Assembly (NCBI RefSeq): GCF_025629245.1
Contig: NZ_JANZXN010000029.1
Location: 1 to 64,000 of the forward strand
Source: Natronobiforma cellulositropha
Lineage (GTDB): Archaea > Halobacteriota > Halobacteria > Halobacteriales > Natrialbaceae
DNA: 64,000 nucleotides
Direction: 5' to 3'
Program-made: the position numbers and the translations under genes
The notes under the pieces: model-generated
What the model was told of the DNA's origin: nothing
The model's input: the letters and a program-made list of their open reading frames with translations, nothing else
Databases searched by the model: none
Shown: positions 1 through 64,000 of the stretch, one piece after another
Layout of the letters: every line of letters starts with the position of its first letter
Numbering within the stretch: the stretch's first letter is position 1

Positions 1-3
1 CAG

Positions 4-49
4 TGAAGCGGGAAATCTTGGACATAGACATCCGCCGTTTCCCGCTTCA
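4..49. repeat. 12-bp perfect inverted repeat, possible IS end
   Basis: Positions 4-15 (tgaagcgggaaa) and 38-49 (tttcccgcttca) are perfect inverted copies around a 22-nt loop. The 3' arm runs into TTCAAC. IS200/IS605-type elements commonly end in a subterminal hairpin followed by a TCAA-like cleavage site, so this could be the right end of such an element lying upstream of the window. No transposase is visible inside the window. A terminator or chance hairpin is also possible. Confidence 0.35.
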
Positions 50-273
50 ACTCCCTAGTTCTGACGGATCAAGTCGGCGCAGTCTGGCGATTCACCAGAG
101 CCTTTATTTTCTATATGTGTCTGGCGCTCGAGCGCCTCAGACGACGGTACCGACTCCCTACTCGTATCATTCGCGAAAAGACTCTCTGTCGAGTGACTAT
201 CAACGTTCTGTGGTATCGGGAAACACTTCCGCAAACCAAACGGGTCTATAGCTGATTGTGGTGGAGGGCGGTG

Positions 274-933
274 ATGACGACAGTCGTCGAACTCGAGATT
301 CCGGCCGACAGACTGGGGTTCGCCCAGACGTTCGACCGCCTTGGCTCGTTCGAGTTCCAGATTGCGGGGATGATCGGGGACGCACCGCCGCTGGTGTGGG
401 TGTCCGGCGCGAGCCGTAACGCGATCCGCTCGGCACTCGAGGCGGACCCGACCGTCGAGGTCCTCGCCTGTCTGACGGAGACGGGCGACGAGCGCTGGCT
501 GTTCCGGCTGGAGTTCGCCGCGAGTGTGAAGCTGTTCGAACAGCTCGTCTCGGCGAACGACGGCGCGATTCTCGACGCCAGCGGCCGCAGTGGACGGTGG
601 ACGCTCGAGTTGCTGTTCCACGATCACGCCGCGCTCTCGGAGGCGCACACGCTGCTCAGGCAGTACGACTTCACCACCGAAGTGACGCGGGTGACGCCGT
701 TCGGTGATCCCTCGGAGGGGCACAAGGCGCTGACGAGTACGCAGTACGAGACCATCGTCGCGGCCCACGAGCTGGGTTACTTCGACGTGCCGCGGCGGGT
801 GACGCTCGAGGAGTTGGCGGCCGAACTCGACATCTCACACCAGGCGCTCTCCGAACGGCTCAGGCGCAGCCACGCCGCGCTGGTGAGCGCGGAACTCGCC
901 GGGCGGACGTCACCCACCAGAATCGAAACCTGA
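274..933 (+). CDS. Bat-type helix-turn-helix regulator (bacterio-opsin activator family)
   Basis: A 219-residue protein with the two-part layout of haloarchaeal Bat/HTH_10 regulators. Residues about 1-150 form an alpha/beta N-terminal region rich in the family's alternating strands. Residues about 155-210 carry the HTH_10 domain, with the typical LTSTQYETIVAAHELGYF entry and a helix-turn-helix around ELAAELDISHQALSERLRR. I chose the ATG at 274 because a purine-rich ggtggaggg lies just upstream; a GTG at 271 and an in-frame ATG further upstream are less likely. It stands alone, with a 294-nt gap behind it. Targets cannot be told from sequence. A second member of this family is at 44709-45371. 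Confidence 0.85.
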   Translation: MTTVVELEIPADRLGFAQTFDRLGSFEFQIAGMIGDAPPLVWVSGASRNAIRSALEADPTVEVLACLTETGDERWLFRLEFAASVKLFEQLVSANDGAILDASGRSGRWTLELLFHDHAALSEAHTLLRQYDFTTEVTRVTPFGDPSEGHKALTSTQYETIVAAHELGYFDVPRRVTLEELAAELDISHQALSERLRRSHAALVSAELAGRTSPTRIET

Positions 934-1189
934 TCCTACCGATCCGTGAGCGCACGACGTCGGTGCGGGGGTCGGATTCGAACTCGCCGGTGTGGGGAAC
1001 GTCGAACCGTCGACTACTACGCTGTGGGCGTGGGCTGTGGCCGACCAGGCGTCCCGTCTGTACCTGTCGTGTTTAGTGAGGCGAAAACCAGCCGACCAAC
1101 CGCCGCTGGGTGGGGCTTTCTGGGCGTTCGCGGCCAACGGACCGGCGGATCGAGCTAAACTAAACACCACCTCCGTACCTGTCGCCCCA

Positions 1190-1197
1190 TTTATATA
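1190..1197 (+). promoter_or_regulatory. TATA box for the DUF7344 gene
   Basis: TTTATATA sits about 30 nt before the ATG at 1228, the spacing expected for a leaderless or nearly leaderless haloarchaeal transcript. The rest of 934-1227 shows no credible gene. It holds a short T-arm-like string near 973-986 that does not fold into a tRNA. Confidence 0.6.
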
Positions 1198-1227
1198 CTC
1201 CGCGGGTGATGTAACGTATCAGGTTCG

Positions 1228-1821
1228 ATGACTCTCGCAGACTCCGTCCTGGACCGACTCGAGGACCGCGGCGTGGGTGACTCTCGGCCGGACGAGACCG
1301 ACGCCGAGGACGCCTCGAGTGCGCTCTCTACGGACGACATCTTTCACATCTTGCAGACGAAGCGCCGGCGCGACGTGTTGCGCTACCTTCGCGACGCTGG
1401 CACGGCCGTCCGTATGCGCGACCTCGCAGAGCAGGTCGCGGCGTGGGAACAGGAGACGACGATCGAGCGCCTCTCCTCGAGCGAGCGCCAGCGCGTCTAC
1501 ATCTCGCTGTATCAGTCGCACCTCCCCAAACTCGACGAGGAGGGCATCGTCGACTACGACAAGGATCGCGGCATCGTCGAGCGGGCGCCGCTGGCCGCCC
1601 GGTTCGATCCGTTTCTCGATCACGCCGAGCGAGCGACGGCTCCACTTCGTGACCCGTGGCCGCGTCGGTACGCCTTCTCGATCGGTGCCGGTGCGCTCGT
1701 CCTCGCGAGTGCGTCGGCCGGCTACCTCCCGCTCTCGGGGAGCGTCGCTGGCGCTCTGGCCATCGCCATCGTCGCACTCGTGACGGCCGTCCACGCTTAC
1801 GAGACACACATCGGCCGTTGA
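1228..1821 (+). CDS. DUF7344 winged-helix protein with C-terminal membrane anchor
   Basis: A 197-residue protein. Residues about 35-125 match the haloarchaeal DUF7344 wHTH pattern: DDIFHILQTKRRRDVLRYL, then an EQVAAWE core and RVYISLYQSHLPKLDEEGIVD. This is an ArsR/MarR-like winged helix. Two hydrophobic segments near residues 147-165 and 168-188 form a C-terminal hairpin, suggesting a membrane-tethered regulator. A TATA box 30 nt upstream supports the start. No partner gene is obvious; the next gene (phoU) is on the opposite strand. The regulatory role is inferred from the fold only. Two smaller DUF7344 proteins occur at 33062-33484 and 44307-44648. Confidence 0.8.
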   Translation: MTLADSVLDRLEDRGVGDSRPDETDAEDASSALSTDDIFHILQTKRRRDVLRYLRDAGTAVRMRDLAEQVAAWEQETTIERLSSSERQRVYISLYQSHLPKLDEEGIVDYDKDRGIVERAPLAARFDPFLDHAERATAPLRDPWPRRYAFSIGAGALVLASASAGYLPLSGSVAGALAIAIVALVTAVHAYETHIGR

Positions 1822-1857
1822 GCGTGCCGTGACGGCGCTCGAACGAGTTCTCGCCAG

Positions 1858-2529
1858 TTAGTAGATGAGTTCGTCGTCGTTCTCGACCATGTAGAGCGTG
1901 CGTGCAGCGATGTTGACGGCGTGGTCGCCGACGCGTTCTAAGTCGCGAATCGTGAGCAAGAGCCGTGAGACGTCCTGTAAGAGGAGTTCCACCTCGTCGT
2001 GTGAGTCGAGTTCGCGCTCGATGAGGTCGCGGACGACGATTTCGCTCGCGCGCTCGGCGAAGTGGTCGAGGTCGTCGTCGCGACTCGCGAGGTCGCGACA
2101 CGCGTCGACGTCTTCGGTGTTGTACGCCTCCGTCGCGTCGTCGACCATCTCGAGGGTGAGTTCACCCATCGCCTGCACGTCGACGTCGGGAAAGAGGTCG
2201 CGTTCGGCCTCGAGCGTGTACTCGCCGAGGTTCACGGCGAGGTCGGCGATTCGTTCCAGATCGGTGATGATCTTGAACGAGGCGGCGATGAAGCGCAGGT
2301 CGCTCGCCACCGGTTGCTGGAGGGCGAGGAGGTCGATGCAGTCCTGCTCGAGTCCGAGGTACATCCGGTTGATCTCGCCGTCGCCTTCGATGACCTCTCT
2401 GGCGACCGCCTCGTCTTTCTGCTCGAGGGCGTCGAGACCCATGCGGAGGCGCTCCATCACGACTTCGCTCATGTAACAGACGTCCTCGCGAAGTCCCTCG
2501 AGTTGTTCCTGGTACGACTTTCTGGCCAT
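1858..2529 (-). CDS. phoU: Phosphate signalling/uptake regulator PhoU (detached copy)
   Basis: A 223-residue PhoU: two three-helix PhoU repeats, each with the metal-binding E/DxxxD signatures (DLERIADLAVNLGEY around residue 90; DLERVGDHAVNIAARTLYM near the C-terminus). PhoU proteins dampen Pst transporter activity and phosphate signalling. Start taken at the ATG 2527-2529 (MARKSYQEQLEGLR), which matches the second PhoU of this window (10317-10976). The 14 extra upstream codons lack family similarity. It is not in the main pst operon but is divergent from an ArsR gene and near the orphan pstB at 3280-4140, so the two may be displaced parts of the second pst set. Confidence 0.93.
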   Translation of the reverse strand: MARKSYQEQLEGLREDVCYMSEVVMERLRMGLDALEQKDEAVAREVIEGDGEINRMYLGLEQDCIDLLALQQPVASDLRFIAASFKIITDLERIADLAVNLGEYTLEAERDLFPDVDVQAMGELTLEMVDDATEAYNTEDVDACRDLASRDDDLDHFAERASEIVVRDLIERELDSHDEVELLLQDVSRLLLTIRDLERVGDHAVNIAARTLYMVENDDELIY

Positions 2530-2678
2530 AGCTATGGACAGCGTGCCATCCGTGATGTAGCTTGCGCCCACGCGGTCGGCGGCGTCGGCTGATTCTGGCT
2601 CTGTCGGCCCGGATTCACTCGCCGTTTCCGAGCTGGCCGAGAGAACACTTACTTGAAGAGAGCTACAACCGTTTTGCT

Positions 2679-3071
2679 ATGAGCCAGTCGGACGACCGTC
2701 TCCGTCGCTATCTCGAGGACGAACTCGGTGCGTGTCGGGACGACGACGTCACAGCCCGTATGCAACAGCTTGTCACCCTCGACGAGGGACACACCGCGTC
2801 GGCGCGCGCCGTCGACCTCGAGGCGCTCTCTGCGCTCGCGAACGAGACTCGTTACACCATCGTTCGCCTCCTGATCGCCGCCGACGAGGACCTCTGCGTC
2901 TGCGAACTCGTCCCCCTACTCGAGGTCAGCCAGAGCGCGGTCAGCCACGCGCTCTCACAGCTTCACGACGCGGGACTCGTCACCCGCCACAAAGACGGGA
3001 AGTGGCGAAAGTACGCCCCGACCCCGCGCGCCATCGCCCTCGTCGCCGCACTCGACGGGACGCGCCCGTGA
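2679..3071 (+). CDS. arsR: ArsR-family repressor with CxC metal-site motif
   Basis: A 130-residue winged-helix protein. A classic ArsR/SmtB domain spans residues about 45-125, with LCVCELVPLLEVSQSAVSHAL followed by LHDAGLVTRHKDGKWRKY. The Cys-Val-Cys at the start of helix alpha3 matches the As(III)-binding ELCVC motif of classical ArsR repressors. Start set at the ATG 2679, which has a TATA-like acttact about 27 nt upstream; the upstream in-frame extension is poor. It is divergent from phoU and near pstB, an unknown membrane protein and arsC, consistent with control of an arsenate/arsenite response. The inducer is inferred. Confidence 0.85.
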   Translation: MSQSDDRLRRYLEDELGACRDDDVTARMQQLVTLDEGHTASARAVDLEALSALANETRYTIVRLLIAADEDLCVCELVPLLEVSQSAVSHALSQLHDAGLVTRHKDGKWRKYAPTPRAIALVAALDGTRP

Positions 3072-3279
3072 CCTCGGTGGCGGTTCTCTCTCACGCATCC
3101 TTCTCGTGGCTCACCAGCGGCTGCTGTTCAGTACCTGTTCACATGTGCGGTGGGTCGCCGGGGAGCCGTGACGGACGCTCACTGTCGGTTGCCAGCCGGT
3201 GCTGTGCTCACTGCCGTGACTGACAGGCCAGCGGATAGCAAACGGCGACCGGGGACGCGGACGAACTGGCGGTGGTGGT

Positions 3280-4140
3280 TCAGCCGAACTTGCCGGTGAT
3301 GTAGTCCTCGACGCGGTCGTTCTCGGGGTTCGAGAAGATCTTGTCGGTGTTGTCGAACTCGACGAGGTGGCCGCCGGTGAGGAAGACGGCGGTCTTATCG
3401 GAGATGCGGGCGGCCTGTTGCATGTTGTGGGTGACGATCACGACCGTGTACTGTTCGGCGAGTTCCTCGACCAGGTCCTCGATCTGTGAGGTCGCGACGG
3501 GGTCGAGCGCGGAGGCCGGTTCGTCCATGAGAATGACCTCCGGATCGGTGGCGATTGCACGGGCGATACAGAGGCGCTGTTGCTGGCCGCCCGAGAGCTC
3601 GAGTCCCGACTCGTCCAGGCGGTCTTCGACCTCGTCTAAGATGGCGGCACGCTCGAGTGCGGTGAGCACTTTCTCCTCGACGTCGTCGTCTTTGCCCTGG
3701 ACGCGGAGCCCGTAGGCGACGTTGTCGAAGATGCTCTTGGGGAACGGGTTGGGTTTCTGGAAGACCATGCCGATCTTGCGTCGGAGGGCGACGGGATCGA
3801 CGTCCTCGTCGTAGACGTTCTTCCCGTGAAAGTAGAGGTCACCGTCGACGCGAGCGACGTCGATGAGGTCGTTCATGCGGTTGATCGAGCGGAGGAAGGT
3901 GGACTTGCCACAGCCGGAGGGACCGATCAGCGCGGTCACCTGGTGTTCGGGGATGTCCATGTCGATCCCGTGGAGCGCCTGGTCCTCGCCGTAGTAGACG
4001 TCGAGACCGCGCGAACTGATGACGGTCTGGTCCGGGTTGGACGATCCCCCGGCCGGTTTCCGCTCGCCCGTCGCCTCACTCGCCGGAGCGTCGTCCGCTG
4101 CCGCGGTAAACGGCTGGGACTCGGGTTCGTTCGTGCTCAT
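3280..4140 (-). CDS. pstB: Phosphate ABC transporter ATP-binding protein PstB (orphan copy)
   Basis: A 286-residue ABC ATPase. An acidic haloarchaeal N-terminal extension (residues 1-37) is followed by Walker [10 protein letters not shown] at residues 73-81, the PstB-specific SINRMNDL segment, Q-loop [12 protein letters not shown], signature [15 protein letters not shown], Walker [14 protein letters not shown] and the H-loop [13 protein letters not shown]. It energises PstCA-mediated phosphate import. It is nearly identical in sequence pattern to PstB at 9466-10314. No permease gene is adjacent. It lies 124 nt downstream of an uncharacterised membrane protein and arsC on the same strand. It may serve the pstS-C-A set at 12071-14948, which lacks its own ATPase. 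Confidence 0.95.
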
Positions 4141-4264
4141 GCCGGTCGAGTCAACCTTGTCGCTGAGGCAGTTACCTGTTCCGGATTCGAGCGCGTTTCA
4201 CCGGGCTGCCGACGCCCCTCTGTCCGTCACTCACTCGAGCTTGGGGTGGTGTGGGCCACCACCC

Positions 4265-5350
4265 TCAGGGGTGGGGAATCCAGACGGCGCTGGCGAAGAC
4301 GCCAGCCATCGCGAGGACGGCGATGAGAAACGACGTGAGGACGATGCTCGCCGCCGGTGGATCGAGGTGGGTGTCGGCGTGGGCGTAGAAGATTCGCTGG
4401 GTGACCTCGCCGGCGAGTGCGCCCACGACGCCGAAGGCCGCGCCGAGGAGCAGCGCGTCTCCCAGCGAGATGCTCGCGGCGACGAGTTCGGGCGTGAGTT
4501 CTCCCATCGGTGCGCCGACGACCGCCAGAACGGCCGTACTCGCCGGGAGCGTGATGTGGTGGGTCACGGGTATCTTCGCCACGCCAGCGTTGATGTAGAC
4601 GAGCGTGGCGACGCTGATACCGAAGGCGAGGAACGCGCTTCCGGTGACGTAGGCGATGTACGCGCCGAGGATGCCGACGACCGCACCCAGCACCGTCACG
4701 TTCGCCCACTTGTACTGGTAGGGGAGCCACGGTTCGACGAGCAGCCGGCCGCCGTCGGTCGCCGACCGCCTGTCCCTCCCTCGCTCGCTCGAGCGCGCGG
4801 TTCCGTTCTCGAACGGGCGCATGTCGAGTAACTTCCCGCGCGTCGCCCCGATCAGGCTGTAGCCGAGGACGAGACGGTGACAGAGCGCCGAGAGCACGAC
4901 GCCCATCGCGACGGGACCCCAGGGCGCCGAGAGCGCGGCAGAGGCGCTCGCGATCCAGTAGCCGACGATCCCGAAGACACCGCCGACGAGGAGCACGTCG
5001 GGTCGGGTGCCGAGTCCCTGGACGACGTTCTTCGCCTCGTGGTACTCGAAGCCGGTGTCGAGATAGCCGCGTTTGGCGGCGTAGGCGGCCGCGGCCGCAC
5101 CACCACCGAAGCTGACGTGTGGGCCGAAGACGACGCCCAGGGCGATCGACTCGGTGATCGCGACGGAGCCGAGTCCGGCCGCCTCGACGCTCACGCCGAG
5201 GTTTCGCTCGAGCATCGCGTAGGTTTCACCGGCGATCACCAGGAATCCGGCGAAGGTGAACGCCGGGAGCGCGCCGATGGCCGCGCCGAACGCCCCGCCC
5301 GCGAACGCCGCGAGCAGCATCTCGAGCGCCCAGAGGTCTGCGAACGACAC
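4265..5350 (-). CDS. Unrecognised polytopic membrane protein in arsenate/phosphate cluster
   Basis: A 361-residue protein that I do not recognise. About eight to ten hydrophobic segments are visible. They start with the Ala/Gly-rich LLAAFAGGAFGAAIGALPAF at the N-terminus and continue through GSVAITESIALGVVFGP and HITLPASTAVLAVVGAP to a last helix near residues 337-356. A charged cytoplasmic-type loop (about residues 175-205) splits it into two halves, each with small-residue-rich helices and a polar/acidic residue inside the membrane, as in secondary transporters. It sits between arsC (53 nt upstream) and pstB (124 nt downstream) on one strand, so transport of arsenic or phosphate species is a reasonable guess, but only from context. 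Confidence 0.7.
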   Translation of the reverse strand: MSFADLWALEMLLAAFAGGAFGAAIGALPAFTFAGFLVIAGETYAMLERNLGVSVEAAGLGSVAITESIALGVVFGPHVSFGGGAAAAAYAAKRGYLDTGFEYHEAKNVVQGLGTRPDVLLVGGVFGIVGYWIASASAALSAPWGPVAMGVVLSALCHRLVLGYSLIGATRGKLLDMRPFENGTARSSERGRDRRSATDGGRLLVEPWLPYQYKWANVTVLGAVVGILGAYIAYVTGSAFLAFGISVATLVYINAGVAKIPVTHHITLPASTAVLAVVGAPMGELTPELVAASISLGDALLLGAAFGVVGALAGEVTQRIFYAHADTHLDPPAASIVLTSFLIAVLAMAGVFASAVWIPHP

Positions 5351-5403
5351 GTCAGGACCCCCCGTCTCGAGTCACCTCGGCGCTCGAGCGCGCCCACTCG
5401 CGT

Positions 5404-5850
5404 TCAGGAATCGTCGAGGCTCGCTTCGATCTCGTCGAACAGCACCGTGACGCGGTTCTCGACCTCGTCTCTGATCTCGCGGACGGTCTCGAGTGGCTCG
5501 CCGTGGGGGTCGGCGAGCGCCCAGTCGCGGACCTCGGTTTCGGACTCGGCGTCGAGTTCGAGGGTCGAACAGCCCATCGTCACCACGTAGTCGCAGGCGG
5601 CGAGTTCCGCCTCCGTCACCCGCTGGGGTGTCCGGTCTGCGAGGTCGATATCGCGTTCGGCCATCGCGTCGACCACGACCTCGTGGACGTGCTCGGCCGG
5701 GTTCGTTCCGCCGCTGACGAGGTCGACCCGTTCGCCGAGTCCCCGCGCCTCGCGCTCGCGTTCGGCGAACGCGCTCGCCATCTGGCTGCGCCCGGCGTTC
5801 TGGACGCACATCAACGCGACTCGAGTCGCCGCCTGGGTTTCGTCGCTCAT
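5404..5850 (-). CDS. arsC: Low-molecular-weight phosphatase / arsenate reductase-like protein
   Basis: A 148-residue protein of the LMW-PTP fold. The P-loop CVQNAGRSQMA at the N-terminus gives the C-X5-R-S catalytic signature. The general-acid region DWALADPHGEPLETVREIRDE near residue 120 fits the DP motif of LMW-PTP/thioredoxin-coupled ArsC. CDYVVTMGCSTLEL holds two further Cys that could form the reductase redox relay. Start at ATG 5848-5850, directly after which the motif begins; the longer in-frame extension crosses a palindromic promoter. Arsenate reduction is favoured by the ArsR with CxC nearby; a protein-tyrosine phosphatase role cannot be excluded. Confidence 0.82.
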   Translation of the reverse strand: MSDETQAATRVALMCVQNAGRSQMASAFAEREREARGLGERVDLVSGGTNPAEHVHEVVVDAMAERDIDLADRTPQRVTEAELAACDYVVTMGCSTLELDAESETEVRDWALADPHGEPLETVREIRDEVENRVTVLFDEIEASLDDS

Positions 5851-5871
5851 CGAAATTCGATTGGGATATCT

Positions 5872-5881
5872 TTCATATGAA
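5872..5881. promoter_or_regulatory. Palindrome TTCATATGAA at the arsC promoter
   Basis: A perfect 10-bp palindrome 22-31 nt upstream of the arsC start, where the TATA box of a leaderless transcript should lie. Binding of a dimeric repressor here would block TBP/TFB access. The nearby ArsR is the obvious candidate, but this is inference. Confidence 0.45.
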
Positions 5882-5968
5882 TGTTCCCAAACGCCCCTCG
5901 AGACAGCCCAACCGCCGGCTCGGCGCATCCGCTCTGGGGACCGAGAATCGCCGGCTCGTTACCTCTTC

Positions 5969-6184
5969 TCACCACATCTCCTCGAGCAGGACGAACGCGT
6001 CGACGTCCGCCGTGAGCCAGGCCGTGAGCACCTCTGCCTCGCTTCGCTCGCGTGGGTAGACGGTACACCGGTCGGCTCGCGTCTCGTATCTGACGACGAT
6101 CGACTCGAGTTCGAATTCTGCACCGGTGTCGCTCTCGTACTCGGCTGGCGTGCCGTCGGTCGGGTCGGTCGGTATCGTGGTCAT
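5969..6184 (-). CDS. DUF7511-type small haloarchaeal protein
   Basis: A 71-residue acidic protein. The second half, with VVRYETRADRCTVYP, then TAWLTADVDAFVLLEEMW at the end, fits the small haloarchaeal DUF7511 family. No catalytic motif, TM or signal is visible. It lies upstream of arsC on the same strand (118 nt gap containing the arsC promoter), so it is probably a separate transcript. Function unknown. Confidence 0.7.
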   Translation of the reverse strand: MTTIPTDPTDGTPAEYESDTGAEFELESIVVRYETRADRCTVYPRERSEAEVLTAWLTADVDAFVLLEEMW

Positions 6185-6408
6185 GGTGGGGTGACGACGG
6201 TCGACGCGTCGCTGTGCTCGCCTCGGAAGAGGGGTTACATAGACGCTGCTAAGTGTACTATCGAGGTCTCAATATCTCGACTGAGCCTCACTTGCTGCAG
6301 GGACAGCCAACGAGCGGTCCGTCGGCGGTACGTCGTCGGCCCTCTGCGGCGTCTTCCGTTCCCCTCGCCGCCCCATCGCTCGAGCGTGCCTCTCGGCCAC
6401 ACTGTAGG

Positions 6409-6480
6409 CATATATATGAATACATAGCCATATGACACCACTCGAGACTCACAATAGGGGTCATAGCATCGTATTTATTC
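6409..6480 (+). promoter_or_regulatory. pstS1 promoter region with AT-rich dyads
   Basis: In the 318-nt gap 6185-6502 there is an AT-rich island: palindrome catatatatg (6409-6418) and catatg (6429-6434), 20 nt apart. A TATA box (tatttat, about 6473-6479) follows, roughly 27 nt before the pstS ATG, so the pst mRNA is probably leaderless. The dyads are upstream of the TATA box, the usual place for an activator or the phosphate-response site. The rest of the gap shows no gene. Confidence 0.5.
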
Positions 6481-6502
6481 GACTCATCCATCTGCTCGGC
6501 CG

Positions 6503-7546
6503 ATGACGGACAATCAGTCCGAATGGGAGCGTGTAGCCGGTGTATCGCGACGGTCGTTCATCGCGGCGGCCGGGACCGTTGGCGTCGCGGGTCTCGCCGG
6601 GTGTACGAGTAGCTTCGGTGGCGACGACGACGGTGGTGACGGCATCTCGGGCACCATCACGGCGACCGGGAGCAACACCGTCGCGCCGATCACCGACCGT
6701 GCGGGGGAGACGTTCATGGACGAGTACCCCGACGCCTCGGTCGACGTCGACCCGCAGGGGACTGGCGCGGGCTTCTCCGAGTTCGTCCAGGGCAACTCCG
6801 ACGTCCAGAGTGCCAGCCGAATGATCTCTGAGGAGGAGCGAGCGGACGCCGAGGCAAACGGCGTCGGCTGGGACTACTTCGAAGTCGGCACCGACGGTCT
6901 CGCGGTCGTGAAAAACGCCGAGAACGACTGGCTCGAGGAGATTACCCTCGACGAACTCAAGGCGGTCTGGGAGTTCGAGTCCGATATCGAACTCTGGAGT
7001 GACATCCGCGACGAGTATCCCGATGAGGAGATTCTCCTCCACGCACGAGACTCCGCCTCCGGGACGTTCGACTACTTCACCGAGAACATCATCGGCGAAG
7101 TGGGCCTGATCCGTGACGACTACTCCGCGACCAGCCAGACCAACGAGATCATGGACGCGGTCGCGGGCAACCAGTACGCCTTCGGCTGGGGTGGCGTCGG
7201 CTACTACCACGCCATCGCCGACGACCAGCCGATCGAAGCCGTTCCCGTCGAGAGCGACGTCGACGGCGAGTTCTACCCCCCCGAAGAGGAGTACATCGAA
7301 GACGGTGTCTACTCGCCGATGGCTCGGCCGCTGTTCATCTTCCTCAGCCACTACTCGCTCGAGGACCGCCCGAACCTGATCGGCTCGTTCGCGCGCTTTT
7401 ACTTCAACGGCCAGCGCGAGTTCGCCCCGCAGGAGGGATTCTACGCCTCCCCGCCCGAGATGCCCCAGGAGAACCACGACAAACTCGACGCCGTTCTCGA
7501 AGACCTCGGCGTCGAAGACCAGGTCGACGTACAGCCGGACGTCTAA
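6503..7546 (+). CDS. pstS: Phosphate-binding lipoprotein PstS
   Basis: A 347-residue periplasmic-type phosphate receptor. The N-terminus has a Tat motif (SRRSF, residues 15-19), a hydrophobic stretch and a lipobox LAGC with lipidation Cys34, followed by an Asp/Gly-rich spacer, as in exported haloarchaeal lipoproteins. The body has PstS landmarks: TATGSNTVAPI, DPQGTGAGFSEFVQG, the SRMISEEE segment, and the ARDSASGTFDYFTE phosphate-binding block. First gene of a tight operon pstSCAB-phoU-AbrB/PhoU. The start at 6503 is supported by the TATA box 27 nt upstream. Confidence 0.96.
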   Translation: MTDNQSEWERVAGVSRRSFIAAAGTVGVAGLAGCTSSFGGDDDGGDGISGTITATGSNTVAPITDRAGETFMDEYPDASVDVDPQGTGAGFSEFVQGNSDVQSASRMISEEERADAEANGVGWDYFEVGTDGLAVVKNAENDWLEEITLDELKAVWEFESDIELWSDIRDEYPDEEILLHARDSASGTFDYFTENIIGEVGLIRDDYSATSQTNEIMDAVAGNQYAFGWGGVGYYHAIADDQPIEAVPVESDVDGEFYPPEEEYIEDGVYSPMARPLFIFLSHYSLEDRPNLIGSFARFYFNGQREFAPQEGFYASPPEMPQENHDKLDAVLEDLGVEDQVDVQPDV

Positions 7547-7561
7547 CGAGGGACACCGGTA

Positions 7562-8551
7562 ATGAGTACAGACACAGACAGCGACACCGCGATTACGGCC
7601 GGTGTTGCGCGGGCTGATCGCGTTCGCGACCGGCGGGTCCGCCGGACGCTGTTCGGGTGTGCGGCGATCACCGTCGTGACGACGCTCGCCATTTTTGCGG
7701 TGTTGGTGGACAACGGCTTCAGCTACTTCTACGGCGTGAAGCTCCACGAAGCGGTTCTCGGTGCGACGCTCGACCAGCAGGTCTCGCTCACCGAGTTCGT
7801 CACCGGCACGCGCTGGGCACCGGATCACGCCCGGCCGTCTCACGGCATCCTCCCCATCGTCTACGGGACGCTCGCGATCACCGTCGGCTCGGCGTTCGTC
7901 TCGATTCCGATCGGGACGGCGACGGCGATCTACCTCTCGGAGTACGCGAGTCCCGGCGTCCGATCGAAGCTCAAACCGACGCTCGAGGTGCTGGCGGGGA
8001 TCCCGACGATCGTCTACGGCTTCTTCGCCATCTCGTTCGTGACGCCGTTTTTCATCTCGCCGGCGGGTGACCTCCTCGGCTACAACGCCGGCCGGTACAA
8101 CCTGCTGGCGGGCTGTATCGTCGTCGGGGTCATGACGATTCCGATGGTCTCGTCGCTCTCCGAAGACGCGATGTCCGCCGTCCCCGACGACCTCCGGAAC
8201 GCCGCCTACGGACTCGGGGCGACGAAGTTCGACGTCTCGCTCAGGGTCGTCTTACCCGCGTCGATCTCCGGGGTCTTCGCCTCGTACATCCTCGCGGTCT
8301 CGCGAGCGATCGGCGAGACGATGGCCGTCACGCTCGCCGCGGGCCAGCAGGCACAGATCACCGGCAACCCGTTCAACGAGATCATGACCATGACCGCGTA
8401 CATGGTGTCGATGGCCCGTGGTGAGTCCGCCGTCGGGACCGTCGAGTACCAGAGCCTGTTCGCCGTCGGCATGGTGTTGTTCGTGATGACGCTGACGATG
8501 AACCTGATCAACGACTGGATCAAGCGCCGCTACCGCGAGGTGTACCAATGA
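7562..8551 (+). CDS. pstC: Phosphate ABC transporter permease PstC
   Basis: A 329-residue integral membrane permease with the BPD_transp_1 fold. A first TM lies near residues 38-58, a long external loop follows, then a TM block from about residue 100. The EAA cytoplasmic loop (DDLRNAAYGLGATKFDVSLRV, slightly before residue 230) contacts PstB. LPIVYGTL and PIGTATAIYLSEYASP are typical of PstC. It is 15 nt after pstS and overlaps pstA by 4 nt (ATGA), implying translational coupling. Confidence 0.95.
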   Translation: MSTDTDSDTAITAGVARADRVRDRRVRRTLFGCAAITVVTTLAIFAVLVDNGFSYFYGVKLHEAVLGATLDQQVSLTEFVTGTRWAPDHARPSHGILPIVYGTLAITVGSAFVSIPIGTATAIYLSEYASPGVRSKLKPTLEVLAGIPTIVYGFFAISFVTPFFISPAGDLLGYNAGRYNLLAGCIVVGVMTIPMVSSLSEDAMSAVPDDLRNAAYGLGATKFDVSLRVVLPASISGVFASYILAVSRAIGETMAVTLAAGQQAQITGNPFNEIMTMTAYMVSMARGESAVGTVEYQSLFAVGMVLFVMTLTMNLINDWIKRRYREVYQ

Positions 8552-9447
8552 GCCACGACACCGCTGAATCGTTACACACCGACGACAGCCTGCGCTGGGA
8601 GAAACTCAAAAATCGGCTCTTCCTCGGGCTCTGTATCAGCGCCTCCCTATTCGGCGTGGTCGCGCTGGTGTTGTTGCTCGCGGACGTCGTCTACGAGTCG
8701 GTCGCCGGGATCGTCGAGTTCGACATCAGTATCGTCCACTTCCTCACACAGGGTGCGCGTCGCGACCCGGAAGACGCGGGCTTCATGGCCGCAATCGCCG
8801 CCTCCGTCTGGCTGATGATTCTGACGACGCTGATGGCCTTCTTCATCGGCGTTAGCTCGGCCGTCTACCTCGAAGAGTACGCCCCCGACACCCGGATCAC
8901 GCGACTCATCGAGGCGAACCTCGCGAACCTCGCGGGCGTCCCCTCCGTCGTCTACGGCCTGCTCGTCCTCGCCGCCATCGTCAACGGCATCGGCACCGGA
9001 TCGATCCTGCTCGCGGGTGCCATCGCGCTCGCCTTGCTCATCGTGCCGATCATCATCGTCGCGACCCAGGAGTCGCTCAGAGCCGTCCCGGACGGTCTCC
9101 GACACGGCTCGTTCGCCACCGGTGCGACCCGGTGGCAGACCATCCGCGGCGTCGTCCTGCCCGCGGCGATGCCCGGCATCTTCACCGGCACCATCCTCGC
9201 GCTCGCTCGAGCGATCGGTGAGACCGCCCCGATCATCATGGTCGGTATCCTGTTCACCGCCCGGACGCCGCCGGGACCGTTCGACACCTTCAGCGCGATG
9301 CCCTCACAGATCTACATCTGGGCTGCCCAGCCACAGCCACACTTCCACCACCTGGCCGCACTGGGCATCGTCGTCCTGCTCGCCTTCATGCTGAGCATGA
9401 ACGCCGCGGCCGTCTTCCTGCGAAACCGGTACGAAACGGACCTCTAA
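8548..9447 (+). CDS. pstA: Phosphate ABC transporter permease PstA
   Basis: A 299-residue permease partner of PstC. About six TM helices are visible. AVYLEEYAPDTRITRLIEANL and NLAGVPSVVYGLLVL are PstA-like. The EAA loop is at PDGLRHGSFATGATRWQTIR, followed by LPAAMPGIFTGTILALARAIGETAP, the conserved C-terminal permease motif. The start codon lies within the stop of pstC (ATGA). Followed 18 nt later by pstB. Confidence 0.95.
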   Translation: MSHDTAESLHTDDSLRWEKLKNRLFLGLCISASLFGVVALVLLLADVVYESVAGIVEFDISIVHFLTQGARRDPEDAGFMAAIAASVWLMILTTLMAFFIGVSSAVYLEEYAPDTRITRLIEANLANLAGVPSVVYGLLVLAAIVNGIGTGSILLAGAIALALLIVPIIIVATQESLRAVPDGLRHGSFATGATRWQTIRGVVLPAAMPGIFTGTILALARAIGETAPIIMVGILFTARTPPGPFDTFSAMPSQIYIWAAQPQPHFHHLAALGIVVLLAFMLSMNAAAVFLRNRYETDL

Positions 9448-9465
9448 CACCACCAGACGAGACCC

Positions 9466-10314
9466 ATGTCACACGCATCCACCACGGCCGAATCCGAAGA
9501 CAGTTCGACGATCGACACAGCGCTCTCGACGGAGTCACGCGACGACCGCTCGAGCCGACCCGACGAGACGGTGATCCGCTCGAGCGGTCTCGACGTCTAC
9601 TACGGCGAGGATCAGGCGCTCGACGGCATCGATATGGAGATTCCGGCACGGAAAGTGACCGCGCTGATCGGTCCCTCCGGCTGTGGCAAGTCCACCTTCC
9701 TCCGCTCGATCAACCGCATGAACGACCTCATCGACGTCGCCCGCGTCGACGGCGACCTCTACTTCCGCCGCAAGAACGTCTACGACGCCGACGTCGATCC
9801 GGTCGCCCTCCGGCGGAAGATCGGCATGGTCTTCCAGAAGCCCAACCCGTTTCCGAAGTCGATCCGCGACAACGTCGCCTACGGGCTTCGCGTCCAGGGA
9901 AAGACCGACGACGTCGACGGGCGTATCGAGGAGGCGCTTCGCGGGGCTGCCCTCTGGGACGAGGTCGAAGACCGCCTCGGTGAGTCGGGACTCGAGCTCT
10001 CGGGCGGCCAGCAACAGCGTCTCTGTATCGCCCGCGCCATCGCCACCGATCCCGAGGTCATCCTCATGGACGAGCCAGCGTCGGCACTCGACCCCGTCGC
10101 CACCGCCAAAATCGAGGATCTCATCGAGGACCTCGCGCGCGAGTACACGGTCGTGATCGTCACCCACAACATGCAACAGGCCGCCCGTATCTCCGATAAG
10201 ACCGCCGTCTTCCTCACCGGCGGGAACCTCGTCGAGTTCGGCGACACCAACGAAGTCTTCTCGAACCCCGAGAACGACCGCGTCGAGGACTACATCACCG
10301 GCAAGTTCGGATAG
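9466..10314 (+). CDS. pstB: Phosphate ABC transporter ATP-binding protein PstB
   Basis: A 282-residue ATPase. Walker [10 protein letters not shown] at residues 69-77, Q-loop [15 protein letters not shown] signature [15 protein letters not shown], Walker [14 protein letters not shown] and H-loop [10 protein letters not shown] are all intact. The acidic N-terminal 37 residues are the haloarchaeal extension. It belongs to the first pst operon, two nt before phoU. It is strongly similar to the orphan pstB at 3280-4140; the N-terminal extensions and the region between the Q-loop and signature differ most, pointing to an old duplication rather than a recent copy. Confidence 0.96.
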
Positions 10315-10316
10315 CC

Positions 10317-10976
10317 ATGCCACGTGAATCCTACCAGAACCAGCTCGCGGACCTCGAGCGACGCGTCCTCGAGATGGCCGACCTCGTCACCGAGCGAACG
10401 GCCCAGAGCCTCGAGGCGTTCACGTACAAAGACGAGGCGCTCGCCCGGACGATCATCGACGGCGACGCCGAGGTCAACGAGCGGTACCTCGAACTCGAGG
10501 GCGCGTGTATCGACCTCCTCGCCCTCCAGCAGCCGGTCGCCGGTGACCTGCGCTTCGTCGCCGCCTCGTTCAAGATCATCACCGATCTGGAGCGAATCGC
10601 CGACCTCGCGACGAACCTCGGGCAGTACACCTTGCAGGCGGAACGCAACCGCTACCCCGACATCGACATCTCCTACATCGGCGAGGAAGCGCTCTCGATG
10701 GTCGGGTCGGCGATGACGGCGTACGAAACTCGAGATACGGCGCTCGCTCGTGAGGTCGCCGCCCGCGACGACGAGGTCGACGACCGGTGTGAACGCGCGA
10801 GCGACCTCGTGGTTCGCGACCTCATCGAGACCGAGGTCGCCGACGAGACCACATTCGCGGACGTCAGACGAATGTTTCTCACGATCCGTGACGTCGAGCG
10901 CGTCGGCGATCACGCCGTCAACGTCGCCGCCAGAGTGCTCTACATGGTCGAGAACGACGACGAGCTGATCTACTGA
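10317..10976 (+). CDS. phoU: Phosphate signalling regulator PhoU
   Basis: A 219-residue two-repeat PhoU (DLERIADLATNLGQY; DVERVGDHAVNVAARVLYM), like the copy at 1858-2529; both end in the same MVENDDELIY tail. Sits two nt after pstB and seven nt before the AbrB-PhoU gene, so it is cotranscribed. Expected to restrain Pst activity when phosphate is plentiful. Confidence 0.95.
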   Translation: MPRESYQNQLADLERRVLEMADLVTERTAQSLEAFTYKDEALARTIIDGDAEVNERYLELEGACIDLLALQQPVAGDLRFVAASFKIITDLERIADLATNLGQYTLQAERNRYPDIDISYIGEEALSMVGSAMTAYETRDTALAREVAARDDEVDDRCERASDLVVRDLIETEVADETTFADVRRMFLTIRDVERVGDHAVNVAARVLYMVENDDELIY

Positions 10977-10983
10977 CGCCCCG

Positions 10984-12006
10984 ATGAGCCAGTACACGCC
11001 GGAGGCGGTGACGCGAAAGGTACAGCTCACCGGGAGCTCGACGTACGTGATCTCGATTCCGAAGGCGTGGGCACGCAGCCACGGTCTCGAGTCGGGCATG
11101 TCGATGCAGGTGTATCCCTCGAGCGACCGGCTGCTCATCGCGCCGACGCCCATCGACGACGGGGAGCGCTCGACGGTGATCGACGTGGCTGAGACGTCAC
11201 CGGAGCTGGCGTTCCGCCGGATAACCGCCGCCTACGTCCGCGGCTCCGACCGCATCGACCTGGTCGGCGTCGACCGGATCGACGAGGGCCTGCGCCGACG
11301 GTTCGTCCGGTCGATCGGCACCTTCGTCGGCTTCGAGGTGGTCGACGAGCGTCCGGACGTGATCGTCGCACGCGACCTTCTCGACCCGGCGGACGTCTCG
11401 CTCCCCCAGACGGTCGCCCAGCTTCGCACCCTCGCCCTCGAGATGCTCGACGACGCGCTCGAGGCGGTTCTCACCGGCGACGACGCCCTCGCACAGCGGG
11501 TGGTCGAACGCGACGACGAGGTCGACCGGCTGTTCGCGTTCGTCGCCCGCGGCTTTCACCGCGGCCTGGTCGACGTCCACGAAGTCGACCGCTTCGACAT
11601 CGACCGCTCGAGTGCGTTCCAGGCGTACGACGTCGCACGCCAGCTCGAGCGGGTCGCCGACCACGCAGAACGGATCGCCCGTCAGGTCGACGGCCTGCCT
11701 GCGCCGTCCACGCCACCGGTCGCCGACCACCTCTCGCAGGTGGCCACCGCCGCACGAGACGTCGTCGAGCTGGCGCTGGCTGGCGAGCACGAGCGGGCGC
11801 TCGCGGAGGCATCTCGCGCCGAGAGCGCGCTCGAGCGCGCGGACGCGGCGTTCCGTTCGGATGCGGTCGTCGAGACACCGGCCGAGTCGTACGCCTACGG
11901 GCTCGTCCTCGAGAGTCTCCGGCGGACGGCGCTCTACGGCGTCAACGTCGTCGACGCGACCGCCCACGGATCGGTTCTCGAGGCTGCTGGCGACGGTGGC
12001 GGGTGA
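10984..12006 (+). CDS. AbrB-like DNA-binding domain fused to PhoU domain
   Basis: A 340-residue protein. Residues about 8-55 form a SpoVT/AbrB swapped-hairpin DNA-binding domain (RKVQLTGSSTYVISIPKAWARSHGL). Residues about 120-330 form a PhoU-like helical domain with LERVADHAERIARQ. This architecture is common in archaea and probably gives a phosphate-responsive transcription factor. It is the last gene of the pst operon, seven nt after phoU, suggesting autoregulation of the operon. A second member at 15159-16154 is divergent from pstS2. The DNA targets are not known; dyads upstream of pstS (6409-6434) are candidates. Confidence 0.88.
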   Translation: MSQYTPEAVTRKVQLTGSSTYVISIPKAWARSHGLESGMSMQVYPSSDRLLIAPTPIDDGERSTVIDVAETSPELAFRRITAAYVRGSDRIDLVGVDRIDEGLRRRFVRSIGTFVGFEVVDERPDVIVARDLLDPADVSLPQTVAQLRTLALEMLDDALEAVLTGDDALAQRVVERDDEVDRLFAFVARGFHRGLVDVHEVDRFDIDRSSAFQAYDVARQLERVADHAERIARQVDGLPAPSTPPVADHLSQVATAARDVVELALAGEHERALAEASRAESALERADAAFRSDAVVETPAESYAYGLVLESLRRTALYGVNVVDATAHGSVLEAAGDGGG

Positions 12007-12070
12007 GCCACGCCGCCTCCGACGACAGCAGGGACTGTGTGCGTCGGTTCGTACGGGGTTGACGGAACCC

Positions 12071-12985
12071 TCAGGTACGCCGGTCGTACTTGTTGCGGAT
12101 GAGGATCGCCGTCAGGTTCATCAACAGCAAGATCGCCAGGAGGACGACGATCAGTGCCGCCGCGGCCTGGTGGAACTCGTCCTGTGGCCGACTCGCCCAC
12201 TCGTAGATCTGCATCGGCATCGCCCCGAAGGAGCTGAGGGGGCCGCTCGGTGGATTCAACACCGTCACGGCGGCACCGATCATGATGAGCGGAGCCGTCT
12301 CGCCGATGGCTCGAGACAGCGAGAGGATGAGTCCCGTCATGATACCCGGCAGCGCACTCGGCAACACCACGTCGCGGGTGACCTGCCACTCGGTCGCGCC
12401 GATCCCGTAGGCGGCGTTTCGCTGGGAACTCGGGACGGCCCGGATCGCCTCCTTGGTCGAGACGATCACGATCGGGAGGATGAGCAGCGTCAGCGTCAGT
12501 GCTCCAGCGAGCAACACCGCTCCCAGGTTCATCCAGCGGACGAACACCGCCAGGCCGAGCAGTCCGTAGACGATCGACGGGACCGCCGCCAGGTTGTCGA
12601 CGTTGGCCTCGATGAACGCGGTCAGCCGTGTGTCGGGGGCGTACTCCTCGAGGTAGATGGCCGCGCCGACGCCGAGGAAGATGGTGAAGACGGCCGTCAG
12701 CGCGATCAGGAAGATCGAGCCGACGATCATCGGGTAGGCACCGGCACCGCGGTGGCCGCCGGTGAAGTTCTCGGGCAGCTGTGTCGGTGGGTAGTAGAGC
12801 ATCTCCCACGTGAGATACCCCCGCGACTGCAGGAACACGTCGACGAGCAGCGTCGCGAGTGCGACGAGACCGACCATGGCCGACGCGAAGCAGACGCCGA
12901 CGAAGAGCCGGCCGATCAGCCGGGTGCGGCCGATGTTCTCCGCGTCCGAGGCGAAGGGGTTCTCGAGTGCGCGCTCTCGGCTCAT
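12071..12985 (-). CDS. pstA: Phosphate ABC transporter permease PstA (second set)
   Basis: A 304-residue PstA. The start is placed at ATG 12983-12985, which overlaps the pstC2 stop by four nt. Shows AIYLEEYAPDTRLTAFIEAN, NLAAVPSIVYGLLGL, the EAA loop near SSQRNAAYGIGATEWQVTR, and the LSRAIGETAPLIMIGAAV helix. Last gene of pstSCA2, converging with the first pst operon across a 64-nt gap (12007-12070). No pstB follows. Confidence 0.94.
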   Translation of the reverse strand: MSRERALENPFASDAENIGRTRLIGRLFVGVCFASAMVGLVALATLLVDVFLQSRGYLTWEMLYYPPTQLPENFTGGHRGAGAYPMIVGSIFLIALTAVFTIFLGVGAAIYLEEYAPDTRLTAFIEANVDNLAAVPSIVYGLLGLAVFVRWMNLGAVLLAGALTLTLLILPIVIVSTKEAIRAVPSSQRNAAYGIGATEWQVTRDVVLPSALPGIMTGLILSLSRAIGETAPLIMIGAAVTVLNPPSGPLSSFGAMPMQIYEWASRPQDEFHQAAAALIVVLLAILLLMNLTAILIRNKYDRRT

Positions 12986-13914
12986 TGGTACTCCTCGCGG
13001 TACCGGGCTTTGATCCACATACTGAAGAAGTTCAACACGAGTGTCATCGCGAACAGCGTGAGTCCGACGGCGAAGAGGCTCTGATAGCCCGGTGAGCCGA
13101 CGGAGGCGTCACTCCGGGCGACGTCGACCATGAACGCGGTCATCGTCTGCATCTCGTCGAGGACGTTCGACGTGAGCTGAGGGCGGTTGCCCATCGCGAG
13201 TGCGACGATCATGGTCTCACCGACGGCCCGCGAGACCGCGAGGATGTACGAGGCGACGATGCCCGAGAACGCCGCCGGGACGACCACGCTCGTCGACACC
13301 GTAAACTTCGTCGCGCCGAGTCCGTAGGCGGCGTTCCGGAGGTCGTCGGGCACCGAACTCATCGCGTCCTCGCTCAGACTCGAGACCATGGGGATGATCA
13401 TGATCCCGACGACGATCGACGCCGACAGCGCGTTGAACGTCCCCGTCTCGGGGAAGAGGCGCTGGATCTGGGGCGTGAGGAAGGTGAGCGCGAAGAAGCC
13501 GTAGACGATCGTCGGGATCCCCGCGAGCACCTCGAGCGTCGGCTTGAGTGTCTTGCGTGTCCGCTCGCTCGCGTACTCCGAGAGGTAGATCGCCGTCAGG
13601 GTGCCGATCGGAATCGCGACGAGTGCCGAGCCGACGACGACGACCATCGTCCCCCAGACGAGCGGGAGGACGCCGAAGCTCCGCTGTTCCGGCGGGGCCG
13701 TCGGGTCCCACGTCGTTCCGGTGACGTACTCGAGGATCGAGACGTCTCTGAAGAAGTCGAGCGACCCGGCGACCAGGACGACGATGATCCCGGCCGTCGT
13801 CAGCACGGTGACGGCCGCACACGAGAGAAACACCCAGCGTGTGAGCCTGTCCATCGTGGCCTGGCGGCCGCTGACGCCCGACGTGATGTCGAGCGCTGGC
13901 CGATCGGCGCTCAC
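12982..13914 (-). CDS. pstC: Phosphate ABC transporter permease PstC (second set)
   Basis: A 310-residue permease, paralogous to PstC at 7562-8551. TM1 lies near residues 27-49. LPLVWGTMVVVVGSALVAIP, TAIYLSEYASERTRKTLKP, the EAA-loop DDLRNAAYGLGATKFTVSTS and AVSRAVGETMIVALAMG are all preserved. Start and stop codons overlap those of pstS2 and pstA2 by four nt each, so translation is coupled. Confidence 0.94.
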   Translation of the reverse strand: MSADRPALDITSGVSGRQATMDRLTRWVFLSCAAVTVLTTAGIIVVLVAGSLDFFRDVSILEYVTGTTWDPTAPPEQRSFGVLPLVWGTMVVVVGSALVAIPIGTLTAIYLSEYASERTRKTLKPTLEVLAGIPTIVYGFFALTFLTPQIQRLFPETGTFNALSASIVVGIMIIPMVSSLSEDAMSSVPDDLRNAAYGLGATKFTVSTSVVVPAAFSGIVASYILAVSRAVGETMIVALAMGNRPQLTSNVLDEMQTMTAFMVDVARSDASVGSPGYQSLFAVGLTLFAMTLVLNFFSMWIKARYREEYQ

Positions 13915-14948
13915 TCAGACACCTCCGAGAGCGCCGCCTCGAGTGTCGCCCGACTCTCCTCGAGTCGGTCGTCGGGCAGGCCGTAGAAGCCGACGGCTCG
14001 AGCGCCCCACTGTGTCCAGGCGAGCGTTTCGCCGTCAGTGACGAAGTCGACCTCGCGGGCCTGGTCGTCGATCGCTTCGAAGTAAAACTCGGCGTAGGCT
14101 CTGACCTCTTCACGCGCCAGTGAGTCGCGCCTGAAGTAGGCGAACAGTGGCCGCGTCAGGGGCGTGTACGATTCACCTTCGACGGTCCCCGTCGTTGGCC
14201 GGACGCAGCCGGTTCCGTCGTCGACGCCGACGAGTTCGACGGTGTCCGGGTTCTCGTGGTAGTAGCTCGCGCCGCCGAAGCCGATCGCCCCGAGGTTGCC
14301 TTCGACGCCGCGGATGATGACGTTCGTATCGGCGCTTGGGCTGTAGTCGCTCGTCATCGCGCCCGCCGCGCCGTTGATCTGCTCGGTGAAGTAGTCGAAG
14401 GTGCCCGACGCACGGTCGCGCCCGTACCGGACGAGTTCGACGTCGGGCCACTCCGCTCGTACGTCGCTCCAGGTCTCGACCGTCGTCTCGGGGTCCCAGA
14501 TGCGGTTCAACTCCTCGACGGTCAGACAGTCACACCAGTCGTTCTCCGGATTCTTGTAGACGGCAATCCCGTCGAGGGCGATCTCGATATTGACCCACTC
14601 GACGTCGTGTTCCTCACAGAGTGGGACTTCGTTCTCTTCGTCGATCGGACGGCTCGCGTTCTGTACGTCCGTCGACCCGATACAAAACTGCTGGAATCCC
14701 GCGCCGGTGCCCGATCCCCGGACCGGTACGTCGACCTGGTTGTTCCGCCAGCCGAACTCGCCTGCGACCGCCGCGGCGTGCGGGAGCACCGTATTGCTCC
14801 CGTCGACGTGAACCGTCCCGGAAATGTCGCTCTCCTCGCCGTGAACGATGCACCCTGCCAGGCCCGCGAGGGCCCCACCAGCAGCCCCACACAGAAGGCG
14901 TCGACGCGTGATCCCGTCGTCACCTTCGGTCCGGCGCTCTGCATCCAT
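13911..14948 (-). CDS. pstS: Phosphate-binding lipoprotein PstS (second set)
   Basis: A 345-residue lipoprotein. Tat-like TRRRLL (residues 14-19), lipobox LAGC with Cys33. The core has HVDGSNTVLPHAAAV, VRGSGTGAGFQQF, DVQNASRPIDEE and GRDRASGTFDYFTEQ, the PstS phosphate-binding pattern. It is clearly diverged from PstS1 (6503-7546), for example in the loop after residue 60 and the extra Cys pairs (CDCL; CIGS), and may differ in affinity. A TATA box (14974-14980) lies about 26 nt upstream. Confidence 0.93.
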   Translation of the reverse strand: MDAERRTEGDDGITRRRLLCGAAGGALAGLAGCIVHGEESDISGTVHVDGSNTVLPHAAAVAGEFGWRNNQVDVPVRGSGTGAGFQQFCIGSTDVQNASRPIDEENEVPLCEEHDVEWVNIEIALDGIAVYKNPENDWCDCLTVEELNRIWDPETTVETWSDVRAEWPDVELVRYGRDRASGTFDYFTEQINGAAGAMTSDYSPSADTNVIIRGVEGNLGAIGFGGASYYHENPDTVELVGVDDGTGCVRPTTGTVEGESYTPLTRPLFAYFRRDSLAREEVRAYAEFYFEAIDDQAREVDFVTDGETLAWTQWGARAVGFYGLPDDRLEESRATLEAALSEVSE

Positions 14949-14973
14949 CGTGTGAGAAGAGGCGACACTCGGT

Positions 14974-15132
14974 CTAAATACGCTACTATGTTCTCTATAT
15001 AGTTCTATGTGTGGGAACGATTGTCTGGGTTATTTTCGCGTATTTTCACCGTCTATTGACGCGCGAAACCGACGTACGACAGGGCCGCTACCGACGTATT
15101 CCACTCGAGTCTATAGATGTGGGTACATTTAT
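14974..15132. promoter_or_regulatory. Divergent promoter pair pstS2 / AbrB-PhoU
   Basis: The 210-nt gap between pstS2 (minus) and the AbrB-PhoU gene (plus) has a TATA box on each strand: tatttag (complement of 14974-14980), and tttat (15128-15132), 27 nt before the ATG at 15159. Between them lie an AT-rich stretch with the dyad ctatatag (about 14995-15002) and repeated ttctat strings, likely regulator sites. The regulator could bind its own shared promoter. Confidence 0.5.
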
Positions 15133-15158
15133 GGTCGGCTGCCCGAAACCCGCCCACT

Positions 15159-16154
15159 ATGGAGACGCGCAAAGTGCAGGTGACCGGTGGGTCGACGTAC
15201 ACGGTCTCGCTGCCGAAGACCTGGGCGACGGCCAACGACGTCAGCGCTGGCACCACCGTCGAGTTCTACCCCGACGACGACTCCCTGCTCCTGACCCCAC
15301 AGAGCGAGACCAGCCGTCAGCGCGGCACGCTCGACGTGACGAACCTCGAGGGTGAACGGCTCACACGCGCGGTCATGACGATGTACGTCAGCGGCTTCGA
15401 CATCATCAGCCTCGAGGCCGGGCGCATCACCACCGACCAGCGCCGCGCGATTCGCAGCGCCACGCAGGGTCTCGTCGGTGTCGAGGTGCTCGAGGAGACG
15501 ACCGACAAGGTCGTTATTCAGGACCTCCTCGACTCCTCGGAACTCTCGATCCTAAACGCCGTCACCCGGATGCGCCTGATCGCCTCCTCGATGCTCGAAG
15601 ACGCCGTCCGCGCGCTCGTCGAGAACGACGACGACATCGCCCACGACGTCATCGAGCGCGACGACGACGTCGACCGCCTCTGGCTCGTCGTTTCCCGTAT
15701 CTTTCGCGCGACGCTGCGCTCGCCGCGCGCCGCCGAAGAACTCGGCGTCCCCCGCGAGGACTGTTTCGACTACCACTCGAGCGCCCGCCAGCTCGAGCGC
15801 GTCGCCGACCACGCCGTCAAGATCAGTCAGCTCGCGCTCAAACTCGAGGAGATTCCCGAGCCCGTCGCCGACGCCCTCGTCGAACTCCACGACGACGCCG
15901 TCGAGGTCCTCGAGAAGTCACTCGACGCGCTGTTCGCAGACGAGAGCGCGGAGGCGACCGAACTCGGCCACGCCGCCCGCGAAGAGGTGCTCGCGATCGA
16001 CGAACACGCCCGCACGATCGACGAGATTCTGCGCGACCTCGACCCGATCCAGGCCCAGTCGCTCGGTCTCATCGTCGACTCGCTCTCGCGGAGTGCCGAC
16101 TACGGCGGCAACATCGCCGAGACCGCCCTCCAGAAGGCTGCACCGCGTCCATAG
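15159..16154 (+). CDS. AbrB-PhoU fusion regulator (second copy)
   Basis: A 331-residue protein from ATG 15159. The AbrB-like N-terminus (METRKVQVTGGSTYTVSLP, residues 1-45) is followed by a long helical PhoU domain containing LERVADHAVKISQLALKLEE. A start codon 14 codons upstream is unlikely because it would overlap the TATA box. The gene is divergent from pstSCA2, the typical position for a local regulator. It is diverged from the 10984-12006 protein (C-terminal helices differ), so the two may sense or bind different sites. Confidence 0.88.
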   Translation: METRKVQVTGGSTYTVSLPKTWATANDVSAGTTVEFYPDDDSLLLTPQSETSRQRGTLDVTNLEGERLTRAVMTMYVSGFDIISLEAGRITTDQRRAIRSATQGLVGVEVLEETTDKVVIQDLLDSSELSILNAVTRMRLIASSMLEDAVRALVENDDDIAHDVIERDDDVDRLWLVVSRIFRATLRSPRAAEELGVPREDCFDYHSSARQLERVADHAVKISQLALKLEEIPEPVADALVELHDDAVEVLEKSLDALFADESAEATELGHAAREEVLAIDEHARTIDEILRDLDPIQAQSLGLIVDSLSRSADYGGNIAETALQKAAPRP

Positions 16155-16192
16155 CTCCTGATCCAACGCTCCGTCGCTGGCCCGCCATCCAG

Positions 16193-16636
16193 CTACCGCA
16201 GGTCGAGGACGAACCCGGTCTTCGCGTCCCGGTCGAAGCCACAGTCCTCGTAGAACTCGTGTTTCCACCGCTCGTCGGAGCCGGTCAGCAACATGATCTT
16301 GTAACAGTCGCGACGCGCTGCGATCGTCGTCGCCGTTCGCACACATCGCGTTCCGAACCCGTTTCCTCTGTACCCCTCGTGTGTCACTACGTTCTCGATC
16401 ACCGCGAACGGTCTGGCACCTCTCGTCAGGTTCGCCGTCATCGAGAGCACGCACGAGGAGACGAGACGCCCGTCGTGCTCGACGACGACGATCTCGAGCG
16501 ACTCGTCACGCAGCATCTCGTCCCACAGATCGGACACCTGGGCCGGCTCGAGTTCCGGGTCGTCCGGGTTGAGCATCCGATACAGCGCCAGGAGGTCGTC
16601 GAGTTCGTCCGCCCGAATCGGTCTGCATTCGGCCAT
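16193..16636 (-). CDS. GNAT-family N-acetyltransferase
   Basis: A 147-residue GNAT fold protein. The N-terminus reads CRPIRADELDDLLALY. Strand beta4 AVIENVVTHEGYRGNGFGTRCV contains the acetyl-CoA pyrophosphate-binding R/Q-x-x-G-x-G/A motif as RGNGFG. The C-terminal half has YKIMLLTGSDERWKHEFYEDCGF, typical of small GNATs. Substrate unknown. Lone gene, tail to tail with the AbrB-PhoU gene. Confidence 0.88.
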   Translation of the reverse strand: MAECRPIRADELDDLLALYRMLNPDDPELEPAQVSDLWDEMLRDESLEIVVVEHDGRLVSSCVLSMTANLTRGARPFAVIENVVTHEGYRGNGFGTRCVRTATTIAARRDCYKIMLLTGSDERWKHEFYEDCGFDRDAKTGFVLDLR

Positions 16637-16785
16637 CTCGGTTCGTATTCACACCGGTCACCGACGGCGATTCAGTGTTCCGGTTCGGCCGACACTCGAG
16701 AGCGGCCGACTCGAGACTGGTGCTGCCGACGGACCAGTGGCTACGGCGAGTGGGTGCTGGAGAATCGTTTCACCGACGGCGAGAG

Positions 16786-17157
16786 TTACTCGAGGAGAAC
16801 CGCGTTGACGTGGCCGGTCTGGCCGGGTCGGGACGTGACGCGAGCGCGGCCCGCGTCGGTGTCGATGACGGCACCTTTGGTGATGATGTTTCGGCGGACG
16901 TAGTTGGGGTTGGCGTCGTTCTCGACGACGTCGGTGATGGTCGCGGTGACCGTCTCAGCGCCGTCGTTGACGCTGGCGACGTCGGTCGCGAGTGCGCGGG
17001 TCTTCGTGCCGTTGCCGCGTACGTTGACGGTCCGGAAGCGGCCCTCACCGACCTGGGTCTCGGTCGGGTGGCGTCCGAGCTGGTGTTTCTTCCGGTTGCT
17101 GAAGTGCTTGAGTCGGCCACCGGTTCGCTTGCGCGTAGAGCGTCCCTGATCTTGCAT
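16786..17157 (-). CDS. rps8e: 30S ribosomal protein S8e
   Basis: A 123-residue protein starting MQDQGRSTRKRTGGRLKHFS, a clear S8e N-terminus. Basic Lys/Arg residues occur at the N-terminus and IITKGAVIDTD near the middle. Length fits archaeal S8e (about 125). Monocistronic and far from the main ribosomal operon. Confidence 0.96.
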   Translation of the reverse strand: MQDQGRSTRKRTGGRLKHFSNRKKHQLGRHPTETQVGEGRFRTVNVRGNGTKTRALATDVASVNDGAETVTATITDVVENDANPNYVRRNIITKGAVIDTDAGRARVTSRPGQTGHVNAVLLE

Positions 17158-17275
17158 ACCCGGGCAAAGTCTCGGCTGCTACTTTAATGCACCTTTTCGC
17201 CGTCGGTCTCCCGCTCCGGCCACCGACGGCCGACGAACCGTCACGATTATCGGGCCTGCTGGGGAACTGCCGTCG

Positions 17276-17728
17276 ATGAGTCTCCGCGTCGCCGTCGCCG
17301 CCCCGTTCGCCCAGAACGGCACTCGCAGACTGCGAGAGAACGAGTTCGTCGTCTCGCTCTCGCTCGAGCGTGGCTGGTTCACTCCCGACCAGTCGAAGCG
17401 CCTGGTCGACGTCGCGACCGAGGCGGACCTCCTCTCGAGGGAGGGCCACGACCTCGTGCTCGCGTTCGACCCGTCGACGGTGACGATTCCCGAGGAGTTC
17501 GTCCCCGCTGAGGACCTCCTCCGACGGCGCTCGGCGTTCGAGCGCGTCCTCGACGCGTTAGTCGCCACCGGTGCGGAGAAACACGAGGTCGTCGGCGCGG
17601 TCAACGCCCTCCAGAGCGACCTCGAGATCACCATCGAAGCGGCCGCCGTCGTCTACGCCCACCGCGAGGGTGTCGACGTCGAGGAACTGGTCCCGCTCGC
17701 CCGGAGCGCGCTGCTCGAGGGCGACTGA
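17276..17728 (+). CDS. DUF2240 family protein
   Basis: A 150-residue archaeal protein. N-terminal LRVAVAAPFAQNGTRRLRENEFV and GWFTPDQSKRLVDVA fit DUF2240, a winged-helix-like family restricted mainly to halophilic and some methanogenic archaea. No catalytic motif. Divergent from rps8e; followed 49 nt later by a second small gene on the same strand. Confidence 0.8.
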   Translation: MSLRVAVAAPFAQNGTRRLRENEFVVSLSLERGWFTPDQSKRLVDVATEADLLSREGHDLVLAFDPSTVTIPEEFVPAEDLLRRRSAFERVLDALVATGAEKHEVVGAVNALQSDLEITIEAAAVVYAHREGVDVEELVPLARSALLEGD

Positions 17729-17777
17729 CCCGCCGCGGAACCCGAAGGTACAGCGTCTCCGACACCGAAGCGCCACC

Positions 17778-18164
17778 ATGGTCGACGCACGGACTACGGA
17801 CGGGAAACGGATCGCCCAGCTACTGGCCTCCGAACTCGAGGGGCGAGCGGACAGCGGTCTCTGCCACCTCGCGGTGACCAACGCCGACCGGGAGGTCGAG
17901 GCGGGTGCGGAGTGGAAGCGAGCCTACGACGTTTCGCTGGTCGACTCGAGTCAGCGCCTCGCTCGCGTCTCGATCCGCGAGGCGGAAGCCAGGCTGACGT
18001 TCGACGCCGACGCGTCGCTCGTCGCCGAGTGTGGGTCGGATATGGACTGTGCCGTCAGCGACGCCGACGGGTCGGCACGGCTGCTCGTCGAGTCGGGCGC
18101 GGCGGTCAAACGCGCGGCGAGACTGCTCGGGAGCGTGGCGCGCTCACTCGAAGTCGGCGAGTAA
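17778..18164 (+). CDS. Conserved-looking haloarchaeal protein, function unknown
   Basis: A 128-residue acidic protein, not recognised. ATG 17778 starts MVDARTTDGKRIAQLLASE. Alternating strands in the middle (DREVEAGAEWKRAYDVSLV) and a helical C-terminus (GAAVKRAARLLGSVARSLE). No TM or signal. Probably cotranscribed with DUF2240. Its last 21 nt overlap the 3' end of the convergent HAD gene. Confidence 0.6.
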   Translation: MVDARTTDGKRIAQLLASELEGRADSGLCHLAVTNADREVEAGAEWKRAYDVSLVDSSQRLARVSIREAEARLTFDADASLVAECGSDMDCAVSDADGSARLLVESGAAVKRAARLLGSVARSLEVGE

Positions 18165-18809
18165 CGCCGGGAGATCGGTCGCGATGGTCGCCTGCTCGAC
18201 GTGAGCCATCGCCCGCGGGTTCGGAACCGGGCCGTCTTCGAGGAGGACCTGCACGGCGTACAGTCCAGCGTTGGTCGCGCCGTAGATGTCGGCGTCGACC
18301 TCGTCGCCGACGTAGATGGCCTCTCGAGGGGCGACGTCGAGTTCGCGGAGGATGGCCTCGAAGGCGCGTCGGTCGGGTTTGCCCGCGGCGAGTTCGCCGG
18401 TGACGAGCGCGGCGTCGAAGGCGCGCTCCCAGCCGAGGGTGGCGATCTTATCGCGCTGGGCGACGACGGGACCGTTGGTCAGGAGGCCGACCCGGTAGCG
18501 CCCTCGGAGGTCGTCGAGCATCGACTCGACGCCCGGCAGCGGGGTGAGCGTCTCGGCGATCCGTTCACGGTAGGCCCGTGCGACGGCCGCCGGCTCGGCG
18601 TCGGTGTCGTGGTCGGCGAGGAGGTCCTCGAAGATCGGTTCTCGCGTCTCGCGCGTGAGGTTTCGCCGGTGGGCCTCGAGATAGGCATCACGCGAGAGCG
18701 GCGGTGCGCCCGCTCGCTTCGTGGCTTCGGTGAGGATGGTTTCCCGATCCTGCTCGGGAACCGCCAGGGTGTAATCGAGGTCGAAGACGACCGCCCGTGG
18801 CGTCGGCAT
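18144..18809 (-). CDS. HAD-superfamily hydrolase
   Basis: A 221-residue haloacid dehalogenase-like phosphatase. Motif I VVFDLDYTLA has the nucleophile Asp and acid/base Asp near residues 9-11. Motif II is GLLTNG. Motif III Lys is in AAGKPDRRAFE. Motif IV YVGDEVDADIYGA carries the Mg-binding Asp. A helical C1-type cap lies at about residues 20-90. Start at ATG 18807-18809 (MPTPRAVV). Likely acts on a small phosphorylated metabolite; substrate unknown. Confidence 0.9.
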   Translation of the reverse strand: MPTPRAVVFDLDYTLAVPEQDRETILTEATKRAGAPPLSRDAYLEAHRRNLTRETREPIFEDLLADHDTDAEPAAVARAYRERIAETLTPLPGVESMLDDLRGRYRVGLLTNGPVVAQRDKIATLGWERAFDAALVTGELAAGKPDRRAFEAILRELDVAPREAIYVGDEVDADIYGATNAGLYAVQVLLEDGPVPNPRAMAHVEQATIATDLPALLADFE

Positions 18810-18920
18810 GGAAGCGTATAGGAAGCCAGGGGATTTAGCCGCTTCCGTTTCGAATTGCGACGAATCCACGCTCTGTGGTTGGTGGGTCAGTCTCTCGACC
18901 GAAGCCTGCGGACGGGGGCG

Positions 18921-20255
18921 TCAATCGTTGCTCGGCTGCGCTGCGCCCGTGCGTTCGCCCGGCAGCCGTGGCACGACGATCGCCTCGATGCGACTCGAGT
19001 GTTGCATGAGCGTCGTTCCGAGGATGCTCATGAAGAGGACGTAGCCGACGGCGAAGGCGTTGATGACGTTCGCCGTTTCGGTCGAGAGTCCGGCCCCGGC
19101 TCCGGCGATGGCGATACTCGCGATGATCAGTGAGAACTCGCCGCGAGTGACCATCCCGAGACCGACGCGGACGGAGCGGCGTTCGTCGAGGTGGTAGATC
19201 CGTCCGCCGAGATAGCCGCTGACGAGTTTCGTCGGCGTCGTGACGAGGACGGCCGCGGCGATGAGTCCGACGACACCGGCGAACAGCGCCGGGTTGGTAA
19301 CCAGCCCGATCCAGAAGAAGAAGACGGCGGCGAAGGTGTCTCTGACCGGTTCCAGGAGTTTCTCGAGTTCGTGGACGTGGTCGGTCGAGGAGAAGGCCAT
19401 GCCGACGAAGAACGCCGCGACCGCCTCGCTGACGCCGAGTGCGAGTGCCGCCCCGGCGACGAGGACGGTGATGCCGATCGCCCGGAGGACGAAGTACTCG
19501 TGTGAGTCGGTCTCGAGGCTGCGCTGGAAGAACTGGGTGCCGAAGTGGACGAACAGGAGGAGGAGGATGATGAACCCCATCGCGATGCCGATGTCGCCGA
19601 GTGCCGCGCCGAGGTCGCCACCGCCGAGGACGAACACCGAGGCGACGACCAGGTAGATGGCGATGAAGAGGTCCTCGTAGACGAGCGTCCCGAGCATGGG
19701 ATTCGCCTCGTCGTTCGCGATCCAGCCGAGGTCGATCAGCGACTTCGTGATGATCGCACTCGAGGAGATGTAGACGATGCCGGCGACGAGAAACGCCGGG
19801 AGGAACGCCCCGAACAGCGCGTAGCCGAGGACGAGTCCGATTCCGAAGTTGATGACGAGGTCGACCGTCCCCGCCTTCCCGATGCGCTCTTTCGCGGCGA
19901 GCAGGCGGTCCATGTTGAACTCGAGACCGAGGAAGAAGAGCAAGAAGACGATACCGAGTTCGGCACCGAGGTGGATGAAGTCGGTTTCGACGAGCGAGAT
20001 GGCGCTCGCTCCCGCGATCAGGTCGTATCCGAAGACGGTGACGTCTCTGATTGGTGGGACGACCTCGTACCCGAAGACGGTGACGCCAGCGGCGAGTCGC
20101 TCGGGGAGGGAACCGAGGACGTGCGGTCCGACGAGCATTCCGGCGACGATGTAGAACGGGATCACCGACTGGCCGATACGGTTCGCGAGCAATCCTGCGA
20201 GGGCGACGACGGCGAAGAGCACACCGACGTCTATCAGTGCGGTTTCACCGGCCAC
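18921..20255 (-). CDS. KhtU/KefB-like cation:proton antiporter (CPA2)
   Basis: A 444-residue polytopic antiporter, about 12 TM helices, Na_H_Exchanger fold. Unlike its two paralogues upstream it has no C-terminal RCK domain. Conserved features include FFLGLEFNMDRLLA and GEFSLIIASIAIAGAG. The gene immediately upstream (35 nt) encodes a separate KhtT-like regulator, so together they form a two-subunit K+(Na+)/H+ exchanger as in KhtTU. Last gene of a four-gene minus-strand cluster. Confidence 0.87.
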   Translation of the reverse strand: MAGETALIDVGVLFAVVALAGLLANRIGQSVIPFYIVAGMLVGPHVLGSLPERLAAGVTVFGYEVVPPIRDVTVFGYDLIAGASAISLVETDFIHLGAELGIVFLLFFLGLEFNMDRLLAAKERIGKAGTVDLVINFGIGLVLGYALFGAFLPAFLVAGIVYISSSAIITKSLIDLGWIANDEANPMLGTLVYEDLFIAIYLVVASVFVLGGGDLGAALGDIGIAMGFIILLLLFVHFGTQFFQRSLETDSHEYFVLRAIGITVLVAGAALALGVSEAVAAFFVGMAFSSTDHVHELEKLLEPVRDTFAAVFFFWIGLVTNPALFAGVVGLIAAAVLVTTPTKLVSGYLGGRIYHLDERRSVRVGLGMVTRGEFSLIIASIAIAGAGAGLSTETANVINAFAVGYVLFMSILGTTLMQHSSRIEAIVVPRLPGERTGAAQPSND

Positions 20256-20290
20256 TGCTCGTCACCTCCATCTGTGCTACCATCGGTCGA

Positions 20291-20785
20291 TCACCGCTGG
20301 CCGTTGCCTCCGAGCAGCGATTCGAACGCGGTACAGTCGTCGCGGTCGCCGACGACGACGAGCGTGTCGCTCGCCTGAATCGTCGTCTCCGGCTTCGGTG
20401 GCGCGATCACGTCGCCTCCGCGTTGAATCGCAACGATCGACACGCCCGTCGCCTGTCTCACGTCCGCCTCTTCGAGGCTCTGTCCGACGAGCGCGGCGTC
20501 GTCGGCGACGTTGTACCACTCGATGAACGTCTCGTCGGAGAGCATCGTCTCGACCTGGTTGCTCTGGACGGGCTGAAAGTACGCCCCTTCGAGGATGGTG
20601 CCGACCGTCCGTGCCAGCCGATCCGGCAGTTCGAACAACTTCTGTGAGTCGGCGCCGGCGTCCGATTTCAGGAACAACTCGCGTTTTCCCGTGTTGTGCG
20701 TGACGATCACGAGGCGCTCGCCGTCCTCGAGTTCGATCTCGTATTTCTTCCCGACACCGGGAAGGTCGCTCTCGTAGATGGTCAT
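20291..20785 (-). CDS. KhtT-like antiporter regulatory subunit (TrkA-C domain)
   Basis: A 164-residue soluble protein. The N-terminal half (TIYESDLPGVGKKYEIELE, then an RELF strand) closely follows the KhtT/YhaT pattern with its ESDLPGIGKK start. Residues about 85-160 are an RCK C-terminal (TrkA-C) domain, with DVRQATGVSIVAIQR and the PETTIQASDTLVVVGD ending that binds nucleotide ligands. Start at ATG 20783-20785, ahead of the family N-terminus; seven more codons upstream are not conserved. Gates the adjacent antiporter. Confidence 0.88.
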   Translation of the reverse strand: MTIYESDLPGVGKKYEIELEDGERLVIVTHNTGKRELFLKSDAGADSQKLFELPDRLARTVGTILEGAYFQPVQSNQVETMLSDETFIEWYNVADDAALVGQSLEEADVRQATGVSIVAIQRGGDVIAPPKPETTIQASDTLVVVGDRDDCTAFESLLGGNGQR

Positions 20786-20882
20786 ACCCTGACGAGCGAG
20801 TGGCACCCTAATAAAATGCGTGAGACTCGGTGGCCACCAGCGTCTCGTCCGGTCCCGATTGTGCCTCGCCGCTCAGCCCCCG

Positions 20883-22568
20883 TCAGTCGTCGGGCACTGC
20901 AGTGTCGAACCCGTACCGCTCGAGCGTCTCGAGGCGATCGACGTGGTTCGAGCGCACGGTTGCTGCGTCCGTCTCGCCGCTGAGCACCCCCTCGACGATG
21001 TACGCCAGTTGGTCGCCTGCGAGGACGTTCGGAACGCTGACGTACGTCGCGCCCGCCTCGAGCAGCCGCTGGGCGGCCCTCGAGTCGCCTGCCCGGAGGA
21101 TAACGTCAGCTTCGAGGTCGCGCTCGTCGGCGACTTCGAGGACGGTTTCTGAGACTGGGGCGTGGTCGACCGTCGAGACGATCAGTGCGGCCGCTTCGGC
21201 GCGCGCGCTGTCCCACGTCGAGCGTGACAGTGCGTCGCCGAGGACGTAGTTCGAACAGTCCTCACGGAGGCTGTCCCACAGCACGGGGTCGTTTTCGACG
21301 ACGACGTACGGACAGTCGAGCCGTTCGAAGCGCTCGACGATGATCCGTCCCTGCCGGCCGTACCCGACGATCACGACGTGATCGGAGAGGTCGGAGACGC
21401 TGCTTCGCTCCGCGAGTTGTCGGTGCTGTCGCTCGGCGACTGCGCCTTCGATGACTGACCGGTAGATCGTTTCTTCGTGTCGACGCGTGAACGAGGTGAG
21501 GATCATCGTCACCGCCGCGGCGAGGATGATGGCCTCGAAGACGGTTTCGGTGATGGTTCCGAGTAACAGGGCCTGAATCGCGACGACCAGTGAGAACTCA
21601 CTCACCTGGTTGAGACTCGTGCTCGCGAGGAACGCCGTTCGTGCGTCGTATCCCTCGTACAGGAACGAGAGCATGATCACGAACGGGTTGACGAGGACGA
21701 CCAGGCAGACGAGCGTCGCGGCGACGACGAGCACCTCGAGCGACGGGACGGTGACGAGCGCACCGACGGTAACGAAGAAGATGGCGACGAAGAAGTCCCG
21801 GATCGACTCGATCCCGTTTCGTACCTCGAGCGAGACGGCGCTGTCGTTTCTGATCGCAATTCCAGCGGCGAACGCGCCGACGACGATAGAGATGCCGGCG
21901 AGTTCGGCGGCCGCGAGAAAGCCGATCAGGATCGAGATGCTGCCCATCAACACCAGTTCGCCGGAGCCGTCGGCCAGTCGCACGAGCAGCGGGAATCCGT
22001 GACGGTAGACGAGCAAGCCAGCCGCGAGAAAGAGGACGCCGTAGCCGATCTTCGAGGTGACGAGCGTCGGCGTGAACGCCTCGGCCGAGAGGACGAGCAC
22101 GATGGCGATCGCGAGCAGGTCGTCGAAGAAGTGGACCGACGAGGCGAGTCGGCCGTGGACGAGATTGTCCCTGATCTCCCGCTCGAGGAGACCGCCGCCG
22201 ACGATGGTCGAACTCAGGGCGGCGGCGACAGCGAAGTAGAGTGCGTTTAGCTGGTCGAACCCGAAGAGGAGACCGATACCGAACGCCGCCGGCGTCACCA
22301 CCACCACCTGTGTGACGGCTGCCGCCTCGCTGTCTCTCAGCACCGATCTGACGGCACCGAAGTCGACACGAAACCCGAAGACGAACACGAGGAACGCGAT
22401 CCCCCACTGCGCGAGGTCGACGATCTCGGGCTGGTCGACGAACGCCCCGGTGATCAGGCCGGCGACGATGTAGAACGGCACCGGCGAGAGCGAGAAGTGG
22501 TTCGCGACGACGAGCAGCGCGCCTGCCGTCACGAAGACGATCGCGAGCGTGGTGATCAGGTCAGTCAT
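20883..22568 (-). CDS. Cation:proton antiporter with C-terminal RCK (TrkA-N/TrkA-C)
   Basis: A 561-residue CPA2 antiporter. The TM domain covers about residues 1-385; a cytoplasmic TrkA-N Rossmann domain follows (HVVIVGYGRQGRIIVERFE, GxGxxG intact), then NVLAGDQLAYIVEGVL near the C-terminus. Kef/YbaL-type architecture: nucleotide (NAD/ATP or cyclic dinucleotide) binding gates ion flux. Overlaps the upstream paralogue by eight nt. Ion specificity cannot be read from sequence. Confidence 0.87.
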   Translation of the reverse strand: MTDLITTLAIVFVTAGALLVVANHFSLSPVPFYIVAGLITGAFVDQPEIVDLAQWGIAFLVFVFGFRVDFGAVRSVLRDSEAAAVTQVVVVTPAAFGIGLLFGFDQLNALYFAVAAALSSTIVGGGLLEREIRDNLVHGRLASSVHFFDDLLAIAIVLVLSAEAFTPTLVTSKIGYGVLFLAAGLLVYRHGFPLLVRLADGSGELVLMGSISILIGFLAAAELAGISIVVGAFAAGIAIRNDSAVSLEVRNGIESIRDFFVAIFFVTVGALVTVPSLEVLVVAATLVCLVVLVNPFVIMLSFLYEGYDARTAFLASTSLNQVSEFSLVVAIQALLLGTITETVFEAIILAAAVTMILTSFTRRHEETIYRSVIEGAVAERQHRQLAERSSVSDLSDHVVIVGYGRQGRIIVERFERLDCPYVVVENDPVLWDSLREDCSNYVLGDALSRSTWDSARAEAAALIVSTVDHAPVSETVLEVADERDLEADVILRAGDSRAAQRLLEAGATYVSVPNVLAGDQLAYIVEGVLSGETDAATVRSNHVDRLETLERYGFDTAVPDD

Positions 22569-24294
22569 CGTCGACCTCCGGTTCTGGCTCGTCGTCGATC
22601 GGCAGGCGCTCGCGGTGGCGTGCCTGGCGCTCGATCAGTTCGATGTCCTGTGCCACCGCTTTCTCGAAGGTCTCGCGGTCGGTGACGTATCGCTCCAGGT
22701 ACTCGCTCAGCTTCGCCGCTGTGAGGTAGGTGCTCATGATGACGTAGTCTGCCCCTCGGTCGTAGAGGTCACGTGCGTCGTCGATCCGCCTCGCCTCGAC
22801 GAACACCGTCGCGTCGTCGGCGGCCTCGGCGAGTACGACCCTGTTGACCTCCGGTTGCACGCTCGAGCTGAGGACGAACGCGGCCTTCGAGAGGGCCGCG
22901 TCCTTCCTGACCTCTCCGTGGCGGACGTCGCCGTAGACGTACGCGTACTCGCCCTCTGCCTCGAGTTCTTCGACGTGGTCGGTCCGGCGGTCGATCACGA
23001 CGACGTCGCCGTAGGCCGACTCGAGCAGCGGGAGCACGCGCTCTGTGATCTCGTCGTAACCGATCGCGACCGCGTGACCGTCGTGCGTCTCGAGGTCGGC
23101 GTCGCCTTTCTCGTCCGACTCGAAGCGACTGAACCAGGGTTTGACTCGGGCGTAGATCGTGTGGTTGTAGCTGATGATGTACGTCGAGACGCTCATCGTC
23201 AGCAGCGCCATCAGGCTGAGATAGCCGAGGACGTTCGAGCCGACGTAGCCCTGGTTCACCGCGAGGACGCCCACGACGAGCGAGAACTCGCTCACCTGCA
23301 CCATGTTGATCGAGCCGAGAAAGGAGGTCTCGACGCTGAACGCCTCGCGGTCGATGAGGTAGAACATGATCCAGAAGTTCCCCACCATCAGGACGACCGA
23401 CGCGACGATGGCTTCCCACCAGTGAGCGAAGAGGTCGCCCGCCTCGAGTTGCAGCCCGATGCTCGCGAAGAAGACGAGGATGAAGATGTCGGTGATCGGC
23501 GTGATCTTGTCCTCGAGTTCCTTGCTGTAGGGGAGCTGAGCGATGCTGACCCCGGCGAGGAATGCACCGACCTCGAGCGAGAGGTCGAACGCCTCGGAGA
23601 CGGCGATGAAGAGGAACGCCCAGGCGATGGCGACGACGAGAAACACGTCTTTGTTGTCGGCGATGCGATGGAAGAGTTGGGGGAGGAGGTACCGGGAGGA
23701 GGCGAGCGAGAACAGACCGATCGACGTCATCATGACGGTGATGATTCCGAGTGTCGTCGCGATCTGGGTCGGGTTCTCGAGCGAGTCGGCACCGAGGAGT
23801 GCGAGGACGACGACGAGGTAGATGTCCTGGACGATGAGGACCCCGACGTCGATCTTTCCGGGCAGGGCGGTGATCTCGTCTTTGTCGGTCAGGATCTTGA
23901 CGATGATCGGCGTCGCTCCGAAGACGGTCGCGAGTGCGATGATGACGATCTCCGTGGGGTCGAACCCGAGCGCCCACGCGACCAGCAGCGCCAGCGCCGT
24001 CTGGAGGATCGTCTGCCAGACGGCGATGTTGACGATCGGACGGAGAATCTCCCGGATGTCGTCGAAGCGCATCTTCATGCCGAGTAGGAACAGCAAAAAG
24101 CCGAGACCGAGTTCGGCCATGTTCTCGACGAGGACGTCTTCGGTGACGATATCGAGCACCACCGGCCCGAGCAGGAGTCCCGTGAGGATGTAGGCGATGA
24201 TCGTCGGCTGTCCCGTCCGGCGCGCGACGAGACCGATCACCGTCGCTGCGACGATGATGATCGCGAAGTCGGCGGCGAGGGCAATCTGACTCAT
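22561..24294 (-). CDS. Cation:proton antiporter with degenerate RCK domain
   Basis: A 577-residue CPA2 antiporter, TM region about residues 1-385. It has the Kef-type LGLGFLLFLLGMKMRFDDI helix and DLSLEVGAFLAGVSIAQLPY. The cytoplasmic part is TrkA-N-like, but the dinucleotide loop reads AIGYDEITER where GxGxxG is expected, so two glycines are missing. Ligand binding may be lost or changed. A further acidic tail (DDEPEPEVDDD) ends the protein. First gene of the four-gene antiporter operon, 113 nt after trkH. Confidence 0.85.
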   Translation of the reverse strand: MSQIALAADFAIIIVAATVIGLVARRTGQPTIIAYILTGLLLGPVVLDIVTEDVLVENMAELGLGFLLFLLGMKMRFDDIREILRPIVNIAVWQTILQTALALLVAWALGFDPTEIVIIALATVFGATPIIVKILTDKDEITALPGKIDVGVLIVQDIYLVVVLALLGADSLENPTQIATTLGIITVMMTSIGLFSLASSRYLLPQLFHRIADNKDVFLVVAIAWAFLFIAVSEAFDLSLEVGAFLAGVSIAQLPYSKELEDKITPITDIFILVFFASIGLQLEAGDLFAHWWEAIVASVVLMVGNFWIMFYLIDREAFSVETSFLGSINMVQVSEFSLVVGVLAVNQGYVGSNVLGYLSLMALLTMSVSTYIISYNHTIYARVKPWFSRFESDEKGDADLETHDGHAVAIGYDEITERVLPLLESAYGDVVVIDRRTDHVEELEAEGEYAYVYGDVRHGEVRKDAALSKAAFVLSSSVQPEVNRVVLAEAADDATVFVEARRIDDARDLYDRGADYVIMSTYLTAAKLSEYLERYVTDRETFEKAVAQDIELIERQARHRERLPIDDEPEPEVDDD

Positions 24295-24407
24295 CGAGTC
24301 ACCGGTCCGCTCTACCGGTCGCTTCAGTGGATGCTATAATCAAACCGGTGGTGTCCCACACTGGCTTGCGTGTTCCGTGTGGACTGGAAACCGGTGTGGT
24401 CCCTCGG

Positions 24408-25943
24408 TCAGGACCGCCAGTACGCCCTCGTCAACAACACCAGCACGGGAAAGATCTCGAGTCGCCCGATCCACATGTAGAGGATCAACAGCAGGATCGA
24501 ACTCTCGGGGAACTCGCCGTAGCCGCCCATCGGTCCGATCACGCCGAATCCCGGCCCGATGTTTCCGAGCGTGGCTATCGAGGCGGTGACGAGGTCGATC
24601 AGACCGATGTCGAAGCCGACCCGGCCAGCGTCGAGCGCGAGCAGACCGATTCCGACGAAAAAGAGAACCAGGTACAGCAGCGTGAACGCGTAGATGCCGC
24701 GGATCGCCTCCTCGTCGAGAATTCGGCCGTTCATGCGAACCGGCCGCACCGCTTCGGGGTGGACCGCCGTGAACACCTCGCGGCGCAGCGACTTGAGGAT
24801 CACCAGCCACCGGAGCACTTTGATCCCACCGCCGGTCGACCCGGTACTCCCGCCGACGAACATCGCGAACAGGAGAATCGCTTTGGCCGGACCCGACCAG
24901 GTGTCGAAGTCGACGCTGGCGTAGCCGGTCGAGTTCGTCAGCGAGACGATCTGGAAGGCCGCGTGACGGAGCGACGGCTCGAGTCGCCCGCCGATCTGTC
25001 CCACCTCCGGCGTCCCGAGGGCGGTGTCCAGGAACAACACGAGCGTGCAGACGAGCGTGAGCGTCGTGACCGTACCGAGGTAGAGCCGGAACTCGTGATC
25101 TCGCACCAGCGCCCGCGGGTCGCCGGAGACGAGGTGCCACCACAGCACGAAGTTCACCCCGGCGACGAACATGAACGGGACGACGAGCCACTGCACCGCC
25201 GGGGAGAACGCCTCCATGCTGCGCGCTTCTGGCGAAAAGCCACCCGTCGGCAGCGTCGTGAACCCGTGGGCGATGGCGTTGTAGGCGTCCATGTTCGGGG
25301 CGACGCCCGCGAGGTGCAACCCGTAGAGTAAGGCGATGTAGAGCAGGGTGAAACCGACGTACGCGATCCAGAGGACGCGGGCGGTCTCGGCGATGTGTGG
25401 CGTGAGTTTCGAGACGCCCGGACCCGGCGTCTCGGCTTCCATCAACTGTGCGCCACCGACGGCCAGTTGCGAGAGAATCGCGACTGCGAGGACGATGATC
25501 CCCATCCCGCCGACCCACTGGGTCAACTGTCGCCACATCAGGATCGACCGGGAGTGTGTCTCGAAAGAAATGTCCTCGAGGACCGTCGCTCCCGTCGTCG
25601 TAAAGCCGCTCATGCTCTCGAACAGCGCGTACACCGGGTGTGCGACCGTGTCGTTTCCGGCGAGGACGTACGGGATCGCCCCGAAAACCGCGACGAGCAA
25701 CCACGAGAGGGCGACGACGAAGAACGCCTCCCGCGCCCCGGGTGACGGCTCGGGATCGAGGCGGCGGAGACCGACTCCGACACTCCCGGTCAGAACCATC
25801 GTGAGGACGAAGATCCAGAGATCAGCCTCCCGGTAGAGCAGTGCGACGACGATCGGGACGACGAACGCCAGTGAGAAGAACGCGAGGATCGTCCCGACGA
25901 GGCTCAGCCCGGCCCGCCAGTCGACGCGTAGGTTCGGTCGCAT
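24408..25943 (-). CDS. trkH: TrkH-family potassium uptake protein
   Basis: A 511-residue membrane protein with the four pore-loop repeats of TrkH/KtrB. Filters are visible at FESMSGFTTTGATVLEDIS, AHGFTTLPTGGFSP, QIVSLTNSTGYASVDFDTW and ATLGNIGPGFGVIGP. GGSTGSTGGGIKVLRW is the conserved TrkH segment. Forms the K+-conducting subunit, normally with a TrkA NAD-binding ring. No separate trkA gene is adjacent; an RCK protein would have to come from elsewhere or from the antiporter modules. Together with the downstream exchangers it suggests a K+ homeostasis locus. Confidence 0.93.
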   Translation of the reverse strand: MRPNLRVDWRAGLSLVGTILAFFSLAFVVPIVVALLYREADLWIFVLTMVLTGSVGVGLRRLDPEPSPGAREAFFVVALSWLLVAVFGAIPYVLAGNDTVAHPVYALFESMSGFTTTGATVLEDISFETHSRSILMWRQLTQWVGGMGIIVLAVAILSQLAVGGAQLMEAETPGPGVSKLTPHIAETARVLWIAYVGFTLLYIALLYGLHLAGVAPNMDAYNAIAHGFTTLPTGGFSPEARSMEAFSPAVQWLVVPFMFVAGVNFVLWWHLVSGDPRALVRDHEFRLYLGTVTTLTLVCTLVLFLDTALGTPEVGQIGGRLEPSLRHAAFQIVSLTNSTGYASVDFDTWSGPAKAILLFAMFVGGSTGSTGGGIKVLRWLVILKSLRREVFTAVHPEAVRPVRMNGRILDEEAIRGIYAFTLLYLVLFFVGIGLLALDAGRVGFDIGLIDLVTASIATLGNIGPGFGVIGPMGGYGEFPESSILLLILYMWIGRLEIFPVLVLLTRAYWRS

Positions 25944-26183
25944 TACCTTATCCCGGTGGCCGTGTGTCGCTCACCCTGGTACGTCGGCAGGGGCGTGTCG
26001 CTCGCTGATGGTGTTCCAGCCGTCGGTGACTGGCTTCGCCGACCGGGCCGTACGGACACCGTCGTAGACCGCCTCGCCGCTACGTGCGTCGTCGACCGCT
26101 CGTTCCTGATCACGTTACGGATGCCTCCATCGGACACCTCTGTGAGTTCCTCCTCGAGCAATATATACTCCATAGATTCTCGA

Positions 26184-26222
26184 ATCCGGAATATTCGGGG
26201 CGGTATTTCCGGCATTCCGGAT
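26184..26222. promoter_or_regulatory. 9-bp perfect inverted repeat upstream of uspA
   Basis: atccggaat (26184-26192) and attccggat (26214-26222) are perfect inverted copies separated by 21 nt, in the 366-nt gap between trkH and the UspA gene. A further aatatatactc TATA-like stretch lies at about 26160-26170. Rest of the gap 25944-26309 shows no gene. Likely a divergent regulatory region. Confidence 0.4.
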
Positions 26223-26309
26223 GACCATGCCTCGGTCGGGCCACGCCGTTTGGTCGGGACCGCTCCGAGACGAACCTATTTCACTGCCCTCACCAAATCC
26301 GGAAGTGTC

Positions 26310-26735
26310 ATGGTACTCTTCCAGCACGTCCTCGTCCCGGTCGCGACCGGGGACGACGCAGACGCGACCTGCGACGCACTCGTGCCGTACATCGACGATA
26401 TAGAGCGCGTCACGGCCGTCCACGTCATCGAGAAGGCTGGCGGCGGGATCGACAAAGCACCGCTCGAGAAACGACAGGAAGACGCCGCGGCGTGTCTCGA
26501 GCGCTTCGCCTCGCGTCTCGGCGGGCGGGAGGATATCGAACTCGACACCTGGACCGCCTACGGCACGGACGTCGTCGAGACGCTGTTCGAGGCGGTCGCC
26601 GACGCGGAGGCCGACGCGATCGTCTTCCGCGCACGCGGCGGCAGTCGCCTCGTCCGGCTGCTCGCCGGTGACGTCTCGACCCGGCTGATCACCGAGCCGC
26701 CGGTGCCTGCCGTCTCGCTCCCCCGGGCGGAGTAA
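26310..26735 (+). CDS. Universal stress protein (UspA family)
   Basis: A 141-residue UspA fold: beta1 MVLFQHVLVPVATGDDADAT, then VTAVHVIEKAGG. The C-terminal RARGGSRLVRLLAGDVSTRL replaces the classical G-2x-G-9x-G-S/T ATP loop only partly (GGSRLVRLLAGDVST), so ATP binding is uncertain. Start taken at ATG 26310, where the family begins; a TATA-like ctatttc lies about 30 nt upstream. Close to the K+ transport genes and an amino-acid permease with Usp tails. Confidence 0.85.
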   Translation: MVLFQHVLVPVATGDDADATCDALVPYIDDIERVTAVHVIEKAGGGIDKAPLEKRQEDAAACLERFASRLGGREDIELDTWTAYGTDVVETLFEAVADAEADAIVFRARGGSRLVRLLAGDVSTRLITEPPVPAVSLPRAE

Positions 26736-26859
26736 TCGAACCAGTTAAGAAGAGAGTCACTCTTCGAGCGAGTATGAACGGGGTTCTCGCGCAACAGTCA
26801 CAACGATCTACACAGCGAACGTATCGACCCAGGCTGACAGCTACCACGGGAGGGGGCTG

Positions 26860-29193
26860 ATGGCGAACACCGACGAAGAACTCGCGAAGGACCTCGGGCT
26901 GGTCTCTGCGCTCGCCATCGGGATCGGGACGATGGTCGGGGCGGGGATCTTCGTCCTCCCGGGGGTCGCCGCGGCCGAGGCGGGACCAGTCGTCGTTATC
27001 TCCTTTCTCATCGGCGGCTCGATCGCGATGGTCAACGCGCTCTCGGTGAGCGAACTCGGGACGGCGATGCCGAAAGCGGGCGGGGCGTACTACTACATCA
27101 ACCGGGCGCTCGGACCGCTGTTCGGGTCGATATCCGGGATGGGTGACTGGATGGGGCTGGCCTTCGCGAGCGCCTTCTACTGTATCGGCTTCGGTGGCTA
27201 CCTCGCGACGCTCCTCTCGGGCGTGACGGTGCCGATCCCGCTCTACGGCAGCGTCGAACTCCTGCCGACGATCGTGATCGGACCGTTCGTCCTCACTGAT
27301 ATCCAGATCGGGGCGTTGCTCGCCGGCATCGCCTTCGTCGGCATCAACTACATCGGCGCGAAAGAGACCGGCGGTGTCCAGACGGTCATCGTCGCCCTCT
27401 TGCTCGCGATTCTCACGATCTTCGCGTTCGTCGGCTTCTTCTCGTTCGACTGGGGGACGGTCGTCGTCGACGGCTCGGTCGCCCCGCTGGGCTACGGCGA
27501 AATCCTGCCCGGGGCGGCGCTCGTCTTCGTCTCGTATCTCGGCTACGCCAAGATCGCGACCATCGGCGAAGAACTCAAGAACCCCGGCCGGAACCTCCCC
27601 ATCGCCATCATCGGCAGCGTCGCCATCGTGATGGTCATCTACTCGATCCTCGTCGGCCTGATGGTCGGCATCATCCCGTACAACGCGATCGACCTCGAGA
27701 CGCCGATGTCCGACGTGGCGAGCGTCGTCTTCGCGAACAACCTCGGCGTGATCGGCGTCACCTCGATCACGGTCGCCGCCTTACTCGCGACCGCCTCGAG
27801 CGCCAACGCCTCGATCCTCGCCTCCGCGCGGATCAACTTCGCAATGGGCCGGGATAAGATCGTCACGGGCTGGCTCAACGAGATTCACCCCCGCTTCGCG
27901 ACGCCGTACCGGTCGATCGCCGTCACCGGCGCGCTGATCCTCGTCTTCATCGTCGTCCTCGGTGGTGATCTCGAGGTGCTGGCGAAGGCCGCGAGCGTTC
28001 TTCACCTGGTCGTCTACGCGCTGATCAACGCGGCGTTGATCGTCTTCCGCGAGGCCGACGTCCCGGAGTACGACCCCGACTTCCGGGTACCGTTCTATCC
28101 GATCACACCCATCCTCGGCATCGTGCTCTCGCTCGGGTTGATCGGCTTCATGGAGAGGGTCGAGATCGCGTTGAGCCTACTGTTCGTCGTCGCGGCCGTC
28201 GTCTGGTACGGCGTCTACGCCCGCACCGAGACTGACCGCGTCGGCGTCCTGAGCGAGTACATCCTCTCGCGTTCGGACGAACTGCCCGACGCGGCCGTCT
28301 CCGCGGCGACCGCCGCCCAGCCGACCGGAAACGGCGAGTACACCGTCCTGGTGCCGGTGTCGAACCCACGAACCGAGGGGCACTTGCTCTCGCTCGCGAG
28401 CGTCGTCGCCAAGGCCAACGACGGGGTCGTCCGCGCGGTCCACATCGTCGAGGTGCCGGACCAGACCCCGCTCTCGGAGGGGTCTGCACACCTCCGACAG
28501 ATCGACTCCGACTCACAGCAACTGATGGAACGCGTTCGCGAACACGCTGATACGATGGACGTCCCCGTCGACGTGAAGACGGTCGTCTCTCACCGGGCGT
28601 TCGAAGAGGTATTCAACGTCGCCCGGCGCGAGCACGCTGATACGGTCGTCATGGGCTGGGGTCCCGGCCGCGCCTGGACGGCTGGCCGCGCAGAACGCCC
28701 GCTCGACGAACTCACCCACGACCTGCCGTGTGACTTCCTCGTGTTCAACGACCGCGGACTCGAGCCCGAGCGCGTGCTGGTCCCGACCGCGGGCGGAACC
28801 GGGTCGGATCTGAGTGCCGAACTCGCACGGAACCTCCGTGACCAGCTCGGTTCGACGATCACCCTCTTCCACGCCGCCGGTGACAAGACGGCCGCCGACG
28901 CCGAGTACTTCTTACGCGAGTGGGCGGCCGACCACGGCCTGGGCGACGCCGAGATGGTGATCGACACCGGAGACGACATCGAGGGGGCCATCGTCGACGC
29001 CGCGGCCGAGCACACGCTGCTCATCATGGGCGCGACCGAACGCGGTTTGCTCTCGCGACTCGTCCGTGGGACGCTCGCTCACGACGTGATCGAAGACGTC
29101 GAGTGTTCCGTCCTCGTCGCCGAACGGCCGACGGGGCGCTCGATCCGTGAGCGCCTGTTCGGCGTCCGTACGTCAGACACCACTGACGACTGA
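26860..29193 (+). CDS. APC-family amino acid permease fused to two Usp domains
   Basis: A 777-residue fusion. Residues about 10-455 are an APC-superfamily transporter with 12 TM helices; TM1 has the unwound IGIGTMVGAGIFVLPG substrate-binding motif. Then come two universal stress protein-like domains. The first, about residues 487-620, starts TVLVPVSNPRTEGHLLSLA. The second, about 630-760, starts RVLVPTAGGTGSDLS and ends MGATERGLLSRLVRGTLAHD, the ATP-binding glycine loop. This architecture is known in archaea. A strong gggaggggg precedes ATG 26860. Substrate undetermined. Confidence 0.9.
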   Translation: MANTDEELAKDLGLVSALAIGIGTMVGAGIFVLPGVAAAEAGPVVVISFLIGGSIAMVNALSVSELGTAMPKAGGAYYYINRALGPLFGSISGMGDWMGLAFASAFYCIGFGGYLATLLSGVTVPIPLYGSVELLPTIVIGPFVLTDIQIGALLAGIAFVGINYIGAKETGGVQTVIVALLLAILTIFAFVGFFSFDWGTVVVDGSVAPLGYGEILPGAALVFVSYLGYAKIATIGEELKNPGRNLPIAIIGSVAIVMVIYSILVGLMVGIIPYNAIDLETPMSDVASVVFANNLGVIGVTSITVAALLATASSANASILASARINFAMGRDKIVTGWLNEIHPRFATPYRSIAVTGALILVFIVVLGGDLEVLAKAASVLHLVVYALINAALIVFREADVPEYDPDFRVPFYPITPILGIVLSLGLIGFMERVEIALSLLFVVAAVVWYGVYARTETDRVGVLSEYILSRSDELPDAAVSAATAAQPTGNGEYTVLVPVSNPRTEGHLLSLASVVAKANDGVVRAVHIVEVPDQTPLSEGSAHLRQIDSDSQQLMERVREHADTMDVPVDVKTVVSHRAFEEVFNVARREHADTVVMGWGPGRAWTAGRAERPLDELTHDLPCDFLVFNDRGLEPERVLVPTAGGTGSDLSAELARNLRDQLGSTITLFHAAGDKTAADAEYFLREWAADHGLGDAEMVIDTGDDIEGAIVDAAAEHTLLIMGATERGLLSRLVRGTLAHDVIEDVECSVLVAERPTGRSIRERLFGVRTSDTTDD

Positions 29194-29246
29194 CGGACGG
29201 TGAGCCACCGATATCGAAGAACCTCCGGCCGCCACCGCACGCCGGT

Positions 29247-29375
29247 TCAGAACAGGAGGGTGACGCCGACTCGGTAGAGCAGGCCGACGACGAAGATGAC
29301 GACCAGGGCGGCCGTCGCCAGAAGCACTGGGAGGGGGAGTTTCTCCTCTTCGAACCTGAACAGGTGCTGTCTCAT
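29247..29375 (-). CDS. 42-residue single-TM protein
   Basis: ATG at 29373-29375 gives MRQHLFRFEEEKLPLPVLLA, then one strongly hydrophobic helix (about residues 16-40) ending VGVTLLF. The charged N-terminus is in the cytoplasm by the positive-inside rule. Tail to tail with the permease-Usp gene. It looks like a genuine small haloarchaeal membrane protein, but the family is not recognised. Confidence 0.55.
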   Translation of the reverse strand: MRQHLFRFEEEKLPLPVLLATAALVVIFVVGLLYRVGVTLLF

Positions 29376-29509
29376 ACACTGACCTGTCCGCCGCGCGTGG
29401 TATGTCTTTCGCTGAGCGTCGCCGACTCGAGACGCCTGTCGCTCACGCTGGCTCGAGTCACCCTCCGCGGCGTCTACCCCCGCTCGAGTCACGTGGTCGC
29501 TGGCTCGAG

Positions 29510-29884
29510 TCAGACCTCTTCGGCGAGTCCACTTATCAGGTGTTCCGCGGAAGCGAGGTTCGTCGCCAGCGGGGTGTCGTGGACGTCACAGATGCGCAAC
29601 AGCGCCGAGATGTCCGGTTCGTGTGGCTGTGCGGTCAGCGGGTCGCGGAGGAAGACGATGCCCGCGAGGCGGTTCTCGGCGACCTCCGCGCCGATCATCA
29701 GGTCGCCCCCGAGCGGTCCCGACGCGGCGCGGTCGACCTCGAGTCCCGTCTCCTCCATCAGCCGTCTGCCAGTGGTCCCGGTCGCGACGAGGTCGAAGCG
29801 CTCGAGCGTCGACTCGTGGCGCGTCGCGAACTCGATCAGGTCGGCCTTCTTCTCGTCGTGTGCGATGAGCGCGAGTCGTGTCAT
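29510..29884 (-). CDS. mgsA: Methylglyoxal synthase
   Basis: A 124-residue MGS-fold enzyme that converts dihydroxyacetone phosphate to methylglyoxal and phosphate. N-terminal [15 protein letters not shown] provides the phosphate-binding His/Lys. [10 protein letters not shown] is the phosphate loop. [16 protein letters not shown] contains the catalytic Asp (GGD). [15 protein letters not shown] and ATN complete the signature. Length is normal. Monocistronic. Confidence 0.95.
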
Positions 29885-30000
29885 GTGCTGGGAGTTCTCG
29901 AGCGCGAGGTTAACGCTGGCGTTGTCGCCGAACGCGTCGGATGACGGGACCGTCCGGCCAGTGCCAACGCCTTTGAGTCGGGACCGCGAGTGAACGGACG

Positions 30001-31341
30001 ATGGCAGCGGACGCCGACGACACCGTCTACTACGTGATCAGCGACCTCCACATCGGCGGCGACGAACAGCTCGAGGAGGTCGACTTTCTCGACGAACTGC
30101 TCGCGTTTCTCGAGCGCCTCGAGCGGACCGAGGAGTCCGTCGAACTCGTGATCAACGGCGACGCGTTCGGTCTCTGGGAGTTCACCACGCTCGAGGGACT
30201 GGCGAAGTTCGACCACCTCGAGGCGACCTACCCGGACCTGTTCGCGCAGCTGCGCGCGACCGGTGCGTCCGTGCCGATCACCCTGCTGCCGGGCAACCAC
30301 GACCACGAACTGGCCGCCTACGACGAGTACGTCGAGCGCTTCGCCGCCTACAACGTCGACCTCGTCCAGGAGGCGTCGATCACCCGGCCGGTCGGCGGGC
30401 GGACGATTCACTTCGAGCACGGCCACCAGCGCGACCCGAACAACCGCATCGACGACTGGGGTAACCCCGCCGAGACGCCGCTCGGCTACTACTACAACAC
30501 GCAGGTCACCAGCCGTGCGGGACGGCTCTCGGAACGTGGACGGTACAACTGGCTCAGGGACGTCCAGGCGGTGACCCCCACCGAACGGATGCCGATCTGG
30601 CTGCTCTCGAAGTACTTCTACCGCGAGATGAACCCGTTCATGCGCCACGCGCTCGTCCCGTTTCTGTTGCTGTTCAACATCAGCGCCCTCCTCGCGGTGC
30701 TCGCGGGGCTCGACCTGACCGGCGTCATCTCGCTGCCGCTGGCACAGACGGAGGCGTTTCTCGAGGGGTTCGGCCTGGCGGGGACGGCCGTCTGGTTCCT
30801 CCTCGTGATCAACGTCGCAGTCGCCGGTCTGCTGGTGCTCATTGGGATTCCGCTCTACCTCGTCAAACGTGACGTCAGGAAGACCATCGACCGCTTCGGC
30901 GTCTTCGAGACCGATCTGACGGTCGACCCCGAAGAGCCGTACGCCGAGGCCGCCCGCGAACGCTTCGCCGAGCACCCGGAGACGGCCGTCTTCTGTTACG
31001 GCCACACCCACCGGGCGGGGGTCCGGGAGGTCGACGGCCGCCTGCTCGTCAACACCGGCACGTGGCTGAAACGCCTCCACCGGCGCGACGGCATCGTCGG
31101 CGTCCTCCCGCCGGTGTTCTTCCCGTCGTACCAGCTGTGTGCCGTCCGCATCGCCGCCGACGCCGACGGCGTGGCCGTCGAGTACGAGACGATCCAGAAA
31201 CCGTCTCCGAGTCCGGACGAACTCACGTTCACCGAACGCCTGCTCACCCTCGGCCGCGACCCGGAACCCGAGTTGCCAGGCAGAACCGTGGTCACCGAGA
31301 CGGGCGTCGTCTCGAGCGACGAGGGCCGACTGCAGCCCTGA
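30001..31341 (+). CDS. Calcineurin-like metallophosphoesterase with internal membrane segment
   Basis: A 446-residue protein. Metal site residues: D15/H17 (SDLHIGG), D54 (NGDAFG), N99/H100 (LPGNHDHE), H140 and H142 (EHGH), and finally H335/H337 (CYGHTHRAG). Between H142 and GHTH two hydrophobic stretches (about residues 218-242 and 260-292) are inserted, so the enzyme is membrane-anchored with the active site assembled from both sides of the insert. The insert comes just before the last metal motif. Substrate unknown; LpxH-like or nucleotide/phospholipid phosphatase possible. Confidence 0.85.
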
Positions 31342-31447
31342 GCGATTCGGTTGGTCCCGCTCGCCGATCGCCTCGTGTCCGACCTGATGGCCGCTCGGAT
31401 CGGCCGCGATAGCAACGTTTTCCCTGATCGACGCGCCACTCGAGAGC

Positions 31448-32248
31448 ATGAACTTCTTCGATCGGTTGCACGACCGGATCGTGACGGCCGACAGCGTCGT
31501 CTCCGTCGGACTGGACCCGGACCCGAAGCGGATTCCCGAGCACCTCCAGGAGTACGACCTGCCGCGGTGGGCGTTCAACCGCCGGATCATCGACGCGACC
31601 CACGAACACGCCGCCGTCTACAAACCCAACGCCGCCTTCTACGAGGACCCCGACGGCTGGGCCGCACTCGAGGAGACCATCGCCTACGCCCACGGCAAGG
31701 GTGTTCCGGTCCTCCTCGACGCCAAACGCGCCGACATCGGGAACACGACCCGCCAGTACGCCCAGGCGCTCGAGCGCGCCGACGCGATCACGGTCAACCC
31801 GTACATGGGACTGGACTCGCTCCAGCCGTTTCTCGACGACGAAGAGGCGGGCGTCTTCGTCCTCTGTCGGACCTCGAACCCCGGTGGGGCGGACCTCCAG
31901 GACCTCGAACTCGAGACCGGTGAGCGGGTCTACGAGCGCGTCGCGGGACTGGCGGACCTCTGGAACGCGAACGACAACGTCGGTCTCGTGGTGGGCGCGA
32001 CCAAGCCCGAGGAACTCGAGTCGCTGCGCGAGCAGGTGCCCGACCTGCCGTTTCTCGTCCCCGGCGTCGGCGCCCAGGGCGGAGACGCGGAGGCCGCCGT
32101 CGAGTTCGGCCTGGCGAACGGGGTCGGCCTGGTGAACTCCTCGCGCGGGATCATCTTCGCGGGAGAAGACGCCGGAGAGAACTTCGCGGCGGTCGCCGGT
32201 GAGGCCGCCAAACGGCTCAAAGACCGGCTGAACCGCTACCGGGAGTGA
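31448..32248 (+). CDS. pyrF: Orotidine 5'-phosphate decarboxylase
   Basis: A 266-residue TIM barrel of the archaeal/type-2 OMPDC kind, which makes UMP from OMP. SVVSVGLDPDPKRIPE is strand 1. LLDAKRADIGNTTRQYA holds the DxKxxD catalytic tetrad. VNPYMGLDSLQPFL follows. PGVGAQGGDAEAAVEFG is the phosphate-binding end. NSSRGIIFAGE is the last strand. Length as expected for this subgroup. Confidence 0.96.
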   Translation: MNFFDRLHDRIVTADSVVSVGLDPDPKRIPEHLQEYDLPRWAFNRRIIDATHEHAAVYKPNAAFYEDPDGWAALEETIAYAHGKGVPVLLDAKRADIGNTTRQYAQALERADAITVNPYMGLDSLQPFLDDEEAGVFVLCRTSNPGGADLQDLELETGERVYERVAGLADLWNANDNVGLVVGATKPEELESLREQVPDLPFLVPGVGAQGGDAEAAVEFGLANGVGLVNSSRGIIFAGEDAGENFAAVAGEAAKRLKDRLNRYRE

Positions 32249-32287
32249 ACTCGAGCGAGGTGGGCGCACTCGAGTCTCGCTCCGGTC

Positions 32288-32467
32288 TCAGAACCGATAT
32301 TCGTCGACCTCGCTCCGCTCGCGGCCGGGCTGCGCCTGCGCCGCACAGTCGGCACACAGCCCGAGTCCCGACTCGTAGTGCTGTGCACAGGCGAGCGTTC
32401 CGCAGTTCTCACAGCGCGCGGTCGCCGGCCGACTCTCACAGATCTGACAGAGACCACTGACGCTCAT
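32288..32467 (-). CDS. Small zinc-ribbon-like protein (59 aa)
   Basis: A short gene found by translating the minus strand. ATG 32465-32467 gives a 59-residue protein beginning MSVSGLCQICESRPATARC and ending EVDEYRF. Cysteines come in four pairs, CQIC, CENC, the CAQH pair and CADC, giving seven Cys and one His. This resembles two B-box- or treble-clef-like zinc sites. No other domain. Function unknown; many small haloarchaeal zinc proteins of this kind are regulatory. Confidence 0.75.
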   Translation of the reverse strand: MSVSGLCQICESRPATARCENCGTLACAQHYESGLGLCADCAAQAQPGRERSEVDEYRF

Positions 32468-32549
32468 AGCGGAGGTACGTGCTCGAGTCGTATCAACCCG
32501 TGGCCGGTTCGTCCGGGGCTTTTACAGCCTTCGAACCCGTAGCTCCCCT

Positions 32550-33083
32550 GTGTATCGCTCGCCGCTCGTTCTCGGGCTGGCCGCCGTCTTCGCCGGTCTC
32601 ACGGCGCTGTTGTTGATCGGTGCCGTCGTCAGTGCCCAGCCCGTCGCGGCCGCCGTCGCCGTCCCCTTCGGCGTGACGAGTTACTTCATGTACTACCACG
32701 GCAGCGGGAAACTCGCCCGTGCGGCCTACCGGAGCCACGCCAGCCGAACACGCCGCGGTGAGCGCGCTCGAGGTGGCTTCGGGGCTGGTCCGCGTGCCAG
32801 CCGTGGACCGCGGACGCGCGCCGAGCGTGCGGCCCGTGCTGGCGGCGTCGGCGCAGGTCCACGCGGCGGACCACGCCGTGGCGGCACCGGTCGCGCGCCG
32901 ACCTCGCAGCCGGGACCGACGCGCACACAGGCGCGGCGGACGCTGGGCGTGAGCGAGGCGGCGGACGCCGGTGAGGTCAAGCGCGCCTACCGGGAGAAAG
33001 TAAAGGAGGTCCACCCCGACCGCGGCGGCGACGAGGAGGCGTTCAAACGCGTGACGGCCGCCTACGACCGCCTCTCGGAGTGA
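32550..33083 (+). CDS. Membrane J-domain protein (DnaJ-like)
   Basis: A 177-residue protein from GTG 32550 with a TATA-like ttttaca about 27 nt upstream. Two N-terminal TM helices (about residues 8-28 and 31-48) precede a Gly/Arg-rich basic linker (about residues 65-125). The C-terminal J domain (about 128-177) has KRAYREKVKEVHPDRGGDEEAF, with the HPD tripeptide needed to stimulate Hsp70 intact. Family members of this architecture exist in haloarchaea. The very basic linker is unusual in a halophile. The 3' end overlaps the next gene by 22 nt. Confidence 0.88.
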   Translation: MYRSPLVLGLAAVFAGLTALLLIGAVVSAQPVAAAVAVPFGVTSYFMYYHGSGKLARAAYRSHASRTRRGERARGGFGAGPRASRGPRTRAERAARAGGVGAGPRGGPRRGGTGRAPTSQPGPTRTQARRTLGVSEAADAGEVKRAYREKVKEVHPDRGGDEEAFKRVTAAYDRLSE

Positions 33084-33484
33084 TCGATCTCCCCCTCGAG
33101 TTCGCGGCTGCACTCGAGCAGCGTCTCGACGGGGGTCGAGGCGCTCCACCTGATCGCACCGCTCCGGCGGTCGTACTCGACGAGTCCACAGTCGGCGAGT
33201 TTCGGCACGTGGTTGTGATAGAGGTCGACGAGGACGGGGTCGCGCTCGGCGGCGTCGACGCGCTCGCTCGAGACACCCGTTTCTCGACAGACGACCGTCG
33301 TCGCGAGCGCGTCGAGGCTCGCGAGGTCGTGGTCTGCGAGGTAGTAGAGGACGTCCCGTCGGCGGTGGTGGCTGAGAAGCCGTAGCGCCTCGTCGATCCT
33401 CGCCCGGCCGGGGTCTGCGGATGCGCAGCGACGTACGGGCGTCGACGACTGTGCGTCGGTGTCCTCCGTGCGACGGTCGACCAT
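33062..33484 (-). CDS. DUF7344 winged-helix protein
   Basis: A 140-residue soluble protein of the DUF7344 type: IDEALRLLSHHRRRDVLYYL, then VVCRETGVSSERVD, LVDLYHNHVPKLADCGLVEYD. No membrane tail, unlike the 1228-1821 protein. Convergent with the J-protein gene, whose end it overlaps, and divergent from the CHAT locus (185 nt away), so it could be a regulator of that locus. Confidence 0.75.
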   Translation of the reverse strand: MVDRRTEDTDAQSSTPVRRCASADPGRARIDEALRLLSHHRRRDVLYYLADHDLASLDALATTVVCRETGVSSERVDAAERDPVLVDLYHNHVPKLADCGLVEYDRRSGAIRWSASTPVETLLECSRELEGEIDHSERRS

Positions 33485-33625
33485 ACGAACTCGAGGCTAC
33501 GGAGCGTAATAAACGTGGTAGCGCGCTTCGGTGGCCACCTGGCCGAACAGAACAGTGACACTCGAGCGTGACTGACGTTCGTTCTGACGAGGCTACCGCT
33601 TGACGCTGTGAGCGTTCGCAGTGAG

Positions 33626-33646
33626 CCTATCCGCGAGGTTTTCGTG
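33626..33646 (+). promoter_or_regulatory. Promoter-proximal box of CHAT cassette 1
   Basis: cctatccgcgaggttttcgtg, 44 nt before the start of the HalOD1 gene. The first 20 bases match cctatccgcgaggtattcgt at 37328-37347 in 19 positions, at almost the same distance (43 nt) from the second cassette's first ATG. A shared regulatory site or promoter element is the simplest explanation. Confidence 0.6.
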
Positions 33647-33669
33647 TGTCCTGAGCATAGCGACCACAG

Positions 33670-34911
33670 ATGATCGACGATGACGACGGGTCCTCGACGC
33701 CGTCGAGTTATCCGCGAGCCGACACTTCAAACGCCGTCTCGGCCGTACCTCGTCTCTCGAGCGTCACGCTCGTCCAGCAGGTCGCCGAGGAGGCGGGGTG
33801 TTCGCCCCTCGAGTTACCGCCGTTGAACGAGACGGTCGACGCCGATGCGCTCGACGCGCTGGTCGAGCACGCGCCAGCGGACGCCAGATGGCCGGAGATA
33901 TCCTTCGCGTACGCAGGCGTCCGGGTGCGTGCCACGCCCGATGGTACGGTGACCGTCACCCACGAACCACCACCGAACGACGAGCGCTGGCCGCACGTCA
34001 CTCCGGTCGACGCCGAGGAGGGGGCAGACGTCGCGATGGCGGTCGTCTTCGAACTCGCCGCCCGGTCGGGGACCGATCCGGCGCTCGTCCGATCGACACT
34101 CGAGGGAATCGTCGACCTCGAGGCGCTCGCGTCGTTGAACCGTGACCGGGCGAACGGCATCGCTCGCACCGGCGCGACCGTTCGGTTCTCGGCGTTCGGT
34201 CAGGACGTGGCCGTCTCGCCGACGGAGACGATTTCGATGGGGTCGACGCTGGGACGTCTCAAACAGCGCGGAGGAAACGTCCTCGTCGTCGGTGCCGTCC
34301 CCGACGCGCTGGTCGACGCCGTCAGTTCGACGCTGCTCGGTGCGTCCGGAGCAGGCCACCGACACCTCTTCGCACTCCTGGACCGCGACCTCGAGACCGT
34401 CTCGGAGCGACTGGGACCACCGACGCTCGGCTCACCGAGTCCCACGCCGAGCGGACCGACACACGTCGTCAACCACGCCACCACCTCGCGTTCGGCTACC
34501 GAGCCACAGGTGAGCGCCGGAACGCCGCCGCCGTCGGTGACGGACGTTTCCGGCGACGTCGACGCGTTCGCGAGCGCCGTCGCGGACGCCCTCTCCGACC
34601 TCGGTGGCGACGACGGCGGGGACTCCGCGTCGGTACGCGTCTGTCTCGACTCCCTGCGCCCGGTCCTCGAGAGTCGCGACGAGGCGGGCGTCCGCGCGTT
34701 CCTCGAGCCGATCTACGCCTCGGTTCGTGAAACCGCGGCGCTCGCTCACTACGTGCTTCCGGTCGAGCGCGACACGCCGGCGGTCGCCGCGCTCGAGGAC
34801 GCCTTCGACGCGACGGTCGAACTGCGTATCAACGCCACCGTCCCGGAACAGCGCTGGCACCTGCGAGACGGCGCGTACACGACGCCGTGGTTCGCGGTCG
34901 ACGACCGATGA
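33670..34911 (+). CDS. HalOD1-domain protein with KaiC/RecA-like C-terminal part
   Basis: A 413-residue protein upstream of the first CHAT gene. Residues about 33-100 fit the HalOD1 output domain (QQVAEEAGCSPLELPPL, then an FAYAGVRVRATPDGTVTV hairpin). Later a Rossmann/RecA-like stretch appears (NVLVVGAVPDALVDAVSSTL) without a Walker A lysine, and a C-terminal domain (AHYVLPVERDTPAVAALEDA). This looks like the haloarchaeal DUF7504 class of degenerate RecA-like proteins. Its stop overlaps the CHAT gene start (ATGA at 34908), so the two are translated together. It is probably a sensor or regulator for the CHAT protein, by context. Confidence 0.7.
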   Translation: MIDDDDGSSTPSSYPRADTSNAVSAVPRLSSVTLVQQVAEEAGCSPLELPPLNETVDADALDALVEHAPADARWPEISFAYAGVRVRATPDGTVTVTHEPPPNDERWPHVTPVDAEEGADVAMAVVFELAARSGTDPALVRSTLEGIVDLEALASLNRDRANGIARTGATVRFSAFGQDVAVSPTETISMGSTLGRLKQRGGNVLVVGAVPDALVDAVSSTLLGASGAGHRHLFALLDRDLETVSERLGPPTLGSPSPTPSGPTHVVNHATTSRSATEPQVSAGTPPPSVTDVSGDVDAFASAVADALSDLGGDDGGDSASVRVCLDSLRPVLESRDEAGVRAFLEPIYASVRETAALAHYVLPVERDTPAVAALEDAFDATVELRINATVPEQRWHLRDGAYTTPWFAVDDR

Positions 34912-37043
34912 GCCGTTCGACACCCGCTCCGGGTGAGCCATCGATGCAGTCGGTGACGCCGACGTTTACGCCCGACGACGACCGCCCCGGCCTGACCGTC
35001 GTCGACCCCATCGAGAACAAACAGTTTCCACTCGAGACCGCCGCCCCGGTCGACCTCGAGACGGCGCCAGCCGAGGGGTTCTCCTTCCCGGTCGACGGCG
35101 CGACGAGCTTCGTCACCGACCGGCTGGCGCTGCCCTACGTCGTCCCGGTCTACGCCCGCGACGCCGAGGGTGACCTGTGTTTCGAAGGCGAACACCACGC
35201 CAACGAGACGCTTCCAGCGGGCGAGTACCTCCTCGAGCTGATGGCACCGGTCAGACTCTACGTCTCCGTCGACGCCGAGGTGACGGTCCGCTCGAGCGAC
35301 GACCGGCTGACCATCGAGTTCGACCGGCCGACGCGCGTCCGGCTTGGGGCACGCTCACAGCACGACGTGCCCGCGGGGACCGTCCGGACGACGGCCGAGC
35401 CAGCGGCGCTCGCCGCGGCCATCTCGACGTTCGGCTCCGCGCTGAAGACGACCGCACCCGACCGAGCGTTCCCGACGTTGCGCGGCCACCCACCGCGACT
35501 CGTCCTCGACGACACCCTCGAGATTCCGGCCGAGTTCGATCCGCCCGAGACGGGCATCAGGCTCGTCGTCCCGCCCGACACCGGTGCCCTCTACGCGGCG
35601 GCTCCGCTCGCGTACTACCTGGGCGCGACGGTCTCCGTCGGCGACGAGCCACGCCTCGAGACCGACCGCGGCTTCACCGATCCGCTCGGACAGGGTGAGC
35701 ACGACCTCGAACGCTCACTCGAGAGGGTGCTCCGACACTGTTTCTTCCTCGACTGTGTCGTCAGAACCGAGGGCCTGTACCGGACCGCGCTCTACGAACG
35801 GCGCGTCGTCGAAGAGCGCGTCGACCTCGACTTCGCCGAACTGTACGCGATGGACCCGGCGGCGCGACTCGAGGCGTACCGATCGGTGCCGGTCGAGACC
35901 GTCGAGGACCTCCACCCGGCCTGGTCGCTCGTCACCTACGTGACGCCCGAGTCGAGACACGCCCGCTCGCTCCCGTTTCTCGCGAACGACCTCTCGATCG
36001 TCAGAGCCGCGCCCACCGACTCACAGTCACCTGCTCAGTCGACCCCCTCGACGCGCGCGCAGACGCCCTTCTCGGCCGACGTCGACGCGTTCGTCCGTGC
36101 CGTAAGCGACGACGCGAGCCGAGAGCGACGCCTCGAGACCGGCGCGTTCGTCTCGCCGCCCGACGCGGACGCGTTCGAGCGCGCCTGGCTCGGCGAGGGC
36201 GTTCCGGTCGGGGCGAACAAACTCCTCGACGGGGCGTTCGAGAACGCCCTCGCGGAGTCGCCCGAACCGGAGACCATCGAGATCACGGTCGCCTGTACCG
36301 ACGACGCGATGGCCGAGGAACTCGAGGGCAGTCTCTACGGCGGCCGCGACGAACTCCCCTTCGAGGTCAGCGTCCACCGGCGGCCGTCGGTCGCCGAACT
36401 CGAGTCGTTGCTCGCCGCCGAGGTCGACTTCTTCCACTACGTGGGTCACGTCGAAGACGGCGCGTTCGTCTGTGACGACGGGACGCTGTCGCCAGCGACG
36501 CTCGAGTCGGTCGGCGTCGACGCCTTCCTGCTCAACGGCTGTCGGTCCTACGACCTCGGCGTCGACCTGATCGAGGCGGGCGGCGTCGGCGGCATCGTCA
36601 CGCTCAGCGAGGTCGGCAACCCCGACGCCGTCGCCATCGGACGGCTGATCGCCCGGCTACTGAACGGCGGTTTCACACTTCGGACCGCGCTCTCTGTGGC
36701 ACAGCGCACCCGGCTGGTTGGCGCACAGTACGTCGTCGTCGGCGACGGCAGCGCGGCGGTCACCCAGTCGGGCGGCGGCATCGCGAACCGGTGTCACGTC
36801 ACTCCCGTCGGCGACCGCTACCGGGTGACGATTCACGTCTACCACGCACAGGCCGGCATGGGCGGTCTCTACATCCCCTACGTCGACGGCGTCGACCACC
36901 ACTTCGTCGCCGGCGGCGACCTCCCGCCACTCGAGCTCTCGCGTGACGAACTGCGTCGCTTCCTGGCGCTCGAGGAGATTCCCGTCGAGGTCGACGGCGA
37001 GTTCTACTGGTCGAGCGACCCGCTGCTCGAGCGGGCGCTGTGA
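34908..37043 (+). CDS. CHAT-type (caspase-like) putative protease, copy 1
   Basis: A 711-residue protein. Residues about 1-370 form an unrecognised, mainly beta/mixed domain starting near PDDDRPGLTVVDP. A low-complexity linker (about 368-390) follows. The C-terminal part (about 440-650) has the CHAT pattern: FFHYVGHVEDGAFVC with H510 and H514, FLLNGCRSYDLGVDLIEAGG with C545, then GGIVTLSEVGNPDAVAIGRL and a helix FTLRTALSVAQRTR. H514/C545 is the predicted dyad. ATG 34908 overlaps the HalOD1 stop. Substrate unknown; the 44-residue TM peptide gene 31 nt downstream is a candidate. Confidence 0.75.
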   Translation: MSRSTPAPGEPSMQSVTPTFTPDDDRPGLTVVDPIENKQFPLETAAPVDLETAPAEGFSFPVDGATSFVTDRLALPYVVPVYARDAEGDLCFEGEHHANETLPAGEYLLELMAPVRLYVSVDAEVTVRSSDDRLTIEFDRPTRVRLGARSQHDVPAGTVRTTAEPAALAAAISTFGSALKTTAPDRAFPTLRGHPPRLVLDDTLEIPAEFDPPETGIRLVVPPDTGALYAAAPLAYYLGATVSVGDEPRLETDRGFTDPLGQGEHDLERSLERVLRHCFFLDCVVRTEGLYRTALYERRVVEERVDLDFAELYAMDPAARLEAYRSVPVETVEDLHPAWSLVTYVTPESRHARSLPFLANDLSIVRAAPTDSQSPAQSTPSTRAQTPFSADVDAFVRAVSDDASRERRLETGAFVSPPDADAFERAWLGEGVPVGANKLLDGAFENALAESPEPETIEITVACTDDAMAEELEGSLYGGRDELPFEVSVHRRPSVAELESLLAAEVDFFHYVGHVEDGAFVCDDGTLSPATLESVGVDAFLLNGCRSYDLGVDLIEAGGVGGIVTLSEVGNPDAVAIGRLIARLLNGGFTLRTALSVAQRTRLVGAQYVVVGDGSAAVTQSGGGIANRCHVTPVGDRYRVTIHVYHAQAGMGGLYIPYVDGVDHHFVAGGDLPPLELSRDELRRFLALEEIPVEVDGEFYWSSDPLLERAL

Positions 37044-37074
37044 CCGCACAAAAGTGGGGCGTCTGACGGCCGAC

Positions 37075-37209
37075 TCAGGTCGTCGCACCGCCGTTGCCGG
37101 CGGCGACCGTGCCGACCTGTGAGACCACCAGCGCGGTCGTGAGCAGAGCACCCGTGAGCCGTGGGTGCTCGAGCAGGAACGTTCGGATCGGTGTCTTCGT
37201 ATCGGACAT
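37075..37209 (-). CDS. 44-residue single-TM peptide, copy 1 (GNGG end)
   Basis: ATG 37207-37209. Starts MSDTKTPIRTFLLEHPRLTG, continues ALLTTALVVSQVGTVAAGNG and ends GATT. One TM helix, then a small-residue C-terminus after a possible AA/GN junction. TATA (ttatat, about 37237-37242) lies about 30 nt upstream. It is the same length as the peptide at 39643-39777 and shares R9, L12, H15-P16-R17, A21, L27, S30-Q31 and G38-N39-G40-G41. It faces the CHAT gene tail to tail. I regard it as real because both its position and sequence are repeated. Resembles short haloarchaeal families with HPR...SQ...; function unknown. Confidence 0.75.
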   Translation of the reverse strand: MSDTKTPIRTFLLEHPRLTGALLTTALVVSQVGTVAAGNGGATT

Positions 37210-37327
37210 CGCGACCTACCAACGTCGTGAACGATCTTATATCTAGCGCCGCGTGTCTGTCACGTTTGCCGACCGGTTCTCGGCTGCTCGCCGGCTCTTC
37301 GTTACTTACGTGACTGTCTCGACCTGG

Positions 37328-37348
37328 CCTATCCGCGAGGTATTCGTA
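37328..37348 (+). promoter_or_regulatory. Promoter-proximal box of CHAT cassette 2
   Basis: cctatccgcgaggtattcgta, the counterpart of the box at 33626-33646 with one mismatch in the first 20 bases; 43 nt before the ATG at 37371. Its preservation when most of the upstream gene is gone supports a regulatory role. Confidence 0.6.
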
Positions 37349-37370
37349 GCGCTCGCGCCTATGGCTGGAA

Positions 37371-37502
37371 ATGATCGACGAGACCGCACTGTTCGACCCG
37401 ACGAGCGACGGACACGCCGCTCGCACAACCAGACACACCTCGCCCCCGGTGTCCGGGCGTGACACCGACACCACTGGTCTCCCGGCGGGTGATCCCGGGT
37501 GA
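37371..37502 (+). CDS. 43-residue leader peptide, remnant of HalOD1 gene start
   Basis: ATG 37371 gives MIDETALFDPTSDGHAARTT and ends LPAGDPG. Its TGA (37500-37502) overlaps the GTG of CHAT copy 2 (37499-37501), as the full HalOD1 gene overlaps CHAT copy 1. Like that gene it begins with MID plus an acidic residue, and it sits behind the same 20-bp box. No HalOD1 or RecA-like domain remains. It may be a degraded remnant kept for translational coupling, or a functional leader. Not a domain-bearing gene. Confidence 0.55.
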   Translation: MIDETALFDPTSDGHAARTTRHTSPPVSGRDTDTTGLPAGDPG

Positions 37503-39634
37503 CGCCGGCCGACCGACGCGGCTCCGTCGACGCCGATTCACCGCCGCTCGAGTACCAGCGACCGGTCGCGCCGACGTTTCGCCCCGACGACGACCGCCCC
37601 GGTCTCACCGTCGTCGACCCCGTGAGAAACAAGCGCTATCCGCTGCAGACGTCCGACCCCGTGACCCTCCACGAGAGTGACCCCGACGCGTTCTGCGTTC
37701 CCGTCGACGTGGCGACGGCGTTTACGGCCGCGTCGCTGTTGTTGCCGTACGTCGTCCCGACGGTCGTCCGCGACCGCCACGGCCGGATGCTCACCGAGGT
37801 CGAACACAACGCCTACGAACCGCTCGGCGACGGCGAGTACCACCTCGAGTTGATGACGCCGATCAGGCTCTGCCTGCGTGTCGAGGGGCCGCTCACCATC
37901 GCCTCCTCGGACCGGCGGCTGGCGTTCGCCTTCGATGGCCCGACGCGCCTCCACCTCGGCGCACGCTCACCGCACGAGCGCCCGGCGGCCACCGTCACGA
38001 CCACGACCGAACCAGCGGCCCTCGCGGCGGCCGTCTCGACGTTCGGCTCCGCGCTGAAGACGACGAGCCCCGAGCGCTCGCTGCCGACGCTGCGCGGCCA
38101 CCCGCCCCGCCTGGAACTCGGCGACGCCCTCGAGATTCCAGCCACCGTCGAACCACCGGCGACGGGGGTCAGGCTCGTCGTCCCCGACGACCGGGCGGCC
38201 GTCTACGCGGCGAGTTCGCTCGCGTACTACCTGGGCGCGACCGTCACCGTCGGCGACGAGCCACGCCTCGAGACCGACCGTGGGTTCACCCACCCGCTCG
38301 GGAGGGGTGGACCGGCGTTCGAACGCTCGCTCGAGGAAGTCCTCGAGCAGCTGTTTTTCGTGGACTGTCTCGTCCGGACGGAGGGGCTGTACCGGATCGA
38401 CCTCGACGAGCGCCACGCCGTCGAAGAGCGTCTCGACGCCGACTTCACCGAACTGTACCACATGGACCTCTCTGCACGCCTCGAAGCGTATCTCTCGCTC
38501 CCGTTCGAGGCGGTCGCCGACGTCTTCCCACCCTGGCAGCTGGTGACGCACGTCACCGACGACCCCGAGAACGCCCGTCTGTTACCGTTTCTCGCGAACG
38601 ACCTCTCGATTATCCGGAGCGGAGACACCGACACCCCCTCGAGCGCTGGCCCACCCGCGCTCGGTCTCGAGGAATTCGTCCGGTCTGCCGCACCGTCGGA
38701 CAGCGCCGGTCTCGGTCTCGACGCGTTCGTCTCGCCGCCCGAAACCGACGCCATCGAACAGGCCTGGGCGGGACCTGGCGTCCCAGTCGGGGCGAACAAA
38801 CTCCTCCCGGCGGGCTTCGAACACGGACTCACCGCGGCGGCCTCGAGCGACCGCATCGAGATCACGATCGTCTGTAACGACCCGCGGATGCTCGCGGAGG
38901 TCGACGGGGTGGCCTACGGCGACCGGGAGGAACTGCCCTTCGACGTCACGGTTCACCGGGAGGTGACGGTCGAGGAGTTACGCGGGATTTTCGCGGCCGA
39001 TACCGACTTCGTACACTACGTCGGCCACGTCGAGGACGGTGCGTTCGTCTGCCGGGACGGAACGCTTCCAGCGGAGTCGCTGACCGACGTGGGCGTCGAC
39101 TTCTTCCTGCTCAACGGCTGTCTCTCCTACGAGATCGGCGTCGAGTTGATCGAGGCGGGCAGCGTCGGCGGCATCGTCACGGTGAGCGAGGTCGGCAACC
39201 CGGACGCGGTGGCCGTCGGCCGCCTCGTCGCCCGCCTCCTCAACACGGGCTTTACGCTCCGCTCTGCGGTCGACGTCGCCCGGTCGTACCGGCTGGTCGG
39301 CGCGCAGTACGTCGTCGTCGGCGACGGTGGCGCGGCGGTCACCCAGTCGGGCGGCGGCGTCCCGAACGTCTGTCACGTCGAGTCCGCCGACACCGACGGG
39401 GACCGGCCCTACCGCGTCCGTCTCCAGCTCTACCACTGTTCGGACACCGGCATGGGTTCGGCGTACATCCCCTACATCGACGGCATCGACCGCTACTTCC
39501 TCGTCGGCGGCGAACTCCCGACGCTCTCACTGTCCGGGTCGGCGCTCACTCGCTTCCTCCGACTCGAGGGTATCCCGGTCGAGTTCGACGGCGAGTGGTA
39601 CTGGTCGACTGACGAGGTATTCGAAGAACTGTAG
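37499..39634 (+). CDS. CHAT-type (caspase-like) putative protease, copy 2
   Basis: A 711-residue paralogue of 34908-37043, similar over the whole length, with long shared blocks such as DDDRPGLTVVDP, TFGSALKTT, LPFLANDLSI and VPVGANKLL. Predicted dyad H510 (HYVGHVEDGAFVC) and C541 (FFLLNGCLSYEIG) is intact. The GTG start overlaps the leader ORF's stop. The N-terminus is seven residues longer before the conserved DDDRPG. Expected to be an active protease if copy 1 is. Differences cluster in the linker (about 370-400), where duplicated proteases can diverge in activation. Confidence 0.75.
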   Translation: MTPADRRGSVDADSPPLEYQRPVAPTFRPDDDRPGLTVVDPVRNKRYPLQTSDPVTLHESDPDAFCVPVDVATAFTAASLLLPYVVPTVVRDRHGRMLTEVEHNAYEPLGDGEYHLELMTPIRLCLRVEGPLTIASSDRRLAFAFDGPTRLHLGARSPHERPAATVTTTTEPAALAAAVSTFGSALKTTSPERSLPTLRGHPPRLELGDALEIPATVEPPATGVRLVVPDDRAAVYAASSLAYYLGATVTVGDEPRLETDRGFTHPLGRGGPAFERSLEEVLEQLFFVDCLVRTEGLYRIDLDERHAVEERLDADFTELYHMDLSARLEAYLSLPFEAVADVFPPWQLVTHVTDDPENARLLPFLANDLSIIRSGDTDTPSSAGPPALGLEEFVRSAAPSDSAGLGLDAFVSPPETDAIEQAWAGPGVPVGANKLLPAGFEHGLTAAASSDRIEITIVCNDPRMLAEVDGVAYGDREELPFDVTVHREVTVEELRGIFAADTDFVHYVGHVEDGAFVCRDGTLPAESLTDVGVDFFLLNGCLSYEIGVELIEAGSVGGIVTVSEVGNPDAVAVGRLVARLLNTGFTLRSAVDVARSYRLVGAQYVVVGDGGAAVTQSGGGVPNVCHVESADTDGDRPYRVRLQLYHCSDTGMGSAYIPYIDGIDRYFLVGGELPTLSLSGSALTRFLRLEGIPVEFDGEWYWSTDEVFEEL

Positions 39635-39642
39635 CTCCTCTT

Positions 39643-39777
39643 TCAGCTGATCACTCCGCCGTTTCCGGTCGGGTACACGATCGCCTGCGAGAGGATCAGT
39701 GTGGCACCGAAGGCGGCGCTCAGTACTCGTGGGTGACTCTGGAGAACCGACCGAACGTACGCTGCTTGCTTCGACAT
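39643..39777 (-). CDS. 44-residue single-TM peptide, copy 2 (GNGG end)
   Basis: ATG 39775-39777. Begins MSKQAAYVRSVLQSHPRVLS, TM helix SAAFGATLILSQAIVYP, end TGNGGVIS. Length, HPR motif, SQ pair and GNGG positions are identical to the peptide at 37075-37209. Stop codon eight nt after the CHAT copy 2 stop on the other strand. A TATA-like tattac (about 39801-39806) lies upstream. An in-frame ATG further upstream would add 34 poorly supported residues. Confidence 0.75.
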   Translation of the reverse strand: MSKQAAYVRSVLQSHPRVLSAAFGATLILSQAIVYPTGNGGVIS

Positions 39778-40022
39778 CACTCCACGGTGAGCGCCGGCCG
39801 GTAATAGCTGTATCTCAGTAAACCCTGAACGAGAGCCACTAGCGTTGATACGTCCGCGTCGGTGTGTTATCGCCGACATTCTCTCGACTATCTATGTACT
39901 CTCTCTACCGTATAGCATTCGTCAACTGACGCGCTCTCCGACACTGCGGATCGTTCGCGTGTCCTTCGATAGCACATATCCTGTGGGAAACCTTTTACTC
40001 ACTCGCCTGCTATCGCTCACCC

Positions 40023-41624
40023 ATGACCCGTGACCGGGCCCTCCTCGAGCGGGCCCTGGAACGTGGCGAACAGGACGGTGGCAGCGTCGAATTCAAAGAA
40101 CGCCTCGCTCGAGACGTTCACCTGGTCGACGGCCGACGGGAGAGTCTGGCTGCCCAACTTCGCCACCGCGTCCTCTCCGGTGAGGGCGAGGCGACCTACG
40201 TCGTCGGCGTCACCGACGACGGCGGTCTCGCCGGTATCGACCCCGACACCTTCTCCGAGACGATGGACGTCCTCTCGTTGCTGGCCGAGGAGGCCGACGC
40301 CCACATCGCCGACGTCGACACCTGGGGTATCGGCGGCGGCCTGGTCGGTCTCGCGACGGTCTGCGATGGGGCCGTCCTCGAGAGCGACGACCAGCACATC
40401 GTCGTCGGCACGGCCGGCCACGTCGACCACGGCAAGAGTACGCTCGTCGGCTCGCTCGTCACCGGACGGGCGGACGACGGCGACGGACAGACGCGCGCCT
40501 ACCTCGACGTCCAGCCCCACGAGGTCGAACGCGGTCTCTCCGCGGACCTCTCCTACGCCGTCTACGGCTTCGACGAGGACGGACCCGTCCACGTCAGAAA
40601 TCCCGACCGGAAGGCCGACCGGGCACAGATCGTCGAAGCGGCCGACCGCCTGGTCTCGTTCGTCGACACCGTCGGCCACGAACCCTGGCTCCGGACGACC
40701 ATCCGCGGCCTGGTCGGCCAGAAACTCGACTACGGCCTGCTCGTCGTCGCCGCCGACGACGGCCCGACGCGGACGACGCGCGAACACCTCGGCGTCCTGC
40801 TCGCGACGGAACTGCCCACCCTCGTCGCCATCACCAAGGTCGACGCCGTCTCCGAGGAACGCGCAGACGAGGTCGAACGCGAGGTCGAACGCCTCCTGCG
40901 CGAGGTCGGCAAATCACCCCTCCGGGTCGCCCGCCACGGCGTCGACGCCGCACTCGAGGAGATCAGCGAGACCGTCGTTCCCATCGTCGAGACCAGCGCG
41001 GTCACGATGGCCGGTCTCGACCACCTCGACGACCTCTTCTCTCGCCTGCCGAAGACCGGCGACGACGACGGCGAGTTCCGCATGTACGTCGACCGGAGCT
41101 ACTCGGTCACCGGCGTCGGTGCCGTCGCCTCCGGCACCGTCATGTCCGGCGAGGTCGAAGCCGGTGACGAACTCCTCCTCGGACCGATGGCCGACGGCCG
41201 TTTCCTCGAGGTCGAGGTCCGCTCGATCGAGATGCACTACCACCGCGTCGACCGGGCGCGCGCCGGCCGGATCGTCGGCATCGCGCTCAAAGGTGTCAAA
41301 GAGAGCGCGATCGAACGCGGCATGGTCCTCCTGCCCGCCGACGCCGACCCGACGCCCGTCAGGGAGTTCGACGCCGAAGTGATGGTGCTCAACCACCCCA
41401 CCCGGATCGGCGACGGCTACGAGCCGGTCGTCCACGTCGAGACCATCGGCGAGGCCGCCGCCTTCTACCCCGAGAATGGGCGCTTACTCCCCGGCGACAC
41501 CGGCGAGACCCGCGTCCGCTTCAAGTTCCGCCCCTACCTCCTCGAGGAGGGCCAGAAGTTCGTCTTCCGCGAGGGCAGAAGCAAAGGCGTCGGCACCGTC
41601 ACCGGCGTCCACCCGCTCGAGTGA
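40023..41624 (+). CDS. GTPBP1/2-like translational GTPase
   Basis: A 533-residue GTPase of the EF-Tu superfamily. An N-terminal extra domain (residues about 1-120) precedes G1 GHVDHGKS (132-139). G3 reads DTVGHEPW and G4 reads ITKVD. G5 is SAVTM. Domains II and III follow, with CTD strands near PVREFDAEVMVLNHPTRIGDG. Archaeal relatives of human GTPBP1 have this architecture. TATA (ttttact, about 39993-39999) about 27 nt before the ATG. Cytoplasmic; precise role in translation or RNA turnover is not known. Confidence 0.87.
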   Translation: MTRDRALLERALERGEQDGGSVEFKERLARDVHLVDGRRESLAAQLRHRVLSGEGEATYVVGVTDDGGLAGIDPDTFSETMDVLSLLAEEADAHIADVDTWGIGGGLVGLATVCDGAVLESDDQHIVVGTAGHVDHGKSTLVGSLVTGRADDGDGQTRAYLDVQPHEVERGLSADLSYAVYGFDEDGPVHVRNPDRKADRAQIVEAADRLVSFVDTVGHEPWLRTTIRGLVGQKLDYGLLVVAADDGPTRTTREHLGVLLATELPTLVAITKVDAVSEERADEVEREVERLLREVGKSPLRVARHGVDAALEEISETVVPIVETSAVTMAGLDHLDDLFSRLPKTGDDDGEFRMYVDRSYSVTGVGAVASGTVMSGEVEAGDELLLGPMADGRFLEVEVRSIEMHYHRVDRARAGRIVGIALKGVKESAIERGMVLLPADADPTPVREFDAEVMVLNHPTRIGDGYEPVVHVETIGEAAAFYPENGRLLPGDTGETRVRFKFRPYLLEEGQKFVFREGRSKGVGTVTGVHPLE

Positions 41625-41632
41625 CGCTCAGG

Positions 41633-42124
41633 TCACGACTCGCGGCTGTAGCCGTCGCCGTCTCGCTCGACGAGCTCCAGGAGTACCGCCCACTCGAGCA
41701 GCCGCCGAACCCGCTCGCCCCAGACCTCCTCGAGCCGATCGCCGTAGCGGTGGCGCTCGTAGGCGGGGACTTCGTCGCGAAAGCGCGCGAAGACGGTCTC
41801 GCTCGAGCGTGGCTCACCGGCATCGGCGAGGATCTCGAGCACTCGCTCAGCGCCGTAGACGCGCTCGCGAAACGCCCGCTGGAGGTGGTCGCGCTCGACC
41901 TCGCGTCGGACCCGGGTGAACCCTGAAGGCCCTTCCTCGGCGAGCTCGAGCGCCCGCAGGAACGTCAGCCAGGTGCGTGCCTCGTCGCGGTGGGTGATCC
42001 CCGCGCGGTCCATGATTCGGGCACAGCAGTCGTCTTCGCTCCCTGGGACGAGCGGAACGGCCCGGTGGACGGTCTCGAGGAACGCGAGGTCGGCCGGTGG
42101 CTGTGGGAGGAGTTTGAACTGCAT
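41633..42124 (-). CDS. Haloarchaeal protein with winged-helix-like repeats, function unknown
   Basis: A 163-residue protein, family not certain. It opens MQFKLLPQPPADLAFLETVH and ends in a helix-rich region (VRRLLEWAVLLELVERD) reminiscent of winged-helix proteins. CC pair at about residue 33 (EDDCCARI). Four nt downstream of mch on the same strand, so likely cotranscribed; a link to C1 metabolism is only contextual. Confidence 0.6.
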   Translation of the reverse strand: MQFKLLPQPPADLAFLETVHRAVPLVPGSEDDCCARIMDRAGITHRDEARTWLTFLRALELAEEGPSGFTRVRREVERDHLQRAFRERVYGAERVLEILADAGEPRSSETVFARFRDEVPAYERHRYGDRLEEVWGERVRRLLEWAVLLELVERDGDGYSRES

Positions 42125-42127
42125 CGC

Positions 42128-43072
42128 TCAGACACTGCCGTCGATCGCGAACGACTCGGCGAGTATCGCCTCGTCCGTCTCGCCGAAGGCGTAGGTCGGC
42201 CCGCCGAGGACGTCGATGGTGACCGTCGCGGGGGCGAACAGTTCGGGTTCGGCCTGGTCGAACTCCCACTCCATCTCGTCGAACACTTCGACGAACGGGC
42301 GGCCGTACGCCGAGGCTGCCGTCGAGGCGACCTCGTCGAACCGGTCGAAATCCTGCGTGACGACCAGGTGGGCGCGGCCGCCGTAGGCGATGGCGTCGTT
42401 CGTCCGCGCGATGGCCGTCGCCTCGTCGGCTGCGACCGGGGCGACCGGCGCACGCCCGCTCGCGGAGACGATCTCGAGCGGGTCGTAGCCGAGTTCGCTC
42501 AGCCGGAACGTCGCCAGCTCGGCCGCTCGAGCCGCGTTCGTCACGCTCCCGGCGACGCTCGCCGTCGGGAAGGTGAGGAGGTAGATGCTCGTCGGCTCGA
42601 CCTCACAGAGGTCAGCGACCTGCGCTGCGGCGGTCTCGGTCGGGCGCTGGTCGGTCTCGACGGCGAGCGCAGTCAGGTCGAAGGCGTCGACGTAGCCGAT
42701 GCGCTGGAACTCGTCTTCCTCGGCGACGAGCGCCCGGGCGGGACCGCTGCCGAGTCCGCTGAAGTCCTCGGTCTCGAGTTCCCAGCTCGCCTTCTGTGAA
42801 CACAGAAACGAGAGCGCCGGCTGATCGCTCGAGAGTTCGATGTAGGGAACCGTCGCCCCACCGATGGTGTCGAGTCCGCGCCCGGGCGTCGCCAGCCCGG
42901 CGGTCTGGACCTCGGTCAGGAGCAATCCGGCTTCGATGCCGCCCGCGAACTCCTGGCCGAAGTCGAGCACCGTCGTGCCGTTCTCGAGTTCGTACGCCCC
43001 GACACCGAGTTCCTCGGCGTACTCGAGCGCCTCGTCGACCAGTTCGATGGCCATCCGGTTGAGACTGTTCAT
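42128..43072 (-). CDS. mch: Methenyltetrahydromethanopterin cyclohydrolase
   Basis: A 314-residue Mch: interconverts 5,10-methenyl-H4MPT (or H4F in halophiles) and 5-formyl-H4MPT, in C1 transfer. Recognisable segments: SLNRMAIELVDEALEYAEEL, DFGQEFAGGIEAGLLLTEVQ, GLDTIGGATVPYIE and PTASVAGSVTNAARAAE. Length fits (about 312-320). Non-methanogenic haloarchaea keep it for folate-linked C1 chemistry. A trailing gene at 41633-42124 follows. Confidence 0.95.
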   Translation of the reverse strand: MNSLNRMAIELVDEALEYAEELGVGAYELENGTTVLDFGQEFAGGIEAGLLLTEVQTAGLATPGRGLDTIGGATVPYIELSSDQPALSFLCSQKASWELETEDFSGLGSGPARALVAEEDEFQRIGYVDAFDLTALAVETDQRPTETAAAQVADLCEVEPTSIYLLTFPTASVAGSVTNAARAAELATFRLSELGYDPLEIVSASGRAPVAPVAADEATAIARTNDAIAYGGRAHLVVTQDFDRFDEVASTAASAYGRPFVEVFDEMEWEFDQAEPELFAPATVTIDVLGGPTYAFGETDEAILAESFAIDGSV

Positions 43073-43134
43073 ACCCGTCCTTTTCCGCTCCCGCCTAAAA
43101 CCGTTTGGCAGTCCGCCGCCCGTCTACCGCCCGC

Positions 43135-43344
43135 TCAGACGACGACCTCGTAGCCCGCGTCTTCGACCGTCGTCTCGAGCGTCTCGGCGTCGACCGTCGA
43201 CTCGTCGTGGCTGACACGGACCATACCGCTCTCGTGGCTCGCACTCGCCGACGAGACGCCGGAGAGTGCCTCGAGCGCGTCAGTCACGGTCTCTTCACAG
43301 CCGCCACACGCCATGCCACCGACGGAGAGTGTCGTCTCGTCCAT
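43135..43344 (-). CDS. Heavy-metal-associated (HMA) metallochaperone-like protein
   Basis: A 69-residue ferredoxin-like HMA domain: MDETTLSVGGMACGGCEETV holds the metal-binding GMxCxxC motif (MACGGC), and VEDAGYEVVV is the last strand. Usually binds Cu(I), Zn or Cd and passes it to a P-type ATPase; no ATPase is seen nearby. Start at ATG 43342-43344. Confidence 0.88.
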   Translation of the reverse strand: MDETTLSVGGMACGGCEETVTDALEALSGVSSASASHESGMVRVSHDESTVDAETLETTVEDAGYEVVV

Positions 43345-43390
43345 ACGCCGGCTACTCGCTCGTGCCTGTTGAGCGTGTCGCTCGCCTCGC

Positions 43391-43711
43391 TCACGCACCG
43401 TCGTCTGCGTTCGCCGCCGGCCGCCCGAGGTGGTCTTCGACGGCGGCGACTTTCTCGGCTGCCGTCTGCTCGCTCGTGCGCTTGTCGTCGACCTTCAACA
43501 GCGTACTCACCCGGTCGGCGTCGACCGCGTCGTGGGCCGCCTGGACCGCCGCAAACAACTCGTCGGTACTCGCCGCCTCGATCGTCGTCCCCATCGGCGT
43601 CGTCTCGTAGCTCACGTCGAAGCCCTCGAGCGCGTCGACGGCCTTCGCGACCTCGCCGGACATGCTGTCTTCGATCACCGGTGCGACCGACAGGAACGCG
43701 ATCACTGTCAT
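43391..43711 (-). CDS. MTH1187-type thiamine-binding protein
   Basis: A 106-residue ferredoxin-like fold protein. TVIAFLSVAPVIEDSMSGEV at the N-terminus and YETTPMGTTIEAA fit MTH1187/DUF77 proteins, which bind thiamine-like ligands. The acidic tail (AANADDGA) is a halophile addition. Monocistronic; physiological ligand unknown. Confidence 0.85.
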   Translation of the reverse strand: MTVIAFLSVAPVIEDSMSGEVAKAVDALEGFDVSYETTPMGTTIEAASTDELFAAVQAAHDAVDADRVSTLLKVDDKRTSEQTAAEKVAAVEDHLGRPAANADDGA

Positions 43712-43742
43712 ACCTCCACCGACGACAGCGAAGAGAAAATAG

Positions 43743-44150
43743 CTACTGCTCCGAGAGTGGCTGTTCGTTTCGCACCGACGCTCGCTCGAGCGGCGGCGTG
43801 TCTGGGTCGTGCGGGCGCGGCGCGTGTTCGGGCGGGTAGATGAACACCGTCCCGTCGGCGTAGACGTACACCGCGTGCTCGAGCGCGGTGAACGCGACGT
43901 GTCCCCCCACTCGCCGCGTCCCGTCCGCTTTCGGGCTGAAGAGTCGCTCGAGTGCGTCCGGGTCGATGCTGTCGTAGAGGGAGAACTCCCCCTGGGAGAC
44001 GTCGACGTCTGCGACCGTCGCGATGGCGTGGACGAGCGCCGTCGGTAACGTCGCGCTGCCCCCGGGGTCGTAGCGGTAGACGTACCGGTCGTTCGACTGA
44101 TCGAAAGTCGGCCCCCCTTCGTCGGTCGGCTGTGTGGATTCGGAGTACAT
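43743..44150 (-). CDS. HalOD1 output-domain protein
   Basis: A 135-residue protein from ATG 44148-44150. Residues about 25-115 form HalOD1: PTALVHAIATVADVDVSQGE, then an HVAFTALEHAVYVYADGTVF strand. The acidic C-terminus has a Pro-rich piece (PPEHAPRPHDPDTP). No receiver or DNA-binding domain is fused. Same domain as in the 33670-34911 protein. Confidence 0.75.
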   Translation of the reverse strand: MYSESTQPTDEGGPTFDQSNDRYVYRYDPGGSATLPTALVHAIATVADVDVSQGEFSLYDSIDPDALERLFSPKADGTRRVGGHVAFTALEHAVYVYADGTVFIYPPEHAPRPHDPDTPPLERASVRNEQPLSEQ

Positions 44151-44306
44151 CGTTCGGTTTCCGGTGCAATCGACGGTTGACTCGTACCTCACCGGTGTAC
44201 AAAAGTCGTTCGCCCGCAGACTCGGCCGCTGCGACAGACTGCCAGCCGTTCTGGCGTGTCGCTACGCTCGCTGCCTGGCGACTCTCTCAGCACGGCTCCG
44301 ATTCGT

Positions 44307-44648
44307 TCACAGCTCCGAACGGTCCTGCTCGAGCGCCGCGAGATACGGCTCGAGCTGTCCACACCGGTCAGTCTTCGTCACCCGCCCCCGCTCGTGGTCG
44401 AACGCCACGACGCCGTAGTCGTCGAGCATCGGCAGGTGGACGTGAACGAGCGAACAGACCACGCCCGTCTCGACGTCGCTCGAGACGCTCTCGAGCGACC
44501 GCCCACACTCCTCGCGAACGACGGCGGCGGCGACGTCGCCGACGCTGCGTGGCCTCGGAGACCGGACGAGACACTCGAGGACCAGGCGGCGGCGACGGTG
44601 ACGACACAACTCGAACAGCGAGGACGTGTCCAGTCGGCGGGCGGCCAT
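44307..44648 (-). CDS. DUF7344 winged-helix protein (short)
   Basis: A 113-residue protein: SLFELCRHRRRRLVLECLV, then VVREECGRSLESV, SLVHVHLPMLDDYGVVAFD. This is the compact DUF7344 wHTH without TM. Upstream of a HalOD1 gene on the same strand, which may form a regulatory pair. Confidence 0.7.
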   Translation of the reverse strand: MAARRLDTSSLFELCRHRRRRLVLECLVRSPRPRSVGDVAAAVVREECGRSLESVSSDVETGVVCSLVHVHLPMLDDYGVVAFDHERGRVTKTDRCGQLEPYLAALEQDRSEL

Positions 44649-44708
44649 TGTGTACCGTACATCGGAGAACGTCCGGATGAGCCTACGGACTGTATGTACA
44701 ACCTTTTA

Positions 44709-45371
44709 TCACTCCTCGCCGGCCGACGGCGGCGTGACGACGAGCGTATTCCCGATCAGTTTCTCGTAGCCGCGGTTGAGTCGCTGGGAGACCGACTGCT
44801 GTGAGATGCCGAGTTCCGCGGCGACGTCGGTGAGCGTCACGTCCGAGCGTCCGTAGTAGCCGAGCTCCCACGTCGTCACCAGCGCCTCGTGCTGTTTCGG
44901 CGTCAGCTCGAACTGGCTCCCGGTCCGTGGCTGGGAGAGTTCGTGTAACTGCGTCAGCTGGAACGGGATGTCGGCCGCTGCGCAGTGGCTCTGGAACTGC
45001 TCGAGTCGCTCGCGGTCGTCGAAACGCATCCGCAACTCCCACCGGTCGCGGTGGCCGCTCGCCTCGAGAATCGTCGCCTCAACCTGTGTGTAGGCGTAGA
45101 CGATCGATTCGATGTTCTCGGTCCAGCTCGCCCGATAGAGCGTCGCCTCTTCGAACTCGTCTAGCTCCGTCAGCCCCTCGACCGAGGGGTCGTTCTCGAT
45201 CGCTTCGGCGACCGTCTCACGATCCTCCCCCGATGCCCAGAAGTACGGCGTGAGCACCTCCTCGGTGGCGGCGACCCGCTCGATCTCGATCACGACGTCG
45301 GGTGTCGCCTGCAGCGTCCGGTACAACGCGAACGCCTCGGCCGGAACGGTGAACTCGCCGTAGAGACTCAT
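44709..45371 (-). CDS. Bat-type helix-turn-helix regulator
   Basis: A 220-residue protein from ATG 45369-45371 (a GTG one codon upstream is also possible). It has an alpha/beta sensory-like region (about 1-150) and an HTH_10 domain near residues 155-210, with LTPKQHEALVTTWELGYYG and AAELGISQQSVSQRLNRGYE. TATA-like taaata about 27 nt upstream. Same family as the 274-933 gene. Confidence 0.85.
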   Translation of the reverse strand: MSLYGEFTVPAEAFALYRTLQATPDVVIEIERVAATEEVLTPYFWASGEDRETVAEAIENDPSVEGLTELDEFEEATLYRASWTENIESIVYAYTQVEATILEASGHRDRWELRMRFDDRERLEQFQSHCAAADIPFQLTQLHELSQPRTGSQFELTPKQHEALVTTWELGYYGRSDVTLTDVAAELGISQQSVSQRLNRGYEKLIGNTLVVTPPSAGEE

Positions 45372-45474
45372 CACTCGCGTATCGGAGGCCTCGAGTAAAT
45401 ACGTCGTGGCTGTCCGTGTGACCGGTCTCCATCCGGAACGGTTCCGACGGGTGGACTGTGACGCGCTCGAGGAC

Positions 45475-45523
45475 GTCGCTCGCGGAGTGAATTCGGAAGA
45501 AGTGCGTTGACTGGGATTTGAAC
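45475..45523. repeat. tRNA-Gly 3'-end repeat, unit 1
   Basis: 49 bp identical to 45626-45674, starting gtcgctcgcggagtgaattc. Its last 21 nt (45503-45523) duplicate the 3' end of the tRNA-Gly gene at 45814-45834. Such partial tRNA ends are typical att remnants of integrative elements. Confidence 0.75.
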
Positions 45524-45579
45524 TACTCCTGAGAACCCGCTCGCTTCGCTCGCGGAACCTCAGTATACTTCAAATCCCA
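45512..45579. repeat. Inverted T-arm fragments, unit 1
   Basis: tgggatttgaa (45512-45522) is inverted as ttcaaatccca (45569-45579); inner ctgag/ctcag segments also pair. The result is an imperfect stem-loop about 68 nt long, with a ccgc/gcgg core. Confidence 0.6.
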
Positions 45580-45625
45580 CTGGTACGACGTTCCCGAATT
45601 CGTCGTACTCGCGACACGCTGCGCG

Positions 45626-45674
45626 GTCGCTCGCGGAGTGAATTCGGAAGAAGTGCGTTGACTGGGATTTGAAC
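45626..45674. repeat. tRNA-Gly 3'-end repeat, unit 2
   Basis: Same 49 bp as unit 1, 151 nt further on. The tRNA-derived 21 nt lie at 45654-45674. Confidence 0.75.
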
Positions 45675-45745
45675 CACGCCCAGACGGTCCTGCTCGCCTC
45701 ACGTCGTTCGGCTGTGCGGGCTGCGACTGGTCTGATTCAAATCCC
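45664..45745. repeat. Inverted T-arm fragments, unit 2
   Basis: gggatttgaa (45664-45673) is inverted as ttcaaatccc (45736-45745), echoing unit 1 with different loop sequence, so the arms are conserved while the loops are not. Confidence 0.5.
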
Positions 45746-45754
45746 CGGACTATT

Positions 45755-45810
45755 CTTCGAACACGGATACTCGCGGTGCGATGCACCGCTCGTGAAAGTT
45801 GTGTTCGAAG
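45755..45810. terminator. Hairpin directly behind tRNA-Gly
   Basis: cttcgaacac (45755-45764) and gtgttcgaag (45801-45810) pair perfectly over 10 bp, and gcggtgc/gcaccgc (45773-45779/45783-45789) form an inner 7-bp stem. This sits next to the tRNA 3' end (45814) and could act as processing or termination structure; no T-tract follows. Confidence 0.35.
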
Positions 45811-45813
45811 AAG

Positions 45814-45884
45814 TGCGTTGACTGGGATTTGAACCCAGGTTGTGACCATGGCAAGGTCACGTGATACCACTACACTATCAACGC
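45814..45884 (-). tRNA. tRNA-Gly (anticodon GCC)
   Basis: On the minus strand GCGTTGA...TCAACGC forms the 7-bp acceptor with discriminator A. The anticodon arm is TGACC-TTGCCAT-GGTCA, anticodon GCC. The T arm ends GGGTTCAAATCCC. 71 nt, no intron, CCA not encoded. Upstream TATA at 45915-45921. Its 3' end is duplicated twice on the lower side. Confidence 0.95.
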
Positions 45885-45914
45885 CCTGTTGCACTTTCTA
45901 CTATCTCGGAGGGA

Positions 45915-45921
45915 TGTATAA
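45915..45921 (-). promoter_or_regulatory. TATA box of tRNA-Gly
   Basis: Minus-strand ttataca about 31-37 nt upstream of the tRNA 5' end. Elsewhere the 377-nt gap 45885-46261 holds a 7-bp hairpin (46160-46178) and the ribosomal operon promoter, but no gene. Confidence 0.5.
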
Positions 45922-46199
45922 GGGTTGCGAATTGGGGCGGCTGAGTGACCTCGAGTCACGTCACTCGAGACCACGTCACAACCGGCCGACGGCGCGGTCT
46001 CGAGCGCCGGCAGAAAGTGCTTCTCACGTGCGCACACGGGCGGCCGATCACTGCTCCTATCACCCCGACTCGAGGGTGGGTGTTCGTACTCGAGATCGCC
46101 CGCCCACACCGGTGCACATCACCGTCCGTGACAGTGGCTTCGATTAGCACGTTTTCGGCCCTGTGAGGCGTTCACAGGCCAGGATTCAATCCGCTACTC

Positions 46200-46206
46200 T
46201 TTTAAG
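46200..46206 (+). promoter_or_regulatory. Promoter of the ribosomal operon
   Basis: ttttaag TATA-like box about 56-62 nt before the ATG at 46262, leaving a short leader of roughly 30 nt. Confidence 0.5.
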
Positions 46207-46261
46207 AGCTTGTACACAAGGATCGCTACAGTCTAGTGAGACGGCACCGAAGCGCCACGGT

Positions 46262-47119
46262 ATGACCGTTAGCGTGCTCGTGCCGTCGTCGATCGTCCGT
46301 GAAGCCGAGGACAAACGCGAGGCAACTCGTAAACTCGGGTACGTCGCCCGTGCGGCGACGATCTTCCGGGCAGACCGCCTCGTCGTCTTCCACGATACGG
46401 AAGGCGAGCGGCGATACGACGGCACGTTCGTCGACACCGTGTTGCGGTACGCCGCGACGCCACCCTACCTCCGACAGGAGGCCTGGGACAGACGCGACGA
46501 ACTCGAGTACGTCGGTGTCTTACCGCCGTTGCGGGCCGTCTCACAGACCGGCTCCGAATCGAACGGTTCGGGGTCGTTAAGACAAGGGATCGTGACCGAG
46601 GTCGGACCTGACGGACGCGTCCGGGTCAATTGCGGACTGCAACACCCGATCGCTCTCAACACGCCTCCATCGATGGAGGTCGAGGTGGGCGAGCGCGTAC
46701 CCATCAGGATCTCTTCGCGACGACCGGTTCGTGCGAAACTCGTCGACGGCCCCCTCCCGGGGCTGTCGGTCGAGCGGGCGGACCTATCGGCAACACTCGG
46801 CCGTGAGGACGCCGGCGTTCGCATCGCAGCCTCCCGATTCGGTGAGCAACTCACCGTCGGGAGACTCGAGACGCTGGCCGGACGGCTCGAGCGCGACGGG
46901 ATGACCGTCGCGTTCGGCTCGCCCGAGAGAGGGTTGCCGGACATCCTCGGAATCGAGGTGTCACCTGGCCCAGACGGCAGGGACAGAGTCGAACCCACAG
47001 CAGCGGACGACCTGGGGTTCGACCTCTGGCTAAACACGATTCCGAACCAGGGAAGCGAAACCGTGCGAACGGAAGAAGCGATGTTCGCCACCCTCGCTTC
47101 CCTCTCACTCACAGCGTGA
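46262..47119 (+). CDS. Putative SPOUT-type RNA methyltransferase
   Basis: A 285-residue protein, archaeal/eukaryotic RNA uridine N3 methyltransferase-like (COG2106). N-terminal VLVPSSIVREAEDKREATRK, then a LVVFHDTEGERR strand, an OB-like insert (about residues 100-160) and the SPOUT knot end near DLWLNTIPNQGSETVRTEEA. It leads the L3 operon, as in other haloarchaea, five nt before rpl3. Substrate probably rRNA. Confidence 0.85.
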   Translation: MTVSVLVPSSIVREAEDKREATRKLGYVARAATIFRADRLVVFHDTEGERRYDGTFVDTVLRYAATPPYLRQEAWDRRDELEYVGVLPPLRAVSQTGSESNGSGSLRQGIVTEVGPDGRVRVNCGLQHPIALNTPPSMEVEVGERVPIRISSRRPVRAKLVDGPLPGLSVERADLSATLGREDAGVRIAASRFGEQLTVGRLETLAGRLERDGMTVAFGSPERGLPDILGIEVSPGPDGRDRVEPTAADDLGFDLWLNTIPNQGSETVRTEEAMFATLASLSLTA

Positions 47120-47123
47120 TAGA

Positions 47124-48143
47124 ATGCCACAACCAAACGCACCACGCAAAGGCTCACTCGGGTTCGGCCCACGAAAGCGTGCGACCAGCGAGGTCCCACG
47201 GTTCAGTTCGTGGCCGGACGACGACGGACAGCCGACGCTCCAGGGTTTCGCGGGCTACAAGGCCGGTATGACCCACGTGGTGATGATCGACGACAAAGCG
47301 AACTCGTCGACCGAAGGGATGGAACGGACCATCCCCGTCACCATCGTGGAGACGCCGCCAATGCGCGCCGTCGCCCTGCGTGCGTACGAAGATACACCGT
47401 ACGGAAAGCGCCCACTCACCGAAGTCTGGACCACCGAGTTCGACGACGAACTCGACCGTGTCCTCGACGTTCCCGGTGACGAGTACGACGCCGATGCTGC
47501 CGAAGCCGAGCTTCGGGAGGCCCTCGAGGAGGGTCGCATCGGTGACGTACGCGTCATCACTCACACGGTGCCCGGCACGATTCCGTCGGTGCCCAAGAAG
47601 AAACCCGACGTCATGGAAACGCGCGTCGGCGGCGGCTCTCTCGAGGAGCGCGTCGACTTCGCGCTCGAACTCGTCGCAGACGGCGGCGAGCACACCATGA
47701 ACGACGTCTTCCGTGCTGGCGAGTACGTCGATGCCAGCGGCGTCACGAAGGGGAAAGGTACCCAGGGTCCCGTCAAACGCTGGGGCGTCCAGAAACGCAA
47801 GGGCAAACACGCCCGGCAAGGCTGGCGCCGCCGCATCGGGAACCTCGGTCCCTGGAACCCTTCCCGGGTCCGCTCGACGGTCCCCCAGCAGGGTCAGACC
47901 GGCTACCACCAGCGGACGGAACTCAACAAGCGCCTCATCGCCGTCGGCGATGGCGCGGACGCGACGGTCGACGGTGGCTTCGTCAACTACGGCGAAGTCG
48001 ACGGACCGCACGCGTTGATCAAGGGTTCGCTCCCCGGGCCGAACAAGCGCCTCGTGCGCCTTCGCCCGGCGATCCGACCTGGAGACCAGCCACGCCTCGA
48101 CCCCGAGGTTCGCTTCGTCTCCACCGCATCTAACCAGGGATAA
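47124..48143 (+). CDS. rpl3: 50S ribosomal protein L3
   Basis: A 339-residue L3 of the archaeal/eukaryotic type. It has N-terminal FGPRKRATSEVPRFSSWP, the peptidyl-transferase-reaching loop with GKGTQGPVKRWGVQKRKGKH and the GWRRRIGNLGPWNPS segment. Early binder in 50S assembly. Start at ATG 47124, five nt after the methyltransferase stop. Confidence 0.97.
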   Translation: MPQPNAPRKGSLGFGPRKRATSEVPRFSSWPDDDGQPTLQGFAGYKAGMTHVVMIDDKANSSTEGMERTIPVTIVETPPMRAVALRAYEDTPYGKRPLTEVWTTEFDDELDRVLDVPGDEYDADAAEAELREALEEGRIGDVRVITHTVPGTIPSVPKKKPDVMETRVGGGSLEERVDFALELVADGGEHTMNDVFRAGEYVDASGVTKGKGTQGPVKRWGVQKRKGKHARQGWRRRIGNLGPWNPSRVRSTVPQQGQTGYHQRTELNKRLIAVGDGADATVDGGFVNYGEVDGPHALIKGSLPGPNKRLVRLRPAIRPGDQPRLDPEVRFVSTASNQG

Positions 48144-48146
48144 TCC

Positions 48147-48899
48147 ATGCAGGCTACAGTACGTGACCTGGACGGCGGCGAGGCGGGATCGGTCGACCTC
48201 CCGGCGGTCTTCGAGACGGAGTACCGCCCGGACGTCATCGCTCGCGCCGTACGCGCCGCCCAGGCCAACCGAAGACAGGACTACGGTGCCGACGAGTTCG
48301 CTGGCATGCGCACGCCGGCGGAGTCACTCGGAAGCGGCCGCGGACTCGCTCACGTCCCCCGACAGAACGGACGCGCACGCCGCGTCCCTCATGCGGTTTC
48401 GGGACGCAGAGCGCACCCGCCGAAGGCCGAGGCAGACCGGTCCGAATCGATCAACAAGAAAGAACGACAGCTCGCGACCCGGAGCGCCATCGCCGCGACG
48501 GCCGACGCAGAACTCGTCGCCGCCCGCGGACACCGCTTCGACGAGGAGACCGAGATTCCGCTCGTCGTCTCGGACGAGTTCGAGGATCTGACGAAGACGA
48601 AGGAGGTCGTCTCCTTCCTCGAGTCGGTCGGTCTCGACGCCGACATCGAGCGCGCCGAGGACGGACGCAGCGTCCGCTCGGGACAGGGCAAACTCCGCGG
48701 TCGGAAGTACAAACAGCCCACCTCGATCCTCTTCGTCACCTCGAGCGAGACCGGTCCGTCGCGCGCCGCCCGCAATCTGGCGGGTGCCGACGTCGCGACC
48801 GCTCGCGAGGTGTGTGCAGAGGACCTCGCGCCGGGCACCCAGGCCGGTCGCCTGACCGTCTGGACCGAGAGCGCACTCGAGGAGGTGGCCGACCGATGA
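48147..48899 (+). CDS. rpl4: 50S ribosomal protein L4 (L4e)
   Basis: A 250-residue archaeal L4. AGMRTPAESLGSGRGLAHVPR is the exit-tunnel loop. ELVAARGHRFDEETEIPLVV and GADVATAREVCAEDLAPG near the C-terminus are typical. Three nt after rpl3; its stop overlaps the rpl23 ATG. Confidence 0.97.
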   Translation: MQATVRDLDGGEAGSVDLPAVFETEYRPDVIARAVRAAQANRRQDYGADEFAGMRTPAESLGSGRGLAHVPRQNGRARRVPHAVSGRRAHPPKAEADRSESINKKERQLATRSAIAATADAELVAARGHRFDEETEIPLVVSDEFEDLTKTKEVVSFLESVGLDADIERAEDGRSVRSGQGKLRGRKYKQPTSILFVTSSETGPSRAARNLAGADVATAREVCAEDLAPGTQAGRLTVWTESALEEVADR

Positions 48900-49150
48900 G
48901 CGGAATCATCCGGTACCCCCTCGTGACGGAGAAGGCGATGAACGACATGGACTTCGAGAACAAACTCCAGTTCATCGTTCACGTCGACGCCTCGAAGCCG
49001 GAGATCCGAGACGCCGTCGAGGAGCGCTTCGAAGTGAGCGTCGACGACGTCAACACGCAGATCACGATGAACGGCCAGAAGAAAGCAACCGTACGACTCG
49101 CTGACGAGGACGACGCACAGGAAGTCGCCTCGCGAATCGGGGTGTTCTGA
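48896..49150 (+). CDS. rpl23: 50S ribosomal protein L23
   Basis: An 84-residue L23, starting IIRYPLVTEKAMNDM after the initial MSG. It sits at the tunnel exit, where chaperones and SRP dock. ATG 48896 overlaps the rpl4 stop (ATGA). Confidence 0.96.
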   Translation: MSGIIRYPLVTEKAMNDMDFENKLQFIVHVDASKPEIRDAVEERFEVSVDDVNTQITMNGQKKATVRLADEDDAQEVASRIGVF

Positions 49151-49152
49151 CC

Positions 49153-49875
49153 ATGGGACGACGAATCCAGGGTCAACGCCGCGGTCGCGGGACGCCGACG
49201 TTCCGTGCGCCGAGCCACCGCTACAAGGCGAAACTCGACCACAAGAAGCCCGAAGACACGGACGTCATCAGCGGGACGGTCGTCGACGTCGAACACGACC
49301 CGGCGCGGTCTGCGCCGGTCGTCGCGGTGGAGTTCGACGACGGAGACCAGCGCCTGATCCTCGCGCCGGAGGGCGTGAGCGTCGGCGACGAGATTCAGAT
49401 CGGCATCTCCGCGGAGATCAAGCCCGGCAACACGCTGCCGCTGGCCGAGATCCCCGAGGGGGTCCCCGTCTGTAACGTCGAAGGCAAGCCAGGTGACGGT
49501 GGGAAGTTCGCACGCGCCTCGGGCGTCAACGCGGACCTGATCACCCACGACCGCCACGCGGCGGTCGTCCAGTTGCCCAGTGGCGAGGTCAAGCGCCTCG
49601 ATCCCAACTGCCGAGCGACCATCGGCGTCGTCGCCGGTGGTGGGCGAACGGAGAAGCCGTTCGTCAAGGCAGGGAAGAAGTACCACAAGATGCGCGCCCG
49701 CGGGACGAAGTACCCGCGCGTTCGCGGGGTCGCGATGAACGCCGTCGACCACCCGTTCGGTGGCGGTGGCCGCCAGCACCCCGGCCGACCCAAATCCGTC
49801 TCTCGGCACGCGCCGCCGGGACGGAAGGTGGGTGACATTTCCTCGCGCCGCACCGGCCGAGGTGGTAACAAATGA
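49153..49875 (+). CDS. rpl2: 50S ribosomal protein L2
   Basis: A 240-residue L2. N-terminal [21 protein letters not shown]-terminal [20 protein letters not shown] holds the conserved His-containing loop near the peptidyl-transferase centre. Starts two nt after rpl23; stop overlaps rps19 (ATGA). Confidence 0.97.
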
Positions 49876-50297
49876 GTTCGGAGTTCCGTACCGGCCGCGA
49901 GGGTGAGGAGTTCACCTACCGCGGTTACACGCTAGACGAACTCCAGGAGATGGACCTGGAGGACGTCGCAGCACTGCTCCCCGCACGCAAGCGGCGAAGT
50001 ATCGAGCGCGGCCTCACCACAGAGCAACAGAAACTGCTCGAGAAGGCCCGCAGCAAGGACGAAAACGAGACGGCGAACTCGCCGATCAGAACGCACCTGC
50101 GCGACATGCCGGTGTTGCCCGAGTTCGTTGGACTGACGTTTGCGGTGTACAACGGCCAGTCTTTCGAGCGTGTGAAGGTCGATCCCGAGATGATCGGTCA
50201 CTACCTCGGTGAGTTCCAGCTGACGCGAAACTCCGTCGAACACGGACAGGCCGGTATCGGTGCCACCCGTTCGTCGAAGTTCGTCCCACTGAAGTGA
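49872..50297 (+). CDS. rps19: 30S ribosomal protein S19
   Basis: A 141-residue archaeal S19. Core [20 protein letters not shown], then [17 protein letters not shown] and the C-terminal [18 protein letters not shown] tail near the decoding head. Extended N-terminus relative to bacteria. ATG overlaps the rpl2 stop. Confidence 0.96.
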
Positions 50298-50304
50298 TCG
50301 AATC

Positions 50305-50775
50305 ATGGGAATCAACTACTCAGTCGATGCGGACCCGGAATCGACGGCCAAAGCGATGCTCCGGGAGCGTCACATGAGCCACAAGCACAGCAAGGAAATC
50401 GCCCGCGAGATCAAGGGTCTGACCGTCGCCGACGCCCAGGACTACCTGGCAGCCGTCGTCGACGGCGAGCGATCGGTCCCCTTCAAATCGCACAACAGCG
50501 GCGTTGGCCACCGATCGGACATCGACGGCTGGGACGCCGGTCGTTACCCGGAGAAGGCCAGCAAGGCGTTTCTCGACCTCCTCGAGAACGTCTCGTCGAA
50601 CGCCGACCACCAAGGCTTCGACGGCGAGTCGATGGAGATCGTGCACGTCGCCGCCCACAAGGTCGGCGAGTCGCTCGGTCGCAAGCCCCGCGCGATGGGG
50701 CGGGCGAGCGCGTGGAACACGCCACAGGTCGACGTCGAGATCGTCGTCGCCGAACCCGAGGAGGACGATAACTAA
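50305..50775 (+). CDS. rpl22: 50S ribosomal protein L22
   Basis: A 156-residue L22 (L17e type). The long beta-hairpin reaches the tunnel; KRKP-like residues occur in SLGRKPRAMGRASAWNTPQ. N-terminus MGINYSVDADPESTAKAMLR. Stop overlaps the rps3 start (TAATG). Confidence 0.96.
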   Translation: MGINYSVDADPESTAKAMLRERHMSHKHSKEIAREIKGLTVADAQDYLAAVVDGERSVPFKSHNSGVGHRSDIDGWDAGRYPEKASKAFLDLLENVSSNADHQGFDGESMEIVHVAAHKVGESLGRKPRAMGRASAWNTPQVDVEIVVAEPEEDDN

Positions 50776-51689
50776 TGGCTGACGAACACCAGTTCATCGA
50801 AAACGGCCTGCAGCGTTCGCAGATCGACGAGTTCTTCGCCGAAGAACTCGGCCGCGCAGGCTACGGTGGTATGGACGTCGCGAAGACACCGATGGGAACC
50901 CAGATCGTCCTCAAGGCCGAGAAGCCCGGGATGGTCATCGGCAAAGGCGGGGAGAACATCCGGAAAGTGACGAGCGCACTCGAGACGAAGTTCGATCTCG
51001 ACGACCCTCAGATCGACGTACAGGAGGTCGACGAGCCGGATCTCAACGCCCGTATCGTCGCCGACCGACTCGCGAACGCGCTCGAGCGTGGCTGGTACTT
51101 CCGCAAGGCGGGCCACACCACGATCGACCGCATCATGGACGCCGGCGCACTGGGTGCCGAGATCGTCCTCGCGGGGAAGGTCACCGGTGCGCGCTCGCGC
51201 GTCGAGAAGTTCAACCGCGGCTACATCAAACACAACGGCGAGCCGGCCGAAGAGATCGTCGACGAGGGCCAGGGCGTCGCCGTCATGAAACTCGGCACGA
51301 TCGGTGTCACGGTGAAGATTATTCCGCCAGGGGCGGAGCTTCCCGACGACTTCCGTATCCACGACGACATCGACCCCGCAGAGGTCGTCCCCGAGGCCGT
51401 CGAGACCAACGAGGGCGTCGAGGAACTGCTCGAGACCGAACCCGACGTCGAAGACGAACCCGAGGCTGACGCCGAGGAGGAGACCGACGACGAGGACGCC
51501 GACATCGACGAAGAGGTCGTCGAAGAGGTGCTCGAGGAGGAGACCGACGACGAGGATGCCGAGGAAGCTGACGACGCAGCCGACGAAGACGACGAGGACC
51601 TCGAGGAACTCGACGAGGACGTCGAGACCGAAGCCGAAGAGCTGCTGGCCGAGATGGACGGCGAGGGTTCCGAGGGAGGTGAGAACTGA
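50775..51689 (+). CDS. rps3: 30S ribosomal protein S3 with long acidic tail
   Basis: A 304-residue S3. The KH domain near residues 40-85 contains VIGKGGENIRKV. The C-terminal core is followed by a tail of about 85 residues almost entirely Asp/Glu/Ala. Such tails are seen in haloarchaeal S3 and are probably salt adaptation. Helicase-like mRNA entry role. Stop TGA overlaps the rpl29 ATG. Confidence 0.97.
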   Translation: MADEHQFIENGLQRSQIDEFFAEELGRAGYGGMDVAKTPMGTQIVLKAEKPGMVIGKGGENIRKVTSALETKFDLDDPQIDVQEVDEPDLNARIVADRLANALERGWYFRKAGHTTIDRIMDAGALGAEIVLAGKVTGARSRVEKFNRGYIKHNGEPAEEIVDEGQGVAVMKLGTIGVTVKIIPPGAELPDDFRIHDDIDPAEVVPEAVETNEGVEELLETEPDVEDEPEADAEEETDDEDADIDEEVVEEVLEEETDDEDAEEADDAADEDDEDLEELDEDVETEAEELLAEMDGEGSEGGEN

Positions 51690-51898
51690 TGGCGATCTTG
51701 CACGTCGCCGAGATTCGCGACATGACGCCCGCCGAACGCGAGGCGGAACTCGAGGAACTCGAGACCGAGTTGCTCAACGCGAAGGCCGTCCTCGCTGCCG
51801 GTGGTGCTCCGGAGAATCCGGGCGAAATCGGCGAACTCGGACGGACGATCGCTCGGGTCAAAACGATCCAGCGAGAAGAAGGCGACCTAGAGGAATAA
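51689..51898 (+). CDS. rpl29: 50S ribosomal protein L29
   Basis: A 69-residue two-helix L29, with MTPAEREAELEELETELLNA and the ARVKTIQREE end. Binds near the exit tunnel next to L23. Starts in the rps3 stop codon. Confidence 0.96.
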   Translation: MAILHVAEIRDMTPAEREAELEELETELLNAKAVLAAGGAPENPGEIGELGRTIARVKTIQREEGDLEE

Positions 51899-51899
51899 G

Positions 51900-52337
51900 A
51901 TGGCACTCACACCCGAGACACTGGTGCGACACGAACTCAACGGACTCCCGGTACGGGTCGTCGAGAGCGACGACTCCTCGCGGGAGGGTCTCTCCGGGCG
52001 CGTCGTCCTCGAGACGACGAACACGCTCTCAGTAGAGGTCCGCGAGTCGCCGGAAGCGACTCGAGATGCTGAGTCGAGTCACGGCCACGACGAGTTTCGG
52101 GTAGTGACGGTGCCGAAGTCGGGTTCGACATTCGAGTTTGCGATCACAGATGAAGCCGCCGGGGACGAGAAGTCCCTGGGGACCACGTCGGAACTGGCCG
52201 ACACTCAACCTGGGTTCGACACGACGGACACAGACTGCGCTGGCGACGGCGTGGCCTACGTTACGGTCGATGGATCGCGACTGCTCTCACGACCGGCCCG
52301 ACGAACAGAAACGACCGGTGATTCACCATGGCAATAG
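51900..52337 (+). CDS. rnp1: Ribonuclease P protein component 1 (Rpp29/Pop4)
   Basis: A 145-residue Sm-like RNase P subunit: [20 protein letters not shown] and [18 protein letters not shown] give the barrel, with further strands through [10 protein letters not shown]. Helps RNase P RNA process pre-tRNA 5' ends. Its place between L29 and S17 is conserved in archaea. Last 10 nt overlap rps17. Confidence 0.93.
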
Positions 52338-52762
52338 GACTGGACGTACCAACCCCTCCGGAACCACAGAACCCGGAGGAATACGACTACGAGAAGTGTC
52401 CGTTTTACGGCGAGTTGTCCGTACGAGGTCAGATCCTCGTCGGCACCGTCGTCTCGACGGACATGGACAAGACTGTAGTCGTCGAGCGAGAGTACGACGT
52501 GACGGTTCCGAAGTACAACCGTCAGATGAAACGTCGTTCGCGCACCCCGGCGCACGTGCCGGGCGTGCTCGAGCCGCTCTCGGTCGGTGACACGGTCAGA
52601 ATCGCAGAGTGCCGACCACTGTCGAAGACGAAATCGCACGTGGTCGTCGAAGTAACTGAAGAAGCGACGGCGACGGACCTCGCAGAGCTGACCCGCCGGG
52701 AAGAGCCCGACCGGAACCTCTCGGCCGAGGACGTCGCCGCAGACGAGGAGAGTGAGGAGTGA
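52328..52762 (+). CDS. rps17: 30S ribosomal protein S17
   Basis: A 144-residue S17. Archaeal core: [12 protein letters not shown], then [20 protein letters not shown] and [16 protein letters not shown]-terminal extension of about 30 acidic residues (to DEESEE) makes it longer than the 110-115 residue S17 I know from Haloarcula. ATG at 52328 lies within the end of rnp1. Confidence 0.96.
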
Positions 52763-53160
52763 TGGAGGCGATCAAAGCCGACATCACTCAGGGCCTGAAG
52801 AAGGGCTCGCTCGTCACCTGTGCCGACAACACGGGCGCACGCGAGCTGAAAGTCATCAGCGTCGCGGGCTACCACGGGACCAAGAACCGCCAGCCGAAGG
52901 CTGGACTCGGTGACAAGGTCACCGTCTCCGTCACGAAGGGGACGCCCGAGATGCGCAGACAGGTGCTCGAGGCCGTCGTTATTCGACAGCGGAAGGCGAT
53001 CCGTCGTCCCGACGGGACCCGCCTGAAGTTCGAGGACAACGCCGCGGTCATCATCGACGAGAACCACGAGCCTCGTGGAACGGAGATTAAGGGTCCGATC
53101 GCTCGCGAAGTCGCAGAGCGCTTCGGTGCGATCGCGAGTACAGCGACCATGATCGTCTAA
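52762..53160 (+). CDS. rpl14: 50S ribosomal protein L14
   Basis: A 132-residue L14 at the subunit interface, with [20 protein letters not shown] and [20 protein letters not shown]. Start MEAIKAD chosen; the upstream codon would add one Met. ATG overlaps the rps17 stop. Confidence 0.97.
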
Positions 53161-53161
53161 C

Positions 53162-53530
53162 ATGAGTAAACAACCACGCAAACAGCGAACCCAGACGGCG
53201 CGTGCCCCGCTCCACCAGCGCGGCAAGCAGCTGCACGCGACGCTTTCGGACGAGCTCCGCGAGGAGTACGGCCGCCGTCGGACCCGCGTCAACGCGGGCG
53301 ACACGGTCGAGGTGCTCCGCGGTGACCACGCCGGAACGACCGGTGAGGTGCTGAAAGTGGACCTCTCAGAGCAGGTCATCCACGTCGAAGACGTGACCGT
53401 CGAGACGGCCGACGGCGAGGAAGTCGCCCGGCCGATCCCGGCGTCGAACGTCCGACTCACGGATCTCGACCTCTCCGACGAGCGCCGCGAGGCGCGTCTC
53501 GAGGGTGACACAGCAGGTGATGAACAATGA
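53162..53530 (+). CDS. rpl24: 50S ribosomal protein L24
   Basis: A 122-residue L24 with a KOW motif ([20 protein letters not shown]) and basic N-terminal [20 protein letters not shown]. Assembly initiator. Its stop overlaps rps4e (ATGA). Confidence 0.96.
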
Positions 53531-54231
53531 GTAACCACCAGAAACGACTCTCGGTACCGAAGTCGTGGCCGGTCGAGCGAAAGACCGCCACGTTCACCGT
53601 CAAGGCGGGCGCGGGTCCCCACGGTGAAGAGGGTGTGCCGTTGCTGATCTTGCTCCGGGACGTCCTCGGCTACGTCGATTCACGCAAGGAAGCCCGGTAC
53701 GCACTCGCACACGACTCGATCCTCGTCAACGGCGACCCGATCAACGACGAGAAGCGACCGATCGGCATGTTCGACATCGTCGCCTTCCCGGGTCGCGAAG
53801 AGTACTACCGCATCTTCCCCGACGAAGGCGGCCGACTCTCGTTGACGCCGATCGACGAGTCGGCAGCGGATAGCCGTCTCGGCAAGGTCGTCAGCAAGCG
53901 CCAGGTGACCGGTGGCGCGACACAGCTGTCGCTCCACGACGGCTCCAACATCACCGTCGACGACGTCGACGAGTACAACTCGAACGACTCGGTCGTCGTC
54001 GACAACGAGTCGAAAGAGATCGTCGCCCACTTCCCCTACGAAGAGGGCGCGCTCGTCACCGCCGTCCGCGGTAACCACGCCGGCAAGATCGGGACGATCG
54101 AGACCATCGAGGTCACTCCCGGTAGCGGTCCGAACGTCGTCACCGTCGACATCGACGAGGACGACGGCTTCGAGACCGTCGAGGAGTACGTCGTCGTCAT
54201 CGACGAGAAGTTCGCAGGTGATGACGAATGA
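53527..54231 (+). CDS. rps4e: 30S ribosomal protein S4e
   Basis: A 234-residue archaeal S4e: S4-like RNA-binding region ([20 protein letters not shown]), central domain, and a C-terminal KOW ([13 protein letters not shown]). Absent in bacteria. ATGA overlap with both neighbours. Confidence 0.97.
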
Positions 54232-54764
54232 GCGAGGCTGACGCTGGCTTCCACGAGATGCGCGAACCCCGCGTCGAGAAAGTCGTCGTCCACATGGGCG
54301 TCGGCCGCGGCGGTCGCGACCTCGGCCGTGCCGAGGGCATCATCGAGGACGTCACCGGCCAGCAGAGCGTTCGCACGCTGGCGAAGTCGACCGAACCCGA
54401 GTTCGGTATCCGCCAGGGCGAACCGATCGGCACGAAGGTCACGCTCCGCGGCGAGGACGCCGAGGCGTTCCTCGAGACCGCGCTGCCGCTCGCAGACCTC
54501 TCTGCGACGCAGTTCGATCAGATGGGGAACTTCAGTTTCGGTGTCGAAGAACACACCGACTTCCCCAGTCAGGAGTACGACCCGACGATCGGTATCTACG
54601 GTCTCGACGTCACCGTCAACATGGTGCGTCCGGGCTACCGCATCGCCAAGCGAGACAAGGCCACCACGTCGATTCCCGCGAACCACCGACTCACGCCGGA
54701 GGACGCGATCCGCTTCCTCGAGTCGACGTTCGACGTGGACGTAGAGGACCCAGACGATGAGTGA
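54228..54764 (+). CDS. rpl5: 50S ribosomal protein L5
   Basis: A 178-residue L5 with [36 protein letters not shown] and a C-terminal [10 protein letters not shown] tail. Binds 5S rRNA. Overlaps rps14 by eight nt. Confidence 0.96.
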
Positions 54765-54933
54765 AAGTGAAAACGAACAGGCGGGCGAGCAGGCCGGTGA
54801 GCGCACCGGGCAGGTCCAGGCGTGTCAGCGCTGTGGCCGCAAGCAGGGGTTAGTCGGCAAGTACGACATCAACCTCTGTCGCCAGTGTTTCCGCGAGATC
54901 GCCCGCGACATGGGATTCAAGAAGTATCGATAA
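54757..54933 (+). CDS. rps14: 30S ribosomal protein S14 (zinc type)
   Basis: A 58-residue S14 found by hand. After an acidic start (MSESENEQ) it has [19 protein letters not shown] and then [17 protein letters not shown], the CxxC...CxxC zinc form. The spc-operon position between L5 and S8 is right. Confidence 0.96.
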
Positions 54934-54934
54934 C

Positions 54935-55327
54935 ATGACCGGGAACGATCCACTCAGCAACGCGCTCTCGGGCATCGACAACGCCGAGAGTGTGGGACAT
55001 CTCTCCCACGAGGTATCACCCGCCTCGAACGAGATCGGCAGCGTACTCGAGGTCTTCTACGACCGCGGGTACATCTCCGGATTCGAGTACATCGACGACG
55101 GAAAAGCCGGCCAGTTCGAGGTCGAATTGAAAGGAGCGATCAACAAGTGTGGTCCCGTCAAGCCCCGCTACGCAGTCGGCGCCGACGAGTTCGAGACGCT
55201 GGAGAAACGGTATCTCCCCGCTCGAGACTTCGGCGCGCTCGTCGTCACGACGAGCAGTGGCATCATGAGCCACTACGAGGCGCGCGAGCAGGGCGTCGGC
55301 GGCCAGGTGATCGCGTACGTCTACTAA
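54935..55327 (+). CDS. rps8: 30S ribosomal protein S8
   Basis: A 130-residue S8, with [20 protein letters not shown] and C-terminal [20 protein letters not shown]. Binds helix 21 of 16S rRNA. Two nt after rps14. Confidence 0.97.
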
Positions 55328-55329
55328 CC

Positions 55330-55863
55330 ATGCGAGTTGAACTCGAACTACCAGAGGACGTAACCGCCGACGTCGACCACCTAGACGTCACGATCGAGGG
55401 CCCGAACGGCACCGTCACCCGACGGCTGTGGTACCCGAACGTGACCGTCGACGTGGAAGACGACCACGTGGTCATCGAGAGTTCCGTCGACAACGCGAAA
55501 ACGAACGCGACCGTCGGCACCTTCGAGAGCCACGTCGAGAACGCCTTCTACGGTGTGACCGAGGGCTGGGAGTATCAGATGGAAGTCTTTTACTCTCACT
55601 TCCCCATGCAGGTCCGCGTCGAAGGCGAGGAAGTCGTCATCGAGAACTTCCTCGGCGAGAAAGCACCGCGACGAACGAGTATCCACGGTGACACCGACGT
55701 CTCCGTCGACGGCGAAGCGCTGACGCTCTCCGGTCCGAACAAAGAGCACGTCGGCCAGACGGCCGCCGACATCGAACAGATGACGAAGGTGAAAGGAAAG
55801 GACATCCGCGTCTTCCAGGACGGGGTCTACATCACCGAGAAACCCCAGATGGGAGGTGCCTGA
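55330..55863 (+). CDS. rpl6: 50S ribosomal protein L6
   Basis: A 177-residue L6 with VELELPEDVTADVDHLDVTI at the N-terminus and the internal duplication seen in L6. The end reads KGKDIRVFQDGVYITEKPQM. Start at ATG 55330, two nt after rps8. Confidence 0.96.
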   Translation: MRVELELPEDVTADVDHLDVTIEGPNGTVTRRLWYPNVTVDVEDDHVVIESSVDNAKTNATVGTFESHVENAFYGVTEGWEYQMEVFYSHFPMQVRVEGEEVVIENFLGEKAPRRTSIHGDTDVSVDGEALTLSGPNKEHVGQTAADIEQMTKVKGKDIRVFQDGVYITEKPQMGGA

Positions 55864-55866
55864 TAG

Positions 55867-56625
55867 ATGGCAGACGACAACGACGAACTCGAGACGACCG
55901 AAGAACTCGAGGAAGAGACCGCCGCAGACGACGGTCCGTCCGAACTCGAGGACATCAGCGGCGTCGGCTCGAGTAAGGCCGGCGCGCTCCGCGACGCCGG
56001 ATTCGAGTCGGTCGACGACGTCCGCGAGGCCTCCCAGAGCGACCTCGCCGAGGCCGACGGCATCGGTAACGCGCTCGCTGCGCGTATCAAAGCCGACGTC
56101 GGCGACCTCGAGGTCTCTGAGGAGACCGACGCCGAGATCGAAGACGAGGCAGCCGAGGAGGACGTCGTCGAAGACGTCGAGACGGAACTCGTCGCACGTG
56201 GGCTGACCGAGAAGACGCCCGACCTCTCCGAGGAGGAGGGGCGACTGCTCGGCCAGCGTGCCCGCGAGGGGAAACCGGCGTTCAAGCGCCAGGACTACCA
56301 CAAGAAAAAGCGCACGCCCGAATCGTGGCGTCGCCCCCGTGGTGGCCTCTCGAAACAGCGCCGCGGCATCAAGGGGAAGGGCCCGAAGGTCCACTCCGGC
56401 TACCGTACGCCCAAATCCGTTCGGGGCAAACACCCGAGCGGCTTCGAAGAGGTCCGCGTCGAGACGCCGTCTGACGTCGAGGGTGTCGACGGCGACACCC
56501 AGGCGGTCCGCATCGGTTCCTCGGTCGGCGCGCGAAAGCGCGAACAGATCGAAGAGCAGTGTGAGGACGCGGGCATTCGCGTCCTGAACCCGACCTACCT
56601 CGAAGTCGAGGTGGACGACCAATGA
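55867..56625 (+). CDS. rpl32e: 50S ribosomal protein L32e with N-terminal HhH domain
   Basis: A 252-residue L32e. Residues about 20-80 form a helix-hairpin-helix/Rad51-like extension ([20 protein letters not shown]). An acidic linker follows, then the L32e core ([20 protein letters not shown], then [19 protein letters not shown]). The extension is typical of halophiles. Overlaps rpl19e by four nt. Confidence 0.95.
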
Positions 56626-57071
56626 CCGACCTTCGTGCACAGAAGCGACTGGCGGCAGACGTCTTGGACGTCGGGAAGAACCGCGTCTGGTTCGACCCCG
56701 ACGCACAGGCGGACATCGCCGAGGCGATCACTCGCGAAGAGATTCGCGAACTCGTCGCCGACGGCCTGATCCGTTCGAAAGACGCCCGCGGGAACTCACG
56801 CGGCCGCGCTCGCGAGCGCAACGCCAAGCGAGCCTACGGACACCAGAAGGGACCCGGCAAGCGCCGAGGGACCAAGGGTGCACGCCAGAACTCGAAAGAA
56901 GACTGGACGAGCCGGATCCGCGCGCAGCGACGGACGCTCCGAGAACTCCGCGACGACGGCGAGATTACGCCGACGCAGTACCGCCAGCTCTACCGGAAGG
57001 CGAGCGGCGGGGAGTTCCGCAGCGTCCAGTACCTGCTGAACTACATCGACAATCACTACGGTGACGACTAA
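56622..57071 (+). CDS. rpl19e: 50S ribosomal protein L19e
   Basis: A 149-residue L19e: [20 protein letters not shown] then the basic [20 protein letters not shown] segment and a long helix with [13 protein letters not shown]. Absent from bacteria. Confidence 0.97.
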
Positions 57072-57619
57072 TGGCAACAGGACCACGATACAAGGTGCCG
57101 ATGCGTCGTCGCCGGGAAGTCCGGACCGACTACCACCAGAGGTTGCGCCTGCTAAAATCGGGCAAACCACGCCTCGTTGCTCGCGTGAGCAACGCCCACA
57201 CTACGGCGCAGCTGGTCTCTCCCGGACCCAACGGCGACGTCACACACGCGAGCGCACACTCGAGCGACCTCACAGAGTACGGCTGGGAAGCGCCAACGGG
57301 CAACCTCCCGGCTGCCTACCTGACCGGCCTGCTGGCCGGCCTGCGAGCGGTCGAGGCGGGCGTCGAGGAGGCCGTGTTGGACATCGGTCTCAACACGGCG
57401 ACGCCCGGCAGTAAGGTGTTCGCGGTACAGGAAGGAGCGATCGACGCGGGACTCGAGGTTCCGCACAACGACAGCGTGCTGGCGGACTGGTCGCGAACGC
57501 GCGGCGAGCACATCGCCGAGTACGCCGAGTCGCTCGACGACCCGCTCTATAGCGGGGAGTTCGACGCAACGACGCTCCCAGAACACTTCGATGCGGTACG
57601 AGAGGAGATTCTAGAATGA
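57071..57619 (+). CDS. rpl18: 50S ribosomal protein L18
   Basis: A 182-residue archaeal L18 (L5e type): [20 protein letters not shown], 5S rRNA-binding region, and [20 protein letters not shown]. Starts in the rpl19e stop (TAATG). Confidence 0.97.
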
Positions 57620-58272
57620 GCGGACGAAACTACAACGACGGGTGGGAGCCGGTTACCCGTCTCGGAAAGAAAGTTCAGGAGGGCGAGATCGACACGATGG
57701 AGGCTGCCCTCAACTCGGGACTCCCGCTGAAGGAGCCCGAGATCGTCGACCAGCTCCTCCCCGGACTGGACGACGAGGTTCTGGACATCAACATGGTCCA
57801 GCGGATGACCGACTCCGGTCGGCGCGTGAAGTTCCGCTGTGTCTGTGCGGTCGGCAACCGCGACGGCTTCGTCGGGTACGCCGAAGGCCGAGACGACCAG
57901 GTCGGCTCCGCCATCCAGAAGGCGATCGGTATCGCGAAGCTGAACATGATCCAGGTCCCTCGCGGCTCGGGCTCCTGGGAGGACCGTTCTGACCGCCCAC
58001 ACTCGCTGACCCACCGGACGACCGGGAAGGCGGGATCGGTCGAGGTCGAACTCATCCCTGCACCCGAGGGTCTCGGACTCGCCGCGAGTGAGACGGTTAC
58101 CGCCGTCCTCGAACTCGCCGGCATCGAGAACGCCTGGACGAAGAGCCACGGCAACACCCGGACGACGGTCAACCTCGCGAAGGCGACCTACAACGCGCTG
58201 CAGAACGCCTCGCAGTCGCGTACGCCGCAGTACGCGGGCGAGGAGACCGACGGTGAGGTGGTCGAACAATGA
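57616..58272 (+). CDS. rps5: 30S ribosomal protein S5
   Basis: A 218-residue S5. N-terminal [20 protein letters not shown], the S5 dsRNA-binding region with [19 protein letters not shown], and C-terminal [20 protein letters not shown]. Overlaps rpl18 and rpl30 by four nt each. Confidence 0.97.
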
Positions 58273-58736
58273 AGGCCATCGTTCAGCTTCGTGGCGAGGT
58301 CAACCGCCAGACGGCGGTCGACGACACCCTGTCGATGCTCAACGTCCACAAGGTCAACCACTGTACGCTCGTCCCCGAGACGGACACCTACCGTGGGATG
58401 ATCACGAAGGTCAACGACTTCGTCGCCTTCGGCGAACCCAGCCAGGAGGTCCTCGAGACGCTGCTCGCGAAGCGAGCCGAACCACTCGAGGGCCGCCAGT
58501 CGGACGTCGACGAGGCGTGGGTCGCAGAGAACACCGACTACGACGACTTCGCCGGACTGGCCGAGGCGCTGCTGGCCGAAGAGACGACGCTGCGCGAGCA
58601 GGGGCTGTCGCCGACGCTCCGTCTCCACCCGCCACGCGGCGGCCACGATGGTATCAAGCACCCGGCCGGTCGGGGCGGGCAACTCGGAAAGCATACAACA
58701 GAGGAGATTAACGAACTCCTCAACTCGATGCGCTAA
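58269..58736 (+). CDS. rpl30: 50S ribosomal protein L30
   Basis: A 155-residue archaeal L30 (L7e type): [39 protein letters not shown], and the long C-terminal part with [20 protein letters not shown]. Confidence 0.96.
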
Positions 58737-58738
58737 CC

Positions 58739-59233
58739 ATGACGAGCAAGAAACGACGCCAGCGCGGCACACGAACCCACGGCGGCGGAACGCACAAGAA
58801 TCGCCGTGGTGCGGGCCACCGTGGTGGCCGTGGTCGCGCCGGGCGGAGCAAACACGAGTTCCACAACTACGAACCGAAAGGCAAACACGGCTTCAAGCGC
58901 CCACACGGCATCCGCGAGACGGTCGCGGAGGTCGACTTACAGACGCTCGACGAGGACATCGCCCTCTACGTCGCTGACGACCTCGCAGACGAGGTCGACG
59001 GCGGCTACGAGGTCGACGCTCGCGATGTCGTCGACGGCGGCTACGAGGCCGACATCGTGAAGGTCCTCGGCAACGGCCAGGTCCGGAACACGCTCACGGT
59101 CACTGCCGACGCCTTCTCCGAGACGGCGACGGAGAAACTCGAGGACGCCGGCGGCGAGGCCGTCCTCAGCGCCCGCGGTGAGGAGGCACTGGCCGAGGCG
59201 ACCGACGACGAAGACGAACAGGGCGAGGACTAA
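58739..59233 (+). CDS. rpl15: 50S ribosomal protein L15
   Basis: A 164-residue L15. The N-terminal TSKKRRQRGTRTHGGGTHKN has the Gly-rich basic stretch threading the 23S core. An acidic C-terminus ends DEDEQGED. Two nt after rpl30. Confidence 0.97.
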   Translation: MTSKKRRQRGTRTHGGGTHKNRRGAGHRGGRGRAGRSKHEFHNYEPKGKHGFKRPHGIRETVAEVDLQTLDEDIALYVADDLADEVDGGYEVDARDVVDGGYEADIVKVLGNGQVRNTLTVTADAFSETATEKLEDAGGEAVLSARGEEALAEATDDEDEQGED

Positions 59234-59236
59234 CCC

Positions 59237-60706
59237 ATGGGATGGAAGGAAACCGTCGAACCGGTGCTCACGCGGATGCCAGCCGTGCGCAGGCCTGAGG
59301 GGCACGTCCCCTTCAAGCGAAAGCTCGCCTGGACGGCCGGCATCCTCGTCTTGTACTTCTTCCTGACGAACATCGCACTCCTCGGACTCGAGGTGGGCGA
59401 AGCCAGCGACATCTTCGGTGAGTTCCGCGCGGTGCTCGCCGGTGAGCACGGCTCGCTCATGCAGGTCGGCATCGGCCCGATCGTCACCGCCAGCATCGTC
59501 TTACAGCTGCTGGGCGGGGCGAACTTACTCGGGCTCGATACGAGCGACCCTCGAGATCAGGTCCTCTATCAGGGTCTCCAGAAGCTGCTGGTGATCGTCA
59601 TGACGGCGCTGACGGCGCTGCCGATGGTGTTCGCCGGTGACTTCCTTCCAGCCCAGTCTGCGCTCACGCTCGGTGGACTCACGTTCACCGGCAACGAGAT
59701 ACAGTGGCTGCTGTTCACCCAGATCTTCATCGGTGGCATCCTCATCCTCTACATGGACGAGGTCGTCAGTAAGTGGGGGATCGGGAGCGGGATCGGGCTG
59801 TTCATCGTCGCCGGTGTCAGCCAGGGTCTCGTCTCCGGTGTGCTCGCCTGGGGCGACCAGGGGCTGATCTACAGCTGGATCCAGATTATCACCGGTGAGA
59901 CGGTCCTCGGCTCGTTCGCGAGCGGTGAGGCGCTCTACACGCTGTTCATCGCCGACGGCGGTGGGCAGCTACTCGCCCTGATGACGACGGTGTTGATCTT
60001 CGCGGTGGTCGTCTACGCGGAGTCGGTCCGCGTCGAGATTCCGCTGAGTCACGCCCGTGTAAAGGGTGCTCGAGGGCGCTTCCCCGTGAAGCTCATCTAC
60101 GCGAGCGTCCTGCCGATGATCCTCGTCCGTGCGCTGCAGATGAACGTCCAGTTCATCGGCCAGATCGTCAACAGCCAGTGGGCGAACATGCCCGGCTGGC
60201 TCGGCGTCTACAGTGAGGCCGGCCAGCCCGTGAGTGGATTCTTCTACTACACGGCGCCGATCTACGCACCCGGTGACTGGATGTGGTGGACCGCAGGCGT
60301 TACCCAGGAGCCGTGGATGGTGATGGTCCGCATCGCCGTCGACCTGACGTTCATGGTCATCGGCGGAGCGATCTTCGCCATCTTCTGGGTCGAGACGACG
60401 AACATGGGTCCCGAGGCGACCGCGCGCCAGATCCACAACTCCGGGATGCAGATCCCCGGCTTCCGACAGAACGTCGGTGTCGTCGAGAAGGTCATGGAGC
60501 GCTACATCCCGCAGGTGACCGTCATCGGCGGCGCGCTCGTCGGCATCCTCGCCGTCGGCGCGAACATGCTCGGGACCATCGGTGCGGTCGGTGGGACTGG
60601 CCTGCTGCTCGCGGTCTCGATCACGTACAAACTGTACGAAGAGATCGCCGAAGAGCAGATGATGGAGATGCATCCGATGATGCGCCAGATGTTCGGCAAA
60701 GAGTAA
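59237..60706 (+). CDS. secY: Preprotein translocase channel SecY
   Basis: A 489-residue Sec channel, 10 TM helices. After the first cytoplasmic helix it has ATSP-like TM2 plug features and IGSGIGLFIVAGVSQGLV. The cytoplasmic loop carries ESVRVEIPLSHARVKGARGR, the ribosome/SRP receptor contact. Last gene of the spc-like operon, three nt after rpl15. Confidence 0.97.
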   Translation: MGWKETVEPVLTRMPAVRRPEGHVPFKRKLAWTAGILVLYFFLTNIALLGLEVGEASDIFGEFRAVLAGEHGSLMQVGIGPIVTASIVLQLLGGANLLGLDTSDPRDQVLYQGLQKLLVIVMTALTALPMVFAGDFLPAQSALTLGGLTFTGNEIQWLLFTQIFIGGILILYMDEVVSKWGIGSGIGLFIVAGVSQGLVSGVLAWGDQGLIYSWIQIITGETVLGSFASGEALYTLFIADGGGQLLALMTTVLIFAVVVYAESVRVEIPLSHARVKGARGRFPVKLIYASVLPMILVRALQMNVQFIGQIVNSQWANMPGWLGVYSEAGQPVSGFFYYTAPIYAPGDWMWWTAGVTQEPWMVMVRIAVDLTFMVIGGAIFAIFWVETTNMGPEATARQIHNSGMQIPGFRQNVGVVEKVMERYIPQVTVIGGALVGILAVGANMLGTIGAVGGTGLLLAVSITYKLYEEIAEEQMMEMHPMMRQMFGKE

Positions 60707-60817
60707 CGCTCCGGCCATCCGTTTTCGATTTTCTCACCGTCTCGAGTTTCGACAGTCGGATACGACGAGTGTTCTCGACACCGCTGCTAATTTTGCCGTC
60801 GACCTCGAAGCGAACGC

Positions 60818-61252
60818 ATGGGAGAACACGTTCTCATCCCAGTCGATGGGTCGCCGGCCGCTCGCCGTGCAGTCGAATACGCCTGTAATCGGTTCGAAGA
60901 CGCGACGCTGACGCTCCTGTACGTGATGGACCCGATGGTCGATTACCAGCGACGGCGAGCGTTCCCCGGCTATACGGAGGAACACGGGTTCAAAAACGAA
61001 CGGGAGAAGGCCGAGTACGTTCTCGAGTCGACTCTCGAGACGGTTCCGGACGGCGTGTCGGTCGAGACCGAAATCGACGCAGGAAACCCCGCCACGAGAA
61101 TCGTCCAGTACGCCGATGACAACGACGTAGACCACGTCGTTATCGGCAGCCACGGAAAACGAGGCGTCGCTCGGTACCTGCTGGGAAGTGTCGCAGAGAC
61201 GGTTGTTCGGCGGTCGGCCGCCCCGGTCACCGTCGTCCGACCAAACGAGTAG
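60818..61252 (+). CDS. Universal stress protein (UspA)
   Basis: A 144-residue Usp with intact ATP loop: GSHGKRGVARYLLGSVAETV. N-terminal EHVLIPVDGSPAARRAVEY. Likely ATP-binding homodimer. A TATA-like taatttt lies about 27 nt upstream; leaderless. Unrelated to neighbours by operon. Confidence 0.93.
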   Translation: MGEHVLIPVDGSPAARRAVEYACNRFEDATLTLLYVMDPMVDYQRRRAFPGYTEEHGFKNEREKAEYVLESTLETVPDGVSVETEIDAGNPATRIVQYADDNDVDHVVIGSHGKRGVARYLLGSVAETVVRRSAAPVTVVRPNE

Positions 61253-61361
61253 TCGGCCGTCCCGGCTCTCGTGCTCCGGCGAATCTGTGTAGCGATTTTC
61301 GGGTCCCCTGCACGCGAGTGTCGGCTCTCGCTTTATGCCCGTCGGTACCGACTAGCACGGC

Positions 61362-61559
61362 ATGGCTCGAGCAGACCCTCGTCCGCTGACGAGACGGCGC
61401 GTGTGTGGGCTGGCGGGTGTCGCATCCAGTGTCGTGTCTCTCGCAGGCTGTGGTGGCCCGGAAGGTGAGGACGACGCCGACCTCCCGGCAGAGGAGGGCA
61501 CCGGTAACGGACAGGAACTCGAGGACGACGTAGGCGACGACGCGAGCGAGGTGGGGTGA
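61362..61559 (+). CDS. 65-residue Tat-lipoprotein
   Basis: A short lipoprotein: TRRRVC (residues 10-15), hydrophobic VASSVVS, lipobox LAGC with Cys30, then about 35 acidic residues ending ASEVG. No domain. It ends four nt before nuoCD and may be cotranscribed; whether it has a role with complex I is unknown. Confidence 0.65.
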   Translation: MARADPRPLTRRRVCGLAGVASSVVSLAGCGGPEGEDDADLPAEEGTGNGQELEDDVGDDASEVG

Positions 61560-61563
61560 TCCG

Positions 61564-63246
61564 ATGAGCGAACAGGAGCCACTGGGCGGCCGGATCGACC
61601 CCGAGTTCGACCACGAGCGAGCCGAGACGGCCGACGAGACGACGCTCGAGCGCGTGCTCGAGCCGTACACGCTGGCTCGAGACGATCACACGAACGCCCC
61701 GGCGTTCGTGATCCGTGCCGACGCGGTCCAGTCGGCACTGGTCGCCCTCCGCGAGGAGGCGGGGTTCGACCACCTCTCGTGTATCACGGCCCAGGAGTAC
61801 GAGGACCGCTACGAGTCGCTGCTCCACCTCACGAAGTACGACGAGCGCCGCCACGAGGTGACGCTCGTGGTTCCGCTCTCGAAAGACGATCCGGTCTGTC
61901 AGAGTGCAGAGTCGGTGTTTCGGACGGCCGACTGGCACGAACGAGAGGCGTACGACCTGGTCGGGATTCGTTACGACGGCCATCCCGACCTCCGCCGGAT
62001 CTTGCTTCCCGAAACCTGGCAGGGCCACCCACTGAGTCTCGGCTACGACCAGGACAAACCGCAGGTCGTGAAGTTCGCAAAACACGCCAATCCGCTCGAG
62101 GCGGATCGACTCCACGCCGAGTCGGATACGATGTTGCTCAACATCGGACCACACCACCCGGCGACACACGGGGTGTTACACCTCAAAGCGGTGCTCGACG
62201 GGGAGTCCGTCGCGAGCGTCGAACCCGACGTGGGCTACCTCCACCGGTGTGAGGAGCAGATGTGCCAGCAGGGGACCTACCGCTACCAGATCATCCCCTA
62301 CTCGAATCGGTGGGACTACACGGCGAACCTCCCGAACGAGTGGGCGGTCGCCCGCGCCATCGAGGACCTGGCGGGACTCGAGGTGCCCGAGTACGCCCAG
62401 GTGTTGCGGACGATGGCGACCGAACTCGGGCGGATGCTCGGGCACTTCCTGGCGCTCGGTACGTTCGCGCTCGACGTCTACGGCGACTTCACCGCCATCT
62501 TCCAGTACGCCTTCCGCGACCGAGAGGTCGTCCAGGACATCCTGGAGGATCTGACCGGCCAGCGAATGATGTTCTACTACTTCCGACTGGGTGGCGTCTG
62601 CTGGGACCTCCCGGAACCGCGCGAAGCCTTCTTCGAAAAGAGCCGTGACTTCCTAGAGGAACTCCCCACGAAACTCCGCGAGTACGAGAACCTGATCGTC
62701 ACGAACGAGATTTTCCAGATCCGGACCGTCGGCACCGGCACCTTGGCACCGGAGGTCGCGAAGGACTACGGCTGTACCGGTCCCGTCGCCCGCGGGTCGG
62801 GCATCGACTACGACCTCCGCCGGGACGACCCCTACGGCTACTACTCCGAACTCGAGTGGGACGTTATCACCGAAGACGGCTGTGACAACTTCTCGCGCGT
62901 GCTCGTGCGTATGCAGGAGGTCGAAGAGTCGGCGAAGATCGTCGAGCAGTGTCTCGACCTCCTCGAGCGCTGGCCCGAAGACGACCGCCAGGTCCAGAGC
63001 AACGTCCCGCGGACGCTACGCCCACCGGCGGACGCGGAGACCTACCGGGCGGTCGAGTCGGCGAAGGGCGAACTCGGCATCTACGTCCGCTCCGACGGGA
63101 CGAACTCGCCAGCCCGGTTCAAGATTCGCAGCCCGTGCTATCACAACCTCTCGGCGCTGCCCGAGATGGCAGAAGGCGAGTACGTCGCCGACCTGATCGC
63201 CTCACTCGGCAGTCTCGACATCGTCCTCGGGAGCGTCGACCGGTAG
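61564..63246 (+). CDS. nuoCD: NADH-quinone oxidoreductase fused subunit C/D
   Basis: A 560-residue fusion, as in haloarchaea. The NuoC-like 30-kDa domain covers about 1-180 (DWHEREAYDLVGIRYDGHPD). The NuoD 49-kDa domain (about 190-560) has LLNIGPHHPATHGVLH, the Q-site region, and ends YHNLSALPEMAEGEYVADL. Peripheral arm of complex I, near the N2 cluster. Full length and intact, but no nuoA, nuoB or nuoH is next to it: upstream is a small lipoprotein, downstream a MobA-like gene. Confidence 0.93.
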   Translation: MSEQEPLGGRIDPEFDHERAETADETTLERVLEPYTLARDDHTNAPAFVIRADAVQSALVALREEAGFDHLSCITAQEYEDRYESLLHLTKYDERRHEVTLVVPLSKDDPVCQSAESVFRTADWHEREAYDLVGIRYDGHPDLRRILLPETWQGHPLSLGYDQDKPQVVKFAKHANPLEADRLHAESDTMLLNIGPHHPATHGVLHLKAVLDGESVASVEPDVGYLHRCEEQMCQQGTYRYQIIPYSNRWDYTANLPNEWAVARAIEDLAGLEVPEYAQVLRTMATELGRMLGHFLALGTFALDVYGDFTAIFQYAFRDREVVQDILEDLTGQRMMFYYFRLGGVCWDLPEPREAFFEKSRDFLEELPTKLREYENLIVTNEIFQIRTVGTGTLAPEVAKDYGCTGPVARGSGIDYDLRRDDPYGYYSELEWDVITEDGCDNFSRVLVRMQEVEESAKIVEQCLDLLERWPEDDRQVQSNVPRTLRPPADAETYRAVESAKGELGIYVRSDGTNSPARFKIRSPCYHNLSALPEMAEGEYVADLIASLGSLDIVLGSVDR

Positions 63247-63352
63247 TCCGCCTCGAGCGGGTGGGCCGATTTCGATCCGTTTACGGACGGGCGCGCCGTC
63301 TTCTCCATCGAATGCGTGCGTTGCCTCGAGCGTCCCGCCCCGGTGGTGAGCA

Positions 63353-64000
63353 GTGGACGCGCTAATCGTCCTCGCCGGTGGCCGGTCCGAGCGGTTCGAC
63401 GGCGGACCGAAGGCGCTCGCGAGCATCGACGGCACGCCGATGGTGGGCCACGTCGTCGCGCGACTCGCTGCGCTCACACACCGCGTAGTCATTTCAGCCC
63501 GCGCCGAACAGCACGCGCCACTCCGTCGCGCGCTCGCGCCGCTCGAGTCGGCCGAAGCGTGTCTCGACCTCGCGTTCGCCGCCGACGACGTTCCCGACTG
63601 TGGACCGGTCTACGGCGTGAGCGCGGGGGTGAGCGCGCTCACAGCGCAGTGGCCGGCGACGTTCGACGGATCCGGGAGCCGGTCGGTCGGACTCGTCGCG
63701 TGTGACCTGCCGCTCGTCGAGTCGGTCCTGTTCGAGAGGCTCGAGACCGCACTCGTAGAGACCGGTGTCGACGCTGTCGTCCCGGAGACGGACGACGGCT
63801 ACGCACACCCGCTCGCGGGCGTCTACCGGCTCGAGCCGTTGTGCGAGGCGGTCGCCGCGGTCCGGCCGTCGGCCGACGAGACCGCTCGCCGTCAGCCCGG
63901 GCTGTTCGACGTTCTCTCGGGACTCGAGACGTGCGTCGTCGGGGGCGACGACCTTCCCGCGGACGCGGCCCGGATGCTGTCGAACGTCAACACACGCGAG
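63353..64000 (+). CDS. mobA: MobA-like nucleotidyltransferase (cut by window end)
   Basis: An open frame from GTG 63353, in frame to the window end, 216 codons with no stop. Starts MDALIVLAGGRSERFDGGPK (the GGxSxRF...K NTP-binding loop), with VACDLPLVES (metal Asp) and EAVAAVRPSADET later. Family: molybdenum cofactor guanylyltransferase or related NTP transferase; it could instead be a CobY-like enzyme. An in-frame TGA lies six nt upstream of the GTG. Confidence 0.8.
   Translation, partial: MDALIVLAGGRSERFDGGPKALASIDGTPMVGHVVARLAALTHRVVISARAEQHAPLRRALAPLESAEACLDLAFAADDVPDCGPVYGVSAGVSALTAQWPATFDGSGSRSVGLVACDLPLVESVLFERLETALVETGVDAVVPETDDGYAHPLAGVYRLEPLCEAVAAVRPSADETARRQPGLFDVLSGLETCVVGGDDLPADAARMLSNVNTRE

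What the first reader, a model, noticed from the sequence alone, without database searches (positions are those of the whole stretch)
33626..39777. Duplicated CHAT-protease / small membrane peptide cassette
Two cassettes lie in tandem, each with the same order: 20-bp box, coupled upstream ORF, 711-residue CHAT-like protein, and a convergent 44-residue TM peptide. In bacteria CHAT proteases are often paired with a dedicated substrate or effector such as gasdermin-like pore proteins or type III-E CRISPR targets. A paired TM peptide preserved beside each copy suggests a protease-substrate or protease-effector module in archaea. This is my best candidate for an undescribed system; the function is inference.
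Basis: partly seen in the sequence, partly recalled or inferred. Interest (0 to 1): 0.88.

Follow-up and report, generated by a model that had tools for sequence, protein, structure and literature searches.

The report
Haloarchaeal caspase-fold protease with matched mini-peptide
Most sampled salt-loving archaea carry a caspase-fold protease gene that ends head-on against a tiny gene for a 38-46-residue signal-peptide-like peptide, and the variable ends of the two proteins change together between species, as in a self-specific signal and its receptor.

Summary
The observation largely holds. Two tandem cassettes encode 711-aa CHAT (caspase-fold) proteins, each facing a convergent 44-aa peptide and preceded by the same 20-bp box. 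The upstream ORFs differ: 413 aa (HalOD1x2 plus a KaiC-like DUF7504 domain) in copy 1, only 43 codons in copy 2. Pfam's CHAT model misses the proteins, but the predicted structure matches separase, SAVED-CHAT, gingipain and Craspase, and the His/Cys dyad is intact in 125 of 127 relatives. The peptide is Pfam DUF7503. Relatives occur in 129 of 146 haloarchaeal genomes. 110 of 125 distinct CHAT genes have the peptide convergently at their 3' end, and none of 17 CHAT-less genomes has it.

New here: the peptide has a conserved signal-peptide-like core plus a variable 7-9-residue tail, often ending in Gly-Pro. The CHAT C-terminal domain is hypervariable and its divergence tracks the tail (44 independent pairs, partial rho 0.72), not the core. 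Alleles cross species boundaries. Peptide-less CHATs show no hypervariability.

Best reading: a polymorphic recognition pair, with the tail as ligand and the CHAT C-terminal domain as its sensor. Direct protease-substrate action is possible but not shown. Function, topology and cleavage are untested.

The parts
33626..33645 (+). 20-bp box, copy 1 (CCTATCCGCGAGGTTTTCGT), ~25 nt before the start codon: cassette promoter element
   Evidence: Only two perfect copies in the whole genome; core found at the same spacing upstream of the orthologous gene in L101. Promoter role is inference.
33670..34911 (+). 413-aa HalOD1-HalOD1-DUF7504 protein (DUF7504 = KaiC/RecA-like fold; no Walker A motif seen)
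   Evidence: Pfam DUF7504 E 2.2e-37, HalOD1 E 1.7e-25; NCBIfam DdfA 78.4 bits, cut-off 70; AF2 pLDDT 87.6; KaiC Foldseek E 2.7e-6, Z 16.1
34908..37043 (+). CHAT-fold protein copy 1, 711 aa, start ATG overlaps the upstream stop (ATGA); dyad H514/C545
36783..37034 (+). CHAT copy 1 C-terminal domain (approx. residues 626-709), the domain that is hypervariable across the family
   Evidence: homologous to residues 622-705 of copy 2
37075..37209 (-). 44-aa peptide 1 (DUF7503), tail GNGGATT; 31 nt between the two stop codons
   Evidence: Pfam E 1e-11
37328..37347 (+). 20-bp box, copy 2 (CCTATCCGCGAGGTATTCGT)
37371..37502 (+). 43-codon ORF overlapping the CHAT2 start: probable remnant of the 5' end of the HalOD1-DUF7504 gene after cassette duplication
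   Evidence: same box-to-ATG layout and ATGATCGACGA start as 33670; no Pfam match. Remnant status is inference.
37499..39634 (+). CHAT-fold protein copy 2, 711 aa; dyad H510/C541
   Evidence: AF2 pLDDT 82.6, pTM 0.83; separase/SAVED-CHAT/gingipain/Craspase matches
38840..39346 (+). CHAT copy 2 catalytic domain (approx. residues 448-616)
   Evidence: VIA alignment ranges to SAVED-CHAT 448-616 and caspase/legumain 448-618
39362..39613 (+). CHAT copy 2 C-terminal domain (residues 622-705), co-varies with the peptide tail across the family
39643..39777 (-). 44-aa peptide 2 (DUF7503), tail GNGGVIS; 8 nt between the two stop codons
   Evidence: Pfam E 2.7e-6

Best explanation
A polymorphic recognition module of haloarchaea. 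The convergent gene makes a 38-46-aa precursor: a conserved core (YLxxHPRMxGxLFTxxLLLSQAGxxAA, read as a signal peptide or signal anchor with an AxA site) followed by a variable tail of mostly 7-9 residues, usually ending Gly-Pro. The tail is the ligand. The C-terminal domain of the neighbouring CHAT (caspase/separase-fold) protease is its cognate sensor. Binding, or lack of binding, of the matching tail gates the protease, whose output is probably relayed by the upstream HalOD1/KaiC-like protein where present. The convergent layout keeps the two specificity-determining 3' ends side by side, so matched alleles can be exchanged as one short DNA block. SHOWN here: CHAT fold, conserved dyad, near-universal convergent pairing, hypervariability of the C-terminal domain and of the tail, their co-divergence, allele exchange, and absence of hypervariability in peptide-less CHATs. 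INFERRED: physical binding, gating of the protease, export or topology of the peptide, and a social (pherotype or kin-recognition) role. My estimate is about 0.7 for a cognate recognition pair and about 0.45-0.5 for the tail gating CHAT.
For: CHAT fold: AF2 pLDDT 82.6, pTM 0.83; Foldseek separase E 2.7e-7, SAVED-CHAT E 9.9e-7; VIA Z gingipain R 18.9, SAVED-CHAT 17.9, separase 16.9, Craspase 13.9. Dyad intact in 125/127; the two exceptions have no peptide. Pairing: 110/125 distinct CHATs have the convergent peptide, 0 same-strand, commonest gaps being overlapping or abutting stops. DUF7503 in 122/146 genomes versus CHAT in 129/146, and in none of the 17 CHAT-less ones. Tail: 72 distinct among 76 GP-class tails, mostly 9 or 8 residues, core pN/pS 0.29 versus tail 0.63. 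Co-divergence: partial r tail~Cdom given body 0.67, core~Cdom 0.00 over 177 pairs; over 44 independent pairs 0.72 (p 0.0002) versus 0.16 (p 0.14). Silent-site divergence marks Cdom (0.60) plus tail (0.59) against body (~0.28) and core (0.25). Trees conflict: Haloferax body L167+L179 100%, Cdom L168+L179 93% (identical tails); Haloarcula body L024+L139 98%, Cdom L024+L136 89% (identical tails). Negative control: in pairs with body identity >=0.80 the Cdom/body identity ratio is 0.97 in peptide-less CHATs versus 0.71 in peptide-linked ones, p 0.0003 (the peptide-less pairs are not independent).
Against: Cdom and tail are adjacent in the DNA, so joint recombination alone can make them co-vary; the core, a few codons further, does not follow, which weakens but does not remove this objection. 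L167/L179 differ by 24% in Cdom but by one tail residue, so the match is not one-to-one. About 12% of CHATs lack a recognisable peptide. The window's own clade has tails without GP. The g2 genus with peptide shows only mild hypervariability. CHAT has no visible export signal, so an exported tail would have to be re-imported or meet CHAT at the membrane. No expression, binding or cleavage data exist here.
Confidence: 0.5

Rival explanations
1. Protease-substrate/effector module: activated CHAT cleaves its membrane peptide (for example at the conserved HPR/M site or at the tail), releasing or activating a membrane-damaging or signalling fragment, as in CHAT-gasdermin or Craspase-Csx30. The Cdom would be an exosite for the tail.
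For: CHAT fold with conserved dyad; an obligate neighbour that never occurs without CHAT; almost invariant P-R/K-M motif before the hydrophobic segment.
Against: The variable, co-diversifying part is the tail, not the HPR region; no sequence or fold similarity of the peptide to gasdermin or Csx30 was sought beyond Pfam; no cleavage data. A plain substrate would not be expected to be under diversifying allele exchange.
Confidence: 0.22
2. No functional recognition: the 3' ends co-vary only because recombination replaces a short DNA block that happens to span both gene ends, in a fast-evolving, weakly constrained domain.
For: The block is contiguous in DNA and silent sites are elevated too; sharp block edges in Haloferax.
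Against: Block edges coincide with domain edges in many lineages; the peptide core just beyond the tail is not affected; orphan CHATs with the same C-terminal domain are not hypervariable; tail length and terminal GP stay fixed, so the tail is constrained. Variation is mostly at third positions with all base types, and the two Haloferax genomes tested hold no second copy of the domain, which argues against a retroelement or silent-cassette mutator.
Confidence: 0.14
3. Toxin-antitoxin-like pair: the small hydrophobic peptide is a membrane toxin and CHAT (or antisense transcription from the overlapping 3' ends) keeps it in check.
For: The peptide never occurs without CHAT while CHAT occurs without the peptide; stops overlap or abut, so transcripts may be mutually antisense.
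Against: Near-universal presence (129/146) and single orthologs across Haloferax do not look like a mobile addiction module; the strict tail length and GP end are not a usual feature of small membrane toxins.
Confidence: 0.08
4. Membrane anchor or accessory subunit: the peptide merely tethers CHAT to the membrane, without specificity.
For: Conserved hydrophobic core with nearly invariant G and Q and an invariant P.
Against: Does not explain the co-diversification of the tail with the C-terminal domain.
Confidence: 0.06

Closest known systems
CHAT/caspase-fold proteases paired with a partner: SAVED-CHAT, Craspase TPR-CHAT (Csx29)-Csx30, bacterial CHAT-gasdermin, separase
   Same: Same protease fold with His/Cys dyad and a dedicated neighbour gene.
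   Different: No TPR, SAVED, gRAMP or gasdermin part was found; partner is a 38-46-aa peptide in convergent orientation; the recognition ends are hypervariable; Pfam CHAT PF12770 does not detect it.
Rap-Phr (RRNPP) peptide signalling of Bacillus (own knowledge)
   Same: Precursor of ~40 aa with signal-peptide-like core, AxA-type site and a short variable C-terminal ligand, encoded next to its presumed receptor.
   Different: The presumed receptor is a CHAT protease, not a TPR protein; convergent rather than same-strand genes; archaeal; export and re-import not shown.
agr and ComQXPA pherotype loci (e.g. PMC4408185; details from own knowledge)
   Same: Hypervariable DNA block spanning the ligand and the facing part of its partner, conserved flanks, allele exchange.
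   Different: No AgrB/ComQ or histidine kinase adjoining; partner is a caspase-fold protein.
Fungal heterokaryon-incompatibility loci, including protease-gasdermin pairs (cf. PMC12881547, PMC11138114; details from own knowledge)
   Same: Polymorphic pair that includes a protease, with old alleles.
   Different: No cell-death phenotype known here; a link to haloarchaeal cell fusion is only a hypothesis.
DdfA (HVO_2176) of Haloferax volcanii (PMC10869688, PMC12240190)
   Same: A HalOD1-type domain: copy 1's upstream protein passes the NCBIfam DdfA cut-off.
   Different: HalOD1 is widespread in haloarchaeal signalling; the H. volcanii disk-forming signal is reported as a proteinase K-resistant small molecule, so it is not evidence for this peptide.

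Membership tests
CHAT / clan CD cysteine protease | Caspase-type alpha/beta fold of the catalytic domain | tested here: met
   Foldseek E 1e-6 to 1e-7 to separase and SAVED-CHAT; VIA Z 17-19 over 167-243 residues
CHAT / clan CD cysteine protease | Catalytic His (HxxGH) and Cys conserved | tested here: met
   Invariant in 32-sequence alignment; intact in 125 of 127
CHAT / clan CD cysteine protease | Sequence match to Pfam CHAT PF12770 over its cut-off | tested here: not met
   No match in the own genome nor by hmmscan; so it is a divergent CHAT-fold family that Pfam does not cover
CHAT / clan CD cysteine protease | Proteolytic activity | not testable with these tools
   needs biochemistry
Craspase (type III-E) / SAVED-CHAT | Recognition part (TPR or SAVED) or gRAMP partner | tested here: inconclusive
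   None among Pfam matches of the cassette proteins or in the annotated neighbourhoods read; the N-terminal 440 residues of CHAT were not folded and searched alone
DUF7503 (PF24335) | Profile match over cut-off | tested here: met
   44.7 and 27.3 bits, cut-off 27
DUF7504 (PF24336) / HalOD1 (PF18545) | Profile match over cut-off | tested here: met
   129.7 bits (cut-off 27) and 89.4 bits (cut-off 26.3), copy 1 only
RecA/KaiC ATPases | Fold | tested here: met
   KaiC Foldseek E 2.7e-6, Z 16.1
RecA/KaiC ATPases | Walker A motif | tested here: not met
   Alignment reads LVVGxVPxxxxxxAS where GxxxxGK[ST] is expected
Peptide pheromone locus (Rap-Phr / agr / ComQXPA type) | Short variable ligand at the end of an export-type precursor | tested here: met
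   Sequence criteria only: small residues at -3 and -1 in ~98% of 122 peptides, tail variable, nearly fixed length; no dedicated signal-peptide predictor was available and export was not tested
Peptide pheromone locus (Rap-Phr / agr / ComQXPA type) | Co-diversification of ligand and adjoining partner | tested here: met
   with negative control
Peptide pheromone locus (Rap-Phr / agr / ComQXPA type) | Secretion, sensing and transcriptional response | not testable with these tools
   needs experiments
Known anti-phage defence systems | Match to a PADLOC model | tested here: not met
   no match at E <= 1; no viral contig encodes a relative

The most novel reading that the evidence does not exclude
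A first archaeal self/non-self recognition or pherotype locus: a caspase-fold protease that reads the variable tail of a matched micro-peptide from kin or from a fusion partner, with alleles kept diverse by balancing selection. It would be the archaeal counterpart of agr/ComX pherotypes or of fungal heterokaryon incompatibility, in organisms known to mate by cell fusion (own knowledge).
Probability: 0.3. Interest if true: 0.95.

Novelty: categorically new. Interest (0 to 1): 0.82.

Why it matters
The module is near-universal in one archaeal class yet named only as DUFs and 'hypothetical protein'. If the pair works as inferred, it is a peptide-recognition system in archaea, where no peptide-signal receptor turned up in the held papers, with a caspase-fold protein as the sensor. 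It also offers a concrete gene for an old puzzle: Haloferax volcanii shows very high caspase-like activity with no known gene (PMC3615174), and this CHAT-fold family, present in eight other Haloferax species examined, is a testable candidate. The matched hypervariable ends make the specificity question directly testable by swapping a 9-residue tail or an ~85-residue domain.

Tried and rejected
Pfam, NCBIfam and PADLOC scans of the CHAT protein found no usable match. PDB sequence search with the profile gave only chance matches. Viral contigs: none. A diversity-generating retroelement was considered and disfavoured: differences are of all base types, mostly at third positions. Silent cassettes were considered and disfavoured in Haloferax: one copy of the domain per genome tested. 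The H. volcanii quorum signal as this peptide was considered and not adopted: it is reported as proteinase K-resistant and small (PMC12240190). Linking peptide class (GP or not) to HalOD1: the two coincide mostly through one clade, so no independent evidence. Papers on DUF7503 or on CHAT in haloarchaea: none in the held library, which omits most subscription journals.
Full report
THE OBSERVATION. The window lies in a halophilic archaeon's genome (contig C22 of G000; order-level relatives are haloarchaea). Between 33626 and 39777 there are two tandem cassettes. Each has a 20-bp box (only two perfect copies in the genome), a 711-residue protein (61-62% identical to each other) and a convergent 44-residue peptide. 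The CHAT start of copy 1 is ATG 34908, overlapping the upstream stop. The upstream ORFs are not alike: copy 1 has a 413-aa protein with two HalOD1 domains and DUF7504, copy 2 a 43-codon ORF. Copy 2 looks like a duplicate that kept the box and start but lost most of that gene (inference).

THE LARGE PROTEIN IS A CHAT-FOLD PROTEASE. Pfam CHAT does not detect it. In a 32-sequence alignment H506, G509, H510 and C541 are invariant. AlphaFold2 on that alignment gave pLDDT 82.6, pTM 0.83. Foldseek matches separase (E 2.7e-7), activated SAVED-CHAT (E 9.9e-7), gingipain and Craspase/Csx29. VIA Z-scores are 18.9 for gingipain R (rmsd 3.1, 242 residues), 17.9 for SAVED-CHAT (2.3, 167), 16.9 for separase (4.4, 237) and 13.9 for Craspase (3.2, 201). 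In RefSeq plasmid annotation nearly all relatives are 'hypothetical protein', one 'CHAT domain-containing', one 'caspase family'.

THE SMALL PEPTIDE IS DUF7503 AND FOLLOWS THE CHAT GENE. CHAT relatives occur in 129 of 146 sampled haloarchaeal genomes, with up to ten per genome. DUF7503 occurs in 122 of 146, and none of the 17 CHAT-less genomes has it. From the listed coordinates alone, 91 of 148 CHAT genes have a DUF7503 within 500 bp 3', all 91 convergent. With a more sensitive profile, 110 of 125 distinct full-length CHATs have it convergently and none on the same strand; the commonest gaps correspond to overlapping or abutting stop codons. Three of the CHATs that Pfam left unpaired carry divergent versions when read by eye. 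The window's genome has five CHAT paralogs and three DUF7503 genes, each of the latter beside a CHAT. Of 127 CHATs only two lack the dyad, and neither has a peptide. Distant homologs in one methanogen-size family of the phylum have no detectable peptide. In the tree the peptide-linked CHATs group apart from peptide-less haloarchaeal CHATs and the methanogen-type sequences.

THE UPSTREAM PARTNER. 73 of 127 CHATs have an adjacent DUF7504 gene, 68 of them co-directional upstream and 29 of these with HalOD1. The 413-aa protein was predicted at pLDDT 87.6; DUF7504 has the KaiC/RecA fold (Z 16.1, rmsd 3.0 over 179 residues) with no Walker A motif in the alignment. The HalOD1 part passes the NCBIfam DdfA cut-off. 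DdfA is a HalOD1 protein needed for disk formation and for the response to conditioned medium in H. volcanii (PMC10869688; PMC12240190). This is a lead only; that signal is reported as a proteinase K-resistant small molecule.

ANATOMY OF THE PEPTIDE. Among 122 distinct peptides P83 is invariant and R/K84, G87, F90, Q98, G100 and A104 nearly so (alignment columns). The core fits n-, h- and c-regions with small residues at -3 and -1; after it comes a tail whose length is almost fixed. The HPR-to-end distance is 32 in most GP-ending peptides and 30 in most others; 84 of 122 end in Gly-Pro. Of 76 GP tails 72 are distinct, and pN/pS is 0.29 in the core and 0.63 in the tail. The window's peptides belong to the class without GP.

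CO-DIVERSIFICATION. A sliding partial correlation showed tail distance tracking the CHAT C-terminal domain best. That domain is the least conserved part of CHAT (mean pairwise identity 0.32 versus 0.47-0.55 elsewhere). In 177 close pairs, partial r of tail with Cdom given body is 0.67, and of core with Cdom 0.00. In 44 non-overlapping pairs the partial Spearman is 0.72 (p 0.0002), against 0.16 (p 0.14) for the core and 0.22 (p 0.076) for an N-terminal control. At silent sites, Cdom (0.60) and tail (0.59) form one high-divergence block against body (~0.28) and core (0.25). Haloferax gibbonsii and prahovense are 97-100% identical in most of the DNA around it except a ~240-bp stretch of Cdom at 53-77%. 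Body and Cdom trees conflict with good support, and identical tails follow the Cdom tree in both Haloferax and Haloarcula. As a negative control, CHATs without the peptide have Cdom as conserved as the body (identity ratio 0.97 versus 0.71, p 0.0003; the peptide-less pairs come from few genera and are not independent) and silent divergence that is not raised. One further genus with the peptide shows only mild hypervariability.

INTERPRETATION. Hypervariable, co-diverging ends with allele exchange across species are the signature of a specific recognition pair under balancing selection. The convergent layout places both variable ends in one short block, which may be why it is kept. I infer that the tail is the ligand and the CHAT C-terminal domain its sensor, gating the protease. 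Whether the tail is exported like a pheromone, displayed at the membrane or cleaved by CHAT is open. The main caution is physical linkage of the two ends in DNA; the unaffected peptide core and the peptide-less control argue against linkage alone.

NOVELTY. Parts are known folds, but no known system tested here has this composition, and no paper was found in the held library, which is not complete. I call the system categorically new with the proviso that its function is untested.

Noticed in passing
G000:C11:1652-3577 (L043, L077): A fifth CHAT paralog of the window's genome has lost the catalytic His/Cys and has no peptide gene: a pseudo-enzyme or decaying copy.
   Followed up: partly
L159, L161, L162, L165, L167, L168, L173, L179 (Haloferax species): Haloferax species carry the cassette; H. 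volcanii has orphan caspase-like activity with no gene (PMC3615174). This family is a candidate; the H. volcanii CHAT gene itself was not read, only that DUF7503 and DUF7504 are found in its genome (control lines).
   Followed up: partly
G056:C1:486534-486796; L074 (G089:C352:5147-5428): Two DUF7503 genes in direct tandem, identical in score in G056: a duplicated ligand gene beside one CHAT.
   Followed up: no
L127 / L010 / L086 (Natronomonas sp. LN261): Exception: the peptide lies 1.4 kb downstream of CHAT on the same strand instead of convergent and adjacent.
   Followed up: no
L222 and L202: Divergent versions: L222 has a long tail (AWDSFVTTHGEGITNTGP), L202 a very divergent core (HPWAIGVIFSFGVYLSE...), both still ending in GP.
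   Followed up: no
L196-L199 (G171, G180, G162, G153): Distant CHAT homologs in one non-haloarchaeal family of the same phylum, without a detectable peptide; one (L196) lacks the dyad.
   Followed up: partly
L014, L016, L020, L021, L028: In one genus the adjacent DUF7504 gene is divergent to CHAT rather than co-directional.
   Followed up: no

Follow-up and report, generated by a model that had tools for sequence, protein, structure and literature searches.

The window analysed here, a stretch of 64,000 nucleotides from Natronobiforma cellulositropha (contig NZ_JANZXN010000029.1, positions 1 to 64,000), contains a module in which a gene that joins a HalOD1 domain to a DUF7504 domain in one protein is followed by two genes for CHAT/separase-like cysteine peptidases, each of which faces, tail to tail, a short gene encoding a 44-residue peptide (‘A’ and ‘B’; Table 1). 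The gap between the stop codon of the peptidase and the peptide gene is 31 nt for peptide A (stop at 37043) and 8 nt for peptide B (stop at 39634).

Table 1. Genes of the module and its flanks, with the evidence for each assignment
Feature	Coordinates	Strand	Basis
DUF7344 protein (divergent neighbour)	33062..33484	-	Pfam PF24035 and gene order
HalOD1-DUF7504 fusion of 413 aa (DUF7504 being inactive-KaiC-like), which opens the module	33670..34911	+	Pfam PF18545 and PF24336
CHAT/separase-like cysteine peptidase 1	34908..37043	+	61% identity to copy 2; sister in tree
Peptide A (family DUF7503), facing peptidase 1 tail to tail	37075..37209	-	Pfam, 44.7 bits
CHAT/separase-like cysteine peptidase 2, putative catalytic pair H510 and C541	37499..39634	+	Conservation in 129/129; AlphaFold model; structure matches
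Peptide B (family DUF7503, divergent), facing peptidase 2 tail to tail	39643..39777	-	Pfam, 27.3 bits (cut-off 27)
EF-Tu-like GTPase (flank downstream of module)	40023..41624	+	Pfam and gene order

The two peptidases are sisters in the tree, with a support of 99, and a Natronococcus locus that has a single peptidase-peptide pair (L118) displays the same EF-Tu-like GTPase flank and, by gene order, the DUF7344 gene; the doubled pair in the window is a lineage-specific tandem duplication. Peptides A and B (the start of the latter being a downstream ATG inside a 78-aa mechanical open reading frame) align without gaps and share 15 of their 44 residues (M1, S2, R9, L12, H15, P16, R17, A21, L27, S30, Q31, G38, N39, G40 and G41), a number that none of 20,000 shuffled versions of peptide B attained. 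The twin reading frames, their shared residues and their convergence on a CHAT gene, all of which had been proposed in a first-pass annotation of this DNA, are confirmed by alignment and coordinates.

Both peptides match the Pfam family DUF7503 (PF24335), whose function is unknown: peptide A clearly and peptide B at the gathering threshold. When the same profile was used to scan the whole genome the scores were 43.2 and 26.0 bits, and the latter value makes peptide B a borderline member. A TATA-like AT box lies upstream of the ATG of peptide A, and a third, ‘canonical’ copy of the family, elsewhere in the genome at C9:25056-25178, likewise faces a CHAT gene tail to tail. The possibility that A and B are chance or spurious reading frames is ruled out by the Pfam match, the shuffling, the spread of the family across the class and the purifying selection described below. 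The two peptides belong to a class-wide family, and are not merely a local pair.

The peptidase and the gene upstream

The ‘CHAT’ label given in the first-pass annotation is supported by predicted structure and by the conservation of His510 and Cys541, which are invariant in all 129 distinct homologs. These homologs, and the 122 distinct peptides considered below, are what remained when only identical copies had been removed; the locus set numbered 140, with some places fetched twice. The AlphaFold model of peptidase 2 (pLDDT 88) was matched by Foldseek to SAVED-CHAT and separase (E 5e-07), and its structural matches extend from VIA Z 16.6 to 11 over SAVED-CHAT, gingipain and separase folds, with one separase match covering residues 173-618 of the model. 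At the level of sequence, the Pfam CHAT profile (PF12770, E up to 1) matched 10 of 50 homologs, with a best value of 1.1e-5, and neither of the window peptidases, and no sequence relative was found in the PDB at E up to 1. By predicted structure and the invariant residues, the assignment of the window peptidases to the CHAT/clan CD type, with a caspase-like fold and a putative catalytic His/Cys pair, holds.

The DUF7504 part of the first gene product is predicted with high confidence, and its best Foldseek matches are KaiC, RecA and BcsE; its HalOD1 domain is matched by the NCBIfam model for DdfA, a protein that we take to be HVO_2176. The same architecture is found in the HalOD1-iKaiC signalling proteins, in the available portion of whose description (Galperin et al. 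2018, PMC5847659) neither the peptidase nor the small peptide is mentioned.

The DUF7503 family and its linkage to the peptidase

DUF7503 exceeds the profile cut-off in 334 of 391 genomes of Halobacteria, and in 44 genomes of a 294-genome sample of the phylum, all 44 of them in the window’s own order. In a sample of loci drawn by the peptide alone, blind to the protease, a convergent CHAT gene was located within 1500 nt at 76 of 80 named DUF7503 loci, and 75 of 77 pairs were no more than 200 nt apart; the CHAT-linked small reading frames that the first-pass annotation had proposed to look for in related loci were found across the class, and its advice to search beside DUF7504 genes was borne out, such a gene often lying upstream of the peptidase. 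The peptide family scores over the cut-off in 334 of 365 CHAT-positive genomes and in 0 of 26 CHAT-negative ones, which were compiled by hand from scan listings and gave two weak matches (hypergeometric 4.6e-25, a value that ignores phylogeny). CHAT copy numbers are lower bounds, because no more than two candidates from each genome were scored. The genome of Haloferax volcanii registered as a control in the DUF7503 scans.

Exceptions occur on both sides. DUF7503 falls short of the cut-off in 31 of the 365 CHAT-positive genomes, and one genus has five loci at which the peptidase, its catalytic pair intact, stands with no recognisable peptide; conversely, one sampled locus (L153) has DUF7503 and no CHAT gene in 16 kb. 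An inspection of nine DUF7503-less CHAT loci for a diverged small reading frame produced none that was convincing besides the known displaced gene of one locus (L196).

The pair remains constant while its flanks differ (glp genes, ribosomal S7 or guaB, as named from sequence or Pfam), and it is found on both chromosomes and plasmids. A fixed operon context was not supported, since contexts vary among loci; apart from the DUF7504 gene, and a response regulator in some lineages, there is usually no other conserved neighbour. Covariation between peptide and peptidase, measured as mutual information over 116 pairs, was noise-like, with no coherent signal. DUF7503 is the conserved convergent partner of the haloarchaeal CHAT/separase-like cysteine peptidase, a pairing for which no description was found in the literature searched.

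Across the 122 distinct peptides, the strongest conservation is found in a core, HP[RK]M-x-G-x-LF...[ST]QAG-x-x-A, and not in the tail. The GNGG motif, pointed out in the first-pass annotation, is no hallmark of the family but the tail of one subtype, and it recurs within a protease subclade. The proline of [HN]-P-[RK] is invariant, and the positions on either side are His/Asn and Arg/Lys in 121 peptides each. The hydrophobic stretch ends in an AxA-like pattern (of the 122, 119 have Ala in position -1, 119 have Val or Ala in position -3 and 118 have Gly in position -5), and a Gly-xxx-Ala/Gly pair is present in 117. Peptide A retains HPR, G, SQ, G(-5) and A(-1), with L in place of M and L in place of F; peptide B retains HPR, F and SQ, has lost G(-5) and A(-1), and displays Tyr at -3 and Thr at -1. 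The tail is 7-9 residues long in 114 of the 122 and uncharged in 98, and its interior varies while its end is fixed: 93 peptides end in GP, whereas those of the window end in GNGG-x-x-x, and four members have kept a GNGGGTW end despite a 5-residue insertion between the conserved Ala and that motif. The earlier proposal that the conserved C-terminus is a recognition site or signal is upheld as far as constraint is concerned, while nothing shows it to be a recognition site.

The description of A and B as ‘TM peptides’ is one of two readings: the hydrophobic stretch is compatible with a membrane helix, but fits equally well a signal peptide whose cleavage site is of the AxA type, and a Sec-type pattern (small residues at -3 and -1, a hydrophobic core and a basic n-region) is seen in the family and in peptide A, although not in peptide B. 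This equal fit is a consideration against treating the peptide as a substrate, just as the positive-inside rule, which also expects basic residues before a hydrophobic segment, is one against treating the [RK] position as a cleavage site.

Rates of substitution were estimated from 121 peptides and then 70 close pairs of equal length, both members of which end in GP. The dN/dS values are 0.06 for the core, 0.27 for the tail and 0.37 for the N-terminal region, and no diversifying or positive selection was found in the tail among these pairs; its last two codons are unchanged partly because only GP-ending pairs were chosen. An AT-rich, promoter-like region lies at a fixed distance upstream of the DUF7503 starts (picked by script) in an analysis of 119 of the 122 peptides, one of the others having no usable ATG and the rest too little upstream DNA; from this spacing, translation is predicted to start almost without a leader.

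Possible roles: partner, substrate or signal

The reading that we prefer, and hold with a confidence that is about evenly balanced, is that DUF7503 is a dedicated membrane partner, and probably the substrate, of a separase-like protease switch; everything past ‘dedicated partner’ we infer. DUF7503 would sit in the cytoplasmic membrane by its single hydrophobic segment, with its N-terminus inside, and would most likely be cut by the cytoplasmic peptidase. The best candidate for the cleavage site would be the near-invariant [HN]-P-[RK]↓M, which would lie at the face of the membrane, since the enzymes with the nearest folds, separase and the gingipains, cleave after Arg or Lys. However, position 567 of the peptidase, which from the anatomy of separase we presume to be equivalent to its S1 Asp, is Asn in 123 of 129 homologs, and this weakens the guess of Arg or Lys at P1. 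A signal would act through the KaiC-like/HalOD1 protein, which would gate the peptidase, and cleavage would set free or switch on the hydrophobic segment together with the short tail that points outwards, creating a proteolytic membrane switch. DUF7503 cannot be the sole substrate of the peptidase, since five loci keep the catalytic pair with no recognisable peptide.

Gene-encoded peptide signals are, to our knowledge, known in no archaeon. DUF7503 might nonetheless be the precursor of one, its hydrophobic core being a Sec signal peptide that signal peptidase would cut after the Ala to release the tail, with the peptidase and the KaiC-like/HalOD1 protein acting as receptor, processor or response machinery in the manner of the bacterial arbitrium, Phr or SHP systems. 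The near-invariant residues at -1, -3 and -5, the short and mostly uncharged tail with its variable interior and fixed end, and the placement of the insertions ahead of GNGGGTW all suit such a precursor, as does a density signal of Haloferax volcanii (no larger than 3 kDa and chemically uncharacterised) that requires DdfA for its response, according to the available text of PMC12240190, HVO_2176 being a HalOD1 protein in that of PMC7824242. Against it, the same text has the Haloferax signal resisting proteinase K, constraint on the tail is roughly as loose as on the N-terminal region, with no sign of diversifying selection, the core is conserved far beyond the needs of export, an importer or membrane receptor was not seen in the module, and peptide B breaks the cleavage rule. 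We regard this reading as rather unlikely; the broader claim, that nearly every haloarchaeon exports a 7-9 residue tail (with a GP or GG-x-x-x end) as a gene-encoded signal processed or read by the peptidase and its KaiC/HalOD1 partner, appears somewhat less probable still.

It is similarly improbable that DUF7503 serves as a membrane anchor or inhibitor that binds the peptidase uncut. DUF7503 requires the presence of CHAT, and not vice versa, and the G..F..[ST]QAG..A positions, together with the Gly-xxx-Ala/Gly pair, would suit helix packing; but the genus in which DUF7503 is absent keeps the peptidase and its catalytic pair, with only Phe504 -> Leu, at the threshold used, setting those five copies apart.

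Gasdermins are activated by proteases, and by analogy DUF7503 could be a miniature counterpart in a cell-death switch, in which removal of its N-terminal polar part would leave a hydrophobic peptide able to self-associate and make the membrane permeable. This is very unlikely, even though the peptidase has a caspase-family fold, the peptide a helix-packing motif and Hfx. volcanii a strong caspase-like activity with no known gene (available text of PMC3615174). According to the same text, that activity was assayed on Asp-P1 substrates (LEVD, VEID and IETD), while trypsin-type substrates gave no measurable activity; moreover, the near-universal presence of the family contrasts with patchy defence systems, and a PADLOC search at E up to 1 (2023 library; weak evidence) gave no match for peptide A, canonical DUF7503, the HalOD1-DUF7504 protein or either peptidase. 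A role in anti-phage defence was also rejected, on that result and on the lack of any DUF7503 among 50,697 phage records.

The idea that convergence serves only antisense control of the peptidase mRNA, with the peptide incidental, fits the many loci at which stops abut or overlap (14 overlaps and 77 stop-to-stop spacings of 0-50 nt among 130 pairs), but can scarcely be credited given how strongly purifying selection acts on the protein sequence of the core, and given that 34 pairs retain the peptide at a spacing of 51-200 nt and 5 at more than 200 nt.

Related systems and significance

The caspase-like fold and His/Cys pair of the window peptidase are shared with the SAVED-CHAT filament protease (8tl0, Z 16.6) and with Craspase TPR-CHAT/Csx29 (Z about 13), the latter of which has a dedicated protein target in Csx30. 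Unlike these, the window peptidase has no SAVED or TPR domain that could be seen, no CRISPR context and two extra N-terminal parts, and it is paired with a hydrophobic peptide of 44 aa. Separase (C50) and the gingipains R/K (C25) have the fold in common with it (Z about 15-16) at an identity of about 10-17%. A related domain (Z 15.7) occurs in a membrane-signalling setting in the transmembrane anti-sigma factor DdvA (8rw5, 8rot), whereas in the haloarchaeal system a separate peptide would supply the membrane part. The arbitrium, Phr and SHP systems of Bacillota employ short precursors in which a hydrophobic leader precedes a short, variable C-terminal stretch whose end is fixed, encoded beside a large partner; DUF7503 resembles them in these features, but its partner is a peptidase and not an RRNPP-type receptor, and its tail is without positive selection.

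Such a partner is easily overlooked in annotation: among 14 plasmid records with a DUF7503 match, in a gene table that is incomplete, seven list no gene at the position of the match, six only a ‘hypothetical protein’ and one is unannotated. A caspase/separase-family peptidase with a tiny, dedicated partner in the membrane or exported, present across most of a large archaeal class, would allow regulated proteolysis in Archaea to be studied by genetics. The locus bears on which gene, if any of this family, lies behind the stress or death responses that proteases drive in haloarchaea, and on whether Archaea signal with gene-encoded peptides.

Two peptide-protease pairs in the window

Both 44-residue ORFs proposed in the first-pass annotation were confirmed, as were their spacings from the convergent protease stops (see table) and their gap-free likeness, with 15 of 44 residues in common, above any of 20,000 shuffles. 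Peptide A is a clear match to the Pfam family DUF7503 (PF24335; 44.7 bits, cut-off 27). Peptide B, the more divergent copy, barely matches it (27.3 bits, or 26.0 in a whole-genome scan); it is without the family glycine and alanine at -5 and -1 (counted back from a putative cleavage point ahead of the tail) and retains HPR, SQ and GNGG.

Coordinates of features in the window and at fetched loci (L-numbers)
Feature	Location	Strand	Detail
HalOD1-DUF7504 gene	33670-34911	+	long type
Protease 1	34908-37043	+
Peptide A	37075-37209	-	31 nt to convergent stop
Protease 2	37499-39634	+
Invariant R-x-x-P-x-x-RGHPP motif	residues 193-203 of protease 2		outside peptidase domain
Peptide B	39643-39777	-	8 nt to convergent stop
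REC-HalX regulator, Haloferax and relatives	L105:7221-7808 and equivalents		just upstream of DUF7503, same direction
Tandem DUF7503 genes	L138:5078-5434
Tandem DUF7503 genes	L140:5021-5330		core and tail identical

Ten of 50 protease homologs hit the Pfam CHAT profile; the window proteins do not. An AlphaFold model of protease 2 (pLDDT 88), whose best structural matches are SAVED-CHAT, gingipains R and K, DdvA, separase and Craspase (Z 16.6 to about 12), settles, as far as a predicted structure can, its placement in a SAVED-CHAT/gingipain/separase-type fold. The catalytic residues H510 and C541 are conserved in 129 of 129 homologs, including those at loci lacking DUF7503; the motif in the table is equally conserved. 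The DUF7504 protein (PF24336) has a predicted KaiC/RecA-like domain.

The two window proteases are sisters (SH-aLRT 99, 116-protein tree), and a Natronococcus locus (L118) holds a single pair between the same flanks (DUF7344, HalOD1-DUF7504 and an EF-Tu-like GTPase); the protease-peptide pair was therefore duplicated in tandem in the window, and its two peptides have since diverged to 34% identity. Among the 26 tree rows with a peptide not ending in GP, 20 (16 GG, four other) together make up a single protease clade with strong support, both window copies among them; the remaining six comprise a clade of three and three scattered rows. The long (>380 residues) type of DUF7504 gene accompanies GG-type peptides in 9 of 21 rows versus 1 of 90 for the GP type, related rows being non-independent.

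Gene order and distribution of DUF7503

Similar short ORFs were found beside CHAT genes in related loci, where the first-pass annotation had proposed to look: 130 of 136 DUF7503 genes (from 140 loci, some of them the same place fetched twice) have a convergent CHAT gene no more than 1500 nt away, 14 overlapping it, 77 at 0-50 nt, 34 at 51-200 nt and five farther away. A sample picked independently of the protease gave the same arrangement at 76 of 80 named loci. Of the four exceptions, two lie on short contigs (L138, L148), one is a displaced gene (L145) and one has no CHAT gene in 16 kb (L153). The suspected association with DUF7504 was also borne out, such a gene lying directly upstream of CHAT at 39 of 96 loci by our own profile, which may miss divergent members. 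Flanks otherwise differ by lineage (glp genes, ribosomal S7, guaB). A response regulator often adjoins DUF7503 (the regulator's family occurs at 28 of the clustered loci), of REC-PAS type outside Haloferax and its relatives. At L114, L123, L161 and L164 a second CHAT gene follows beyond DUF7503 in the direction of the first, with no convergent DUF7503 of its own in view; in three of these a regulator also lies between the two CHAT genes. Pairs also occur on haloarchaeal plasmids; none was found in the phage records searched.

Of 391 genomes belonging to the class of the window, 334 scored above cut-off in a profile search for DUF7503, as did 44 of 294 genomes drawn phylum-wide, all 44 from the window's own order; the sole outside match among those listed in that draw (genome G431) was weak and under cut-off. 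Homologs of protease 2 are present in 365 of the 391, and none of the 26 protease-negative genomes (compiled by hand from the listing) holds DUF7503 over cut-off, with two weak hits (G001, G231). The probability of such nesting is 4.6e-25, phylogeny ignored. The converse fails, since in 31 genomes with the protease no DUF7503 exceeds cut-off. In genus g57 (L192, L194, L197, L206, L207) the protease keeps its catalytic pair with no recognisable DUF7503 downstream, and Phe504 is replaced by leucine in all five.

Sequence pattern and selection

The 122 distinct DUF7503 peptides share a variable, mostly polar start, then [YFW]L-x-x-[HN]P[RK]M-x-G-x-LFT, a hydrophobic stretch, [ST]QAG-x-[VA]-x-A and a short tail. 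In the core, proline is present in all 122, and glycine, phenylalanine, glutamine, glycine and alanine each in 118-119. The tail is 7-9 residues long in 114 and uncharged in 98; it ends in GP in 93, and 19 of the other 29 have a window-like, GG-containing end. Close pairs of GP-type peptides, 70 in all, give dN/dS values of 0.06 for the core, 0.37 ahead of it and 0.27 for the interior of the tail; the zero at the final two codons partly reflects the choice of GP-ending pairs. Purifying selection on the core is therefore strong, and the interior of the tail is relaxed, not positively selected. The DNA ahead of the start codon becomes AT-rich at a constant distance from the ATG, going from about 45% AT to 84% between -40 and -31, which is what a TATA box and an almost leaderless message would give.

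Role of the peptide

Genomics shows the peptide and protease to be a dedicated partnership. Within it, we consider the peptide most likely to be inserted in the membrane as a substrate for the protease, and give this reading roughly an even chance. Separases and gingipains favour arginine or lysine, so that the almost invariant [HN]P[RK]M, on the predicted cytoplasmic membrane face, would be the best candidate cleavage site. Against this, the position that we take to be S1 is mostly asparagine here, one genus retains the protease in the absence of the peptide, and a covariation test of peptide against protease gave no support for the substrate model.

The chief alternative has the peptide exported and its tail cut off: alanine at -1, valine or alanine at -3 and glycine at -5 form a cleavage region of textbook type, and the tail resembles a short mature peptide. 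The Haloferax volcanii density signal (at most 3 kDa, chemically unassigned, its response requiring DdfA) withstands proteinase K (PMC12240190), which argues against its being an ordinary linear peptide. A role for the pair in cell death is possible but weak: the caspase-like activity reported from Haloferax was measured with Asp-P1 substrates (PMC3615174).

Both DUF7503 and DUF7504 carry names solely as families without assigned function. Among the papers that our literature search covered, none contains the name DUF7503, those listed for DUF7504 do not contain that name, and we recognised none as describing the protease-peptide pair; HalOD1 with an inactive KaiC domain was already catalogued by Galperin and co-workers (PMC5847659). 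The proteins belong to known families, and the module that they form, with its class-wide convergent pairing, appears undescribed.
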